From a bacterium (GTDB lineage Bacteria > Patescibacteriota > Gracilibacteria > JAHISY01), in contig JAJYAT010000004.1 in NCBI GenBank assembly GCA_021779375.1, positions 1 to 64,000 on the forward strand: DNA of 64,000 bases, in the 5' to 3' direction. Positions 1-64,000 of the stretch are shown here, piece after piece. Both the position numbers and the translations under genes were made by a program. The notes below the pieces were generated by a model. The model made no database searches and had not been told where the DNA came from. It saw nothing but the letters and a program-made list of their open reading frames with translations. The number at the start of each line of letters is the position of its first letter. Within the stretch, counting starts at the first letter, position 1.

Positions 1-76
1 TACATCCGGGACCAAGATGAGAAAGATAAGCGTTCGGATGGTAATCAGCTTGATCTCGGCTGGTAGACGGTGAGCC
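1..76 (+). rRNA. probable 5S rRNA, 3' portion (5' end outside window)
   Basis: AAGATAAGC...GGATGGTA (loop E-like)...CAGC/GGCTG helix...GGTAGACGGTGAGC resembles the 5S 3' half (GUUAAGC...GAUGGUA...GAGUAGGACGGUGCC); followed by terminator-like hairpins. Confidence 0.55.
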
Positions 77-124
77 CCTCAGGGGGCTTTCCTGACGCTA
101 CCGGCTTGAGCCGGTAGTTCGTCA
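73..124 (+). terminator. two consecutive hairpins after the putative 5S rRNA
   Basis: AGCCCC-tcag-GGGGCT at 73-88, then TGACG CTACCGGCT-tg-AGCCGGTAG tt CGTCA at 93-124. Confidence 0.5.
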
Positions 125-267
125 CGAGTATTAGGCTTAGGCTGTTTTTAGCTTTCCCTATTACAGTTTAGACAATATTATGGTTTTTTCCACTTTTTTC
201 AAATTAGCGATAATAGTAAACCAAAGAACAAGCAAATTATTGTTCCAATCTTGGAGAAAAGTTGGCA

Positions 268-2740
<2,473 letters not shown>

Positions 2741-2761
2741 GACCGCGATTTTACACGGAAA

Positions 2762-3256
2762 CTACTTGATGAGTTCGTCGATCGGCACTTCGGGATTCTG
2801 AGTACTCGGTGTGACTGTCGTGGTGGTTGTCGTGGTTGAGGTTGAGCCTGCGTTTGGGCCTACGCCCGTAGTCGTCGTGCCCGCTGGCGAGTCGGACTGG
2901 AATTGTGCGAACAGGACGTTGATTTTATTCGACAGGGTTGCGAAATCGAAAAAATTGAAATTCACACCGAAGAGTCGTCCGAGCATCGGGACGAAGACGA
3001 GCGAGAGCAAGGCGATGATGAGTCCGATAATGGCATAGCGGATGGTGTGAATGGCTTGCTTGACTTTGCCTTCGTCGCCGCCGGAGAGGATGAATGAGAA
3101 GCCGCCGAAGAAAATGAAAACGATGGAAAGCGCACCAGCGCCGAGGATGGCGAGTGCCGCGAAAAGATAAATCACGTCGAAGAGGTCGAGCTGAGTGAGG
3201 TCAGTGTAAGCCAGCGTGCCATTGGCAGCGAAAGCCGTAGGGATCAAATCAAGCAT
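2762..3256 (-). CDS. small integral membrane protein, pilin-like (TrbC/VirB2-type organisation)
   Basis: Two hydrophobic helices with an FSGGDEGKVKQA-type loop and Thr-rich C-terminus. Confidence 0.5.
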   Translation of the reverse strand: MLDLIPTAFAANGTLAYTDLTQLDLFDVIYLFAALAILGAGALSIVFIFFGGFSFILSGGDEGKVKQAIHTIRYAIIGLIIALLSLVFVPMLGRLFGVNFNFFDFATLSNKINVLFAQFQSDSPAGTTTTGVGPNAGSTSTTTTTTTVTPSTQNPEVPIDELIK

Positions 3257-3292
3257 TCCGAGTGGGTTAAATCTTCCTAGATTCTACGCGTT

Positions 3293-3727
3293 TCAGATGA
3301 TATCTTCAAAGGCACCGGCGGCATCGTGACCTTCTTGTGCAGAATTATCTTTCTCAGGTTCGACCGCTTCGATTTTCGGACGGGCGACTGGTCTGCGTAC
3401 GGTTTGCGGTCTTTCGGTGCGCGGTCGTTCTGTGTATTCGGTGCGGCGTTCTGTGCCGTCCGGTTCGAGAATTTTGAGATTCACGCGTTCGTCGAATTTC
3501 GAGCCGACGAGGCGCAGCAAGGTGCGGAGAGCTTTCGCCGTGCGACCTTCTTTGCCGACGATTTTGCTCATGTCAGCTTCATTCACGCGCAATTTCAAAA
3601 GTACGCCGAGGTCATCGACGCTGCGTTCGGCAATCACATCATCAGGGAAGGCGACAATCGCGCGCACCATCATTTCCAGAAAATCTTTGTCGGCGCCCAT
3701 CGTCGGATCCAGCTTCTGATCACTCAT
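3293..3727 (-). CDS. khpA: KH-domain RNA-binding protein (KhpA/YlqC family)
   Basis: VNEADMSKIVGKEGRTAKALRTLLR. Confidence 0.85.
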   Translation of the reverse strand: MSDQKLDPTMGADKDFLEMMVRAIVAFPDDVIAERSVDDLGVLLKLRVNEADMSKIVGKEGRTAKALRTLLRLVGSKFDERVNLKILEPDGTERRTEYTERPRTERPQTVRRPVARPKIEAVEPEKDNSAQEGHDAAGAFEDII

Positions 3728-3744
3728 TTTTGGAAAAGATTAAA

Positions 3745-4110
3745 TTATGCTTTTGGCGCATCTTCAGCCTTTGGTGCCGCGGGAGCGGCAGCTAGTTTGG
3801 CTTCTTCTTTCGGAGCCTTCTTCGATTTTTGCTTGGTGTACTTCAGGACAAATTTTGCCACGAGTTCTTTCTTGAATCCATTTTTTAGCAAAAGACGTGC
3901 GACAGTATCACTTGGCGTTGCGCCATTTTTCAAGAAAGTTTCAATCTTCGCAGCATCGAAAACCAGCTTGTTTTCAGCATTCTCCGGATTGTAATGACCG
4001 ACGAGCGCGATCACTTTGCCAGACTTCGGCGAGCTGGTTTTTTCTTGCACGATGAGCCGAAATTTCTGTAAGTTTTCGTGACCGATTCGGGAAAGGCGAA
4101 TAACGAGCAT
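3745..4110 (-). CDS. rpsP: 30S ribosomal protein S16
   Basis: MLVIRLSRIGHENLQKFRLIVQEK...GHYNPE; C-terminal Ala/Lys extension. Confidence 0.93.
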   Translation of the reverse strand: MLVIRLSRIGHENLQKFRLIVQEKTSSPKSGKVIALVGHYNPENAENKLVFDAAKIETFLKNGATPSDTVARLLLKNGFKKELVAKFVLKYTKQKSKKAPKEEAKLAAAPAAPKAEDAPKA

Positions 4111-4196
4111 TCAAAAAAATTAAGCCGGTGGATTTTAAAGAAAGTTTTTTATTCGGTCAAATCAAAAACACATAACATGAAACCTAGAACAAATTT

Positions 4197-5105
4197 TCAT
4201 TTTCCCAGTTCGATCATTTTCTCCAAGCTTTGGCGCGCGGCATTTGTGATTTTTGGATCAACTTCAATCTCGAATTCTTCCGCCTCAAGTGAGTGCAAAA
4301 TTTTCGCGAGCGTGATTTTCTTCATGTTCACGCACTCACCAGCTAGCGCAAAAAATTTCTTACCCGGATTTTCACGGCTCAATTTTTCAAGCATACCGAT
4401 TTCCGTCGCGATCAAAAATTCCTCCGCATTCGAACCTTTCACGAATTTCAGCATGCCGCCAGTGCCAGTGACGAGATCGGCGAGTTCCCGAATTTTCCGC
4501 GGCGATTCGGGATGGACGAGTGTTTTGGCGTGCGGGTGCAATTTCTGCGCTGCTAGAACTTTTTCTTCCGAAATGCGCGCGTGGACATAGCAGTTGCCGC
4601 CCCACAAAATGATTTCCTTCTCGGGCAAATTTTCTGCGACCCACTCGCCGAGATTTTGATCCGGCACGAAGATAATCTGGCGTTGCGGCAGCTTCCGGCA
4701 GATTGTCACCGCATTCGCCGAAGTGCAGCAGGCATCGGCTTCGGCTTTGACCGCGGCAGTCGAATTCACATACGCGACGACTCCGGCTGCCGGAAATTCT
4801 TTTTTCTTGGCGCGCAGATTTTCCACGGTCGCGCAGTCGGCGAGGAAGCAGCCCGCTGCCGGATCCGGAATCAAAACTTTTTTCGTCGGGTTCAAAAGCT
4901 TCGCTGACTCTGCCATGAAATGCACGCCCGCGAAAACAATAATTTTCGCTTCAGTTTTTTGCGCTGCGACGGAGAGCTCGAAAGAATCTCCGACCAAATC
5001 GGCGACATCATAAATTTCCGCGAGCTGATAGCTGTGCGCGAGGATAATCGCGTTTTTCGTGCGTTTCAGTTCTCGGATTCGCGATTGCAGGGCTTCAATT
5101 TTCAC
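4197..5105 (-). CDS. nadA: quinolinate synthase A
   Basis: AHSYQLAEIYDVADLVGDSFELS, GVHFMAESAKLLNP, VYVNSTAAVKAEADACCTSANA, FVPDQNLG; GTG start. Confidence 0.93.
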   Translation of the reverse strand: MKIEALQSRIRELKRTKNAIILAHSYQLAEIYDVADLVGDSFELSVAAQKTEAKIIVFAGVHFMAESAKLLNPTKKVLIPDPAAGCFLADCATVENLRAKKKEFPAAGVVAYVNSTAAVKAEADACCTSANAVTICRKLPQRQIIFVPDQNLGEWVAENLPEKEIILWGGNCYVHARISEEKVLAAQKLHPHAKTLVHPESPRKIRELADLVTGTGGMLKFVKGSNAEEFLIATEIGMLEKLSRENPGKKFFALAGECVNMKKITLAKILHSLEAEEFEIEVDPKITNAARQSLEKMIELGK

Positions 5106-5170
5106 CTGGCAAAAATAACATTTTTCGCAAGCTTTTGCTAAAATTTCCTCACAAACTTAACTTCACCCAA

Positions 5171-6307
5171 ATGAAACCTACGCTTAGAGTTTTTCTCGCA
5201 TTCGTGCTTTTCGTCGCGCTGGCGCCGAGCGTCGCTTGCGCTGCCGTCCCCGAAGACAAACCGCAATCAGTTTCGCTCGAGTTTGGCAACGATTTCTACG
5301 GCGCGGGAGAGTCTATTGCGCTTTTGACCGATGCGCCGGATGATGCCTTTCTCGCGGGTGCAGTCGTGAATGTCACCAAGAAAGTGGCGCACGATCTTTT
5401 CACTGCGGGCAGTACGGTCATGATCCTAGCCGATGTCGGCGATGATTTGCGCGCTGGCGGAAGTGTGGTTTCACTCGCTGCCAAAATTGGCGGTGATGCG
5501 ATTGTCGCAGGTGGTGTTCTCAATTTCACAGAGAATGCGTCGGTCGGTGGAGATGCCGCGCTTTCAGGTGGGATGCTGAATTTCTCCGGCACGGTTGGTG
5601 GGGATTTGCAGATGGCAGGCGACCAAATTAATTTCAGCGGCAAGGTCGGTGGCGATGCGACGATTCGGGTTGGTAAGCAGATTAATTTTCTTGCTGGCGC
5701 GAAGATTGCCGGCAAACTTACTTATTATTCTAAGGAAGAACTCGTCATTCCAGCCGGCATCGCAGCCTCAGTCGAGCACAAGACCTATGGAGAATTCGCC
5801 GCACTCACGCAAAAAAGTTTCACGACTAGTGCTGTGGAGAGTCTTTTCACGCTAATTTTCGGCTTCCTGACGGGCGCGGTTTTGCTCGCGATTTGCGGTC
5901 GCTCGACCCAGGTTTTCGCGAATAAACTGCGCGAGAAGTTTTGGTGGAGCTTACTGGCGGGAGTTGGCGCTTTGGCTGTGATTATCGTCGTTTTGCTGCT
6001 GGCGCTGACCGTCATCGGCGTTTGGTTGGCTGGGGTTTTGCTGTTTCTGTGGATTGCTAGTTTGCTCTCCGCTGGTGCGCTCACCGGCTTCGCGATTGGT
6101 TCACTTTTTCTCCGTCAAGAAAAAGACACGCAGTATTTCCAAAAATTACTCGCGTTGGCACTGGGCTGGGTGATCATTCTCGCCATCGGATTTATCCCGG
6201 GCTTCGGTGGGCTTTTCCAAATCCTGATTTTCACGCTTACGCTGGGTGCGGGAGTTTTGACCAAAATTGAACTTTACAAAAAAATGAAAACGACTAAACT
6301 CCTGTAA
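5171..6307 (+). CDS. membrane protein with bactofilin/polymer-forming-like beta repeats
   Basis: Signal peptide MKPTLRVFLAFVLFVALAPSVACA; repeated GGDAxxxGGxLNF motifs; C-terminal TM helices. The ORF-track start at 5135 lies upstream of the likely ATG. Confidence 0.7.
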   Translation: MKPTLRVFLAFVLFVALAPSVACAAVPEDKPQSVSLEFGNDFYGAGESIALLTDAPDDAFLAGAVVNVTKKVAHDLFTAGSTVMILADVGDDLRAGGSVVSLAAKIGGDAIVAGGVLNFTENASVGGDAALSGGMLNFSGTVGGDLQMAGDQINFSGKVGGDATIRVGKQINFLAGAKIAGKLTYYSKEELVIPAGIAASVEHKTYGEFAALTQKSFTTSAVESLFTLIFGFLTGAVLLAICGRSTQVFANKLREKFWWSLLAGVGALAVIIVVLLLALTVIGVWLAGVLLFLWIASLLSAGALTGFAIGSLFLRQEKDTQYFQKLLALALGWVIILAIGFIPGFGGLFQILIFTLTLGAGVLTKIELYKKMKTTKLL

Positions 6308-6324
6308 CCTAAAAATTTTTTAAA

Positions 6325-6567
6325 ATGGCCAAACATCCTGTACCGAAACATCGCGCTACCGCCACACGAGGCGGACGTCGCTACTCGACGTGGAAGACCA
6401 AAGAATTGAAGCGCCTCACGAAAATTTCAACGACGGTTGCTTGCCCGAAATGCAAATCGCCGCGTCAGCCGCACACGGCTTGTCCGACTTGCGGCTATTA
6501 TCGCGGACGCGTCGTCATCGACCTCGCCAAGAAAGACACGAAAAAGATTTCGAAAGTTAAAGCCTAA
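6325..6567 (+). CDS. rpmF: 50S ribosomal protein L32
   Basis: MAKHPVPKHRATATRGGRR..., CPKCKSPRQPHTACPTCGYYRGR. Confidence 0.93.
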   Translation: MAKHPVPKHRATATRGGRRYSTWKTKELKRLTKISTTVACPKCKSPRQPHTACPTCGYYRGRVVIDLAKKDTKKISKVKA

Positions 6568-6573
6568 TTTTAA

Positions 6574-7002
6574 ATGTCGGCATCCAATCGGCGAACGGTG
6601 CGCGAGGCGGTCGCCCAGACCGTTTTCGAGTGCGAGTTTCGCGGAGTCAGCGAAGGCTGGCTCGCGATTTTCGAAAAGAATATGGCGGAGTTCGCTTGTG
6701 ATTTCGAAAAAGATTTTGCGCACGGACTACTCGAAGCGACTTTCAACAATCTGGAATTTTTGAAATCCTGGATTGAGCGACTCGCTCCGGAATGGCCTTT
6801 TTCCAAAATTGCGAAACTCGATGCCGCCGTCCTGCTAGTCGGGCTCGCCGAATTGAAATTCCTCACGCAATTCAAAATTCCGCCGAAAGCGACCCTGAAT
6901 GAGTTCGTCGAGATTGCCAAAAATTACGGCGATGACTCCGATCGCAAATTCGTGAACGGCGTTTTGTCGTCGGCGCAAAAAGAACTAGAAAGCAGGTTAT
7001 AG
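6574..7002 (+). CDS. nusB: transcription antitermination protein NusB
   Basis: SNRRTVREAVAQTVFE...LDAAVLLVGLAELKFL...PPKATLNEFVEIAKNYGDDSDRKFVNGVL. Confidence 0.88.
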   Translation: MSASNRRTVREAVAQTVFECEFRGVSEGWLAIFEKNMAEFACDFEKDFAHGLLEATFNNLEFLKSWIERLAPEWPFSKIAKLDAAVLLVGLAELKFLTQFKIPPKATLNEFVEIAKNYGDDSDRKFVNGVLSSAQKELESRL

Positions 7003-7111
7003 GTCTTAGGTGATAGGGTGTAGTGAATAACGTATTAGAAAAATCGTTTGAGTATTATTATGCTGGTTTGAAAACAAACCCCTAACCCCTAAAACCTAGG
7101 ACCTAGAACCT
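6994..7111. repeat. inverted pair of degenerate word repeats between nusB and rnc
   Basis: 6994-7018 AGGTTATAGGTCTTAGGTGATAGGG vs 7087-7111 CCCTAAAACCTAGGACCTAGAACCT: 21/25 complementary. Confidence 0.75.
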
Positions 7112-7119
7112 AATCCCTA

Positions 7120-7797
7120 ATGATGAAAGATTTACAAAAAAAGCTCGCACACGAATTTCAAAATCCGAAACTACTCGAGCTCGCTTTCGTCCATCGTAGC
7201 TTCGTCAATGAAAATCGCGATTGTCCCGAGTCCAATGAGCGCCTCGAATTTCTCGGCGACGCCGTGCTGGAATTAATCACGACCGAATATCTATTCGCCA
7301 AATTTCCGGGCAAACCAGAAGGCGAACTGACGGCGCTACGTTCTGCGCTCGTGCGCGGCGAGACGCTGGCGGAGATTTCGCGCGAACTCAATTTCGGGCA
7401 GCATTTGAAATTGTCGCGCGGTGAGGCGAAAAGTGGCGGTGCAGAGAAACCTTACTTACTCGCGAATGTTTTCGAGGCGGTGCTCGGTGCGACTTATCTC
7501 GACGGTGGTTTCGAAAAGGCGAAAGCGATCGTCCACAAATTTCTCCTCCCGAAACTGCCGGGCATCATCGCGTCAAATGCGCAGGTCGATGCGAAGTCGG
7601 AATTCCAAGAAGTCGCGCAAGAAAAATTAGCGATCACGCCGGAGTATAGAGTCTTGAGCGAAAGCGGTCCTGACCATTCCAAGATTTTCGAAATGGGCGC
7701 GTATGTCGGCAAAGATTTATTCGGGCGCGGCAAGGGTCCGAGCAAGCAGGAAGCTGAACAGGCTGCCGCCGCCGAGGCGCTGAAAAAATTAAAGTAG
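7120..7797 (+). CDS. rnc: ribonuclease III
   Basis: NERLEFLGDAVLELITTEYLF; C-terminal dsRBD GKGPSKQEAEQAAAAEAL. Confidence 0.96.
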   Translation: MMKDLQKKLAHEFQNPKLLELAFVHRSFVNENRDCPESNERLEFLGDAVLELITTEYLFAKFPGKPEGELTALRSALVRGETLAEISRELNFGQHLKLSRGEAKSGGAEKPYLLANVFEAVLGATYLDGGFEKAKAIVHKFLLPKLPGIIASNAQVDAKSEFQEVAQEKLAITPEYRVLSESGPDHSKIFEMGAYVGKDLFGRGKGPSKQEAEQAAAAEALKKLK

Positions 7798-7803
7798 GGT
7801 CAT

Positions 7804-7890
7804 TGTCATTGCGAGGGAGAAGTGATTGACCGAAGCAATCTCTTTTAAACGGGGCTGCTTCACCCCGCCTTCGCGGGGTTCGCAGTGACA
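7804..7890. repeat. MITE/REP-like element with imperfect terminal inverted repeats TGTCATTGCGA...TTCGCAGTGACA
   Basis: TIR match with internal GGGGCTGCTTCACCCC / CCCCGCCTTCGCGGGG hairpins; sits between rnc and recX. Confidence 0.65.
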
Positions 7891-7905
7891 GTTTAGAATT
7901 ACAGT

Positions 7906-8373
7906 ATGAACTTTCGCCGAGCACAAAAACCGAAAACGCCAGACGAGCGGCAGGTTTTCAGCTACGCTTGTTGGCTGCTGGCGCGCCGCAATTATTCGCG
8001 CGCCGAACTGCTCGAAAAGTTCTACGCGAAATACATTTCGGACGCAGCGATTTTCGCCAAAGTTTTCGCCAAGCTTACGAAGCTGCGTTTGCAATCGGAC
8101 GAAAGTTTCGCCGAAGGTTTCGTGCGCTCGCACGCCCACTGGGGCGCACATCGTATTTCGCTGGAGCTGAAAAAGCGGGGAATCACGGACGAGCTGATTG
8201 AGCTTTTCTTGCCGTCGGAACTTTCGGAAATCGAAAATGCGCGTGAGACGCTTGCCAAGAAGCTGCGTGGTGAAAATATTCCCGACGACTATTCTGCCAA
8301 ACAAAAACTCGCCGCCTTCCTCGCGCGGCGCGGTTTCTTGATTGACGTGATTCGGGAAGTTTTGGGAATGTGA
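7906..8373 (+). CDS. recX: RecX-family regulatory protein
   Basis: YACWLLARRNYSRAELLEKF...KLRLQSDESFAEGFVRSHAHWGAHRISLELKKRGI...LARRGFLIDVIREVL. Confidence 0.85.
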   Translation: MNFRRAQKPKTPDERQVFSYACWLLARRNYSRAELLEKFYAKYISDAAIFAKVFAKLTKLRLQSDESFAEGFVRSHAHWGAHRISLELKKRGITDELIELFLPSELSEIENARETLAKKLRGENIPDDYSAKQKLAAFLARRGFLIDVIREVLGM

Positions 8374-8409
8374 TTTTTAAGCTATAATTTCGGCTTCTAA
8401 AATTTAATC

Positions 8410-9354
8410 ATCAGAGCTGAAAGTAAAAATCACGACCCAAAAATTTCTCGCCGCGAATTTATGATGACTTCGGTTGCTGGTGTGGCAGCAATATCAGGCG
8501 GATCAAGCCTAGCCTGGTTGAGTGACTGGGCGAAGGAGGCTCGGCGCGATCCAGTCGCGAATCGGCAAAAATTCGAGAATCCAAAAATTCCAGTCGAGAT
8601 TGACGGCACGAAAGTATTTTTCATTTCCGATTTTCATCTTTGCCTTGGGAAAAATCTTTTGTGGGATTTGCGTCACGCGGAAGATTTTCAAAAAATGATT
8701 GAGGAAGTGCGCGCTGAGATTTCCGAAAAAGATATTCTGGTACTCGGCGGAGATTATGTCGCTTATCCACATTTCGAAGCGAGGCGTGATTTGCCCGAGG
8801 TTGAAAAATTGCTCGTGAATTTCAGTTCGTTCTCGCAAACGAAGTTCGCGCTCCTTGGTAATCATGATTGGGAATACGGCGAGAAGAATGTCGCGCAAAT
8901 TAGAAAATTTTTAGAAAGAGCCGATTTTGATGTGCTGGCTGACGAGTCGCGAATTTTGAAAGTTGGCGCAGCTGAGTTGCCGATTTATGGAACGAAAGAT
9001 TGGCGGCTGGGAGGAATGGAAATTTCCGAAGTGCAAAAATTTGCTGAAGAGTTTCGTAATCAATTCAAATTAATTCTCACGCATAATCCTGACTGGGTTC
9101 AGAAAAATTCTAGCGGGTTTGAAGACAGCCTGGTTCTGGCTGGGCACACGCATGGCGGACATTTCTCGAATTCTTGGATCAGGGCGGCTGCGCTTTATCA
9201 GGCGAAATATAAATCAGACTTAATTTTCGGGCGGCACAAATTGCGCGATTTAGTCGAATTAATTATCAGTAATGGCGTCGGTGCGGCTCTACCTTTTCGA
9301 CAAAACCGACCGCCAGATTATTTGGTGGTCGAGCTTTGTCGTTCGGGAAAATAA
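8410..9354 (+). CDS. Calcineurin-like metallophosphoesterase (YaeI-like) with probable Tat signal; first ATG is 8461 but the frame is open upstream
   Basis: FISDFHLCLGK, LGGDYV, LLGNHDWEYG, LTHNPD, LAGHTHGGHF. Upstream in-frame SRREFMMTSVAGVAAISGG without ATG/GTG/TTG start. Confidence 0.85.
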   Translation: MRAESKNHDPKISRREFMMTSVAGVAAISGGSSLAWLSDWAKEARRDPVANRQKFENPKIPVEIDGTKVFFISDFHLCLGKNLLWDLRHAEDFQKMIEEVRAEISEKDILVLGGDYVAYPHFEARRDLPEVEKLLVNFSSFSQTKFALLGNHDWEYGEKNVAQIRKFLERADFDVLADESRILKVGAAELPIYGTKDWRLGGMEISEVQKFAEEFRNQFKLILTHNPDWVQKNSSGFEDSLVLAGHTHGGHFSNSWIRAAALYQAKYKSDLIFGRHKLRDLVELIISNGVGAALPFRQNRPPDYLVVELCRSGK

Positions 9355-9413
9355 ATTTGGACTGTATATTTTTTATCAGGTGCACGGAACGAAAATTTTC
9401 GTTCCCTACATTT

Positions 9414-9815
9414 CTAGCTGAGTCTAGAAATTAATCGCTCCACGACTTTTGTAAACAAATCTCGATCCATGAATGGAAATGAATCATGATTTTGGTTTAC
9501 AAAACTCTCGATACTAGTTTTCCCGACGTGTTTTGATGTCAAAAATTGAATAATTAGGTTTTCAATTTTTGATTGATCTTCCTGGGGTAGCCAAAAATTA
9601 GGATCTAAAACTTCCAATATATAGGCGCGACTAATACATGCCCTAAATACATTTAGCCTACCAGACTTTCTTAAAACATCTTTAGCTTCTTCTCCTTGAA
9701 TTTTTAAAGCTTGAGCGGCAGCTTCTGGGCTGTCGAAACAAATTCCATATTCGATTTGATGCAGTGTTAATAGCGCTCTTTCAAGTACCTGATTTGCTGG
9801 TTCATTTTCAGACAT
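9414..9815 (-). CDS. hypothetical protein (AT-richer than surroundings)
   Basis: Open 133-codon frame, ATG start, no recognised motif. Confidence 0.55.
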   Translation of the reverse strand: MSENEPANQVLERALLTLHQIEYGICFDSPEAAAQALKIQGEEAKDVLRKSGRLNVFRACISRAYILEVLDPNFWLPQEDQSKIENLIIQFLTSKHVGKTSIESFVNQNHDSFPFMDRDLFTKVVERLISRLS

Positions 9816-9873
9816 AATTCATAGATAAGAGTTAATCTTATTCATAAAAACGAATTCAATCAACTCTAATTTC

Positions 9874-11760
9874 TCAAATCTGAATCGTGTAAGGCAGAAT
9901 CAGCGGTTCGCGATCAATTCTTTGGCGGATGAATTTCGCGACGGCGCGGGAGACTTCTTTGCGCACTTCTTTGTAATCTTTGCCGGCGACTTCTTCGTAG
10001 GCTTTCATCGCGACTTTCTTCGTTTCCTCGACGATCGCACTTGACTCTTTCATATAGACGAATCCGCGCGAGATGATGTCGGGCGCGCCGACGAGTTTGC
10101 CGGATTGCGCGTAGGCCTTGAAGACGATGGCGACGATGCCATTTTCACTCATGATTTGGCGTTCACGCAGGACGGACGCGCCGATGTCACCGACACCGAG
10201 TCCGTCGATTAGGATATTATTGACGCGCACTTTCGATTTCGATTTGCGCACGATATTGTTCGGTGCGAGTTCGAGGATGTCGCCGTTGTCGAGTAGCAAG
10301 ATATTGCCTTCGTCCATGCCGACTTTCATCGCGATGTCGCGGTGGGCGTAGCGCATGTGCAGTTCGCCGTGGACGGGGACGAGGAATTTTGGTTTGAGGA
10401 GCGAGTGCATCAATTTCAAATCTTCGGCACTCGCGTGACCGGAAGTGTGGACGTCGAGATTTTTATTCGTGATTACGCGCGCACCGAGTCGCAGCAAATT
10501 ATTCGTCACGGCGACGACAGCGCGTTCATTGCCGATGATTGGCGTCGAACTGAAAATCACCGTGTCGCCTTCTTTCACTTGAATCGTCTGGTGCTCGCCG
10601 AGCGCGATACGTGTCAGCGCGGAGAGTTCTTCGCCCTGGCTGCCCGTGCAGAGAATCATGACTTTGTTCGGCGCGAGCTCGTTGATTTTTACGCCCTTTT
10701 TTAAGGGTCGAATAAGTCCCTGCGGTGCTTTGAGGTAGCCGAGACTTTCTGCCATTTCGAGATTCGCGATCATCGAGCGACCACTCACGAAGACTTTGCG
10801 ACCACTGCGATTCGCCGCATTCACGATGTGCTGGATGCGTCCGATGAGACTCGAAAAAGTTGCGAGAATCACGCGACCCTTCGCTTCCGTGATGGTCTTC
10901 GCGATATTTTCGTTCACGATTTTTTCAGAAATGGTGTAGCCGGGTTTCTCGGCATTCGTCGAATCGGCGAAAGCGAGCAAGACGCCGCGACGACCGATTT
11001 CTGCAATCTTTCCGAAGTCGCATTTCAGTCCGTCGGACGGCGTGAAGTCAAATTTGAAATCGCCCGTATGCACGATTGTGCCGACTGGCGTGTTGAGGCA
11101 GATGCCGACGCCGTCAGGGATGGAGTGATTCACGCGAAAAAATTCCGCTGAGAAATGTTTGCCGAGTTGGATTTTTTCAATCGCCGGATTTTTGATTTCG
11201 ATGAATTTTGTTTTCGCAGTGAGCCCGTATTCGTCCAATCTTTTTTTCACCAAACCGAGCGTGAGCGGCGTACCGATCAGCGGCGGGAAATTTAATTTCG
11301 GCAAAATGTGTTGCAGCGCGCCGATGTGGTCGAGATGACCATGTGTCAATAAGATTCCGCGAATGCGGTTAGTTTTGTCTTCTAGAAATTTCACATCGGG
11401 AATCACATAGTCCACGCCAAACATATCCATCTCCGGGAATTGCAGACCGCAGTCGATGATGACGATATCTTCTTTGTAAAAAATCGCTGACATGTTGCGT
11501 CCGACTTCTTCCTGTCCGCCGAGCGGGATGACGCGCACTTTTTCATCAAAAGTCTCTGCCTGAGGAGCAGGTGAATTTTTCGGCTGAATGTGTGCGTGCG
11601 GTTTCGGGTGTGGAGCCTGAGGATGAGCGGGAGTTTTTTTGTGAAACTTTTTTTGTGTTGGAAATTTTTTGTGAGTGTGAGGTGGTGGCGGGGAAGGTTG
11701 TGATGGTTGCGCCGCGTCACCGATGTTTTTGTTCAACCAGGTATCCAATTTGTCGTTCAT
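9874..11760 (-). CDS. rnj: ribonuclease J with His/Pro/Lys-rich N-terminal extension
   Basis: LTHGHLDHIGALQHILPKL, HTGDFKFD, SGHASAEDLKLM, PVHGELHMRYAH. Confidence 0.94.
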   Translation of the reverse strand: MNDKLDTWLNKNIGDAAQPSQPSPPPPHTHKKFPTQKKFHKKTPAHPQAPHPKPHAHIQPKNSPAPQAETFDEKVRVIPLGGQEEVGRNMSAIFYKEDIVIIDCGLQFPEMDMFGVDYVIPDVKFLEDKTNRIRGILLTHGHLDHIGALQHILPKLNFPPLIGTPLTLGLVKKRLDEYGLTAKTKFIEIKNPAIEKIQLGKHFSAEFFRVNHSIPDGVGICLNTPVGTIVHTGDFKFDFTPSDGLKCDFGKIAEIGRRGVLLAFADSTNAEKPGYTISEKIVNENIAKTITEAKGRVILATFSSLIGRIQHIVNAANRSGRKVFVSGRSMIANLEMAESLGYLKAPQGLIRPLKKGVKINELAPNKVMILCTGSQGEELSALTRIALGEHQTIQVKEGDTVIFSSTPIIGNERAVVAVTNNLLRLGARVITNKNLDVHTSGHASAEDLKLMHSLLKPKFLVPVHGELHMRYAHRDIAMKVGMDEGNILLLDNGDILELAPNNIVRKSKSKVRVNNILIDGLGVGDIGASVLRERQIMSENGIVAIVFKAYAQSGKLVGAPDIISRGFVYMKESSAIVEETKKVAMKAYEEVAGKDYKEVRKEVSRAVAKFIRQRIDREPLILPYTIQI

Positions 11761-11960
11761 AAATTTTTGTTAATTATTAAGAGCTTTTAGTTTAAGCTTT
11801 TTATAATTTAAAAGCAAATCTATTTTTATGAAACTTTAATCTGGCTTACGTAAGCGAGATTATCAGATTGAAAATAACAGTTCATTTAATCAGAAATTAG
11901 AATAATTTGACTTTATTTAATTTTTAATTTAAAATCAAAACAACTTCTAGTCATTATTTT

Positions 11961-12248
11961 ATGTGTCCTACGGATCATGAAAAAGCGAAAGGGGAACAAA
12001 CAGCTAGACTTGCCGAGAAAATTAAGGAACGGGACTTGGCAAGGCGAGCGCAGTCACGCGATTTGGTGAACGCTGTTTGGGAAAATAAAAAGAAACAAAT
12101 AGCGCGGGAATTAATCAAGCTAAAAGAAAGGCTTGATTCGGGTGCTATTTCTGAAGGCCGCTACAATGATTTAAAATCATTCTATGAAAGATCACTGGGA
12201 AGGATGCAAACACTTGCCGAAAAGCGTTTGTCGGAAATTGACGGTTAG
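11961..12248 (+). CDS. small charged hypothetical protein (SHOCT-like C-terminus?)
   Basis: 95 codons; LKERLDSGAISEGRYNDLKSFYE. Confidence 0.5.
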   Translation: MCPTDHEKAKGEQTARLAEKIKERDLARRAQSRDLVNAVWENKKKQIARELIKLKERLDSGAISEGRYNDLKSFYERSLGRMQTLAEKRLSEIDG

Positions 12249-12287
12249 TAGCACGGTGAGCAGTTTGGAATTATTTTAAGGCTCTCT

Positions 12288-13406
12288 TCACCGAATGTTT
12301 ACGCCAGCCTCAGTCGCTAATTTTTCAAACAGCTCTTTCTCTTTGCGCGATAATTTCTTCGGAATCTCGACCAAAATTTTCACGAGGTGGTCGCCGCGCT
12401 CGCTGGAATTTAATTTCGGTGCACCGTAATTTTTGATTTTGAAATTCGTGTGCGATTGCGTGCCAGCCGGGATTTTTAGCTTCACATTGCCGTGGACAGT
12501 CTTGACCGCGATTTCATTGCCGAGTGTCGCTTCGATGAAATTAATTTTTTGCGTCGAAAAAATATCTGCGCTGCGCCGCTCGAATTCACGCGACGGCTCG
12601 ACTGTGATTTGCAGGAAGAGGTCGCCGGCTTGACCGCCTTTCGCGCCAGCTTCGCCCTGACCGGCGAGTCGGATGACGGCACCATTCTCCACGCCTGCCG
12701 GGATTTTCACTTTCAATTTTTCCATTTTGCGCGCGCGACCGGTGCCGTGACAGACGCTACATTTTTTCTCAAAAGTTTTGCCTTCACCTTCGCAATCGGG
12801 GCAGACCGCGCGGTGCTGCATCGCGCCGAAGACCGTCTGTCGGACAGTCGTCACTTCACCGGTGCCGTGGCAGGTTTTGCATTCTGCGATTTTCGCACCT
12901 GGTTCGCCGCCGGTTCCGTCGCAGTGTTCGCACTGCGCGAGTCGGTCTGCCCGGAATTCTGCTGTTGTGCCGAAGATTGCTTCCTCGAATTTTATTTTCA
13001 AACGCAATTCCAAATTCGCGCCACGGGCAGGACCGCGGGATTTCGCCCCGCCGCCTCCACCGCCGAAAAATGTTTCGAAAATATCGCCGATGCCGCCGCC
13101 TTCGAAATTGAATCCGCCCCCGGAAAAATCAAAACCGCCCGCATTGAATCCGCCCGCGCCGCCTCCACCATTGCCTCCACCGAAATTCGCGCTGCTGCCG
13201 AAGCGATCGTAGTTGGCGCGTTTTTGCTTATCGCCGAGAGTTTCGTAAGCTTCTGAAATTTCTTTGAATTTTGCCTCCGCCTCTTTCTTGTCGCCGGTGG
13301 CTTGGTCCGGATGGTATTTGCGCGCGGCGCTGCGAAAAGCTTTCTTGATTTCCGCTTCGCTTGCGTTTTTTTCTACGCCGAGAATTTTGTAAAAATCTTT
13401 TGCCAT
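12288..13406 (-). CDS. dnaJ: chaperone DnaJ
   Basis: MAKDFYKILGVEKNASEAEIKKAFRSAARKYHPD; four CxxCxGxG-type zinc motifs. Confidence 0.96.
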   Translation of the reverse strand: MAKDFYKILGVEKNASEAEIKKAFRSAARKYHPDQATGDKKEAEAKFKEISEAYETLGDKQKRANYDRFGSSANFGGGNGGGGAGGFNAGGFDFSGGGFNFEGGGIGDIFETFFGGGGGGAKSRGPARGANLELRLKIKFEEAIFGTTAEFRADRLAQCEHCDGTGGEPGAKIAECKTCHGTGEVTTVRQTVFGAMQHRAVCPDCEGEGKTFEKKCSVCHGTGRARKMEKLKVKIPAGVENGAVIRLAGQGEAGAKGGQAGDLFLQITVEPSREFERRSADIFSTQKINFIEATLGNEIAVKTVHGNVKLKIPAGTQSHTNFKIKNYGAPKLNSSERGDHLVKILVEIPKKLSRKEKELFEKLATEAGVNIR

Positions 13407-13455
13407 AATTTGAACTGAGAGATTTTAGCAAAAATTTACTGTTTTTTTTGTGTCA

Positions 13456-13600
13456 CTATTTGTTGTTCCCGCGAAAACGGGAAACCAAAAGACTTATCCC
13501 GCCACGAAGTGACTCCTTCGGGGTGTAGGCGGGAAACCAAACAGCCTCGCGCTTTTTTATTTTGGTCCCCTGCCTGCGCAGGGGTGACAAATCGCAGACC
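13456..13600. repeat. cluster of palindromic intergenic repeats (TTCCCGCGAAAACGGGAA, TCCCGCC...GGCGGGA, CCCCTGCCTGCGCAGGGG)
   Basis: Three consecutive dyad-symmetric units in a non-coding gap. Confidence 0.6.
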
Positions 13601-13800
13601 AGACTTTGACAAAAAACAAAAGCAGGTCTTGACAAAATAGAGAGAGAGAGTTAGAGTTATCTCCTTTCTTTATTTTTTGTCCTTTGAAATCGCGGTTTTG
13701 TTGAGGTCTTCCAGTGATTTGTGGGAATCGCTGTTTTTATAAACTGGCTAACTCCAATTGCTGGAGTCGCCTCAACAACCAAGGAAGGAGGAAGAAAATT

Positions 13801-14055
13801 ATGGAGCCGTTCACTAAGTTTATTTTATTGGTCGTTTCGGTCGCTTATTTTAGGACCGGAGTTTGGTGGTCGGGTATTACAGATCCGACCAAAATTTTTT
13901 TAGCACTAGGGATGGTTTTTGTGATCCCCGGACTCTTGTTTGCTGGTTTCTTCCTTCGCGAGAAGGATAAACCGGGGGACGGTCGGTTGATATTTTCCGG
14001 CTGTTTGTTTCTGATCAATTTTTTGATTGGGGCGGGAGTTGGCGGCTTTTTTTAG
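13801..14055 (+). CDS. small multi-spanning membrane protein
   Basis: ATG preceded by GGAAGGAGG SD; MEPFTKFILLVVSVAYFRTGVWWSG...LINFLIGAGVGGFF. Confidence 0.6.
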   Translation: MEPFTKFILLVVSVAYFRTGVWWSGITDPTKIFLALGMVFVIPGLLFAGFFLREKDKPGDGRLIFSGCLFLINFLIGAGVGGFF

Positions 14056-14089
14056 TCGCCGCCTCAACAATCAACGAAAGGAGGAAATC

Positions 14090-14398
14090 GTGACCTATTT
14101 AAAGATTGGAGCAACGATTTTTATCGTTGCTGTCGCCATTGCGGCGACAATCGCTATCGCTATCGACCGGCGTTGGCGGCGGAAGGAGATCGTTTCTCCT
14201 TTCCTGTGTCTTTTTTTAACACAGGTTTATTTCGCAGCCGGAATTTACGCGTCGGGGTTATTAAGTCCCTCGTCCAGATTTGTGGCGGGGGTGATTGTCC
14301 CCATCTTGCTGTCGTCGTTTTTCGGCACTAAGCCGCGAGTGATTGCGGTGCTGTGTCTGGTCATTTTTTTAACTGGCTTGGGGTTGGGCGGCTTTTAG
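14090..14398 (+). CDS. small multi-spanning membrane protein (tandem relative of preceding gene)
   Basis: GTG preceded by AAAGGAGG SD; ends LVIFLTGLGLGGF like the preceding gene. Confidence 0.6.
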   Translation: MTYLKIGATIFIVAVAIAATIAIAIDRRWRRKEIVSPFLCLFLTQVYFAAGIYASGLLSPSSRFVAGVIVPILLSSFFGTKPRVIAVLCLVIFLTGLGLGGF

Positions 14399-14484
14399 TC
14401 GTCGCCGGGGGGAAGTCGCCATTCGCGCAGCTTTCTCTCGGCGGCTTTTCTTCATGTTTTGATTTTTTTGTTAAAATTCCGCAG

Positions 14485-15555
14485 ATGGAAAAAATTCTCA
14501 CGCTCGTAGACGGCTCGACGATTTCGGGCGAAAGTTTTGGCGCAGACACGACTGCGGCGGGAGAGGTTGTTTTCGCGACAGGGATGGTCGGTTATCCTGA
14601 GAGCTTCACGGATCCGAGTTTCACCGGGCAGATTCTAGTTTTGACTTATCCGCTCGTCGGTAATTACGGTGTGCCGGAGCATGGAACATGGAGCATGAAA
14701 CATGGAACAAAAGTTTTGGAAAATTTCGAAAGCGAGAAAATCCAAATCGCCGGGCTGATTGTTTCCGAGTATTCCGAAAAATACTCACACCACGCCGCGA
14801 AAGAAAGCTTAGCTGCTTGGTTGCAGCGTGAGGGAATTCCTGCCATCACGGGCGTGGACACACGCGCGCTGACTCAAAAATTGCGCGATCATGGCACAAT
14901 CTTGGGTGAGCTGGCGAATGTGAAAAAAACGGACAAGAAATTTTACGATCCGAACAAAGAGCATTTAGTCGCGCGTGTCTCGCCGACCAAGCCGCAGTTT
15001 TTCCAAAACGGCAAAAAGACAGTCGCGATTCTCGACTGCGGGATGAAGCTCAATATTCTCCGCAACTTTCTCGACCGCGGCGTATCGGTTTGGCATTTAC
15101 CGCACGATGCTGATTTGTCCAAATACGAATTCGACGGACTCTTCATCTCGAATGGCCCAGGCGATCCGGTCTTCGCTCGTGAAGCGATCGAGTCGATTCG
15201 CCGGGAATTGAAAAACAACAAACCGATTTTCGGAATCTGTCTCGGTAACCAATTGCTCGCACTGGCAGCCGGGATGACGACCGAAAAATTGCCCTACGGT
15301 CATCGCTCGCAGAATCAGCCCGTGCGAGAGCTTGCGACTGGCAAATGTTTCGTCACTTCGCAAAATCACGGTTTTACCGTTTCGCGCCAGATGAAAGACG
15401 GCTTCGAAGTCGCTTTCGAAAATATCAACGACGGCTCGGTCGAAGGTCTACGGCACAAAACCAAACCATTTTTCTCCGTCCAATTTCACCCTGAGGCGAC
15501 GCCGGGACCGACCGACGCAGAATATCTTTTCGATGAATTCGTCGCGAAGCTGTAA
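14485..15555 (+). CDS. carA: carbamoyl-phosphate synthase small subunit
   Basis: LVDGSTISGESFGA, GMVGYPESFTDPSFTGQILVLTYPLVGNYGVP, GLFISNGPGDP, FGICLGNQLLALA, FSVQFHPEATPGP. The upstream ORF extension is not part of the protein. Confidence 0.93.
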   Translation: MEKILTLVDGSTISGESFGADTTAAGEVVFATGMVGYPESFTDPSFTGQILVLTYPLVGNYGVPEHGTWSMKHGTKVLENFESEKIQIAGLIVSEYSEKYSHHAAKESLAAWLQREGIPAITGVDTRALTQKLRDHGTILGELANVKKTDKKFYDPNKEHLVARVSPTKPQFFQNGKKTVAILDCGMKLNILRNFLDRGVSVWHLPHDADLSKYEFDGLFISNGPGDPVFAREAIESIRRELKNNKPIFGICLGNQLLALAAGMTTEKLPYGHRSQNQPVRELATGKCFVTSQNHGFTVSRQMKDGFEVAFENINDGSVEGLRHKTKPFFSVQFHPEATPGPTDAEYLFDEFVAKL

Positions 15556-15564
15556 AATTCTGAA

Positions 15565-16440
15565 GTGCAAGATTTGACTAATCTCGTTGGCGACACGCCG
15601 CTTTTCGAAGTTGAGAAAAATATTTTTGCGAAGCTCGAATTTCGTAATCCGGCTGGCTCGGTGAAAGATCGTCCGGCGGCGGCGATGATTGCAGCTGCGG
15701 AAAAATCGGGTGAGCTGAAAGCGGGTGGACTAATCGTCGAGCCGACCAGTGGTAACACCGGTATCGCGCTCGCGGCGATCGGCGCAGCGAAAAATTATCG
15801 CGTGAAATTAGTCATGCCGGAAAGTATGTCGCTCGAACGGCGCAAAATTTTAATCGCGCTCGGCGCGGAATTGATTCTCACTCCGGCGGCGGGCGGGATG
15901 GTCGCGGCGATTACAGAGGCAGAAAAAATCGCTAAAAATGAAAACGGTTGGATGCCAAACCAATTCGAAAATCCTGCCAATCCGGCGAGTCATTTCGCGA
16001 CGACCGGTCCGGAAATTTTTCGTGAGTTGCCTGACATTCAAATTTTCGTCGCGGGAGTCGGGACGGGCGGTACTATTTCAGGTGTGGGTCGCTTTCTCAA
16101 ATCGCAAAATTCCGAAATTAAAATCGTCGCGGTCGAGCCGAGCGAGTCGGCGGTTTTGTCTGGCGGACAAAAAGGTCCGCACAAAATTCAGGGTATCGGT
16201 GCGGGGTTCATTCCCAAAAATTTCGACCAGAGTGTCGTGGATGAAATTCTTCCAATCGCCTCCGAGCTCGCTTTGACTGCGGCGCGTGAGCTCGCGGAAA
16301 AAGGTTTGTTTGTCGGGATTTCGTCGGGCGCCAATTTCGCGGCAGCGCGAATTTTGTCTCAAAAATATCCTGGACAAAAGATTGCGACCATTTTTCCCGA
16401 CGGCGGCGAGCGCTATCTCTCGACCGAACTTTTCCGCTAA
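15565..16440 (+). CDS. cysteine synthase / PLP-dependent beta-replacing enzyme
   Basis: AKLEFRNPAGSVKDRPAAAMI (PLP Lys), EPTSGNTGIALA, GVGTGGTISGVGRFL; GTG start. Confidence 0.9.
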   Translation: MQDLTNLVGDTPLFEVEKNIFAKLEFRNPAGSVKDRPAAAMIAAAEKSGELKAGGLIVEPTSGNTGIALAAIGAAKNYRVKLVMPESMSLERRKILIALGAELILTPAAGGMVAAITEAEKIAKNENGWMPNQFENPANPASHFATTGPEIFRELPDIQIFVAGVGTGGTISGVGRFLKSQNSEIKIVAVEPSESAVLSGGQKGPHKIQGIGAGFIPKNFDQSVVDEILPIASELALTAARELAEKGLFVGISSGANFAAARILSQKYPGQKIATIFPDGGERYLSTELFR

Positions 16441-16449
16441 AATTCCGGC

Positions 16450-17673
16450 GTGAATAAAAAAGCTTATTTCGGCGAGTTTGGTGGCGCGTTTGTGCCGGAA
16501 GTTTTGCGCCCGGCTTTGACCGAGCTCACGCAAGTTTGGCAGGACGCCAAAAAAGACAAAAAGTTTTGGGCGGAATTTCATGAGCTCGCGACGACTTATT
16601 CCTGCCGTCCGACGCCGCTAACTTTCTGTGCCAACATTTCCCAAAAACTCGGCGGCGCAAAAATTTTTCTCAAGCGCGAAGATTTGAATCAAACCGGAGC
16701 GCACAAATTTAACAATGTCCTCGGTCAGGCTTTGCTCGCGAAAAGACTGGGCAAAAAAAGATTGATTGCCGAGACGGGTGCCGGACAGCACGGTGTCGCG
16801 ACGGCGACGATTGCCGCCAAGTTCGGTTTCGAGTGTACGATTTTCATGGGCGCGGTCGATGTCGCGCGGCAGCGCCCGAATGTTTTTTGGATGGAAAAAT
16901 TGGGCGCAAAAGTTATTCCGGTCGAGTCAGGAACGCGCCGACTGAAAGATGCGGTGGCTGAGGCTTACCGTGATTGGACGGGCAGTGTCGAGACGACGCA
17001 TTATCTGCTCGGGAGCGCGCTTGGTCCGGCACCATTTCCTGAGATTGTCCGCGATTTCCAATCAATCGTTGGCGCGGAAGTGCGCCAAGAATTTCTGCGC
17101 AAATTTAAAAAGCTGCCCGATTATTTAGTCGCCTGCGTCGGTGGCGGTTCAAATGCAATCGGACTTTTTCACCCATTTTTGAAAGACACGAAGGTCAAAT
17201 TGATTGGCGTCGAAGCGGGCGGGCGTTCCAAAAAACTTGGCGAAAACGCTGTTCGTTTGGGCATGCAACCGCACGCGCCAATCGGAGTTTTCGAGGGTTT
17301 CCGTGGAGAATTTTTACAAGACGCTTACGGCAATCTCGCGCCGACACATTCAATCTCCGCCGGGCTCGATCATCCGGGCGTCGGTCCCGAGCATTCTTTC
17401 CTCGCGCAAACCGGTCGGGCGGAATATGTCGCGGCGCATGATGCGGAGGTGCTCGCCGCAGCGCAATTTCTCATGCAAAACGAAGGCATCATTCCCGCGC
17501 TCGAGAGTTCGCACGCGCTGGCGCACGCTTTCAAAATTGCGCCGAAACTCAAAAATAAATCAATCGTCGTCAATCTGTCCGGCCGCGGCGACAAAGATAT
17601 TTTCATTTACGCGCGCGCTTTGCGCGACCAAAATTGGAAAGAATTTTTGCGGGCGGAATTTAACTCACTTTGA
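16450..17673 (+). CDS. trpB: tryptophan synthase beta chain
   Basis: YFGEFGGAFVPEVL, LKREDLNQTGAHKFNNVLGQ, AETGAGQHGVATA, VACVGGGSNAIG, NLSGRGDKD; GTG start. Confidence 0.95.
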   Translation: MNKKAYFGEFGGAFVPEVLRPALTELTQVWQDAKKDKKFWAEFHELATTYSCRPTPLTFCANISQKLGGAKIFLKREDLNQTGAHKFNNVLGQALLAKRLGKKRLIAETGAGQHGVATATIAAKFGFECTIFMGAVDVARQRPNVFWMEKLGAKVIPVESGTRRLKDAVAEAYRDWTGSVETTHYLLGSALGPAPFPEIVRDFQSIVGAEVRQEFLRKFKKLPDYLVACVGGGSNAIGLFHPFLKDTKVKLIGVEAGGRSKKLGENAVRLGMQPHAPIGVFEGFRGEFLQDAYGNLAPTHSISAGLDHPGVGPEHSFLAQTGRAEYVAAHDAEVLAAAQFLMQNEGIIPALESSHALAHAFKIAPKLKNKSIVVNLSGRGDKDIFIYARALRDQNWKEFLRAEFNSL

Positions 17674-17674
17674 A

Positions 17675-19069
17675 ATGGATTTTCCGCTCCACGTTTTTCG
17701 CGCCTATGATGTCCGTGGCATTGCGCTCGGTGATTCACTAGAAATCACACCCGAATTCGCGCGCCGGATCGGTCACGCTTTTGTGCGCGAATTAAAAATT
17801 TCCAATCCCAAATTGGCAGTCGGTCGCGACAATCGGCTGACAGGTGATGAATTAAATTCTGCGCTCGTCGCCGGACTCGTCGAGGCTGGTGCGGAAGTGC
17901 TCGACATCGGGCACGCGACTTCGCCGTATCTTTACTTCGTCGTCTGTGATCAGCAGCTCGACGGCGGAATCGTCCTGACGGCGAGCCACAATCCGAAAGA
18001 ATACAACGGCTTCAAATTAATCGCGCGCGAGGCGATGCCGCTGACTTCTGACGAGATTCAGAAGATTGGCGCGCGCGTTTGTTCAGCCGAAGACTTCGCT
18101 ATTCGTACTGATGGAAAAGTCGAAAAAGCGGATTACCAACAAGCTTATTTCGCTAAATTGAAATCGCTTGCGCCGCTCTCGCGTAAATTGAAAGTCGTGC
18201 TCGATTGTGGCAACGGCACGGCGGGCTACTTCGCACCAGAATTTTTTCGCGCGCTGGGTTGTGAAGTTGTCGAGCTGTTTTGTGAGCCGGACGGGAATTT
18301 TCCGCACCACATGCCGAATCCTGAGGACACAGAAAGTTTGAAAGACTTGCAGAAAAAAGTCGTCGAAACTTCGGCCGATCTCGGACTGGCTTTCGATGGC
18401 GACGGCGACCGACTTGGTGTCGTCGACGAGCGTGGCACGATTATTCCGGCGGATCGAATTTTGATCTTGCTCGCGCGGGATTTGCTCGCGCGTAATTCCG
18501 GAGCAGAAATTATTTTCGATGTGAAATGCACTTACGTACTTGAGCAGGAAATTAAAAAACTGGGCGGCGTCGCGCTGCGCTGGAAAACCGGGCATTCCTT
18601 CATCAAGCGCAAAATGCGCGACGATGGTGCGCTCCTCGCGGGCGAAGTTTCCGGTCATATTTTTTTCGCTGAAAATTATTTCGGCGTGGACGACGGACTG
18701 CTCGCCGCGGCAAAAGTCACGAGCATCGTCGCCAATTCAGGACACACAATTTCCGCCTTACTCTCCGATGTTCCGCAGACGCACGCGACTCCGGAAATCA
18801 AATTGCCGATTGCTGATTCGGAAAAATTCGTGACGATGCAAAAAATTGTCGCTGACTTCTCCGCTGAATTTGAAAATGCCGATACGCTGGATGGCGTGCG
18901 CGTGAGCTTCGCCGATGGCGCCTGGGGACTGGTGCGCGCGTCAAATACCTCGCCGGTTTTGACTTCGCGCTTCGAGGCAGACTCCGCGGTACGACTCACC
19001 GAAGTCAAAAATATTTTCCGCGAACGACTTGAGAAATATTCCGCGCTCGATGCGACACCGCTGAATTAG
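17675..19069 (+). CDS. phosphomannomutase/phosphoglucomutase family
   Basis: VFRAYDVRGI, TASHNPKEYNGFK, FDGDGDRLGVVDE, GEVSGHIFF, RASNTSPVLTSRFEA. Start inferred at 17675. Confidence 0.92.
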   Translation: MDFPLHVFRAYDVRGIALGDSLEITPEFARRIGHAFVRELKISNPKLAVGRDNRLTGDELNSALVAGLVEAGAEVLDIGHATSPYLYFVVCDQQLDGGIVLTASHNPKEYNGFKLIAREAMPLTSDEIQKIGARVCSAEDFAIRTDGKVEKADYQQAYFAKLKSLAPLSRKLKVVLDCGNGTAGYFAPEFFRALGCEVVELFCEPDGNFPHHMPNPEDTESLKDLQKKVVETSADLGLAFDGDGDRLGVVDERGTIIPADRILILLARDLLARNSGAEIIFDVKCTYVLEQEIKKLGGVALRWKTGHSFIKRKMRDDGALLAGEVSGHIFFAENYFGVDDGLLAAAKVTSIVANSGHTISALLSDVPQTHATPEIKLPIADSEKFVTMQKIVADFSAEFENADTLDGVRVSFADGAWGLVRASNTSPVLTSRFEADSAVRLTEVKNIFRERLEKYSALDATPLN

Positions 19070-19154
19070 ACCACGAAATTCCTTTTCAGCAAGTTAAGCT
19101 GATTGAAAAAAGGCTGTTTTTGCAGTAGAATGATTGGATTTAAAAAATAAAAAA

Positions 19155-20885
19155 ATGCCAAAACTAAAACAAAAAATTATTGCGGGATTGCTGACTTTTT
19201 CTTTGCTCGCGACTTTCGTGCCGACAGTTTTTGCCGCTGACGATTTCGAGCCTTACGATGCGACTTTCGTGATTTCGGCTTATTACTCACCGTTGCCAAA
19301 TCAGCGCGTTTATTTCCGTGGGACTTACGAGGCGGATGTGCGCCTGAATGGCAATGGTACAAACGGTGCGGACGGCACACAGGTTTATCCGGGCATGCTC
19401 GCGGCGCCGGTGACCTATCCTTTCGGTATGAAAATTGAAATTCCGGGACTCGGTGTCGGGGCGATTCATGATCGCGGCGGGGCGATAGTTCTCGCTGGCG
19501 GGACGGCGATTGCGACACACGATCGGCTCGATGTCTGGATGGGGCGTGGTGAAGAGGGTTTGGCGCGTGCTTTGCAGTGGGGCGTGCGGACAGTGCATGC
19601 GAAAGTTTATCCGGCGAGTGCGACGATTGCCGAGAGCTTCACGCTACCGTCGATGTCTCCGGTTTTTGTCGCGGATTTACAAATCGGCAGCTCAGGTGAC
19701 GCGGTGACACGTCTGCAAAATGAACTTAAAACTTACGGTTATTTCCAGGATGAAGTCGACGGCATTTACGACGGGGGGACGGCGCAAGCCGTGCTCGGTT
19801 ATCAATTGGCTCGCAAGATTGTCGCGTCGGCTGATTCTGCGGGAGCCGGAATCCTTGACTCAAATACGCGGGCGAGCTTGAATTCAGAGCTTTTTCAACG
19901 CAGCTGGACGCCACCAAATTCACTGCTGATTGCGACGGCGAATGCGGCGAGCGGAGTTTCAGTCGCCCAAAATTCAAGCAAGCTAGCGACCAATTCCGCA
20001 CCTCAGCCGGCACCCGTAGCGGCGCGCTTCCCGACGACGCTCACGCTCGGCGATCGCGGCGATCTGGTGCGCGAGATGCAAATCGCGCTCACTGAGGCTG
20101 GTTCCTACGAGTGCGAAGTGAATGGAGTTTTCGATGAAAAGATGGAGGATTGTATTTTCAAATTTCAATCCGAGAACCAAATTCTCACGAGTCGCACTGA
20201 TTTCGGTGCCGGATTTTTCGGCGAAAAAACGCGTGAAAAATTGGCAAGCCTGCTTGATGCGCGTGATGCTGAAGTCGCAAAACTAATTGCCGATAAAGCT
20301 CCGACCTCGACGATTGATATTGGCGCGAGTGGTGAGGCAGTGACGAAATTACAGACCGCGCTCCACGATCTCGGTTTTTTTGACGGCGAGATTTCCGGTG
20401 AATATGATGCCGCGACTGAGGCAGTGGTGCTCGCTTTCCAAACTTCCAAAGGAATTGTTGCTTCGGCGACAAGTTCGGGTGCGGGAGTTTTTGGTCCGAA
20501 AACACGCGCTGCTTTGACTGCTGATTTGCAATCGCAATCGCTTGCGATGGCAGACCTACCGAAGAATCCAGAATGGACGCGTCAGACTTTGGTTGCCTAC
20601 ACACCGACTTTCTCGGCGAGCTTGAGCTTGGGTGACAGCGGTGAGGCCGTGACCGAGCTGCAAAAAGTTTTACAAAAGCTCGGTTATTCCGAGCTAGCAA
20701 TTTCGGGCGAATTTGATGAGGCGACTGAGTTGGCAGTGCTCGATTTTCAAATCAAATCGGAAGTGCTCGCTACGAGCACTGAATCGGGCGCTGGGAGTTT
20801 CGGCCCGAAGACGCGCGCGGCGATAAATTCCATTATCGATACGCAGCAAATCGCGCTCGAAAAAAGTGAGGCAGCCGCGGCTTAG
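19155..20885 (+). CDS. secreted 3D-domain protein with four peptidoglycan-binding repeats
   Basis: Signal peptide; GAIHDRGGAI...DRLDVWMG 3D-like core; four GxxGxxVxxLQxxL...FGxxTR PGB_1 modules. Confidence 0.8.
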   Translation: MPKLKQKIIAGLLTFSLLATFVPTVFAADDFEPYDATFVISAYYSPLPNQRVYFRGTYEADVRLNGNGTNGADGTQVYPGMLAAPVTYPFGMKIEIPGLGVGAIHDRGGAIVLAGGTAIATHDRLDVWMGRGEEGLARALQWGVRTVHAKVYPASATIAESFTLPSMSPVFVADLQIGSSGDAVTRLQNELKTYGYFQDEVDGIYDGGTAQAVLGYQLARKIVASADSAGAGILDSNTRASLNSELFQRSWTPPNSLLIATANAASGVSVAQNSSKLATNSAPQPAPVAARFPTTLTLGDRGDLVREMQIALTEAGSYECEVNGVFDEKMEDCIFKFQSENQILTSRTDFGAGFFGEKTREKLASLLDARDAEVAKLIADKAPTSTIDIGASGEAVTKLQTALHDLGFFDGEISGEYDAATEAVVLAFQTSKGIVASATSSGAGVFGPKTRAALTADLQSQSLAMADLPKNPEWTRQTLVAYTPTFSASLSLGDSGEAVTELQKVLQKLGYSELAISGEFDEATELAVLDFQIKSEVLATSTESGAGSFGPKTRAAINSIIDTQQIALEKSEAAAA

Positions 20886-20972
20886 GAGGAATTTTTCAAG
20901 ACTACCGAGATTCGCTTTAGCCAGCATCAGTTTTACCAAAAAATGTAAGTTAAAATAGCGAGGAATTTCTTG

Positions 20973-21740
20973 ATGCAAAAAATTGTTTTAGTCGGCGGCG
21001 GTTCGGGTATCTCGCCACTCTTGGCAGAATTCGCGCGCCACGAAATTTCTGTCGCGGCGGTCGTGACCGTTTTCGACAATGGCGGCTCGACCGGAATTTT
21101 GCGCCGCGAGTTCGACATTCCCGCCGTCGGCGACCTGCGCAAAAACGTCTCGGCGACAGCGGGCGCGCTTGGTCAGTTCTTCGAAAAACGCGACGGTCAG
21201 CACGCACTCGGTAATCTCGTCTTGGCTGATTTGATTCGTGAAAATGGCTTTAAAAAAGCCACCAAAATTTTTTCGGCATTTGGTGCAATCGAAGTTGTGC
21301 CGGTTTCATTTTCGAATTCTCAAATCGTCGGCACTTTCGAAAATGGCAATAAGATTGTCGGTGAAGAAAAATTCGACCACGCGTCGAAAGAACTCGCCAA
21401 TCACAAGATTCAAAAAATTGCGCTCGAGCCGCGGGCAAAATTAAATCCAGCAGTTCCCAAACTTTTCGCTGCAGCAGACAAAATCGTCGTCGGACCAGGG
21501 AGCCTATTTGGCAGCTTGCTCGTAAATTTCGCCGTCGCAGGTTTCAAGCAAGCATTCACAAAATCCCGCGCCCAAAAAATTTTCGTCATGCACGCGAGCG
21601 AGCAATTCGGCTGTCGCAACGAAAGCGTCGAGGAGATTGTGAAAAGATTTGGCGTGGAGTTTGATGAAGTTTTACTACCACCCAAAAAACCAAAACAAGA
21701 GAATGCTCAATTACTTACTGAGATGATTTGCGTCGCCTAA
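20973..21740 (+). CDS. YvcK/CofD-like gluconeogenesis factor family (short)
   Basis: KIVLVGGGSGISPLLAEFARH...VTVFDNGGSTGILRREFDIPAVGDLRKN, VVGPGSLFGSLLVNF. Confidence 0.85.
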   Translation: MQKIVLVGGGSGISPLLAEFARHEISVAAVVTVFDNGGSTGILRREFDIPAVGDLRKNVSATAGALGQFFEKRDGQHALGNLVLADLIRENGFKKATKIFSAFGAIEVVPVSFSNSQIVGTFENGNKIVGEEKFDHASKELANHKIQKIALEPRAKLNPAVPKLFAAADKIVVGPGSLFGSLLVNFAVAGFKQAFTKSRAQKIFVMHASEQFGCRNESVEEIVKRFGVEFDEVLLPPKKPKQENAQLLTEMICVA

Positions 21741-21807
21741 TGTTTGGGAATATCCGAAGTTTGCTGGAACATAATGGAGGCAAATTTGGATGAGCGAGCT
21801 AATAAAA

Positions 21808-22260
21808 TTATTTTTTCTTTTCATTCATTTCTGTAAGTACAGCATCCAGATCATAAAATATAATTCCCGTAACAATTTTTGAGGAATTAATAGTATAATC
21901 CCTATCTTGTAGCGCATTTTCCATTACTGCCCACGATAAATTATCACCAAATTTTCCAGAAGAAAATTCTTCGGGTCTATTTTCTGGCACAATTGATTTA
22001 AGCAATTGGTTCAACATGTCCGAACCAATAGTGCCTACGATTCTATTTATTTCCTCTGCGTCATTGTTTTTGTGTGCCAGTAAAATATCTATCATTTTTT
22101 TGGTCAATTCTTCTGGCAATCGGGACAGTAATACGATTGCACTAGCGCGCCGATTCTCCTTGCGACCCAGAAATGCCGCAGAAATTATTCCTGCTAAAAA
22201 TATTAGAACAAAAATTGAGACAATGATTATTACGATTACCAAGATTATTTCCATATTCAT
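21808..22260 (-). CDS. hypothetical single-pass membrane protein
   Basis: N-terminal TM helix MNMEIILVIVIIIVSIFVLIFLAGIISAAFLG; AT-rich. Confidence 0.55.
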   Translation of the reverse strand: MNMEIILVIVIIIVSIFVLIFLAGIISAAFLGRKENRRASAIVLLSRLPEELTKKMIDILLAHKNNDAEEINRIVGTIGSDMLNQLLKSIVPENRPEEFSSGKFGDNLSWAVMENALQDRDYTINSSKIVTGIIFYDLDAVLTEMNEKKK

Positions 22261-22432
22261 TTTATAAAAAATAATTTTATTAGTTCACGAATCGGATATT
22301 TCTTGTTATATGATGTAGCGAATACTTGGGCTATTTCATCTAACTCGATAATATGCGCTTATTATTTGGCAGTCAAAACTTATTTGTCTTCCTCCTGGAG
22401 TGTGGGTAGGATTCAGAGCATTAAACATTTTA

Positions 22433-22891
22433 ATGAAAATCCTCGGCATTGATCCCGGCACGGCGACGATGGGTTTCGCTGTGATTGAGAAAATTACTGG
22501 CAAGGTCGAGGCGCTCGACTTCGGCGTGATCACGACGCGACCTCGGGCTTCCGCAGCCGAGCGCTTGCTCGAAATTTCCGACAACATCGCCGAGCTGCTT
22601 ACGGTGCATCGACCAGATTTGGTTGCGGTCGAATCACTTTTTTTCTTCAAAAATCAGACGACGGCTTTCGCAGTGGCGCAGGCGCGGGGCGTCGTGCTTG
22701 CGAGCGTGGCGCGCTGCGGTGTGTCTATCACAGAGCTCACGCCGCTGCAGGTCAAGATGGCAGTGACGGGCTATGGGCGCGCTGACAAAAAGCAAATTCA
22801 AAAAATGGTGCAGCAAATTTTCGCACTCGAGAGTATTCCACGACCGGATGATGCCGCCGATGCACTCGCGATTGCTTTCGCCGCCAGCTAG
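22433..22891 (+). CDS. ruvC: Holliday junction resolvase RuvC
   Basis: MKILGIDPGTATMGFAVIE, VAVESLFFFKNQTTAFAVAQARGV, KMAVTGYGRADKKQIQ, DDAADALAIA. Confidence 0.95.
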   Translation: MKILGIDPGTATMGFAVIEKITGKVEALDFGVITTRPRASAAERLLEISDNIAELLTVHRPDLVAVESLFFFKNQTTAFAVAQARGVVLASVARCGVSITELTPLQVKMAVTGYGRADKKQIQKMVQQIFALESIPRPDDAADALAIAFAAS

Positions 22892-23052
22892 AAATGATGT
22901 TCTAAATGTTCTATTGTTCGCTGCGCTCCCGTGTTCGAATTGTTCTAGTGGTGATTGCGCGTACCGCCGCATTTCAAAATTGAAAGAAACGCCACATTTA
23001 AACATCTCTAACAATTAGAACAATTAGAACAACTCCAACACTTCGAACAGCC

Positions 23053-23661
23053 TTAGCTCACTTTGACGATTTTGTACTTCAGCTCGCCTGCGGGTGCAGC
23101 GACCGTGACTTCCGCGCCTTGTTCTTGGTCGATGATTGCGAGTCCGATGGGTGATTCGTTCGAAATTTTCGCGGCGGTCGGATCAGCCTCCGTCGAGCCG
23201 ACGATCGTGTAAGTCTCAGCCGGATCTTTGTCGGTCAGATTTTGAATCGTCACAGTCGAACCAATTTTCACGATTTTGCCGCTCGATTTTTTCTCAGTGA
23301 TGAGCTTCGCAGTTTTGATCATGCGCTTCAGCTCGGAGATACGACCCTCGACGAGTGCCTGCTCATTTTTCGCATCTTCATATTCGCTATTTTCAGAAAG
23401 ATCGCCGAAAGAAATCGCTTCTTTCAAGCGCGCTGCGACCTCGCGGCGTCTCACATTTTCGAGCTCTTCGAGCTCGTCTTTCAGCTTCTTCAAACCTTCG
23501 CGCGTGACAAGCGTTTCCTGCTCGTCGCCGCTCACGACTGCTCGTGCGGCGCCATTGTCATCATCATCGTCGGTCACATCGTCGTCGCCCAGACCGCTGC
23601 CAGCGATGGCGAGATCTTCTTCAGTCAGATCTTCTTCTTTTTTTGAGTCGTCGTCGTTCAT
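23053..23661 (-). CDS. greA: transcription elongation factor GreA with acidic N-terminal extension
   Basis: LVTREGLKKLKDELEEL...RREVAARLKEAISFGDLSENSEYEDAKNEQA; about 48-residue Asp/Glu-rich N-terminus. Confidence 0.92.
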   Translation of the reverse strand: MNDDDSKKEEDLTEEDLAIAGSGLGDDDVTDDDDDNGAARAVVSGDEQETLVTREGLKKLKDELEELENVRRREVAARLKEAISFGDLSENSEYEDAKNEQALVEGRISELKRMIKTAKLITEKKSSGKIVKIGSTVTIQNLTDKDPAETYTIVGSTEADPTAAKISNESPIGLAIIDQEQGAEVTVAAPAGELKYKIVKVS

Positions 23662-23688
23662 TTTTAAAGATTAAAAGTGAATCAGAGT

Positions 23689-24618
23689 TTAACCGAGCGC
23701 GGCGAGTTTGCAAACTTCTGTGAAGCGTTCATCGACCTCGGTTTGCAGCCGATTTTTGATCTCTGCATTTTCGGGTGCCAAGAGATGCTTGAAGCGTTTT
23801 TGGTTACGCAAAAATTCTTCAATCGGTTTGCGCTCTTTTGGCTGGTAGTTCAATTTCCATTTGCTGTTTTCGATTTCGACGAGCGACCAAAAATTCGTCT
23901 CGACGGCGGCTTTGCAAATTTCCATGCCGGCGGCAGTCGGTGATTTCCAATTCGTCGGGCAGGGTGAAAAAACATTCAAAAAAGCCGGGCCAGGCGTCTC
24001 AATCGCTTTCTTCGCCTTCGCTAATAAATCGAGATGGTGCGCCGGAGTCGACTGTGCGGCGTAAGGGATGCGGTGGGCGGCGACGATTCCCAAAATGTCT
24101 TTGCGATTCGTCTGTTTGCCTGCCAAAACATTCCCAGCCGGAGAAGTCGAAGTGGCTGCGCCGAGTGGCGAGGCGGATGATCGCTGGTAGCCCGTGTTCA
24201 TGTAGCCTTCGTTGTCGAGACAGACGAAAGTAAAATCCGTGCCGCGTTCGAGCGCGCCGGACAGGGCTTGCAGACCGATGTCGTAAGTGCCGCCGTCTCC
24301 GGCGAACGCCACGATTTTTAAATGCTTAGCTTTGCCTGTGAGTTTATTTTTCCGCGCGAAAGCTTTGTGCGCGGCATTGAGTCCGCTCGCGACTGCGGCG
24401 GTATTTTCAAAAAGCGAATGAATCCACGGCACAGTCCAGCTCGTTTGCGGAAAAGCCGAAGTGCAAATTTCGAGACAGCCCGTCGCATTCACGACGACGA
24501 TGGGTGCGTCGGTCGAGCTCAAAACTTGTTTCACGATGGAGCCCAAGCCGCAGCCGGGGCAGAGACGGTGACCGCCGACGAGCCTCGACTCGCGCGATGC
24601 TGCAGTTTTCAGATTCAT
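23689..24618 (-). CDS. porB: 2-oxoacid:ferredoxin oxidoreductase beta (TPP) subunit
   Basis: GGHRLCPGCGLGSIVKQVL, FAGDGGTYDIGLQALSGALERG, NEGYMNTGYQRS. Confidence 0.9.
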   Translation of the reverse strand: MNLKTAASRESRLVGGHRLCPGCGLGSIVKQVLSSTDAPIVVVNATGCLEICTSAFPQTSWTVPWIHSLFENTAAVASGLNAAHKAFARKNKLTGKAKHLKIVAFAGDGGTYDIGLQALSGALERGTDFTFVCLDNEGYMNTGYQRSSASPLGAATSTSPAGNVLAGKQTNRKDILGIVAAHRIPYAAQSTPAHHLDLLAKAKKAIETPGPAFLNVFSPCPTNWKSPTAAGMEICKAAVETNFWSLVEIENSKWKLNYQPKERKPIEEFLRNQKRFKHLLAPENAEIKNRLQTEVDERFTEVCKLAALG

Positions 24619-24947
24619 TTTTGTAAAATTGGAAATGGGAAAAGCAAAAGTGCGAGCGCGATGAAGCCCAGCGCGACGCCGAGATATTGGACTGTCGAGA
24701 GACGTTCACCAAAATAAAAATAGCCGAAGATTAAACCGGTGAGTGCGATTGCGAGCGGCGCAGTCGCGACGGCGAGCGACAGCGAGGATTTTCTCACCGC
24801 GAGAGTGAAGAGTAGACTGCCCAAAAAATAAATTGCGAGTGCTGCCGTGAGCCAGGTGCTGCTATTTTTGAGTGACCACATTTTCGCCAAAAAATCGCCG
24901 CTGGCGTAAAAAATTACCGCGCCGAAGATGTAGAAATAAAAATTCAT
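24615..24947 (-). CDS. four-TM DMT/SMR-like transporter
   Basis: About 110 aa, 4 TM helices; overlaps porA and porB by 4 bp each. Confidence 0.7.
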   Translation of the reverse strand: MNFYFYIFGAVIFYASGDFLAKMWSLKNSSTWLTAALAIYFLGSLLFTLAVRKSSLSLAVATAPLAIALTGLIFGYFYFGERLSTVQYLGVALGFIALALLLFPFPILQK

Positions 24948-26119
24948 CCGCGCAGATTTACAAAATTAATTTTGGGAAATTTTGCTTGCGCGAGCGTCGC
25001 AAAAATTTCTGTCGCGTGTTCCGGATTAAATTGTCTTTGACCGATTCCGTAAATAAAATTCGCGGTTTCGGTCTTCGCTTTCGCCGCGAAGAAGGCGGAG
25101 TTTATTTCATTAAACAAAACGCCACCGCTGGAACCGAGCGGCACCATGCGATCTAAAATCCCTATTTTCTTAGATTTTCCGCAGGCTGCCAAAATTTCCT
25201 CGGTCGGGAATGGTCGAAAAGTGCGGACGCGAATTACACCAACTTTTTTCCCAGCCTTCCGCAAATTGCGTGCCGCGACTTGCGCCGCACCGGCTGCCGA
25301 GCCGAGGACGATTAAAATTATTTCGGCGTCTTTTGTTTCAAAAGTCTCAATCGGGGAAATATAGGATGCTCCCCCCGAGAAATCTCGGGGGTTAATTCCT
25401 TCAAATTTCGCGCCGACTTCGGTGACAACTTTCCGTGCAGATTCGAAAGCTTCGAACTGACCGCGTTTCGCTTCGAAAAAATATTCGGGCGAAGTGTAGC
25501 CGCCGAGCGTGAGGGGTTTTTCGAGATCAAACAGATTCGGAAATTTCGGTGGCTGACCGACGAATTTCCGCGCTGTGGCATCGCTCAAAATTTCAACATT
25601 GGTCGCGAGGTGGGAAGTCTCGAAACCGTCGAAACAAATCATGACCGGCAGGCGCACTTTTTCCGCAATCGGAAAAGCCTGCAGAATAAGGTCGTAAGCT
25701 TCTTGCGGTGAACCGGCGAAAATCTGAATCCAGCCGGAATCGCGCTCGAGCATCACATCGGAATGATCACCGTGAATCGAGAGTGGTGCGGAGAGCGCGC
25801 GATTGGCATTCGCCAAAACAATCGGGAGACGCATGCCGCCCGCATTCACCAAAACTTCGTGCATCAGTGCGAGACCCTGACTGGCGGTCGCAGTCATCGC
25901 GCGCGCGCCTGCTGCGGCTGCACCGATACAGGCGGACATCGCGGAATGTTCGGATTCGACGGCGACGAATTCCGTTCGCACTTCACCATTCGCGACGAAT
26001 TCCGAAAACTTTTCCGGAATCTTCGTACTCGGCGTAATCGGGTAAGCGGCGACGACGTCGGGCTCGATTTGGCGCATCGCTTCCGCTATGGCTTCGTTGC
26101 CAGTTAGAATTTTTTGCAT
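24944..26119 (-). CDS. porA: 2-oxoacid:ferredoxin oxidoreductase alpha subunit
   Basis: LTGNEAIAEAMRQIEPDVVAAYPITPSTKIPE, EHSAMSACIGAAAAGARAMTATASQGLALMHE. Confidence 0.9.
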   Translation of the reverse strand: MQKILTGNEAIAEAMRQIEPDVVAAYPITPSTKIPEKFSEFVANGEVRTEFVAVESEHSAMSACIGAAAAGARAMTATASQGLALMHEVLVNAGGMRLPIVLANANRALSAPLSIHGDHSDVMLERDSGWIQIFAGSPQEAYDLILQAFPIAEKVRLPVMICFDGFETSHLATNVEILSDATARKFVGQPPKFPNLFDLEKPLTLGGYTSPEYFFEAKRGQFEAFESARKVVTEVGAKFEGINPRDFSGGASYISPIETFETKDAEIILIVLGSAAGAAQVAARNLRKAGKKVGVIRVRTFRPFPTEEILAACGKSKKIGILDRMVPLGSSGGVLFNEINSAFFAAKAKTETANFIYGIGQRQFNPEHATEIFATLAQAKFPKINFVNLRG

Positions 26120-27021
26120 CAGATTTCAGATGATTGTTTGGAAATAATTTTTAAACTTTTTGGGCGAGTCGGACAGGCGACGACACATAGTCCGCAGGCG
26201 GTGCATTTCGTCGTATCGACGCCGAGCATTTTTCCGTCTTTCACGATGATCGCATCGTGCGGGCAGACTGGCCAGCAAAGTTGGCAATTGATGCAGGTTG
26301 ACTTCGTCCACTCGCAGGTTTGGTGCGACCAATTGCCAGTCGCGTAGTGGCGCGAGCTACCGGGATTTTGAATCGCTGCGCCAAGCGGCATGTCGCGCCA
26401 GCCCGGGAGTTTCGCACAGACGATTTTTTTGTGACCCGGTTTGCCGGTGATGGTCGTGACTTCAGCAAAACCGCGTTCAAAGGCGCGCAGATTTCCTGCG
26501 ACGATTTCGGCAGGGAGGTGTGCGCCGAGCGATTGCGCCAAATCCCGTTTGAATTTTTCCATTGGCGCGAGCTCTAAAATCCGGACGAGTGCGCCCAAAA
26601 TCGGCACATTCGGAATGTCTTTGCCGATTTCCGCGACGGCGATTGCGCTGGCGGCAAGAGCGAAAACTTGCGCAGTGCCGACCTCCATTTTTAATTTTTT
26701 TTGCGGAGAATTAATCAGCAGTAAGCCGTTTTCCTTCAATCCAGCGAGCAGTTCGTGAGTGTTCACTTCGCAGCTCGCGAGTAGGCTCGGATCGAGCAGG
26801 ACCGCTGCGTCAATCACCGCCGGGTGCGAAACATCGTCGATTCTTTCGTTTCCGATGCGATTGAAAACGACAACCGGCGCACCGCGTTTTTCTGCGCCAA
26901 AATCAGGAAAAGACTGCACAAATTTGCCGTGTCTGCCCAAAATCTCGGCGAGTGCCGTCGACGCGGTAATCGCGCCTTGACCTGCGCGGGAGTGCCAGCG
27001 GATTGAAATTGTTTCGGTCAT
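26119..27021 (-). CDS. 2-oxoacid:ferredoxin oxidoreductase fused gamma-delta subunits
   Basis: IRWHSRAGQGAITASTALAEILG; C-terminal CxxCxxCWPVCPHDAI and CTACGLCVVACP ferredoxin motifs. Start inferred at 27021. Confidence 0.88.
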   Translation of the reverse strand: MTETISIRWHSRAGQGAITASTALAEILGRHGKFVQSFPDFGAEKRGAPVVVFNRIGNERIDDVSHPAVIDAAVLLDPSLLASCEVNTHELLAGLKENGLLLINSPQKKLKMEVGTAQVFALAASAIAVAEIGKDIPNVPILGALVRILELAPMEKFKRDLAQSLGAHLPAEIVAGNLRAFERGFAEVTTITGKPGHKKIVCAKLPGWRDMPLGAAIQNPGSSRHYATGNWSHQTCEWTKSTCINCQLCWPVCPHDAIIVKDGKMLGVDTTKCTACGLCVVACPTRPKSLKIISKQSSEI

Positions 27022-27122
27022 AAATCTGGCTGAAATTTTAACATTTTCGGGTCTTGGACGCTTGCCTTTTTGGCTGATTTTTGCTAAAATTCTCAGATAA
27101 ATTGTAAAACAAAAGTCTTCTA

Positions 27123-29537
27123 ATGGCGGAAAACCAAACCCAAACCAGTTCGCCCCAAACCACCCAACCGGTCGCAGCGCAGCCGATTGTTTCGCCGAAT
27201 GCTGTCGAATCGCCAAAAGTTTTCACGCCACTGCCGGTCGAGCCAGTTGCGACGCAAAAACCGGCGCAGGTAGTCGCGTCAGCGGAAGCTCCCAAAGTCG
27301 CGCCGCCGCCTGAAAATTCAGCGAAAATCGCCGTAGCCGCCGGACTCACCGCGGCGCAAATCGAAAAGCAATCGGCGCAAAAAACTTTTCCGGTCGGCGT
27401 ACCGGTCGCACCGCAATTTTCGCCGCCACCAAAAAACGTGCCGTCGCCGCAAAAATCGGCGACAGCGCTGCCAGACTTTTTCACGAAACTTTTCGCGAAA
27501 TTCGCCAGTAAACCAGCGGGCGCCCCAATTTCTAAAGCGCAGAAAGCACCCCAGAATTCGGCGACTAGTCAGTCCGATCCGCTTACCAAAATTTTCGCTA
27601 AGTTCGCAGCCAAACCAGCTGCGCCCAAAGCTCCGCCGCCGCCCGCTCCGAACGAGCAAAAAGTGATTGAGGACAAAACTACCACTCAGCAATTCATCAA
27701 CCACAATCAAATCGGCACAGCTGAGATGGTCAATAAACTTTTCGGCAAAGATAAAAAAGCTCCCGACGACGCGGCAAAACAATTTGCCGATGCGGAAAAA
27801 ATTTACCGTGAGGGACTGGCGAGTGTGCGTGATCTCATTTCTCCGAGTTCCTTCGAAGTGCATTACGATCACCTCAATCTTTCGGGCGTGCTGGTCCGCA
27901 GTTTTTTCGTTTACGCGTATCCGCGTTTTCTCGACACGAATTGGATGAGCTCGCTCGTCAATTTCGACGCGACTGTCGACATCGCCCAATTCATTTATCC
28001 GATTGCAAGCGACGAGATTATGCGCACGCTCAAAAAGAAGGTCGCGCAAATTCAGTCGTCGATCACGATGTCAGTCGAAAAAGGTAATGTCCGTGATCCG
28101 GTGCTCGAGACGGCGCTCGAAGATGCCGAAAGTTTACGCACGGATTTGCAGCGCGGTCAGGAAAAATTTTTCCAGTTCGGCATGTACTTCACGGTCTATG
28201 CCGAAGATCTCAAGAAGCTGGAAGCAACGACCAAAATTATCGAGAGCCAACTCGGCGGCAGACTTATTCTCACGAAGCGTGCTGACATCCAGGGTGAACA
28301 CGCCTTCAACTCGACGCTGCCACTCGGACTCGATGAATTGGAAGTCCAGCGTAACATGAATACTTCGCCGCTCTCGACGACTTTTCCCTTCATCTCATCT
28401 TCACTCGCGACCGACGAGGGTATTCTCTACGGACTCAATCGCCACAATAATTCGCTCATCATTTTCGACCGCTTCAAATTGCCGAATGCGAATTCGACTG
28501 TTTTCGCCACTTCGGGTGCGGGCAAATCCTACGCGGTCAAATTGGAAATTCTCCGCCAAGTGATGCTCGGTGCAGACGTGATTGTGGTCGATCCGGAAAA
28601 TGAATACAAAGCACTGACGGAGACAGTCGGTGGGACATATTTGAATGTCAGCCTCAATTCCGATCAGCGCATCAATCCTTTCGATTTGCCCGCACCTTTC
28701 GAAGGCGATGACGTGAAGCCGGGCGACCTACTGCGCGAAAATATTATTACGCTCACTGGCCTGCTCAAAATCATGCTGGGTGCGATGACTCCTTCGGAAG
28801 CGGCGCTGATCGATAAAGCTTTGATTGATACTTACGCGATTCGCGGAATCACGATGGCGGTCGAGGATCCTTCCAAAATGCCGATGCCGACGATGGACGA
28901 TTTGCACGCAGTCTTGCAATCGACCGAGGGTGCGAAGTCGCTCGCGCAGCGTTTGCAAAAATTTACGACGGGAACATTCGGCGGAATTTTTAACCGCGAA
29001 ACCAATGTCAATCTCGGGACGGGTTTAATCGTCTTCTGTATCCGCGATTTGGAAGACGAGCTGCGTCCGATTGCGATGTTCATCTTGCTTAATTTTATTT
29101 GGAGCCGCGTGCGTTCGGAATTAAAAAAACGCATCCTCGTCGTCGACGAAGCGTGGACGCTGATGCAACACGAAGACGCGGCGCGTTTTCTTTACGGACT
29201 GGTGAAGCGTGCGCGCAAATATTACCTCGGCGTCATCACAATCACGCAGGATGTCGAAGATTTTCTCGAGAGTAAATATGGTCGTCCAATTGTCACGAAT
29301 GCCTCGATGCAAATTTTGCTCAAGCAGTCACCGAGCGCCATCGATGCGCTCAAGAAAACTTTCAATCTGACTGACGGCGAAAAATACATGCTCCTGAATT
29401 CCGGTGTCGGGCAAGGACTGTTCTTCGCTGACGACAAGCACGTCGCGATTCAAGTCATCGCAAGTTATTCCGAAAATAAAATCGTCACAACCAATCCCGA
29501 AGAGCTGCTCAGTCAGCGCGAGGAAGGTTTCGAATAA
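27123..29537 (+). CDS. VirB4/TraC-type conjugation or pilus ATPase with Pro/Ala-rich N-terminus
   Basis: FATSGAGKSYAVKLEILRQ Walker A, VIVVDPENEY, RILVVDEAWTLMQHEDAARFLYGLVKRARKYYLGVITITQD. Confidence 0.9.
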   Translation: MAENQTQTSSPQTTQPVAAQPIVSPNAVESPKVFTPLPVEPVATQKPAQVVASAEAPKVAPPPENSAKIAVAAGLTAAQIEKQSAQKTFPVGVPVAPQFSPPPKNVPSPQKSATALPDFFTKLFAKFASKPAGAPISKAQKAPQNSATSQSDPLTKIFAKFAAKPAAPKAPPPPAPNEQKVIEDKTTTQQFINHNQIGTAEMVNKLFGKDKKAPDDAAKQFADAEKIYREGLASVRDLISPSSFEVHYDHLNLSGVLVRSFFVYAYPRFLDTNWMSSLVNFDATVDIAQFIYPIASDEIMRTLKKKVAQIQSSITMSVEKGNVRDPVLETALEDAESLRTDLQRGQEKFFQFGMYFTVYAEDLKKLEATTKIIESQLGGRLILTKRADIQGEHAFNSTLPLGLDELEVQRNMNTSPLSTTFPFISSSLATDEGILYGLNRHNNSLIIFDRFKLPNANSTVFATSGAGKSYAVKLEILRQVMLGADVIVVDPENEYKALTETVGGTYLNVSLNSDQRINPFDLPAPFEGDDVKPGDLLRENIITLTGLLKIMLGAMTPSEAALIDKALIDTYAIRGITMAVEDPSKMPMPTMDDLHAVLQSTEGAKSLAQRLQKFTTGTFGGIFNRETNVNLGTGLIVFCIRDLEDELRPIAMFILLNFIWSRVRSELKKRILVVDEAWTLMQHEDAARFLYGLVKRARKYYLGVITITQDVEDFLESKYGRPIVTNASMQILLKQSPSAIDALKKTFNLTDGEKYMLLNSGVGQGLFFADDKHVAIQVIASYSENKIVTTNPEELLSQREEGFE

Positions 29538-29538
29538 A

Positions 29539-29673
29539 ATGCCCCACCAGATTTCCATCTCGCAAAAATTACAAAAAGTGATTGCCGAGCACGAAAAAGA
29601 ATTGCGCACGAATTACAAAAAAATGTTGGCACGTTTCAATCGCCTCAGGCGAAAGCTGGTAGTTGGTAGATAG
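29539..29673 (+). CDS. small hypothetical protein (44 aa)
   Basis: ATG 1 bp after the virB4-like stop; last codons overlap a degenerate repeat. Confidence 0.35.
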   Translation: MPHQISISQKLQKVIAEHEKELRTNYKKMLARFNRLRRKLVVGR

Positions 29674-29794
29674 TAGTTGGTAGTTGCGAAGCGACCACTT
29701 TGGTATTCGTAGTTTTTTAGATAAAAAGATAATGCTAAAAACCAATAATATTTTTGAAAAACTATTAACTATCCTCTATCAACTATCAACTAAT
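29656..29794. repeat. inverted pair of degenerate word repeats between the virB4-like gene and mraY
   Basis: CTGGTAGTTGGTAGATAGTAGTTGGTAGTTG vs ATTAACTATCCTCTATCAACTATCAACTAA. Confidence 0.7.
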
Positions 29795-30878
29795 TTCCCA
29801 TGCCGACGATGCCGAGAATCAGTCCGAGTCCGGCGAGTACCGCGCCGATGAGCCAGAAGCGCATCACGATTTGATGCTCCGGCCAGCCGATTTTTTCGAA
29901 GTGGTGGTGGAGCGGGGCAATCAGGAAAACTTTGCGTCCGAAAAATTTTTTCGAAAAAAGCTGAATGATGACTGAAATAGTTTCGCCGATGAAAACTGCG
30001 GCGATGAAAAACAGCGGCACGACGGAATTCGTCAGCATCGCAATCACGCCGAGTGTCGCACCGAGTGAATAGCTGCCGGTGTCGCCCATGAAGAATTTCG
30101 CAGGCGGGACATTCCACCACAAAAAGGCGACGATAGCACCGACGATTACCGCGCAGAGTGTCGCGAGCAAAAGCATGCCATGGAAAAAAGCGAGCACGCC
30201 GAAACTACCGAAGGCGATTGCGAGCAAGCCGCCAGCGAGTCCATCCAATCCATCCGTGATATTCACGGCATTCGCACTCGAGAGGATTACCAAGATAAAA
30301 AGCGGGACATACCAAATGCCGATATTGAAATCACCAAGGCGCGGAACATGAATGAGGCATTCGTTTACCGCTCCGTCGAGACAGCCGAGTTTCGCAAAAA
30401 ACCACCAGGCGCCGACTGCGGCGAAGATTGTCAGCCAAATTAATTTCGGACGGACGCGCAGACCTTTTTGTTTGCCGACGCCGCGGATATTCCACCAGTC
30501 GTCGAGCATGCCGAGTAGTCCTGCGGTGACGAGCGTGAAAAGTGGAATGTAAGTTTCGCTGCGACTCCAGAGACTATTCGTCGTGATGCCGAGCATTTGC
30601 GGGATGAAAGATAACAGCACCATCGCGACGACTGTGCCCCAAATCACGACGCCACCCATCGTCGGCGTGCCGGATTTTTTCAAATGCAATTCACGAAAAA
30701 TCGTCGAGACCTTGCCGTCGACGGAGCTGTCGCGAATTTGCTGACCGAGTCGATTGCGCTCGAGGAAGCGAATGAAAATCGGCGCGAAAATCATCGCGAC
30801 GACGAAGCTCAGTCCGCCGAAGCCGAGGATAAAAGTGAGGTTGTGCAGGTTCGCGGTGCTCGAAAGTAGCTCGTTCAT
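29790..30878 (-). CDS. mraY: phospho-N-acetylmuramoyl-pentapeptide-transferase
   Basis: GTPTMGGVVI, ANAVNITDGLDGLAGGLLAIAF, FMGDTGSYSLGA, LIAPLHHHFEKIGWPEHQIVMRFWLIG. Confidence 0.96.
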   Translation of the reverse strand: MNELLSSTANLHNLTFILGFGGLSFVVAMIFAPIFIRFLERNRLGQQIRDSSVDGKVSTIFRELHLKKSGTPTMGGVVIWGTVVAMVLLSFIPQMLGITTNSLWSRSETYIPLFTLVTAGLLGMLDDWWNIRGVGKQKGLRVRPKLIWLTIFAAVGAWWFFAKLGCLDGAVNECLIHVPRLGDFNIGIWYVPLFILVILSSANAVNITDGLDGLAGGLLAIAFGSFGVLAFFHGMLLLATLCAVIVGAIVAFLWWNVPPAKFFMGDTGSYSLGATLGVIAMLTNSVVPLFFIAAVFIGETISVIIQLFSKKFFGRKVFLIAPLHHHFEKIGWPEHQIVMRFWLIGAVLAGLGLILGIVGMGN

Positions 30879-30888
30879 TTCATGAATT

Positions 30889-31728
30889 TTACCATCGAAA
30901 ATTTTCCTCAGCCCAGGTGATCAAACTTTTCGCTTCCTGGAAGCGGCTCGGTGAATGCAAAACAATCGCGAGAATTTCTCGGCCATTCCCGATTTCTGCA
31001 ATTGTCGCGACGCACTCGCCCGCGGCGTCAGTGAGTCCGGTCTTGAGTCCGCGAATTTGCAGGTAGCTGCCGAAAAGATTGTTCGTCGAATAAAGTTCGT
31101 GGTGCAAGCCGTCGGCAGAATCGATCCCGGTCTTGCTCGTCGCGACCGTTTGGCGCAAAAAATCGTCGCGCAAAAAATACTGTGCGAGTGTCGCGAGGTC
31201 GCGCGTCGTCGAGAAATTCGCTGCGTCGTCATAGCCGACCGGATTGGCGAAGTGCGAATTCACGAGTCCGAGCGCGACGGCTTTGGCGTTCATTTTTCCC
31301 ACAAAAACTTCTGTGCCAATTTTCTCACCGAGCGCGACAGCGGCATCATTCGCTGAATCAATCAGCAGAGCTTTCAATAAACTTGCGACTGAAATTTTTT
31401 CGCCCGCGCGCAGACCGACTTTTGCCGGGGGCTGATCTGCGGCGGCTGCGCTCACGGTGACGACATCATTTTGTTTGAGATTTTCCCGCGTGACGACGGC
31501 AGTCATCAATTTCGTGAGACTGGCGATGGGCAGTTTTTCATCGGGATTTTTCGACCACAAAATTTTCCCGCTCGTGAGATCGACGACAATTGCTGCCTGA
31601 GCACCGACGACGGGCTCGCTAAATTTCACGAGTGTCGGTGCAGCGTGAATTTCCAAAGCGGTGATTGGCGGAATTGTGGTCGCTGGTTCACCGGTCAGAC
31701 CGAGCAGTGTGAAAAAACTTTCAAACAT
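30889..31728 (-). CDS. D-alanyl-D-alanine carboxypeptidase (serine, S11-like)
   Basis: KLPIASLTKLMTA (SxxK), DSANDAA (SxN-type), KTGLTDAAGEC (KTG). Confidence 0.9.
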   Translation of the reverse strand: MFESFFTLLGLTGEPATTIPPITALEIHAAPTLVKFSEPVVGAQAAIVVDLTSGKILWSKNPDEKLPIASLTKLMTAVVTRENLKQNDVVTVSAAAADQPPAKVGLRAGEKISVASLLKALLIDSANDAAVALGEKIGTEVFVGKMNAKAVALGLVNSHFANPVGYDDAANFSTTRDLATLAQYFLRDDFLRQTVATSKTGIDSADGLHHELYSTNNLFGSYLQIRGLKTGLTDAAGECVATIAEIGNGREILAIVLHSPSRFQEAKSLITWAEENFRW

Positions 31729-32422
31729 CGCGCAGCATTTTAACTTCTTCTGGCGTCAGCGCGCGATATTTACCGAGTGCGAGTTCGCCGAGCATGAGAT
31801 TTTTGACGCGCACCCTTTTCAGTTTCAGGACCTCGCAGCCGACTTTCCCAAAAATTTTGCGCACCTGACGGTTACGACCTTCGCGCAAGATTACACGCGC
31901 TTTTCTTTTCTCCAACATTTTGACTTCGGCGGGTTTAGTCTTGCGACCTTCGAGTGGCACGCCAGCTTCGATTTTGCGGATACGTTCGTCAGTCAGGTCG
32001 TCGGCGACTTCGACTTCGTATTCTTTTTCACTTTCGAATTTCGGATGGGTGAGTGTGAAGCTCAGATTGCCGTCGTTCGTCAAAATCAAAAGTCCGGTGG
32101 TGTCTTTGTCGAGGCGCCCGACGGGGAAAATTTTCCATTCGGCTGGAAAAAGATCCAGCACGATTTTTGGCTCAGTCTTCGTTTTGGCATTCGAACAGAC
32201 GAAACCCGCGGGCTTATTGAGCATGAAATAAACCAGCTTCGGCTTGTCCGCCAAAGTTTTTTCATCGACTTCGACGTGGTCTTTGTCCGGATCGACTTTC
32301 GTCCCGAGTTCGCGCGTGACTTTTCCGTTCACGCGGATTTTTCCGGCGGAAATTAATTCGTCGGATTTGCGGCGTGAGGCCACACCTTTTTCGGCGAGAA
32401 ATTTATTTAGGCGGATTTCCAC
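31721..32422 (-). CDS. pseudouridine synthase (RsuA/RluB family)
   Basis: LNKFLAEKGVASRRKSDELI S4 domain, GRLDKDTTGLLILTNDG, EGRNRQVRKIFGKVG; GTG start. Confidence 0.93.
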   Translation of the reverse strand: MEIRLNKFLAEKGVASRRKSDELISAGKIRVNGKVTRELGTKVDPDKDHVEVDEKTLADKPKLVYFMLNKPAGFVCSNAKTKTEPKIVLDLFPAEWKIFPVGRLDKDTTGLLILTNDGNLSFTLTHPKFESEKEYEVEVADDLTDERIRKIEAGVPLEGRKTKPAEVKMLEKRKARVILREGRNRQVRKIFGKVGCEVLKLKRVRVKNLMLGELALGKYRALTPEEVKMLRDV

Positions 32423-32429
32423 TTTTCCA

Positions 32430-32445
32430 ATTTTACTCGTAAAAT
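32430..32445. promoter_or_regulatory. palindromic bidirectional promoter (two back-to-back TAAAAT -10 elements)
   Basis: ATTTTACTCGTAAAAT: ATTTTAC and GTAAAAT arms around TC, between the divergent rluB-like gene and dnaX. Confidence 0.55.
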
Positions 32446-32460
32446 CGGACTCCGTTTCCT

Positions 32461-33966
32461 ATGAGTTTTTATCGCAAATATCGTCCCCAAAAATTAGCCG
32501 AAATCGTCGGTCAGGCGCACGTGCGTCAGACTTTCGCGAATGCACTTTCACGGGGCGGACTTTCGCACGCTTATCTTTTCACCGGCTCACGCGGTACCGG
32601 CAAGACCTCGACGGCACGCATCATCGCGCGGGCGCTGAATTGTCTCAATCCGGGCGCGGATGGCGAGCCCTGCAACGAGTGCGAAGTTTGTCGCGATGCG
32701 CTGCTTGGACGCTTGGTTGATTTGATCGAGATTGATGCGGCGTCGAATCGCGGCATTGATGAGATTCGGGATTTGAAAGAAAAAATTCAATTCACGCCGA
32801 GCCGCGCCAAATTCAAAATTTACGTGATTGACGAGGTGCACATGCTGACGAAGGACGCTTTCAATGCTTTGCTCAAAACTTTGGAAGAACCGCCAGCACA
32901 CGCTTACTTCATCCTCGCGACGACCGAACCGCACAAAATTCCCGAAACAATTATTTCCCGCACGCAGCGTTTTGATTTCCACCGTTTGACCGAAGCCGAG
33001 ATTACCGAGCATCTTGCGACCATCGCACAAAAAGAAGGCATCGCGTTTGAGTCTGCTGCGCTCGGTCTGATCGCGCGGCAGTCGGCGGGCGGGATGCGCG
33101 ACGCGCTCGGCATGCTCGAGCAGCTCGGCGCTGGTGGCGCGGTTTCCGTCGAATCCGTTTCGCAGAATCTCGGACTCAGCCGACCGCAGGCAGTCGAGGA
33201 TTTCGTCTTCGCATTACTTTTCTCGAAATTGGCTGAGGCGCTTACGACGATTGACGGCTTGGTCGCGGAAGGTGCGAATTTGATTCAATTCAATAAAACC
33301 GTGCTCGCGAAATTGCGCGAGGTGATGCTCCAAAAAGTCGCCGAGAATAAATTACCTGAAGCCAAAAAAACGCTCGCAATTATCGATGAATTTACGCGCG
33401 CTGGCGAAGAACTCAAAAACGCCGTGATTCCGCAGCTGCCGCTCGAAGTGGCAGCGATTTCGGTTTGCGCTGCGCATGTCGCTATTCCAGCCGCGCCAAA
33501 AATTGAACCCAAGACTGAAGTGGCACCCAAAGTGGAAATTAAAAAAGCGCCCGATCAGACGGAAAAGAAATTTGCGGCGGTCGTGACCGAAGTGACTGCG
33601 CAAAAAATTAACGCCGGCACGGCGATTTCCATTCCGCTAGTCGAAGCGGCGCTCCCGCAAGTTCTCAGCAAGATTCAAAATCCGACCGTCAAGATGGTTT
33701 TGAAGGGCGCGAAAATTTTAGCGGCGAATGATTCCATGATTGAGCTCGGCGTCGGGAGCGACTTTCTCGTCGGCAAGCTCGATGCCGCCGCGCGCAACCT
33801 ACTCGCCGAAAAATTCGCCGAGGTGCTAGGACGCAATTTGCAGATTAAAATTGTGCGCGCAGAAATTCAAATCGCTTCGGCGGCGCCGGAAATTTCCGAA
33901 AAACCTCAAACGAAACCGCGAACAATCGCCGATGCCGCTGAGAATTTATTCGAAGAAGGCTGGTAG
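32461..33966 (+). CDS. dnaX: DNA polymerase III subunit gamma/tau
   Basis: SFYRKYRPQKLAEIVGQ, TGSRGTGKTSTARI, zinc cysteines CLNPGADGEPCNECEVC, EVHMLTKDAFNALLKTLEEPP. Confidence 0.96.
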   Translation: MSFYRKYRPQKLAEIVGQAHVRQTFANALSRGGLSHAYLFTGSRGTGKTSTARIIARALNCLNPGADGEPCNECEVCRDALLGRLVDLIEIDAASNRGIDEIRDLKEKIQFTPSRAKFKIYVIDEVHMLTKDAFNALLKTLEEPPAHAYFILATTEPHKIPETIISRTQRFDFHRLTEAEITEHLATIAQKEGIAFESAALGLIARQSAGGMRDALGMLEQLGAGGAVSVESVSQNLGLSRPQAVEDFVFALLFSKLAEALTTIDGLVAEGANLIQFNKTVLAKLREVMLQKVAENKLPEAKKTLAIIDEFTRAGEELKNAVIPQLPLEVAAISVCAAHVAIPAAPKIEPKTEVAPKVEIKKAPDQTEKKFAAVVTEVTAQKINAGTAISIPLVEAALPQVLSKIQNPTVKMVLKGAKILAANDSMIELGVGSDFLVGKLDAAARNLLAEKFAEVLGRNLQIKIVRAEIQIASAAPEISEKPQTKPRTIADAAENLFEEGW

Positions 33967-34030
33967 AGGCATAGAACATGAAGCTTGGAACTTGGAACAT
34001 AAAATACAGAGCTAATTTAATTCTTAAAAA

Positions 34031-35287
34031 ATGATTTCGACCTCCAAAAAATTTGTCATAATACTAGGGGTTTTCACCACTGGGTTTATTGCGGGACATT
34101 TTCTCACGCCAGGTTTTGTCGAAAACGCACCAGCCGAAATCGCCGCGGCGCCTGCGTCGGAAAGTGCGCTCACGAATTCCGCCACAGTCGGCGACCTCAA
34201 TGTCCCAATCTTCGACCAAGTCTGGCAAACGACGATGGCGAAATTTGTCGATGTCGAAAAGCTCAATCCCCAAAAAATGTTTTACGGCGCGATGAAAGGC
34301 GTGGTCGCGTCGCTCGGCGATCCGCACTCGGAATTCCTCGATCCGCAGGAGAGTGCGGAATTTCGCGATTCGCTCGCGGGAGAGCTGACTGGTATCGGCG
34401 CCGAGATCGGGATGCGCGACCAGGTACTTACGATTATTTCGCCGCTGCGTGGTTCGCCGGCGGAACGTGCCGGACTTTTGCCGGGTGACCGCATTTACAA
34501 AATCGACGACAAGCTCGCGGGTGAGCTCACCGTCTTCGAAGCGGTCAGCAAAATTCGCGGTGAGATCGGGACGACCGTCAAGCTCACGATTTTTCGCGGC
34601 GAGGAGCTTTCTCCTCGTGAAATTACGATTACGCGCGAATTGGTCGAAATCGCCAGCGTCACTTCCGCAGTCCGTGATGATGGTATCGCGGTCGTGACGG
34701 TCAATACTTTCGCTGACAATACCGCGGAAGAATTTGCTCGGGCGCTTTCCGAGCTCGCGCTCAAAAATCCAAAAGGCATCGTGCTGGATTTGCGCTACAA
34801 CGGCGGGGGATTTCTCGATGCTGCTATCGCGATGGCTTCCAATCTGCTGGCAAACGGAAACGTCGTCCAGATTCACGAGCGCGGTAAACCGGACGAGACG
34901 ATTCCAGTTTCTGGCGCGCCGCTTTTGCCCACGACACCGCTGGTCGTTTTGATTAATGAAGGTTCAGCTTCGGCTTCTGAAATTCTCGCGGGGGCGCTGC
35001 AAGACGCTGGACGCGCGAAGCTGCTCGGTGAAAAGAGTTTCGGCAAAGGCACGGTCCAGGAATTAATTTCTGATTTCGCCGATGGCAGCACGCTGCGAAT
35101 TACGGTGGCGAAATGGTTCACGCCGAAAGGTCGTGCCATCGACGGCGTCGGTCTCGATCCGGACATCGTCGTCAAAATGCCGCTCGAAGATTATTTCAGT
35201 GATCGCGATCCGCAGCTCGATGCCGCGGTCACCTTCCTCAAGACTGGTGAGACTCCGAAAGTTGAAAAATCTACCGAAGGAAATTAA
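34031..35287 (+). CDS. S41 C-terminal processing peptidase with PDZ domain
   Basis: PHSEFLDP, PDZ GIGAEIG...SPAERAGLLPGDRI, GIVLDLRYNGGGFLDAAI, NEGSASASEILAGAL, GEKSFGKGTVQ. Confidence 0.93.
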   Translation: MISTSKKFVIILGVFTTGFIAGHFLTPGFVENAPAEIAAAPASESALTNSATVGDLNVPIFDQVWQTTMAKFVDVEKLNPQKMFYGAMKGVVASLGDPHSEFLDPQESAEFRDSLAGELTGIGAEIGMRDQVLTIISPLRGSPAERAGLLPGDRIYKIDDKLAGELTVFEAVSKIRGEIGTTVKLTIFRGEELSPREITITRELVEIASVTSAVRDDGIAVVTVNTFADNTAEEFARALSELALKNPKGIVLDLRYNGGGFLDAAIAMASNLLANGNVVQIHERGKPDETIPVSGAPLLPTTPLVVLINEGSASASEILAGALQDAGRAKLLGEKSFGKGTVQELISDFADGSTLRITVAKWFTPKGRAIDGVGLDPDIVVKMPLEDYFSDRDPQLDAAVTFLKTGETPKVEKSTEGN

Positions 35288-35298
35288 AATCTCGCAAC

Positions 35299-35345
35299 TG
35301 CTCGGGTGGTGAAATTCCTGCCTGCCGGCAGGCAGGGGTATACAC
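35299..35345 (+). pseudogene. tRNA-Leu 5' fragment interrupted by a 20-bp palindrome
   Basis: TGCTCGGGTGGTGAAATT [CCTGCCTGCCGGCAGGCAGG] GGTATACAC matches the first 27 nt of the intact tRNA at 35614 (28 with the following G) once the palindrome is removed. Confidence 0.85.
35317..35336. repeat. 20-bp perfect palindrome CCTGCCTGCCGGCAGGCAGG
   Basis: Self-complementary; near-identical copy at 53788-53807. Confidence 0.85.
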
Positions 35346-35362
35346 GAGATGCTCTAGTTAAA

Positions 35363-35602
35363 ATGTTTTACACATATGTGATAAAAAGTCGAGAAAGAAA
35401 CTATATTTATGTCGGTTTAACAGGTGATCTCTTGAAAAGGGTGGGCGAACACAATCGTGGGATATCTCGAACTACAAGAAGTTATAAGCCGTTTGATTTA
35501 GTCCACTTCGAAAAATTTTCAACAAGAAACGAGGCTCGCGAAAGAGAAAAATATTTAAAGTCGGGCTGTGGTAAGGACTGGATTAAGAGTAAACTAGCTT
35601 GA
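35363..35602 (+). CDS. GIY-YIG nuclease domain protein
   Basis: MFYTYVIKSRERNYIYVGLTGDLLKRVGEHNRG...VHFEKFSTRNEAREREKYLKSGCGKDWIKSKL. Confidence 0.9.
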   Translation: MFYTYVIKSRERNYIYVGLTGDLLKRVGEHNRGISRTTRSYKPFDLVHFEKFSTRNEAREREKYLKSGCGKDWIKSKLA

Positions 35603-35613
35603 AATCTAGAATG

Positions 35614-35699
35614 TGCTCGGGTGGTGAAATTGGTATACACGTACGCTTGAGGTGCGTATGCCGCAAGGCGTGGAGGTTCAAGTCCTCTCCCGAGCACCA
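35614..35699 (+). tRNA. tRNA-Leu(GAG), CCA encoded
   Basis: Acceptor TGCTCGG/CCGAGCA+CCA, anticodon loop TTGAGGT, variable arm TGCCGCAAGGCG, T-arm GGAGGTTCAAGTCCTCT. Confidence 0.95.
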
Positions 35700-35869
35700 A
35701 AAAATCTTCTCAATCAAAAGATTGAGGTTGTTTTTTGGCGAGCAGAATTGGCGTGGATTTCACACAGGTTCGAATTTGCAGTATTTACAGAGAGAACGAC
35801 TGCATTAAAAACCACCAACGAATCAATTTCTAAGCTGTTGAAAAAGCGGTTCAAGCTTGAATAAAGCTT

Positions 35870-36223
35870 TTAATTCTCTCGAATGTCATCAACAATCCAG
35901 GTTCCGGCGTAAACTCCATCCACAGTCACTCTTACTTTGTGTCCTAAGTTTTCAGGAGTTGGTGTCGCTTCTCGCGATTCAATTTGCCGTTGAATACGAA
36001 GATAATTGTCGTAAGCTTTATCGACCGATTTTCTTAAGTCGGAATCGTCTGGATTTGCTTCTTTTGCCCTGAGTAATTCCTCATGCTCTCTGAGAGCCCT
36101 TCTCTGTTCATATTTTAAATCCTCCAGGGTTGGCTCAGGAATAGTTAAGTCGTTCATGTCCACAATATCAGTTTCAGGATCCATTAATCCGACATCTTTT
36201 TTATCAGTAGTCTCAGTAGTCAT
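35870..36223 (-). CDS. hypothetical protein
   Basis: 117 codons, coiled-coil-like middle, no recognised motif. Confidence 0.55.
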   Translation of the reverse strand: MTTETTDKKDVGLMDPETDIVDMNDLTIPEPTLEDLKYEQRRALREHEELLRAKEANPDDSDLRKSVDKAYDNYLRIQRQIESREATPTPENLGHKVRVTVDGVYAGTWIVDDIREN

Positions 36224-36428
36224 TTAATAAAATTAAAGGCGTTAATTTTTACATTAAAATAAAATCTTGTCAACTAGATTATTTGGGCTTATTTTCTCGT
36301 CCAATCTGGCTTCGCGGATTGCGGTCTGTTTTTGTCTAGGATGAAATTGAACCAACTTTAAACCCAAAGATTCGCTCAGGCTCCAAGCTTTAATCCGCAG
36401 AGATTCGGAAAGGCGGCAAGAAATAAGC

Positions 36429-37751
36429 TCAGTCGCGTTTCGTGAGCAGTCCTGCGCTGACGAAAAAAATTAGCGCCAGTGGTGCGAAGAAAAGCGAATT
36501 CACGAAAATTGAATGGACGAGCAATCCGGCGCAGGCGGCGAGGAAACCCCAGTTTTTCGCGCGGAAATGTGCGGCGGCGAGATTCCACAAAAAAATTCCA
36601 AAAATCGCGAGTCCGCTGATGCCTGTCGTCGCGGCGACATTGAGCAGTGAAGCATCCGAGCCAGTCGCGGCATGCGAATCAGCGGCGGAGAAATTTTGGT
36701 GAAATTTATACGCGCCGAAGCCGACTCCGAGTAAGGGTTTTTCGGCAAAAATCCGCCAGCCCTCGTTCCAGCTGTTGACGCGCAGTTGCGCTGTCGGATC
36801 GAGGACTTGCTGTGAGGCGGTACCGAGAGATTCGACCGATTGGCTGAATTCGCCGACGCGTTCCGCTAGTCGCGGCGAACCAGCGACGCCCAGCATCGCG
36901 ACCAAAATTCCGGCGAGCAAAATCCGCCGATTGCCAAAAATTCCCAAAACCAAACCGGAGACGCCGAGCGCGAGCAGTCCGCTGCGCGAAAAAGTCAGCA
37001 AGAGTGCGGCGCCGAAAATTCCGGCGCTGGTCAAAATCAAGACTTGGCGTCCGGAATTTTTTTCACGCAAGAAGCGTCCGCCGAGAAGTGCGAGTAAAAA
37101 GGCGAAGGCACCGGCGGCGAAATTCGGATCGAGAAAAGTCGAGGTCAGACGTCCGACGTGCGGATCCCAACCGAGCTCAGTCAAGCCCGCTTTCGTGAAG
37201 TCGGGCAAGATTTGGAAAAGCACGAAGCCAGCGACTGCGAACAAAATTCCGCCGAGGATTAAAGTCAGGAAGACTTGCTCGGTTTCTTTTTTCGTCAAAT
37301 CACGCGCGACGAAAATCAAACCGGAAATTCCGACGAAGCGTAAAAAATACAAAAGTGCGAATTTGAAATCTGCGCTCGCGAGTCCTGCCGAGCCGAGCAG
37401 CAAACTTAAAATTCCGACTGCCCAAAAAATCAGCAGACTGCCCGTGACAGCATCGAGTTCGATTTTTTCTTTCGCCAAAAATTTCCGAGTAAGCCAAAGC
37501 ATCAGTACGGCTGGTGCGATGAGATCGAGGAGCAAAAAAGAAATTCCGCCCAATTCGACTCGCCCGAATTCGCCGGCGAAAGCGGCGATGATTGTCGCAG
37601 CGAGACCGAAGGTCGGGAAGCGCAGTGCGAACAGTACAAAAATTCCCGCTCCTGCCACTGCGAAAATCAGCTGCGGAGCGAAGACGGCACTCGTCGCGAG
37701 TGCGAGAATTGCCAGACTTAAAGCGATTTTGTTTTGGGCGAGCGGATGCAC
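36429..37751 (-). CDS. O-antigen ligase/polymerase family membrane protein
   Basis: Multiple TM helices; RVNSWNEGWRIFAEKPLLGVGFGAYKFHQ Wzy_C-type motif. GTG start at 37751 preferred over the 37874 ATG, which overlaps aspartokinase. Confidence 0.8.
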   Translation of the reverse strand: MHPLAQNKIALSLAILALATSAVFAPQLIFAVAGAGIFVLFALRFPTFGLAATIIAAFAGEFGRVELGGISFLLLDLIAPAVLMLWLTRKFLAKEKIELDAVTGSLLIFWAVGILSLLLGSAGLASADFKFALLYFLRFVGISGLIFVARDLTKKETEQVFLTLILGGILFAVAGFVLFQILPDFTKAGLTELGWDPHVGRLTSTFLDPNFAAGAFAFLLALLGGRFLREKNSGRQVLILTSAGIFGAALLLTFSRSGLLALGVSGLVLGIFGNRRILLAGILVAMLGVAGSPRLAERVGEFSQSVESLGTASQQVLDPTAQLRVNSWNEGWRIFAEKPLLGVGFGAYKFHQNFSAADSHAATGSDASLLNVAATTGISGLAIFGIFLWNLAAAHFRAKNWGFLAACAGLLVHSIFVNSLFFAPLALIFFVSAGLLTKRD

Positions 37752-37809
37752 GCGCTTGATTTTAGCGTGTCGAGAAGGTAATTTGGAATGGAATTTTAAT
37801 TTTCCCAAA

Positions 37810-39168
37810 ATGCTCGTTCGTAAATTTGGCGGCACCTCGATGGGTTCGACCGAGTCTATTTCGACGGTCGTCAAGATTGTCCAATCTCACCGCGGCGAAC
37901 AGGTCGTGGCGGTCTCGGCGATGTCGGGCGTGACTGATTCGCTGCTCGCGGCGACGAAGGCGGCGCTCGCGGGTCGACGTACGCTAGTCAAAAAAGTCAT
38001 TGCCGAAATGCTCGCGCGTCACATCGAGACAGCGGGCAAGAACATTCAAAATGAAAAAGTTTTGGCGGAGACGAACCAGTATTTTGAAAAAGTTTTGTGT
38101 GATTTGTCGAATTTCCTGAAAGCGATTCAGGAGCTCGGCGAACTTTCGATTCGTTCGAAAAATACAATTATGGCAGTCGGGGAGCGGCTCTCCGCCAAAA
38201 TGCTCGCGGGTATTTTGACTTCCGCCGGATCGCCGGCTGAGCAGCTCGACCTCGAAAAAGCCATTCCACAAAAATTCAAAAAGGCTGATCACGATTTCTA
38301 TATCGCGACGGAAAAAATCTTTGCGCAAAAAGTTCGCAAGATTCTTGCCAAAAAGAAAATTCCCATCGCGACGGGCTACTTCGGCTGGGTGCCGGGCGGT
38401 ATGCTTGACGCGGTCGGGCGCGGTTATTCCGACTACTGTGCGGCGCTCATCGCGGCTGGTGTAGCGGCGAAGAGTCTTGAAATTTGGACAGACGTGTCAG
38501 GTATCCTGACCGCTGATCCGCGCAAAATTCCGCAAGCCAAAATTATCGACGATATCTCGAGCGAGGCGGCAGCGGAGCTGGCGCACTTCGGTGCCAAGGT
38601 CATTCACCCACAGTCGATTCATCCGGCGATTCGCGCGCGGGTGCCGGTCTGGATCAAAAACACTTTTCGCCCGGGCGATCGCGGCACGGCAATTCTCCCC
38701 GAGATCAAAAACCCGCCGCAGATTATGACTTCGGTGACCTGCAAAAAAGGCGTGACCATCGTGAATATCGCGAGCTTCCGCATGCTGCTGCAGTACGGTT
38801 TTCTCGCCAAGATTTTCAATGTCTTCGCGAAATACGAAATTCCGATTGATGTGGTTTCGACTTCTGAAGTTTCCGTTTCGGTCACGATCGAAGACGAATC
38901 GAAATTGCCAGAAATTATCAAAGAGCTCACGCCGGTTTCCAAAATTTCCGTCCATCCGAAGAAGGCAATTATTTGCTTAGTCGGCATGGGCATCTACAAA
39001 CGGCGCGGCGTCGCCGGTGAAGTTTTCGCGACGCTCGGCGCGGCTGACATTTCCATTGATCAGATTTCACAGGGCGCGAGTGAGATCAATATCACTTTCG
39101 TCGTTGACGAAAAAGACGCTGACAAGGCGGTCGCGATTTTGCACAAAAAGTTTTTTGAAAATGCTTGA
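37810..39168 (+). CDS. aspartate kinase (tandem ACT)
   Basis: MLVRKFGGTSMGSTESI, GYFGWVPGGMLDAVGRGYSDYCAALIAAGV, WTDVSGILTADPR. Confidence 0.93.
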   Translation: MLVRKFGGTSMGSTESISTVVKIVQSHRGEQVVAVSAMSGVTDSLLAATKAALAGRRTLVKKVIAEMLARHIETAGKNIQNEKVLAETNQYFEKVLCDLSNFLKAIQELGELSIRSKNTIMAVGERLSAKMLAGILTSAGSPAEQLDLEKAIPQKFKKADHDFYIATEKIFAQKVRKILAKKKIPIATGYFGWVPGGMLDAVGRGYSDYCAALIAAGVAAKSLEIWTDVSGILTADPRKIPQAKIIDDISSEAAAELAHFGAKVIHPQSIHPAIRARVPVWIKNTFRPGDRGTAILPEIKNPPQIMTSVTCKKGVTIVNIASFRMLLQYGFLAKIFNVFAKYEIPIDVVSTSEVSVSVTIEDESKLPEIIKELTPVSKISVHPKKAIICLVGMGIYKRRGVAGEVFATLGAADISIDQISQGASEINITFVVDEKDADKAVAILHKKFFENA

Positions 39169-40387
39169 AGCCAAAATTTCGCGCCGCCCGACGCTTTTCG
39201 AACTTTGCAAAACTTCCCTCTATATCGGCGCGATTAGCTACGGCGGTCCGGCGATTTTGGCGCAGGTCAAAAAATTAGTTGTCCACCAAAAGAATTGGCT
39301 TACCGAAAAAGATTTTTTGGACGGGCTCAGTCTGGCGCAGATTTTGCCGGGGGCGACGGGGATCAATATCATGGGCTACATTGGTTATCGCATCCACAAA
39401 ATTTGGGGCGGAATTTTCGCGCCGCTTTGCTTCGTCTTGCCGGCTTTCGTCTCGATGTTGCTCTTGGCAGCGGCGTACTTTATTTACGGCAATCTGCCGG
39501 TGATTCAGTCGGCGATGCTCTCGCTCGGTGCGCTCGTGGTCGCGCTGCTTGTGAATGCGACGCTGCAATTGGGTCAGACCGTTTTTAAAAAAATTAACGC
39601 GAAAACACTCAAAGGTTTTTTTATCGCGCTGCTGACTTTTGCCGGCGCATTTTTTTTGCACCTTAACGTGCTGTGGCTTATCCTCTTGGCGGGAGTGCTC
39701 GGAGTTGGGTTTTATTATTTCACAGCAGAATTCGAAGACGAACATTTAGCACCGCATCCTAAAAGTTCGCATCAGGCGAAGCTGCATGCTGACCGACTTA
39801 AATTTTTCGACTATCTGCCTGTGTTTGGCGTATTGCTCGTGATTGGCAGTATTTTGCTCTGGCCGAATTTGCGTGCAATTTTCACAACTTTCTTTGGCAT
39901 TGGGGCTTTTTCTTTCGGCGGAGGCTTCATCGCGATTCCGCTCATCCAGCATCAGATTGTCGACCAATTGCACTGGCTGAGTTTGGTCGAATTCCGTGAC
40001 GGTATCGCGCTCGGGCAAGTGACACCCGGACCGGTCTTCATCACCGCGACTTTTATCGGCTACAAAGTTTTTGGTATCGTGGGTGCCTCGGTCGCGACCT
40101 TGGCAGTTTTCACACCTGCGCTCACCGCGATGATGCTGCTCGCTGGCGTTCACGCGAAGGTGAAAGAATTGAGGTTGGTCAAAGTCGTTATCAAAGGTTT
40201 CCTCGCCGGTTTTATCGGTCTGCTCGCCGCCGTGACGCTCCAGTTCGCTTTTAGCTCGCTCACGGATTGGTCGACGTGGCTGATTTTTTTGGTGTCGCTC
40301 TTCGTGCTGCTCTATCTGAAAAAAGATGTGTTATGGGTAATTATCGGCACGGTTTTGTTTTCGCTATTTTTGACCGTGCTGGCGTAA
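39161..40387 (+). CDS. chrA: chromate transporter family protein (fused two-domain ChrA)
   Basis: IGAISYGGPAILAQVKKLVV...GLSLAQILPGATGINIMGYIGYR; second copy FGIGAFSFGGGFIAIPLIQHQIV...LGQVTPGPVFITATFIGY. Confidence 0.9.
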   Translation: MLEAKISRRPTLFELCKTSLYIGAISYGGPAILAQVKKLVVHQKNWLTEKDFLDGLSLAQILPGATGINIMGYIGYRIHKIWGGIFAPLCFVLPAFVSMLLLAAAYFIYGNLPVIQSAMLSLGALVVALLVNATLQLGQTVFKKINAKTLKGFFIALLTFAGAFFLHLNVLWLILLAGVLGVGFYYFTAEFEDEHLAPHPKSSHQAKLHADRLKFFDYLPVFGVLLVIGSILLWPNLRAIFTTFFGIGAFSFGGGFIAIPLIQHQIVDQLHWLSLVEFRDGIALGQVTPGPVFITATFIGYKVFGIVGASVATLAVFTPALTAMMLLAGVHAKVKELRLVKVVIKGFLAGFIGLLAAVTLQFAFSSLTDWSTWLIFLVSLFVLLYLKKDVLWVIIGTVLFSLFLTVLA

Positions 40388-40543
40388 ATTTTTCACCCCA
40401 ATTCTTTTAGCGCAGCGGAATTTGGCTGCTATTTTTGCGCCAAAATTTGGGCTAATTTTAAAAATGATTTTTTCCGCTAAAATGCTGCCTAGTCTTTAGC
40501 TCGATTTGGAAGTTTTGGTCTCTGTATTTTTAACCCCTCTCAC

Positions 40544-41542
40544 ATGGCTCAATATAAAGTTGGCGTGATTGGCGCGACGGGTGCGGTCGGAATGGAAATG
40601 GTGCGTGTTTTGCATGACCGCAAATTTCCAGTCGGCGAGCTGCATCTTTTCGCGAGTGAACGCTCGTCGGGCAAAAAGATTGCCACGCCGTTTGGTGAAA
40701 TCGAGGTCGAATTATTTTCAGTCGCAGCAGCCCGCGAGATGGACTTCGTTTTTCTCGCCGTGTCGGGTGACTTCGCGACTGAGTTCGCGCCGCAGATTGC
40801 GGCGGAGGGCGGAGCGATCGTGATCGACAATTCCTCGGCCTTTCGTTACGACGAAAAATATCCGCTCGTGATTCCGGAAATCAATCCACAGGAAGCCAAA
40901 AAAAGCCGCCTCATCGCGAATCCGAATTGCACGACTGCGATTCTCGCCGTGGCGCTTTATCCGCTACACAAAAATTTCGGTGTGAAGCGCGCGATTGTCT
41001 CGACCTACCAGGCGACTTCGGGAGCAGGCGCGGAGGGAATGGCGGAGCTGGAAAATGAAACGAAAAAATATTTAGCAGGCGAGCCAGTCAAGAACGAAAT
41101 TTTCGCGCATCCGATTCCCTTCAACCTGATTCCACACATCGATAAATTCCAAGATAACGGCTATACGAAAGAAGAAATGAAGGTGACTTGGGAGACGCGC
41201 AAAATTTTCGGTGAGCCAGAATTCAAGCTTTCTTGCACAGCGGTACGCATTCCGACTTTCCGTGCGCATTCTGAGAGCTGTACGATCGAGACTGAGAAGC
41301 CAATCACACCGGAGGCGGCCCGCGAAATTCTTCGCAAAGCTCCCGGCGTGAAAGTCGTCGATGACACCGCGAAATTAGAATATCCGATGCCGCTCAACGC
41401 GACCAAAAAATACGACGTCGAAGTTGGACGTATTCGCGCATCGCTCGTCTTCGAGCATGGTCTCGACTTCTTCGTCTGCGGCGATCAGCTGCTCAAAGGT
41501 GCAGCGCTAAATGCGGTGCAGATTGCGGAGTTATTGGTCTGA
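40544..41542 (+). CDS. asd: aspartate-semialdehyde dehydrogenase
   Basis: [75 protein letters not shown]. Confidence 0.96.
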
Positions 41543-44500
41543 GCTCTCCAGGTTTTCTTTCTTCGCCTTGGTAGTGTTAGCCAAGGTTTTTTGTTCGAGT
41601 AATTTTTCTTGACCAGCCTGGATGAAATTTTGATCTTGGAATTTTTTCGCATCGTATTGTCCGATGCTTTGTAAAAATTTCTTTTGGTTTTCCACTTTCG
41701 CTTCAGCTTGTTTGTGGGCTGCGCCCGTGCTGATTTTCATCTGACTTTCTAAGTCAGCTAATTTCGCTGCCTCCATTTTTTGCCAATCAGCATTAATCAG
41801 TAGAGTTTGTAGAAAGTTTTTTTCAGGCAAAGATTTGGCTGCTTGGACTTTCTTCTGGATGCGTTCGTTCCAAGTCATGACATCGTTGTAGCGGAAGCGC
41901 GAAATGATTTCTCCGTTGTGAGCAATTGCTGGCATGTCTCGTTCCAAAAACTCTTTGGCGTCTTCGCCAGTGTGAAATGCGTTTCCTATAAATCCTGCCA
42001 ATCCCACACCAGAAGCGGCCTCAAGCCCGAGCAGCACATCATCAGTCAAGCTCCCTTCCGAAAGATCTAGATTAATTCTCTTCAAAATTTGTGAGGAAAA
42101 TTCCTCAATACCTTGTTCGCCAACAAAGAAAGAAAGCATGGCGATTGAGACTGCTCCTACCGCTTTGGCGATAAATGGACCAGGAACCGCTTCGAAAGTC
42201 ATTGTGCCAAATTTAATGGCGATGTAAAAAGCGGCGAGCGAGGCGGCATTTTCAGCGATGGCTTCATTCCGTTTTTCAGCTGGGGCAGATTCGATATTGT
42301 GAATTGTGAGAAATACCATCAACGGTGTCGCGCCGAGCTGCAGTGCTTTCGCACCGAAATTCGCTAGTCTTGCGGTCAATACTCCTTTAGGAATTGCCCT
42401 CACACCGTTTTGCTCGCACCAATCGAGATAATATTTAGTTTTCAAACTTTCAACTTTTGGTTTCGGACTTTTTACGGCTTCAGCCTGCAGAGCGCTTGTT
42501 GTTTGTGGTTCAGGTTCGATTTTTATTTGCTGAGTCGTACGAAGTTCATCCTGAGTTGTTGGATTGGCGCCGGTAGCTTTTGCTGCTCTCTTTTTTTCTA
42601 AACTGACAACCTCGGCATCGCCAGGTTTTGGTGTTATTGCAGTCTCTGTCGGAGGAGGTGTCCTGGCCGGACCATCTATGATTTGTCTTATTTTTTGTTT
42701 TTTGTTTTCTATAAACTCTTCAGTTTTCTTAATTGCTGCCTCTATGTTTCGGTGATCTTTTCCGAATTCTGGAAGACTAATACTTTTACCACCAAGAACA
42801 GGGTCACGCAATCGAAGCGGCTCTAAAGTTTTCCAAACTTCATCCAATAATTCTCGTCTCTTGCCACTAAACGATCCATTAGCTTCTGCGAGTAGTTTTT
42901 TGGCTCGCTCAAGTCCACTAATTTCTTCATGGAGTGTAGCAATATCATTGCCAGCTGACGGGCTTAATTTCCTCATCCAACTAATTTTTGATTGCAGTCT
43001 GTGATATGTCTCCTTAAAGGTTGAGGTAAATTCGATTGCGGGATTAGTGAGAATGGCTTTTGGATTAAAATCTCGCGGGCAAAGTGGTCGGGCGATATAG
43101 CTAAAGACTTTTTTTGCGCCGGCGTAAGGATAATCCCAAGTTCGCATGACAATATTACCTGGTAAAAATGCCTTCCAGCCCTCGCTCGCTATTGCTCCGG
43201 CCATTCCGAAAACTGCGACCGGCAAAAGTCCTTCGGCGTAATCTACCGCCATTTCTACACAGGAAAAGTTTTTGCCGCCAGGAACTAGGCTTACAAGATC
43301 GCTTAGTATTTCAATCGGACCCAGAATAAATTTTCTGGCTCCGCCCTTAGCGATTAACCAAAGTGTGCCACCAACAGCCATAAGTGTCCCGCCATCCCTT
43401 AGTGCTGGTAGAGCGAGTTGAATTTGTTCTGATGGAACTTCGATTAGTTTTCCAGCAGCATCAAGCCAATTATCACTTTCGACGAAAAATCCTTTGGCAA
43501 CCTTAAACTGCTCCTTGTCTGGGAGAGCAGGATCGATGCAAATCGACTGAATATGCGCGACTCCATTTTCGTCGAGCGTGACTGATTTCAGTCGCCCGTC
43601 TTCCGCGCGAATTTTGAAGCCAAGCGGCTCGACGGATTTTTTGACGGTCTCGACATCACTCGCCGTAATTTTTTCACCTTTTTCTGTTTTTTGTCGCAAG
43701 ACTTCAATCGCTGCGAGCGCCGCGGATTTTTCAGGCTTACCGGATTCTTCGATTTTTCTTGCGAATGAGCGGATGCCGGTGAGATTTTTTTCTTGGATCA
43801 AACCTTTTTCATCGAGCGATATTTTTTCAAGACCAGTTTCAGCGAGACCAGCGAGCATTTTTTCTGCTGGCTCGATAAATTCCGTGACGCTTCTTTCTCC
43901 CGTCAAAATTTCAGCGATGATCATCAGGTCTACACCGGGGATTGGTGGCATATTAAGTTCAGCCAATTTTTCTGCATGGTCTTTCATCTCGGCCTTCAAA
44001 AACTTGAGCATGTTTTTTGCATCTTTTGGCACACGAAATTTGCCAGCTTTATTTTCGATTGTTTCGAGATTTAGCAGAAAAGCAGTTGTGGCAAAAAGAC
44101 TTGTAAGTGGGAAATTTTTTACGGCTTTAAGCGGTAAGTTTACAAGCGCGAGCGCACCTTCGGCCGTCAGCTTGATTCCGCCAGAGGTTAAATGGCGCAC
44201 GGTTTCTGAGCTGGCGAAGCCAGAGGCAGCAAGCACCACGAGAGCTTTCCGATTTCGGTCAGCGAAGTCAGCGATTGGTCGCAAGCCTGTCTGGGCATCT
44301 TTCCAATAATTTCCAATTGCTGTTTCAAGCGGCACCATTTCACCGTATTTTTCGATGTCTTCTGGAGTTTGCGTATTTTCTTTTTCATCTTTTTCGCCGA
44401 AAAACTTTCTGGCCATTGCCCAGTTTTTTTCACCTAGGATTTTGCGACCAAGAAGGTCGACAACTTCGCCCCCAAAATTTTCTTTGAAAAGTGAAATGCC

Positions 44501-45136
44501 GAGATAGGTTGCTAGTCCGCCAGAGAGTACGCCGCTGACTTTGTCTCCAGTGTCACTGTTTTTTTTAAAAAATTTGTAAATTGCAATTCCGCCTGTAAGT
44601 AAGAATGCGCCGAAGAGAAGCGGATTTTTTTTAGCTGTATCCAAAATTTCAGTTCCAATATTGCCAGCCTTATTGAGGTAATCTTTGGGATTTTTCCAAT
44701 CGAAATCTTTTTTCTCGAAGATTGCGGCGACAGCCAAACCTTTTTTTGCGTCTTCCAAAATATTTTTCCAAACCTCTGGTTTTTGTAGTTCGCTATTGGT
44801 TGTGTATTCCGCTGGATTTAGCTCAGCTAGATTTTTTCCTGGATTAGCTTTTAGGAAGCGAGCGACCTTTTCGCTTACGTTAAAACGCTCAAAGAATTTT
44901 TTGATTTCAAATTCTTCAATAATCGCCTCAAGCTCAGTGTAAATTTCATGTCTTACTTGACTGTTTTTTCCTCGGGAGTCCATCAAAATATCGATTTTTT
45001 CACCTAATTTTTCCAGCCGTTGTTTAATAATCGGTTGTTTCTCTAGAGGAACATCGTTTTCGAGCGCCTTGAGCTGCTTCTTCAGGTGTTCAGCTTCTTC
45101 CTCCGGCGTGACTTCGATTTTGGAAGGTTGAGTCAT
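41531..45136 (-). CDS. very large uncharacterised membrane-associated protein (about 1200 aa)
   Basis: Single open frame, several TM-like segments, coiled-coil and Pro/Thr-rich linkers; start inferred at [14 protein letters not shown]. Confidence 0.75.
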
Positions 45137-45137
45137 G

Positions 45138-45368
45138 TTAGTCGTTTTTATTAGTTTTTTGTGGGACGGCGTCCATTTTCCTACGGAGTTCGTTGGCAAT
45201 CCGCAGATTCACGAGTTGGGCTTTGGCGGCGCGTTCGGGTAAGAAATTTTTGGGTTTTTTGACTTCCAGTTTTTTACGCAAAGTTTGTAGCTTCAACGCA
45301 GTCTTTTCTCGGCGCAAATTCTTTTTGGCGAGATCATCGAGGGCGTTGGCGGCGTTGGGATTTTGCAT
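45138..45368 (-). CDS. small basic hypothetical protein
   Basis: 76 aa, Lys/Arg-rich, immediately upstream of the large protein. Confidence 0.5.
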   Translation of the reverse strand: MQNPNAANALDDLAKKNLRREKTALKLQTLRKKLEVKKPKNFLPERAAKAQLVNLRIANELRRKMDAVPQKTNKND

Positions 45369-45467
45369 TTTGGTTTCCTGTTATTTTACCACAAAATTTC
45401 TCTTAGAGCAAAGGCTTCCCAGCAACCGAGCTTTCCGCTAAAATCCGCTTCCGTTAACTTCAAACAT

Positions 45468-45674
45468 ATGTCTCGTGGAGGCACCAAAGCGCAGGCTTCG
45501 CAGTGGATTTGCTCGGTATGTGGCAAACAGGTTGATTCGGCAACGATCATCAACAAAGCCACGACTCCGAAAATCGAAGGTCGCAATCGTTACTGCAAAC
45601 ACTGCCGCAAGCATACACCGCAAAACACGAAAGCCGAGAAATCTGGTTCGCTCGGTCTCGCGCGCAACAAGTAA
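45468..45674 (+). CDS. zinc-ribbon protein, possibly divergent ribosomal protein L33
   Basis: WICSVCGKQV...RNRYCKHCRKHTPQNTKAEK; paired CxxC motifs. Confidence 0.5.
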   Translation: MSRGGTKAQASQWICSVCGKQVDSATIINKATTPKIEGRNRYCKHCRKHTPQNTKAEKSGSLGLARNK

Positions 45675-45687
45675 TCCGCCCAGTTTA

Positions 45688-46137
45688 ATGCCAACCTGGA
45701 TTCTTTTCGGAATCGGAGCGGCACTGTTGCTCGGTGCTGCGAATATTCCTCAGAAGCTCGCGCTTGGTGGGATTTCAGCGCACATGCTTTCGCCTTTTGC
45801 GTACGGCGTGCTTTCGGGCGTGGTGATTATCGTGATTAATCTGGCGCTGTTTCTGTACTACCGCGATGATGCGCAATTCTTCGCCAAAAAAGAGTGGGGC
45901 TTCGCGCTGCTCGCCGCAGTCATGTTTTCGCTCGGCTCAGTCTGCATCGCACTCGGTTATCGTCGCGGTGCGCCGACCTCGAGCTTCGTCGCACTTTTCA
46001 ATACCAACACGCTCGTCGCGACTGTGCTTGGGTTAATTCTCCTCAAAGAATTTACCAGTCTGACTGCGCTCGGCATCGTCAAAATCATTATCGGTGCGGT
46101 GCTTGTGATTGCCGGTGGGATTCTGGTCTCGGTTTGA
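45688..46137 (+). CDS. EamA/DMT-type half transporter
   Basis: MPTWILFGIGAALLLGAANIPQKLAL...LILLKEFTSLTALGIVKIIIGAVLVIAGGILV. Confidence 0.75.
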   Translation: MPTWILFGIGAALLLGAANIPQKLALGGISAHMLSPFAYGVLSGVVIIVINLALFLYYRDDAQFFAKKEWGFALLAAVMFSLGSVCIALGYRRGAPTSSFVALFNTNTLVATVLGLILLKEFTSLTALGIVKIIIGAVLVIAGGILVSV

Positions 46138-47343
46138 TTATTTCTCGCGCGTCGAATAGTCGTTGACGAAGACGGAAATCGCCGTCGCGATTGGTAGGGA
46201 AATAATAATTCCAATGACGGGATTGATTGTCTCGGGAAAGCTTGCGCCGACGAGCATCGCGAACATCACGATGACGGGCGAAAGCCCGATGGCTTTGCGC
46301 ATCACGAGCGGGACGACAACGTTATTTTCGAGCTGCTGGATACCGATGTAAATCACGACGATGACGAACGCGAAAAGCGGTCCACCCTGACTTAGTGCCA
46401 AAATAACGGCTGGGACTAGTGCCAAAAGTGGACCAATATAAGGCAGTATTTCTGTGAATCCGGCGAAAGTTGCGAGCGTCGCTGCGTAGTTCACGCCGGC
46501 AATCTTGAGCGCGATGTAGGTAAGTATGCCGATAACAATCATCAAAACGACTTGTCCGCGCACCCAGAGACCCAGCTTGTCTTTGACGAGCCCGCCTTTT
46601 TCTAAAATGTAGTGGTGAAAGCGATGTGGAAAAAGTCGAATCAGAAAACCTTTAATGCCGTTTTCGTCGATGGTTATAAAGAAGGCAATCACAAAAACGA
46701 AAATAAAATTCATCACGCCGCCGGCGACGGATTTCACTACGGCGAAAGCGTTTTGGCTGATGGCGCCTAGAAAACTGAGACCCGCCGCGATGTTTTCACG
46801 GCTGAGGTTTTGTTGGAGATTGTTGAGGTAATTTTGTAAATTCGTGATTTCGGTTTGAATCGCGGTAGTGTCGATGCCAAATTTGCCGACCCAATCCAGA
46901 ACCGCTGTCGCGAGTTTTGGAATTTCATTCGTGAGAATCGGGACGAAGGAGGCGATTACTAAGCCGACTACGGCGACGAAAAGAATGTAAATTAGCAAGA
47001 TCCCAAGTGCTCGTGGAATTCGCCATTTCTGCATTTTGTCGACAGCTGGATCAAGTGCAAGTGCGAGAAAGGCTGCGACGAAAAACATGACGAGGATATC
47101 TTTGATCGCAAGCAAAAACCAGCCGAGCGCGATGATTCCAAGAATCGCGAGGGTTGCGCGCGCGACAGAGCTCGTCGAAATACTGACCTGTACAGGACCG
47201 CGATTTTTGTCTGACGTTGTTGTCAGCTTTTTTTCGAGAGCCAGTAGGCGTCGATTTTCCTCGCGAGTGCGAGCGGCCTCCTCACGTAGCGACAGCAAAA
47301 CTTTTTTGGCTTTGCCAATGAGGTGGGAAAAATTATTAATCAT
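46138..47343 (-). CDS. AI-2E family transporter (PerM/YdiK type)
   Basis: FLALALDPAVDKMQKWRIPRALGILLIYI, LPYIGPLLALVPAVILAL, IGIQQLENNVVVPLVMRKAIGLSPVIVMFAMLVGA. Start inferred at MINNF. Confidence 0.88.
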   Translation of the reverse strand: MINNFSHLIGKAKKVLLSLREEAARTREENRRLLALEKKLTTTSDKNRGPVQVSISTSSVARATLAILGIIALGWFLLAIKDILVMFFVAAFLALALDPAVDKMQKWRIPRALGILLIYILFVAVVGLVIASFVPILTNEIPKLATAVLDWVGKFGIDTTAIQTEITNLQNYLNNLQQNLSRENIAAGLSFLGAISQNAFAVVKSVAGGVMNFIFVFVIAFFITIDENGIKGFLIRLFPHRFHHYILEKGGLVKDKLGLWVRGQVVLMIVIGILTYIALKIAGVNYAATLATFAGFTEILPYIGPLLALVPAVILALSQGGPLFAFVIVVIYIGIQQLENNVVVPLVMRKAIGLSPVIVMFAMLVGASFPETINPVIGIIISLPIATAISVFVNDYSTREK

Positions 47344-47589
47344 CGGCGCAAATTTTAACCTGCGCTCACTCGGTCGGCAAACTTCGATACGTTTGGAACA
47401 CGTAGCGCACAACATGGAACACATAGCATGGAACATGAAACAGGGAGGTTGGTTGGTAATTTTCAAATTTACGGAATTTACAAATTTTCAAATAAATTCC
47501 AAATTTCAAAAATCAAAGAATTAAAACCACATATTTGAGCTAACAGAAAAATGAACGGTTCATTTATAAACTTGAACTTGCGGGAGATC

Positions 47590-47690
47590 TTGTCATTCCC
47601 GGCTTGACCGGGAATCCAGAATTTTGCACGAGCTTTTTTTCTGGATCCCCGTTCCCCGATTTCTCGAGGACAAGTTTCGGGGGAAGGACA
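47590..47690. repeat. intergenic palindromic repeat (TGTCATTCCCGGCTTGACCGGGAATCCAGA and adjoining dyad)
   Basis: Dyad symmetry CCCGGcttgaCCGGG flanked by CATT/AATC; resembles a widespread GTCATTCCCGCG-type dispersed palindrome. Confidence 0.65.
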
Positions 47691-47774
47691 AAAACACGTC
47701 GGAACAACGAAAGCCAAGCTGGGATTAACAATCAAGAACTTAAACTTAAATTGCGAGACTTGAAAATTTGAGAT

Positions 47775-48866
47775 TCAAATAGTCTTCGGGATTTTGACCC
47801 GAGCGCTGGCATCCAAAACTTCGATGAAAGTTTGACCGGGATTGAGGCTGACAGGTCGACCGAAATTGTCGAAAAATTTAGTGCGTCCGTCGATTTTGCG
47901 CCAGACTCCGCGCCAAAATTTTCCCTCCGAAAAATACCACGCCGTATTTTCACCAGCCGTCTTGAGCTGAAGTCGTCCCGCCTCGTCGATCGGAAAATAT
48001 TCCGTGAACTGGACAATCACGTTGCTCGGTCGGATTGGATTGCCGCCCGCTTTATGAGTTATTCCGCCAAGTTTGCGATCATATTTGCCGTCAGTCGCAT
48101 TGTAATTATATTCGACCAGATAGCTCGGCAAACTGAAATCGAGCGAAAATTGGCGCACGTCAGTCGCCCCTGCCGGAATTTTTCCGGAGAAATCGAACTG
48201 GCTTTCCAGTGAATCATTTTCGGGCAAATTCGCGCGGATATCCGCCAGGTTTACGAAAAGATTGTGCGGCGCCAAAAATTGAAAGTCGCGGTAGACCATC
48301 TCGCCGTCTTCGTCGAAGTTCGCCAAGTTGCTGGCTGCCAATTTCGTAAGCGCCTCAGCGCTGCCGCCGGCATGCACCAGCGCGCCGCCGAGCTCCGCTG
48401 CCCACTCGACGAAATACGGTCGAGTGGAACGCACCGGTCCGACTTTTTTGGCTTCGCTTGTGTCGAAGATTGCGAGGAAGCGCGTGATGCCGCCTTCCGC
48501 CAGCGCCTCGATCACGATGCCGGCTTCATCCAGACCGCGCATTTGCGGACGGCTGGCAGGCAAGTTTTCAATCATCACTCCGACCAGCTTGACTGCTACT
48601 TTACCTTTAATCGTTAGACCGGTGAGCGGTGAAACTCCCGACTGTGTTTTCGCCAAAACTTCATTTTCGATTGTGGGTGGCACGATCAAATCACTAATCG
48701 AGCGGGTGAGTACATTATCTCGGTTCGCGTTTGATGAACCTGAGGCAAGGTATTGGAAAAAAAGTCGACCAAGGATCAGCGCGACTAAAAAAATTATTAC
48801 GCCGACGAGAATGAGCAGCAGCTTCTTCCGCCCGCGCAAATCGCGCAAAAAAGTGAAATCCACCAT
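47775..48866 (-). CDS. DUF3048-type protein (YerB-like), membrane-anchored
   Basis: N-terminal TM; GVMIENLPASRPQMRGLDEAGIVIEALAEGGITRFLAIF...GPVRSTRPYFVEWA. Confidence 0.82.
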   Translation of the reverse strand: MVDFTFLRDLRGRKKLLLILVGVIIFLVALILGRLFFQYLASGSSNANRDNVLTRSISDLIVPPTIENEVLAKTQSGVSPLTGLTIKGKVAVKLVGVMIENLPASRPQMRGLDEAGIVIEALAEGGITRFLAIFDTSEAKKVGPVRSTRPYFVEWAAELGGALVHAGGSAEALTKLAASNLANFDEDGEMVYRDFQFLAPHNLFVNLADIRANLPENDSLESQFDFSGKIPAGATDVRQFSLDFSLPSYLVEYNYNATDGKYDRKLGGITHKAGGNPIRPSNVIVQFTEYFPIDEAGRLQLKTAGENTAWYFSEGKFWRGVWRKIDGRTKFFDNFGRPVSLNPGQTFIEVLDASARVKIPKTI

Positions 48867-48875
48867 CCCAGAAGA

Positions 48876-49583
48876 TTATTTTTTCTCGCCGCCTTTCTTT
48901 TCCGTATCGCTTTCTTTGCTCGCCTGCGCCGCCGCTTTTTCTTTCTCGGCTTCTTTCTTCACGTCTTCGCTGACAGCCTCACCGACATCCTTGGCGAGCT
49001 CGTCCTCGATTTGTTCGGCAGTCTTCGGCGCGATGATTGTCACCAGCATCGCTTCGGCCTCTTCCAGAACCTCGTGTTTTTTAGGATCAATTTTCAAATC
49101 CTTCACACGCACGCTGGCACCGATTTGCTCGAGCGAGGCGATGTCGATGACGATTTCTTTGAGAAGGTCGCGTGGCAAGCACTTAATCTCGATCTCACTC
49201 TTACCGTGGGTGAGAATACCGCCCAAGCTTTTGACCGCCGGGCTTTCGCCAGTGAGGTGAATCGGAACTTTGGTCGTGATTTTTTTGCCGCGTTCAATCT
49301 GCATCAAATCGACATGCAAAAATTCATCCGTAATCGGATCGTAATCGACATTGTGCACCAGAATCTCGCGCGGCTCTTGCTCACCTTCGACGGCGAGATT
49401 GATAATCGAGCTCGAACCAGCGGAGCGGAAAAGCTTGCGGAAAGTCTGGTAATCCAGCGTGAGGTGGAGATTCTCTTTACCTTTGCCGTAGTATTCCGCG
49501 GGGATTTGGCGCAGCGCGCGCAGTTTGCGCGTTTTTGCCGCGAGATCGCGGGGCAAGGCGGGGAGAGTCAGGATTTCATTCAT
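48876..49583 (-). CDS. rplY: 50S ribosomal protein L25/CTC
   Basis: PAEYYGKGKENLHLTLDYQTFRKLFR...EPREILVHNVDYDPITDEFLHVDLMQI. Confidence 0.9.
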   Translation of the reverse strand: MNEILTLPALPRDLAAKTRKLRALRQIPAEYYGKGKENLHLTLDYQTFRKLFRSAGSSSIINLAVEGEQEPREILVHNVDYDPITDEFLHVDLMQIERGKKITTKVPIHLTGESPAVKSLGGILTHGKSEIEIKCLPRDLLKEIVIDIASLEQIGASVRVKDLKIDPKKHEVLEEAEAMLVTIIAPKTAEQIEDELAKDVGEAVSEDVKKEAEKEKAAAQASKESDTEKKGGEKK

Positions 49584-49750
49584 CGGAAAAAATTAGCCGG
49601 CAGATTTTAAATAAAAGTTTGGAAGAAAGCAATTAAAATAGAAAAGGTTTATGTGTCGGTGTTCGCCTTTTGAAAAACCAAATTTCTTTTTACGTTTTGG
49701 TAAAGAGCAGAGGGGAATTAAAGGGGTGAACGCCCCGAAGCCAAGACTCC

Positions 49751-51274
49751 TTATTTTCTTTCTAATTGCCACTTGTAAACTCTTTTAAGCTCATAAATAG
49801 CTATTTCTTCATTTTCTTCACATTCTTTTCCTAATTGTAATCGGATGTTATTCTTTGTTTTCCATGGCTCTGTAGAATTTTTCAAGTGATCTTTTACTTT
49901 TGATTTATAAATATGCGTTATTTGAACATAATTTTCGTCCGTTTCTTGGTCACCAATTAATATAACATCCTTGGGCTTCAAAAAGGAGTATTTATCGCTA
50001 ATTTCGTAAAGTGTATCAAATTGATATTCTTTAAATTTTTTTTTACTTTCATCATTCAAAATTATTTTTTTATCTGTGTAGATTTTAGAAAATTTATCTT
50101 TTTTGAATGTTTTTGGAAAAATATTAACTCTCTTATACTCATCTGTTAAATCTAACTCTTTACCATTTATTTTAAGTATGTTTCTGCAACCTGCAAAAGG
50201 TCCCATATTTCCTAGAAAATCCACATAGATATGAGGGAAGTTGTAATAAACATCCCCTTTATCGTCGACTAATGCGATATCGGAATATTTTATCAGGCAA
50301 TCTATTATGAAATTTCCTTTGTTATTTCTTGGTAAAAAATCCCAAAAATCAGCAACCAGTTCTCTTTTTTCAGAAGATTTTTTGCTTTCATTCTCATCGC
50401 GTTTTCGTTGAAGACAAACCATATCTACTTCTTTTGTAAAATCCCATTCTTTTTTTTCGGTATCTACATATGCAAAATACTCGTGGTTATGACACCACAA
50501 GCCACGTGGATGATGACTGAATGCAATATATTCTTTCCATCGAGGTTTATTATTAAAATCTTTGTATTCGCTTTTGTATGGATAATTTACATCTTTTAAA
50601 TCCCTTACTAAAACTGACTGATGAAATTGATGACCTTCCCCAACGGTTCTGAATAATTTATTTTTTATGCTTACTGCTGATCTTATTTCTGTTGTTTTGG
50701 ATTTTCTTTTACTCACCAGTGAAATACCAAAAAATGTGAAAAGTATCCTGTCGTTTTTTGGTAAATGTAGCATGTCTTCCAGCTCTGCCTTTCCCCATAG
50801 ATAAAATTCCATCACTCCTTTTTCTCTAAGTTCTTTGCGAAATATATCATATGATTCTTTAGAAAAATTAGCAGACGCGGCTAAAATATACCCATATGGC
50901 GGATTTTTTGAATCGACATCAGAGAGAATAGATTTTATTTTTTTGGGACCTATTTCTTTTTCTCTTTTTCCTTGGATCATCCATAAGTTTCCCTCCATAG
51001 GATGAATTTGATTCTCCTCAATATTATTTTCATCTTCGGATGTCGTAATTATTTCAGCTTTTTCATATGCACGAATATCAAATCCACTATCGCTTCCGCT
51101 TCTTCCGGTAGCTTCAATATTTTGCCAATCTTTAAAATCATATATCAACTCTCGGATTAAATCCTCAAAGCGGTGTGGATCTAAATCCTCAAAATGTATT
51201 GGATTATATGTTCTTGTGATTTTTGGCTTAGACATGCAATTTTCAATAAAATCCAGATAATGAATCATTTTCAT
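49751..51274 (-). CDS. Mrr-like restriction endonuclease-fold protein
   Basis: DPHRFEDLIRELIYD...ATGRSGSDSGFDIRAYE...LWMIQGKREKEIGPKKIK (D...QxK); AT-rich. Start may be 51235 (MSKPKITRTYNP). Confidence 0.75.
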   Translation of the reverse strand: MKMIHYLDFIENCMSKPKITRTYNPIHFEDLDPHRFEDLIRELIYDFKDWQNIEATGRSGSDSGFDIRAYEKAEIITTSEDENNIEENQIHPMEGNLWMIQGKREKEIGPKKIKSILSDVDSKNPPYGYILAASANFSKESYDIFRKELREKGVMEFYLWGKAELEDMLHLPKNDRILFTFFGISLVSKRKSKTTEIRSAVSIKNKLFRTVGEGHQFHQSVLVRDLKDVNYPYKSEYKDFNNKPRWKEYIAFSHHPRGLWCHNHEYFAYVDTEKKEWDFTKEVDMVCLQRKRDENESKKSSEKRELVADFWDFLPRNNKGNFIIDCLIKYSDIALVDDKGDVYYNFPHIYVDFLGNMGPFAGCRNILKINGKELDLTDEYKRVNIFPKTFKKDKFSKIYTDKKIILNDESKKKFKEYQFDTLYEISDKYSFLKPKDVILIGDQETDENYVQITHIYKSKVKDHLKNSTEPWKTKNNIRLQLGKECEENEEIAIYELKRVYKWQLERK

Positions 51275-51427
51275 GAGCGAAGCGGAGAAAACACCATTAC
51301 TCTCACGCTAAAAAATTAAAAATAAAATTTGTTAATTTAGATAGCTTTTATGCGAACTTATCATCTAAATAGTACGCCGAAACTGTGCATTATGCGAAAC
51401 ACCACCCTGATTTAGAACCACTGCAAT

Positions 51428-53491
51428 TTACATGTGAATCAATCCACTCCAATTTGCCAAGACTGCAGCGAGGATCAGAGCAATCGTGTTGATGACTTTG
51501 ATTAAGGCATTGATTGCTGGTCCGGCAGTGTCTTTGTACGGATCGCCGACAGTGTCGCCGACTACCGCGGCTTTGTGTGCGTCGCTGCCTTTGCCGCCGA
51601 ATTTGCCGTCTTCAATGTACTTCTTCGCATTGTCCCAGGCGCCGCCGCCATTCGCCATCATGAGCGCGACGAGCAAGCCGGAGGCGATTACGCCGATTAA
51701 AAGTCCCGCCAAAGCGATTGGTCCGAAGAGATAGCCGACGAGAATCGGGGCTGTGACGGCGATGAGCGCCGGCACAATCATTTGTTTCAGGGCGGCTTTC
51801 GTCACGATGTCGACGCAGCGGGCGTAGTCCGGCTTGGCTTTGTCTTCCATGATGCCTTTGATTTCACGGAATTGGCGACGCACTTCCTCGACGACCGAGA
51901 AACCGGCGCGACCGACAGCTTGCATGCAGTAGGCCGAGAAAATGAAAGGTAAGAGCGCGCCCAAAAGTAAGCCGACCAAAACAGGCGGATTATTGAGTGA
52001 GAAATCGAAATTGCCGCTCGGATTATTCGCGAGCAGCGTGTCGCCGTAAGCCTGGAAAAGCACCAAGGCGCCGAGCGCGGCTGAGCCGATGGCATAACCT
52101 TTCGTCACGGCTTTGGTCGTGTTGCCGACGGCGTCGAGCGCGTCCGTAATTTTGCGCACCTTCTCCGGTTGCTTGCTCATCTCGGCGATGCCACCGGCGT
52201 TGTCCGTGATCGGACCGTAGCTGTCCATCGCGATGACCATTCCAGTCGTCGAGAGCATCGCGACTGCAGCGATCGCAATTCCATAGAGTCCGGCGAAGTG
52301 GTAAGCGACCACGATGCCGCCGACGATGGTGAGCGTTGGCCAAAAAGTTGATTTGAGACCAATCGCGAGACCTTCGATGATGTTCGTGCCAGCGCCGGTC
52401 GTCGAAGCTTTCGCGATTGAACGCACGGGAGCGTAGCGTGTCGAAGTGTAATACTCTGTGATGGCGACGAGCAGAATCGTGATGACATAGCCGACTAAGC
52501 CAGCGTAAAAAATATTCGTGTCGCCGGTCAATTGGTCATTGATATAGTAAAAAGCGATTGCCGCCAAAAGCGCCGTCACGAAAGTACCCTGATACAGAGC
52601 GCGCATGATGTTATTTTTCTTGCCGAGTCGGACGAAGAAAGTTCCGAAGAAAGTCGCGACGATGGAAGCGGCTCCGACCGCGAGTGGCAGGAGGACGTGA
52701 TTTTCCGTCAACGCATTTTCTCCACCGAGAGAGATTGCTGCCAAAACCATCGCGGCAATCATCGTCACGGCATAGGTCTCGAAAAGATCCGCACCCATGC
52801 CAGCGCAGTCACCGACATTGTCACCGACGTTGTCGGCGATGGTCGCCGGATTGCGCGGGTCGTCTTCTGGAATACCAGCTTCGACTTTGCCGACCAAATC
52901 CGCTCCGACGTCAGCTGCCTTGGTGAAGATGCCGCCGCCGACGCGGGCGAAGAGCGAGATGAGTGAAGCGCCGAATCCGAAGCCGACCAGGGCTTCCGTC
53001 GCTGGGTAAATCGCCAAGCCGACAACTTTCGTCAGATAGAGATACAGTGTCGCGACTCCGCCCAGGGCCAAGCCGACGACGAAGAAGCCGGTCACGGATC
53101 CGCCCTTGAAAGCGACATCGAGTGCCGCGCTCAAACTTTTTTTGGCGGCTTCAGTCGTGCGGACATTGGCACGCACAGAGACGCTCATGCCGATGTAGCC
53201 AGCCGCGCCGGAGAGAATCGCACCACCCGCGAAACCAATCGCGAGATTCCAGCCCATCCCAGGAGCGAACGCCAAGAGGAGAAAAATCGCGACGGCGAAA
53301 GCTCCGATGACCAAATACTGGCGGTACAAATAGGCGTTCGCGCCCTCTTGGATGAAAGAAGCAATTTCGCGCATGCGGCTGTCGCCAGCGGGTTTTTTCA
53401 GCACGCGGATGATTGTGATGATTGCCCAAGCGATGGCGAAGAGTGCGGCGCCGATGGCGAGTAGGGTGATGTTTGGCAGGGTGGTGGGCAT
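51428..53491 (-). CDS. hppA: membrane-bound proton/sodium-translocating pyrophosphatase
   Basis: [78 protein letters not shown]. Confidence 0.97.
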
Positions 53492-53563
53492 GGAAATTAA
53501 ATTAAATTTTTTAAACAAATAAGCCGGTGGATTTTAAATTAGAAAACTTTTTCGAACAACCTC

Positions 53564-53725
53564 CGGTTAAGTCGTTGAGTTATTAAGTCATTGAGTCATT
53601 GGTTACTTGGTTCGGAGGGTGATTGGTTATTGGGTTCGGGGTCAACAAGTCTTTGAGTTTTTAAGTCGTTGAGTCATTGAGTCATTGGTCATTGGTTCGG
53701 AAGGTGATTGGTCAGTTGGCTAATT
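53564..53725. repeat. degenerate tandem word repeat (GTCGTTGAGTCATTGAGTCATTGG...TTCGG)
   Basis: Two imperfect long copies; related block in opposite orientation at 60211-60289. Confidence 0.7.
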
Positions 53726-53767
53726 GATGATGCTGATTTCGAAATTACAGCCAAGCAGCCGTAAATT

Positions 53768-53816
53768 CCCTCCTTTCGCAAAGGAGGCCTGCCTGCCGGT
53801 AGGCAGGGTTAGGGAG
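53768..53816. repeat. dyad repeat TCCTTTCGCAAAGGAGG...GTTAGGGAGG carrying the 20-bp palindrome CCTGCCTGCCGGTAGGCAGG (53788-53807)
   Basis: Nested repeat structure seen directly. Confidence 0.75.
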
Positions 53817-53908
53817 GATTTTAGAAAACTAAAAATTCTTTTTCCTCAAACCAAAAATTAATTTCCAGCTTAGGTTAAGAATTCTTTCTTTGTAGTTGAG
53901 AGCTTGAT

Positions 53909-55327
53909 TTACAGTCCCATTTCTTTTTTGACTGCGTTCACGTGGCGGATGAGCGCTTCGTTTTTTTGGAGTTCGCGTGAGATTTTGCGGACGGAATGCA
54001 GCACGGTCGAATGGTCGCGCTGGAAATTTTGCGCAATCTCCGCGAGGCCGCAGCCGAGAATTTCACGAGCGAGATACATCGCGATTTGGCGGGCAGTCAA
54101 AAATTCTTTTTTGCGAGATTCGCCGCGGATCGCTTCGGTCGAGAGATTGAAATGTTTGGCGACGAGCTCAATCATCTCAGCGGGCGTGTTGATTGAGAGC
54201 TCCGGTGTCTTTTCGGGCAAGCCGAGCATGCGCTCTTTTTTATTGACCTTGCCGAGCATCTTGCCGAGCTCGCGGACGGTCGGCTGAGTCTTTAGCAAAT
54301 CGGTCTGCGCGATGGACCAAGCCAGTGCGGACTCGAGGCTGCGCACAGAATCCGAGACATTTAGCGCGATGAATTCGAGCAGCTCGGGATCGAGGATGGC
54401 GCGGCGTTCACGCGTTTTGGATTTGAGAATTTCGAGGCGCGACTGGAAGCTCGGCTGTTCGATCTCGGCGATCAAGCCCCAGGTCAGGCGACTGCGCAAG
54501 CGGTCGACAATCGCGGTGAGCTCGGACGGCGGGCGATCGCTCGTGAAGACGATTTGTTTGCCGGCACCGTGCAGCTCATTGAAAATATTGAAAAGCTCGG
54601 TCTGAGTCTTGTCGCGATTCTCGAGGAATTGGACATCGTCGAAAAGCAAGACATCGACGTCGCGGTATTTTTTCTTGAATTCGTCCGCCTGGAATTTTTT
54701 GGAAGCTTCGACGAATTCGCGTGTGAAAATTTCAGCGTTGGTGAAAGCGACGACTTTGTTGGGATTGTTGGTCAGGACTTCGTGACCAATCGCGGAGAGT
54801 AGGTGCGTCTTGCCGAGACCGACTCCGCCGTAAATCACGAGTGGGTTGTAAGTCATGCCGGGAGCGCGCGCGACAGAAAGTGCCGCGGCGTGCGCGAGGC
54901 GGTTCTCCGCACCGGGTACGAAATTCGCGAGCGTGAAGCGCGGATTAAGTTTGGCGGAGAGAATGCCCGAACGGGTCAAGATGACTTCTTCGCGTCCGCG
55001 GGCTTTGTAAATTTTCTTGTCGTTCGGTTTGGCGAAAACCGCGCGCAGGTCAATTGTGCGCGGATCGATGCCATCACTCAGGGCTGCGTCGACATCGAAG
55101 GTGACTTCTTTGATCGCGGAGTTTTCTTCCTCGGCGGCCTGTAAAATTTTGATGGCGTATTTCTGAGCAATCCAGTCACGCGCAAAATTCGTCGGCGTGC
55201 CGACGACGAGCGTGTCATTTTCGAGCGAGAGTGCGGCGGTATTTTGGAACCAAGTCAAAAACTGCGAACGGGAGATAGTCGGCTCAAGGCGGCGCAAAAT
55301 CGAAAGCCAAAAATTTTTGTAATCCAT
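53909..55327 (-). CDS. dnaA: chromosomal replication initiator DnaA
   Basis: NPLVIYGGVGLGKTHLLSAIGHE, VLLFDDVQFLENRDKTQTELFNIFN, GRDHSTVLHSVRKI-type C-terminus (QRDHSTVLHSVRKI). Confidence 0.95.
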   Translation of the reverse strand: MDYKNFWLSILRRLEPTISRSQFLTWFQNTAALSLENDTLVVGTPTNFARDWIAQKYAIKILQAAEEENSAIKEVTFDVDAALSDGIDPRTIDLRAVFAKPNDKKIYKARGREEVILTRSGILSAKLNPRFTLANFVPGAENRLAHAAALSVARAPGMTYNPLVIYGGVGLGKTHLLSAIGHEVLTNNPNKVVAFTNAEIFTREFVEASKKFQADEFKKKYRDVDVLLFDDVQFLENRDKTQTELFNIFNELHGAGKQIVFTSDRPPSELTAIVDRLRSRLTWGLIAEIEQPSFQSRLEILKSKTRERRAILDPELLEFIALNVSDSVRSLESALAWSIAQTDLLKTQPTVRELGKMLGKVNKKERMLGLPEKTPELSINTPAEMIELVAKHFNLSTEAIRGESRKKEFLTARQIAMYLAREILGCGLAEIAQNFQRDHSTVLHSVRKISRELQKNEALIRHVNAVKKEMGL

Positions 55328-55461
55328 CGGAAGGAGGGAGACCCAATTTACAAAATTTTTTCTCCGAAAGCGATTGACCCACCTCACCGGAAGTCGCAGA
55401 ATAACCAAAAGCGACTCGCCAAATTCTCCAAAAAAACCCTTAATCATTTAACAAAACTTTT

Positions 55462-57546
55462 ATGCGAGGAATCGAATTCGTGGCTTTGGATTGCGAAACA
55501 ACCGGTATCGATTCGCGGCGAGATAACATCATCGAGTTGGGTGCGGTCAAGTTTTCACTTGCCCAAAATCTCGCTAGCTTCGATTCGCTTTTTTATTCTC
55601 CGACACGAATTCCTCAATTTGTCGAGCAGCTGACCGGCATCCAAAATTCCGATCTCGCGGATGCGCCTAAATTTCCTGACAAAAAAAATGAGATTGAAAA
55701 CTTCCTGACGGACTCTATTCTCGTCGGGCACAATCTGCCGTTTGATCTCGATTTCCTGACGACGGCGGGACTCGATTTTTCTGGTCGCACCACGCTCGAT
55801 ACTTTCCTGCTTGCCGGTTTGATTTTGCCGCGCGGCGAATCACTCGGTCTCGAGAGCTTGGCGCAGAAATTTCAAATTTTTCACGAAGATGCGCACCGTG
55901 CGCTCGCTGACGCCGAGGCGACCCGCGAGCTTTTGCGTGTGCTCACGGCGCTCGCTCGGAATTTTTCCGCTGAAAAATGGGAACGCATTCGAAATCTCAA
56001 TTCCGCAAAAGGCTGGCCGCAAATTTTTGCCGAATTAGTTTTGAGTTCGGCAATTCCGCCGCGTGAATTCGAAAACGCTCCCGTCGCGGACTCCGCGGTG
56101 CGCGATTCGGTTGTCGAAAAATTATTTACCGAACTTTCCGGTGATGCGAAGCTGATCGAAGTCTCCGCTCAGCCCAACGAAATTCTGGCTGCTGCGGAAA
56201 AATTAAATCAGCCGAGCGTGATTTTTTTCGCCTCAAATTTCACCGCGCGGGAATTGCCGGCTGCGCAATTTTTCGCGCCGCAAAATTACGTCGATGCGCA
56301 GAAGTTGGAAAAATTTCTGAGTAAAAAATTAACACCAACCGAGCTCACGCTCGCTGCCAAATTGATTCTCCATTCGGACAAAAATCGGCACGAGCTCAAT
56401 CTCACGCGCGCCGAAAACTTACTCTTCGATTTTGTCGCCGCGGAAGAAATTTCGGCGAGTTCGAATTCGAAGGTTCTCGTCAGTGACCATGCGGCGTTTG
56501 AATTTGCCGCTGCCGCGCGTCGCCGCATCATTGCGGACGCGGCTACTTTTTCAGAGAGCCGCGCACAGGCAGTTTCACTCGATTTGGATTTGTCGAATCT
56601 GGAATTGCTCGCTCCGGCGGCGTTCGACAAAATTCAAATTTGGTGGGGTTTGCTCGGTTTACTTTTTCGCGAGGCGGCACCGCAATTCGGGCGGCTCGAT
56701 TTCACCGCGGCGAGCGGTTTGGCGAATTTTTCCAAAGTGGTCGAAGCCGGTCAGAATTTGCTCGCAGAAATTTCCGGGGAGCTGCCGCCGTCGGTTGTGC
56801 GCGCCCTGCAAAATTTTCTCGACCCGAATTCCAATTGCGCGAAATCGTTGCGTTCAAACGTGCTTGGTGAGATTACGATTTCCATCGAGCCGCGCGCTTT
56901 TCTGCCGCTCGATTTTTCCAAAGATTTCCTAATCGACAGTGCAATGGACGCGGCGGATGATTTCACTTTTGCGCGTAGGCAGTTTGCACTGCCAGCTGAT
57001 TTTCCGGCGACCAAGACTCCGACTGAGAATGCGCCGCGTTTTTTTGTCGCGGAGAATGCGCCTGATCCAGCCGCGCCGCAATTTTTTCCGGTGGTCACGA
57101 AATTTTTGCTCACGCAGTTGCCGGATTTTTCCGGTCTGACGGCGCTCGTTTTTCCGAATCGCGCTGAGGCGGGTAAATTCGCTGAGCGCGCGACAGCGGA
57201 ACTCACACTGCCGATTTTTTTCCGCAAGATTCCGTCAGCGGAAAATTTGCGCGCGCTTGGTCGGGCGGTCGTCATCCTGACGCCGGGCAGCCGACTGTCG
57301 GCTGCCGATTTCGCAAACTACTTCGTGATTAAGCTGCCGTTTTTTGTTTGTGCTGGCGACGATTGGCTGACTCAGACTTTGCCCGCGACGGTTTTGCGTT
57401 TCAAAAAAATGTGGGCGGATTTCGCGCGTCTCGACTCAGCGGTTAATTTTTTCGCGCTGGATTCACGACTGCTGGGCAAAAATTACGGTCAGAATTTTCT
57501 CGACGCAATTCCACAAAAATTTGAGGGTGTTAAAATTTCAGCGTGA
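55462..57546 (+). CDS. DnaQ-type 3'-5' exonuclease fused to degenerate DinG-like helicase region
   Basis: Exo motifs VALDCETTGID, VGHNLPFDLDFL, HRALADAEATREL; C-terminus FALDSRLLGKNYGQNFLDAIP is DinG-like but helicase motifs are lost. Confidence 0.82.
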   Translation: MRGIEFVALDCETTGIDSRRDNIIELGAVKFSLAQNLASFDSLFYSPTRIPQFVEQLTGIQNSDLADAPKFPDKKNEIENFLTDSILVGHNLPFDLDFLTTAGLDFSGRTTLDTFLLAGLILPRGESLGLESLAQKFQIFHEDAHRALADAEATRELLRVLTALARNFSAEKWERIRNLNSAKGWPQIFAELVLSSAIPPREFENAPVADSAVRDSVVEKLFTELSGDAKLIEVSAQPNEILAAAEKLNQPSVIFFASNFTARELPAAQFFAPQNYVDAQKLEKFLSKKLTPTELTLAAKLILHSDKNRHELNLTRAENLLFDFVAAEEISASSNSKVLVSDHAAFEFAAAARRRIIADAATFSESRAQAVSLDLDLSNLELLAPAAFDKIQIWWGLLGLLFREAAPQFGRLDFTAASGLANFSKVVEAGQNLLAEISGELPPSVVRALQNFLDPNSNCAKSLRSNVLGEITISIEPRAFLPLDFSKDFLIDSAMDAADDFTFARRQFALPADFPATKTPTENAPRFFVAENAPDPAAPQFFPVVTKFLLTQLPDFSGLTALVFPNRAEAGKFAERATAELTLPIFFRKIPSAENLRALGRAVVILTPGSRLSAADFANYFVIKLPFFVCAGDDWLTQTLPATVLRFKKMWADFARLDSAVNFFALDSRLLGKNYGQNFLDAIPQKFEGVKISA

Positions 57547-58388
57547 CGCGTATCTCTTTTCGGCAGCGTAAATTAAACCGATTTTTCGGTCGGATTTTTT
57601 GTCGGCGACGCAAGGAGCATTTGGCGGCGCGTGTTTTTCAATCCGAAAAAAGAGTGAGTAGGTTGCTCACCGTGCGCCAAAAAGTTTACCTCGTGCTGGC
57701 GGTGGCAGCTTTCGGCGCGCTGATTGGTTTCACGCAATTCTCGGGATTTTTCAATATCGAAAAAATCTCCATTGCGCGCAGCAGTCTTGATTTGCCGCTC
57801 GAGCAGATCGAGCTTTCTATTCGCGATCTCGCTTTCGGTAAAAATATTTTTTCACTCAATCAAAATACACTGGCGGCGGCAGTGCGCGCGGTCCAGCCTG
57901 ATATCTCGCGTGTCGTGATCCACAAAAAATATCCGCGCGAGATTTCCGTCGAGGTTTTCAAATTTCCGATAGTCGCCGAGCTGAAGACGAATGCGGAATC
58001 AATTTTTTTGAATGAGAACGGTTTTCGCGTGGTCGGGGAGTCGCCTGATCGCGATACGCTTTTGCTGCTCGTGGGAGAGAAGGTCGATTTCAGCGATCCG
58101 ACGGTGCGGGTGATTGATCCGGCGCAGCTGACTTTTATTCGCGAGGCGGTTTTTTATTTTGAATCAGTCACAGATCTGAAGGTTCTGAGTACGCAGTATT
58201 TTCCGATTTCGCGCGAAGCACATCTCAAGACCGAAAGTAATTTCGATGTGTGGCTCGATTTCGCAAGCGATTACAAGACTCAGATTGATAAGCTGGTCGC
58301 GGCAGCGGACGTGCTGAAGCTCGGCAAACAGAAATTTGTGTACATTGATTTGCGTGTGCGCGGAAAAATTTTTTATAAGCTAAAATAA
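57543..58388 (+). CDS. ftsQ: cell-division protein FtsQ/DivIB-like (POTRA)
   Basis: N-terminal basic region, one TM, FNIEKISIARSSLDLPLEQIELSI, VIHKKYPREISVEVFKFPIVAEL; GTG start. Confidence 0.82.
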   Translation: MTRISFRQRKLNRFFGRIFCRRRKEHLAARVFQSEKRVSRLLTVRQKVYLVLAVAAFGALIGFTQFSGFFNIEKISIARSSLDLPLEQIELSIRDLAFGKNIFSLNQNTLAAAVRAVQPDISRVVIHKKYPREISVEVFKFPIVAELKTNAESIFLNENGFRVVGESPDRDTLLLLVGEKVDFSDPTVRVIDPAQLTFIREAVFYFESVTDLKVLSTQYFPISREAHLKTESNFDVWLDFASDYKTQIDKLVAAADVLKLGKQKFVYIDLRVRGKIFYKLK

Positions 58389-58406
58389 GTTTTTAATCTT
58401 TTTAAA

Positions 58407-58724
58407 ATGTCTGAAGTTAACCTCACCGCCTCGAATTTCGAGAGCGAAATCAGCACGGGGGTTGTCCTGGTGGATTTTTGGGCACCGTGGTGCGGGCCCT
58501 GCCAAATGATGCTGCCGGTTGTCGCCGAGATTGCGCAGGAGTTTGCCGGTCGAGTAAAAGTTGGCAAAATTAATATCGACGAGGAGGGTGAACTCGCGCA
58601 AAAATTTGGTGTGATGTCGATTCCGACTTTCAAGATTTTCAAAAACGGCGCGGTCGTTGCGACGGTCGTCGGCGGAATGCCGAAAGAAAATTTGATTGCG
58701 GAATTGCAAAAATTTTTAAGCTAA
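58407..58724 (+). CDS. trxA: thioredoxin
   Basis: VLVDFWAPWCGPCQMMLPVV. Confidence 0.97.
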   Translation: MSEVNLTASNFESEISTGVVLVDFWAPWCGPCQMMLPVVAEIAQEFAGRVKVGKINIDEEGELAQKFGVMSIPTFKIFKNGAVVATVVGGMPKENLIAELQKFLS

Positions 58725-58728
58725 ATCT

Positions 58729-59670
58729 TTGTCTGAGCCGCGCAAGCCCGAAATCGACGTGAACGAGATTCTGCAAAATCTGAAGAATCAGAATCCCGAC
58801 GTGACCCAAAAGACGAAAAGTTTCGTGCGTGGGATTATTCTTTTCATCGTGCTCGTGAACGCGCTGCCTTGGTTGCTTCAAAATTCCAATAACTCTTTTA
58901 ATATGCAAGACTTTTCCCCACTTTTCTCCGGTTTTGGCTTGATCGCTCTTGCGATCATCCTGCTCGTTATCTTCATTCGGCAGATCAATCAATACGAGCG
59001 CGGCGTTCTTTTCACTCTCGGCAAGTATTCCAAGACCGTCGAGCCGGGCTGGCGTATCGTCATTCCGATTTTCCAATCGCTGACCAAAGTTGATATTCGC
59101 GTGAAGGCGGTCGACGTGCCGGATCAGGAGGCGATGACGAAGGACAATGTTTCCGTGCGCATCAACGCGGTCATTTACTACAAGGTGAAAGACGCGGCGC
59201 GGGCAATCATCGAAGTTGAGAATTTCCGCAATGCCACGGCGCAGCTCGCGCAGACGACGATGCGCAATGTCGTCGGTCAGGTGCCGCTCGACGATTTGCT
59301 AGGTCAGCGCAATGCGGTTTCCATCAAAATAAAAACAATCGTGGACGAGGCGACTGACATGTGGGGGATTGACGTGAGTAATGTCGAGCTGAAAGACATC
59401 GGACTGAATGACGAGATGAAACGCGTGATGGGCAAGCAGGCGGAGGCTGAGCGTGAGAAGCGTGCGGTCATCATCAAAGCCGAGGGTGAAGTCGCGTCAG
59501 CCGAGAACATGGCGAAAGCTGCGAAAATGCTTTCGAGTACTGATGGGGCACTACATTTGCGCACGCTCCAGTCCATCAACGATATTTCCTCGGATCAATC
59601 GAATACGACAGTTTGGATGGTGCCGATCGAGGCGCTGCGCGCGCTCGAAAGACTTGGTCTAAAAAAATAA
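58729..59670 (+). CDS. SPFH/stomatin-like membrane protein (slipin)
   Basis: QYERGVLFTLGKYSKTVEPGWRIVIPIFQSLTKVDIRVKAVDVPDQEAMTKDNVSVRINAVIYYKV; TTG start. Confidence 0.92.
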   Translation: MSEPRKPEIDVNEILQNLKNQNPDVTQKTKSFVRGIILFIVLVNALPWLLQNSNNSFNMQDFSPLFSGFGLIALAIILLVIFIRQINQYERGVLFTLGKYSKTVEPGWRIVIPIFQSLTKVDIRVKAVDVPDQEAMTKDNVSVRINAVIYYKVKDAARAIIEVENFRNATAQLAQTTMRNVVGQVPLDDLLGQRNAVSIKIKTIVDEATDMWGIDVSNVELKDIGLNDEMKRVMGKQAEAEREKRAVIIKAEGEVASAENMAKAAKMLSSTDGALHLRTLQSINDISSDQSNTTVWMVPIEALRALERLGLKK

Positions 59671-59674
59671 AAAT

Positions 59675-60079
59675 ATGTTTCGTCGTTTCAAAATGCATTT
59701 AGCCGAAGAAGCTGATGCGCCGAAAGTCGCGCGGCTTTTTCGGGAGCTTGATCGTGATTTGAGCTTGGGTGAGATCGATGACTTGATTCGTGACAAGCGC
59801 GTCGTGCTTTTGCGCAAGAAGAAAAAAACTTTGGGCGCCTTTTCTTTCGCGCGTATTGGTCTCGGAATTTTCGCGCTGCTTTATATCCGCAAGCTTGTCA
59901 TCGACAAAAAATTTCGCGGGCAAGGTTTGGGTGGTCGCGCACTTGCCAAGTTGCGCGTTTTTACGCGCCGCAAAAAAGCGCAGGGATTTTTTCTCTGGTC
60001 GCGCCAATCCGCCAAAAATTTTTACCTCAAAAACAAACTTAAAAATTGGTGGCGTTTTTTTTGGCACCGAGCCGATTAA
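59675..60079 (+). CDS. GNAT-family N-acetyltransferase
   Basis: LLYIRKLVIDKKFRGQGLGGRALAKL. Confidence 0.78.
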   Translation: MFRRFKMHLAEEADAPKVARLFRELDRDLSLGEIDDLIRDKRVVLLRKKKKTLGAFSFARIGLGIFALLYIRKLVIDKKFRGQGLGGRALAKLRVFTRRKKAQGFFLWSRQSAKNFYLKNKLKNWWRFFWHRAD

Positions 60080-60210
60080 CGCGAATCCTGAAACTAATTC
60101 GAGGCTTGAGCCGTGCAGAATTTTCGAATATCTTCAATGCTCTAGGGGTAATTTTTAATTCTTAATTTTGTAATTTTTAAATAAATTTCAATTTCTAATT
60201 TTTAAAAATG

Positions 60211-60289
60211 ATTGACTCAACAACCATCCGAACCAATGACTAATGACTCTCCGAACCCAATAACTCAAAGACTTAACAACTTAACGACC
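60211..60289. repeat. degenerate word repeat (reverse orientation relative of 53564-53725)
   Basis: ATTGACTCAACAACCATCCGAACCAATGACTAATGACTCTCCGAACCCAATAACTCAAAGACTTAACAACTTAACGACC. Confidence 0.65.
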
Positions 60290-60316
60290 AATTTCTAGAT
60301 TTCGAGCTTCGCGTAA

Positions 60317-61402
60317 TTAGCTCAAGCTTTTGAGGAGCTGTTCTTTTTTGAAGTTCTTGATGGAGAGCGCTTTGTCGGTGAATTCGCCAATCTTGCGCGA
60401 GTAGTTCAGCCCGACTGCCGGTACACCGGTGAGCTGTGCGGCGATGAGCGAGTGCAGGCGCATGCCGATGACGAGGTCAAATTTTTTCACTGCGCGCAAA
60501 ATTTCTTCCGCCGACTCCGGCAATGCGAGAGTTTTCCAGGTCGCGGAATTTTTCGTGCGGCGGCGGACTTTTTGCCAGACGGTGCGGTCGCCAGCTCCGA
60601 ATTCCGCGAAGAAAATTCGTGCGTGTTTTTTCTCCGTCAGCAGGTCGAGCGCGCGTGCCAGCTCATGCCAAAATCGTGGCTCAATTTTCGGAAAGTCGCG
60701 CACCGAGACCAAAACCTTCAGCACGCCGCGTTTTTTCACTTCGCGCATTTTTGGCAGGCGCGCTATCAGCCAGAGTGCCGTGTCGCGACCACTGCGTATT
60801 TTGCGCGCCGGGATTCCGCTGCGGGTGAGCTCCGCCTCGCTTGCAGCATCGCGCACGCCGATCCACTCGGTTTTCGCCAGACAAAAGCGCGTGAATTTGC
60901 GCGTCCATTTTTTTTCAAATGGTCCGACGGACTGACCGAGCAAATAAACCGGTTTCCAAAAATACCGCGCGACCAAAATATGCAGACCCCACAAAAAAAC
61001 CGCCTGCCAACTTTCCTCGTCGGAAAAGAGTCCGCCGCCGGGGAAGATGATCGCGTCGGCTGTGCGAATTTTCTGCAGGCTGCGCCACCAATTCATTTTC
61101 CAAAAACTGCGCAGTCCCGTCGGAAGCATCGGCAGTGCGTCCACGCCGTGAAAGCGACGCACCAATTTCGGATTGCCGGCGAGCACGACGACTTTGGCTT
61201 TTGGTAATTCTTTGCGAATTTTTTGCAAAAAGCCTGCCAAGATTAATTCATCGCCGACATTGCCAGCGCCGAAACTACCAATCAAAACTAATTTGGGAGT
61301 GGGGCTGTGCGCGCGAATTTTAGAGAAAGGCAATGTGCGTGTGAGCTTAACAATCTCCCAAATTTTCAGTTTTCCAATTTTTGAGTAAGCACCAGATTTC
61401 AA
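60317..61402 (-). CDS. polysaccharide pyruvyl transferase family (CsaB-like)
   Basis: LIGSFGAGNVGDELILAGFLQ, FPGGGLFSDEESWQAVFLWG, LLGQSVGPFEKKWTRKF, VIGMRLHSLIAAQLTGVPAVGLNYSRKI. Confidence 0.88.
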   Translation of the reverse strand: MKSGAYSKIGKLKIWEIVKLTRTLPFSKIRAHSPTPKLVLIGSFGAGNVGDELILAGFLQKIRKELPKAKVVVLAGNPKLVRRFHGVDALPMLPTGLRSFWKMNWWRSLQKIRTADAIIFPGGGLFSDEESWQAVFLWGLHILVARYFWKPVYLLGQSVGPFEKKWTRKFTRFCLAKTEWIGVRDAASEAELTRSGIPARKIRSGRDTALWLIARLPKMREVKKRGVLKVLVSVRDFPKIEPRFWHELARALDLLTEKKHARIFFAEFGAGDRTVWQKVRRRTKNSATWKTLALPESAEEILRAVKKFDLVIGMRLHSLIAAQLTGVPAVGLNYSRKIGEFTDKALSIKNFKKEQLLKSLS

Positions 61403-61420
61403 AACCTGAGCAAGCTTGTT

Positions 61421-63148
61421 TTAATTTCCATTGGAAATTTCGGTTACAAATTTCTCGACACTGACGGTTTTCTGTTCTTGCTTGCCGCGCTCGCGCACCG
61501 TGATTTTATTCTCCTGAGCTTCTTTCTCACCGACGATGAGGAGAAAAGGAATTTTCAGCAGCTCACCGTTGCGTACTTTCTTCGAGAGTGAATCATTCGA
61601 GCGGTCGATGCCGACGCGCACATTTTTCGCTTGCAATTCCGCTGTAAATTTTTCCGCCGCTCCCAAAAATTCTGCAGCGACTGGAATGACGCGCGCGACT
61701 TCCGGTTGCAATTCGAGCGGGAGATTGCCAGCGGTGTGCTCGAGCAGGACGGCGAAAAATCTTTCAAATGAGCCGATGATGGCGCGGTGAATCATGACCG
61801 GACGGTGTTTCTCGCCGTCGGCGGCGACGTAATTCAAATCAAATCTCTCCGGCAGATTGAAATCAATCTGGCAGGTGCCGAGTTGCCAATTGCGCCCGAG
61901 TGCGTCTTTCACATTGAACTCAATTTTCGGACCGTAGAACGCCCCTTCGCCTTCTTTCACGCCCCACTTCAAATTTAACTTCCGCATCGCGCCTTCAAGT
62001 GCGACGGTGGATTTTTCCCAAACTTCATCCGAGCCGATGGCTTTCTTCGGCGGGCGCGTCGCGAGGAAGAGTTCGTAATTTTCAAAACCAAAATGTTTGT
62101 AAACATCCGTGGTGTATTCAATAATTTTCACAATCTCTGCTTCTAGTTGTTCTGGCGAGCAAAAAACATGTGCATCGTCCTGACGAAATTCGCGCACACG
62201 CAGGAGACCGTGCAGAACGCCGGAGAGCTCGAGACGGTGGACGACGCCGAACTCGGCATTCCGGATCGGCAGTTCGCGGTAGCTCGGAATTTTTTCCGCG
62301 AAGAGTAGGCAGCCGCCCGGACAATTCATCGGCTTCACGGCGAACTCGCGTTCTTCGAATTCCGTGAAGTACATATTTTCCTTGAAATTCTCGTAGTGGC
62401 CGGACTGTTTCCAGAGGTCGCTCGAGAGGACAATCGGTGTCGCAATTTCTTGGTAGCCGCGTTTTTCATTTTCGCGCTTCATGAAATTCATCAAGCCGTC
62501 GTAAATAAATTTTCCGCGCGGATGCCAAAAGGCGGCGCCCGGTGCGGCAGCGTGGAAAGAAAATAAATCCAATTTTTTCCCCAGCTCGCGGTGATCGCGT
62601 TTCGCGGCTTCGCGCATTTGCTCCTCCCATTTTTGTAATTCTTCTTTACTCGCGAAAGCGACACCATAGATTCGTTGCAGCTGGACACGGTCGGAATCAC
62701 CGCGCCAGTAGCTACCAGAGATGTGCGTGAGTTTCACCGCTTTCAGTTCATTTGTCCCGACGACGTGCGGACCGCGGCAAAGATCGACGAAGTTGCCGGT
62801 TTTGTAAAAGCTGACTTTTGTTTCGCCCGCTTGTTTCAGATCGGCGACGAGTTCGAGCTTCAAAACCTGCTCGGTTTTTTTCAAAAAATTTTCCGCTTCA
62901 GCAATCGGCTCTTCGTATTTCTCAAATTTCAAATTCTGTTTGATGAGGTGCTGCATTTTTTTCTCGATCAGTCCGAGGTCCTCAGGAATCAGCGTGCGTG
63001 GCAGTAAAAAGTCGTAATAAAAACCGCCCTCAATGGCGGGACCGATACCGAGCTTCGCCTCAGGAAACATTTCGAGCACGGCGGCGGCGAGGACATGGCT
63101 CGCGGAATGGCGCAGTGTCGCGAGGTCGGGGGGAGTTTTGGAATTCAT
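61421..63148 (-). CDS. thrS: threonyl-tRNA synthetase (lacks N-terminal TGS domain)
   Basis: LRHSASHVLAAAVLEMFPEAKLGIGPAIEGGFYYDF, FREDDAHVF-like FRQDDAHVF, VMIHRAIIGSFERFFAVLLEH. Confidence 0.95.
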   Translation of the reverse strand: MNSKTPPDLATLRHSASHVLAAAVLEMFPEAKLGIGPAIEGGFYYDFLLPRTLIPEDLGLIEKKMQHLIKQNLKFEKYEEPIAEAENFLKKTEQVLKLELVADLKQAGETKVSFYKTGNFVDLCRGPHVVGTNELKAVKLTHISGSYWRGDSDRVQLQRIYGVAFASKEELQKWEEQMREAAKRDHRELGKKLDLFSFHAAAPGAAFWHPRGKFIYDGLMNFMKRENEKRGYQEIATPIVLSSDLWKQSGHYENFKENMYFTEFEEREFAVKPMNCPGGCLLFAEKIPSYRELPIRNAEFGVVHRLELSGVLHGLLRVREFRQDDAHVFCSPEQLEAEIVKIIEYTTDVYKHFGFENYELFLATRPPKKAIGSDEVWEKSTVALEGAMRKLNLKWGVKEGEGAFYGPKIEFNVKDALGRNWQLGTCQIDFNLPERFDLNYVAADGEKHRPVMIHRAIIGSFERFFAVLLEHTAGNLPLELQPEVARVIPVAAEFLGAAEKFTAELQAKNVRVGIDRSNDSLSKKVRNGELLKIPFLLIVGEKEAQENKITVRERGKQEQKTVSVEKFVTEISNGN

Positions 63149-63158
63149 ACTCCCGATT

Positions 63159-64000
63159 TTAGCCTCGTTGGCTCGCTTTTTCGAGCGCCGTGATTACGCC
63201 GCGGACTTTTTTCTCGACTTCGCCAAATTCGTGGCGCGGCACGGAGTCGGCGACGATGCCCGCCGAGGCTTGAACAGTCGCTTTTTTCCCGGCCGCGAAG
63301 AGACTTCGCAGATTCGCCGCGAAGACGCAATCACCAGTCAGACTGAAAAATCCGACTGCACCCGCGTAGGGTCCGCGCGGATCTTTTTCGAGGCGCTCGA
63401 TAATTTTCATCGTCTCAATCTTCGGCGCGCCGCTGACTGTGCCGACAGGCGTATTGGTCGCGAGCGCGTCGAAAGCCGTCAAACCTTTTCTCAATTTTCC
63501 GACGATTTCGCTGCCGATGTGTTGCACATGCGAAAATTTTTTAAGCTGCATAAATTTCGGCACCTTGACGCTACCAAATTCACTGACGCGTCCGACATCG
63601 TTTCTCCCGAGGTCGACGAGCATGAGGTGTTCGGCGCGCTCCTTGGCATCATTCAAGAGTTCGCGTCCGAGTGCGTCGTCGATTTTTTTGTCGCCCGTGA
63701 TTTTTCGCGTGCCGGCGAGCGGATAATTTTCCACCTTACCGTTTTCGACGCGGACGATGAGCTCCGGTGAGCTGCCGATCAATTCTCGGACTTCGCTCTT
63801 CGAGCTTCGACCGACAGGTTTTTCGCTGAACTTCAAATAAAACATGTGCGGACTCGGATTCACTTCGCGCAGCGTGGCGTAAAACTCCATGCGGTCACCG
63901 CTCAAGTCGAAATAACTTTTGCGCCCGAATTGAAATTGAAAAGTATTACCGGCGAGAATTTCCTTCTGACCGAGCGCGACCTTCGCCTCGAAATCTTTTT
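63159..64000 (-). CDS. anthranilate / aminodeoxychorismate synthase component I, C-terminal part (5' end outside window)
   Basis: ALATNTPVGTVSGAPKIETMKIIERLEKDPRGPYAGAVGF; frame stays open to the window edge. Confidence 0.9.
   Translation of the reverse strand, partial: KDFEAKVALGQKEILAGNTFQFQFGRKSYFDLSGDRMEFYATLREVNPSPHMFYLKFSEKPVGRSSKSEVRELIGSSPELIVRVENGKVENYPLAGTRKITGDKKIDDALGRELLNDAKERAEHLMLVDLGRNDVGRVSEFGSVKVPKFMQLKKFSHVQHIGSEIVGKLRKGLTAFDALATNTPVGTVSGAPKIETMKIIERLEKDPRGPYAGAVGFFSLTGDCVFAANLRSLFAAGKKATVQASAGIVADSVPRHEFGEVEKKVRGVITALEKASQRG

Follow-up and report, generated by a model that had tools for sequence, protein, structure and literature searches.

A GIY-YIG gene between two copies of a tRNA-Leu 5' end

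The window, the 64,000-nucleotide stretch of DNA analysed here, contains a single tRNA gene, an intact tRNA-Leu(GAG) at 35615..35699 on the plus strand, detected by ARAGORN and concordantly by Rfam (RF00005, 52.4 bits). Its conserved upstream neighbour is a ctpA-type S41 peptidase gene (34031..35287, plus strand; Pfam PF03572, E=5.4e-49), which serves as a synteny anchor. Between the two lie a partial copy of the tRNA gene, referred to below as the stub, and a small ORF. The 28-nt sequence TGCTCGGGTGGTGAAATTGGTATACACG occurs uninterrupted at 35614-35641, and its second copy (35299-35346) is split by CCTGCCTGCCGGCAGGCAGG, a perfect 20-bp palindrome at 35317..35336 (no strand assigned). The palindrome interrupts the stub in its D-loop and separates tRNA nt 17 from nt 18: nt 1-17 are found at 35300..35316 and nt 18-27 (GGTATACACG) at 35337..35346, both on the plus strand. 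A repeat finder describes the tRNA copies as a 33-nt direct repeat with 85% identity and 315 bp spacing. The palindrome found no match in 100 shuffles of the sequence, and the two features together, an identical 28-nt repeat and a perfect 20-bp palindrome, far exceed what chance would give. Sequence search, ARAGORN and Rfam thus agree with the first-pass annotation, which had described the first 28 nt of tRNA-Leu(GAG) as present twice, with one copy interrupted by a 20-bp palindrome.

The ~15 bp 5' of the tRNA also seem partly duplicated (35284-35298 and 35599-35613), and the short spacer preceding the intact gene (35599..35614, plus strand) shows partial likeness to the ancestral upstream flank (35284-35299). 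The stub flank, taaaatctcgcaact, is similar to taaactctcaaaact, the flank of an empty site in a related genome (G003). As the stub occupies the original position and keeps the ancestral upstream flank, it represents the original 5' end of the gene, and it is the downstream copy that restores the gene. The arrangement had been said to fit neither a tyrosine-recombinase island nor intron homing, and this assessment holds: the GIY-YIG ORF is the sole gene between the tRNA copies, with no integrase there, and the duplicate is of the 5' end; intron families returned no match in the window, and the downstream tRNA needs no splicing to be complete.

As first delimited (35306-35602), the ORF matches the GIY-YIG family (PF01541, E=3.4e-17). 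Alignment with homologues places the true start at ATG 35363, giving a single-domain protein of 79 aa (35363..35602, plus strand) that does not overlap the stub; the location of a GIY-YIG ORF between the tRNA copies needed only this refinement. Residues Y5, Y16, G18, R26, H30 and E62 are invariant in 18 homologues, and again in 36, and the protein has the motif, the two Tyr, the Arg, the Glu and the domain fold of the GIY-YIG superfamily. Its predicted model (pLDDT 95.7) consists of one domain, and the nearest families by both profile and predicted fold are UPF0213 and SLX1, ahead of I-TevI. SLX1 is a structure-specific nuclease for branched DNA. The 79-aa protein lacks the separate region for binding a long DNA site that would mark a free-standing homing endonuclease. 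Comparison with the homologue at locus L022 (dN 0.25, dS 2.8) indicates purifying selection. At four loci (L002, L054, L095 and L243), the GIY-YIG frame extends into the next tRNA and yields C-termini such as SGVAQW, WGVAKW and SGSGAAR; such overruns likely mislead annotation, and recognising the element would aid annotators.

The ctpA/tRNA-Leu(GAG) neighbourhood is kept across the genus and family, with orthologues in four genomes. In two of them (G003 and G005), ctpA is followed by a plain tRNA-Leu(GAG) without insert; in G001, the neighbourhood is inverted; in G004, the ORF is absent and a stub is interrupted, at the same point in the D-loop, by another palindrome. Among the genomes compared, only that of the window has the GIY-YIG ORF at this locus, and its presence or absence varies within the genus. 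The empty site that the first-pass annotation had proposed to look for is therefore found in relatives at both the genus and the family level.

Recurrence at tRNA genes

In the genome from which the window derives (1.07 Mb, 14 contigs), four of its six small GIY-YIG genes are near a same-strand tRNA; a further match, within a much longer ORF, is taken to be uvrC. One locus in this genome (L002) repeats the layout at tRNA-Asn: a 5' half whose D-arm region contains a palindrome, a GIY-YIG ORF and an intact tRNA-Asn. The 59 related genomes surveyed contain 98 small GIY-YIG ORFs. Of these, 46 lie no more than 320 bp from a tRNA on their own strand and 1 from a tRNA on the opposite strand, against an expectation of 1.4% (binomial P ~2e-58, presuming uniform and independent placement of ORFs). 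When species genomes were scanned with the window's clade, 61 loci were recovered from Patescibacteria, Bacteroidota, Omnitrophota and others, the majority adjoining a same-strand tRNA; the query for the collection scan was a two-sequence alignment, and that for the class-level survey was the window's own protein, so this survey is biased towards its relatives.

In the related genomes and the multi-phylum set combined, the ORF is flanked, on the side away from the tRNA, by a partial copy of that tRNA at 52 of 82 tRNA-linked loci; the other 30 have no detectable stub. The stub matches its local tRNA: the two tRNA-Gln genes at L053 and L055 differ from each other, and their stubs show just these differences. 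The flanking tRNA fragments that had been suggested as a check on homologues are thus seen, as partial copies of the neighbouring tRNA, at GIY-YIG ORFs in many genomes, and the contrary outcome, homologues without tRNA association, was not found in the relevant clades. The same layout at many tRNA genes in several phyla suggests a minimal mobile element that had not been described before, and not an accident of one locus. A search of the open-access full-text literature (subscription papers and preprints lay outside it) found no description of this arrangement. An assembly artefact is ruled out by the same layout in many independent assemblies, including that of L224 (chromosome record CP066689.1). 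A phage origin is unsupported: homologues are rare in phage records (5 matches), and plasmid collections hold few as well.

The statistically clear stubs fall into two mirror-image classes. In the DOWN class (36 loci), a 5' stub and the ORF precede the intact copy of the same tRNA; in the UP class (16 loci), the intact tRNA is followed by the ORF and a 3' stub. DOWN stubs usually contain tRNA nt 1 and end mostly between nt 20 and nt 63, with a median of ~13 nt from the stub to the matched GIY-YIG start. The duplication mostly ends within about two bases 5' of the mature tRNA start. Duplication of the upstream flank was considered as a general rule and rejected, as past ~nt -2 the flanks are unlike in most of 28 loci; L095 is a clear exception. 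Stubs are either interrupted by a GC-rich palindrome or have one arm replaced by it: perfect GC-rich inverted repeats with arms of at least 6 bp are present in 38 of 52 stubs and in 50 of 553 control windows (9%). The palindrome is a recurrent component of the stub, not an accident. One tRNA-Gln stub (L199) has a palindrome nested in another.

The five closest homologues, that of the window included, are all at tRNA-Leu genes: Leu-TAG in G003 (L022), Leu-GAG and Leu-CAA in one Flavobacteriales genome (L166 and L241) and a 3' Leu stub in G033 (L023). Every stub of this Leu clade, which spans Patescibacteria and Flavobacteriales, has a CCTGCCTG-type palindrome. One 20-row GIY-YIG clade is promiscuous over tRNA isotypes. 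Mapped onto the GIY-YIG tree, tRNA isotype requires 39 changes (shuffled mean 48, minimum 43 in 300 shuffles) and palindrome class 15 (minimum 19 in 500 shuffles), on a tree of short sequences with weak resolution, with palindrome classes set by simple patterns and some pairs that may be orthologous loci. That isotype and palindrome class appear to track the protein is supportive rather than decisive.

Palindromes and GIY-YIG genes in other settings

The palindrome family of the window has 13 copies with at most 3 mismatches in its own genome. A second copy in the window (53788..53807, no strand assigned; one mismatch) is intergenic and directly joins another hairpin, CCTCCTTTCGCAAAGGAGG; copies L017 and L258 likewise neighbour dispersed hairpins of other kinds, which hints that folded targets may be preferred. 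At three loci of the window genome (L011, L016 and L020), the palindrome is part of the coding frame of a long ORF, where it encodes LPAGRQ or LPTDRQ in a way that resembles the protein-coding palindromes of Rickettsia.

Among 28 copies of the family examined in several genomes, 11 are in tRNA stubs, and 8 of these 11 have no linked GIY-YIG ORF. In the window genome, ~7-8 of the 42 other tRNAs, among them Ala-TGC, Tyr, Lys-CTT, Phe, Leu-TAA, Pro-GGG and Arg, have a palindrome-bearing stub and no ORF (loci L113, L124, L129, L132, L015, L018 and L019). The GIY-YIG ORF is therefore either not strictly required in cis or has been lost at these sites: the ORF may have been lost, it may act in trans, or another enzyme may be involved. 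The HUH transposase family Y1_Tnp has four matches in this genome (G000:C3:19594, C10:51989, C2:86263 and C6:41970), all at other loci; the gene flanked by palindromes is the GIY-YIG gene, and not, as in a REP/RAYT system, an HUH Y1 gene.

Sister GIY-YIG genes away from tRNAs have boundaries of a different kind. Inverted repeats bound 26 of the 66 examined GIY-YIG genes that are not near a tRNA, and in one sister clade two copies in one genome are alike exactly between these repeats. Genome G061 has three copies (L240, L242 and L244) inserted at three start codons, a few bases past a TATAAT box, with 5-bp target duplications of ATGAA, ATGGA and ATGAA that restore the downstream start codon. 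Inverted repeats with copy-specific target duplications are likewise found at L175, L185 and L222. Inverted repeats with ~5-bp duplications at start codons have the signature of transposition-like insertion, and would favour it over intron-type homing. The window's own GIY-YIG copy has no clear inverted repeats bounding it; only the tRNA duplication is clear there. In another, non-tRNA GIY-YIG clade (L001, L043, L050, L068, L077, L083, L090 and L110), REP-like repeats such as GTCATTCCTGCGAAGGCAGGAATCCAG lie on both sides of the gene in a REPtron-like layout.

A candidate minimal mobile element

We consider that the locus is, on balance, probably occupied by a minimal mobile element of ~300 bp whose lone gene encodes a single-domain GIY-YIG nuclease, and which inserts at the ends of genes, mostly tRNA genes, with a target duplication that leaves one functional copy. 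Mobility finds good support in the comparison of the loci. The first-pass annotation had already raised the reading of a minimal tRNA-targeting element, which the empty sites and the recurrence support, with the endonuclease as its presumed driver. In the mechanism that we propose, insertion into the 5' part of the tRNA-Leu gene would duplicate the 5' portion of the target, nt 1-27 here and up to ~nt 60 elsewhere; the upstream copy would remain in its original position as a stub, and the downstream copy would rebuild the complete tRNA. In the mirror-image class, the 3' part would be duplicated instead. The GC-rich palindrome, which interrupts the stub or replaces one of its arms, presumably belongs to the same system. 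From the likeness of the GIY-YIG protein to UPF0213 and SLX1, we infer that it cuts branched or hairpin DNA and so catalyses movement; tRNA genes and palindromes would suit it as substrates, since each of their strands can fold. Subsequent joining and fill-in could duplicate the target stem-loop or put another in its place, in line with the IS1272 model, and the palindrome may in addition abolish the cut site within the stub. The target duplications at tRNAs (20-60 bp) and at start codons (~5 bp) may not share one mechanism.

The main rival is a free-standing homing endonuclease of the SegB type, which would cut intact tRNA alleles and spread into them by recombination with an occupied allele as template; the tandem partial duplications would stem from one-sided invasion together with the joining of ends between the cut site and the site of insertion. 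We regard this as rather unlikely, if worth serious attention. SegB, a free-standing GIY-YIG homing endonuclease of T-even phages, is found preferentially near tRNAs and brings about tandem amplification of tRNA-segB (PMC13096335), and the above-chance fit of isotype to the GIY-YIG tree and the strong Leu-to-Leu fidelity between phyla are what homing would give. However, the protein here is a single 79-aa domain without a DNA-binding region for a long site, closer in profile and predicted fold to SLX1 and UPF0213 than to I-TevI, and one 20-row clade is isotype-promiscuous; nor does homing predict palindromes in stubs or inverted repeats with 5-bp target duplications.

It is less probable still that the palindromes are moved by another enzyme, for example a RAYT-like Y1_Tnp, with slippage duplicates of tRNAs gathering palindromes and the GIY-YIG ORF a passenger in tolerated space. 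The four Y1_Tnp matches and the stub palindromes without a linked ORF would suit it, yet it would leave unexplained a same-strand bias of 46 to 1, the tight and repeated spacing, the tracking of the GIY-YIG tree by palindrome class and the inverted repeats that bound the sister GIY-YIG genes themselves. An arrangement useful to the host, in which the protein or the palindrome-bearing stub regulates or protects the downstream tRNA, seems to us very improbable: variable presence at the locus within the genus and the many isotypes targeted speak against it, and the remaining pattern is that of a selfish element, even though the protein is under purifying selection and ORF and tRNA are nearly always co-oriented.

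The minimal element favoured here shares features with several known systems. With SegB it has in common a GIY-YIG gene adjoining tRNA genes of many isotypes and a tandem duplication involving the tRNA 5' end; SegB is a phage gene, whereas the element is chromosomal, rare in phage records and single-domain, with a recurrent stub-palindrome-ORF-tRNA layout and sister elements bearing inverted repeats. REP/RAYT systems (REPtrons) likewise pair one small nuclease-type gene with short dispersed palindromes that also occur alone, but their enzyme is an HUH tyrosine transposase rather than a GIY-YIG protein, and the palindromes here lie inside duplicated tRNA pieces. Tyrosine-recombinase islands are kilobase-sized, encode an integrase and have att repeats at the 3' end of the tRNA. 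They too restore the tRNA and leave a fragment at the other end of the insert; the element described here, in contrast, has no integrase, is ~300 bp long and usually duplicates the 5' end. The model for stem-loop-replacing transposition of IS1272 permits replacement or duplication of the target hairpin (PMC5678879), and there too an inserted stem-loop supplants that of the target; IS1272, however, is an ordinary insertion sequence that encodes its own transposase; it has no GIY-YIG protein, and no preference for tRNA genes has been described for it. GIY-YIG ORFs also occur in rRNA insertions of CPR bacteria, where their authors judged them to be outside a homing context (PMC11270868): again a GIY-YIG ORF lies within a structured-RNA gene of the same radiation and not in an intron, but the gene is for rRNA and not tRNA, and the passages of that report on these insertions mention no duplication or palindrome.

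More tentatively, these elements could constitute a new class of transposable element, with a lone GIY-YIG domain as transposition enzyme and palindromic non-autonomous partners, aimed at folded DNA (tRNA genes) and at start codons and restoring the gene through target duplication; this possibility is an open bet rather than our expectation. We know of no other use of the GIY-YIG family for transposition in prokaryotes. If the proposal is correct, the element would be among the smallest autonomous mobile elements known in bacteria. Patescibacteria genomes contain tRNA fragments and palindromes, many of which it would account for; it would also provide a testable driver for short palindromic repeats, and it would suggest how elements can inhabit essential single-copy tRNA genes harmlessly.
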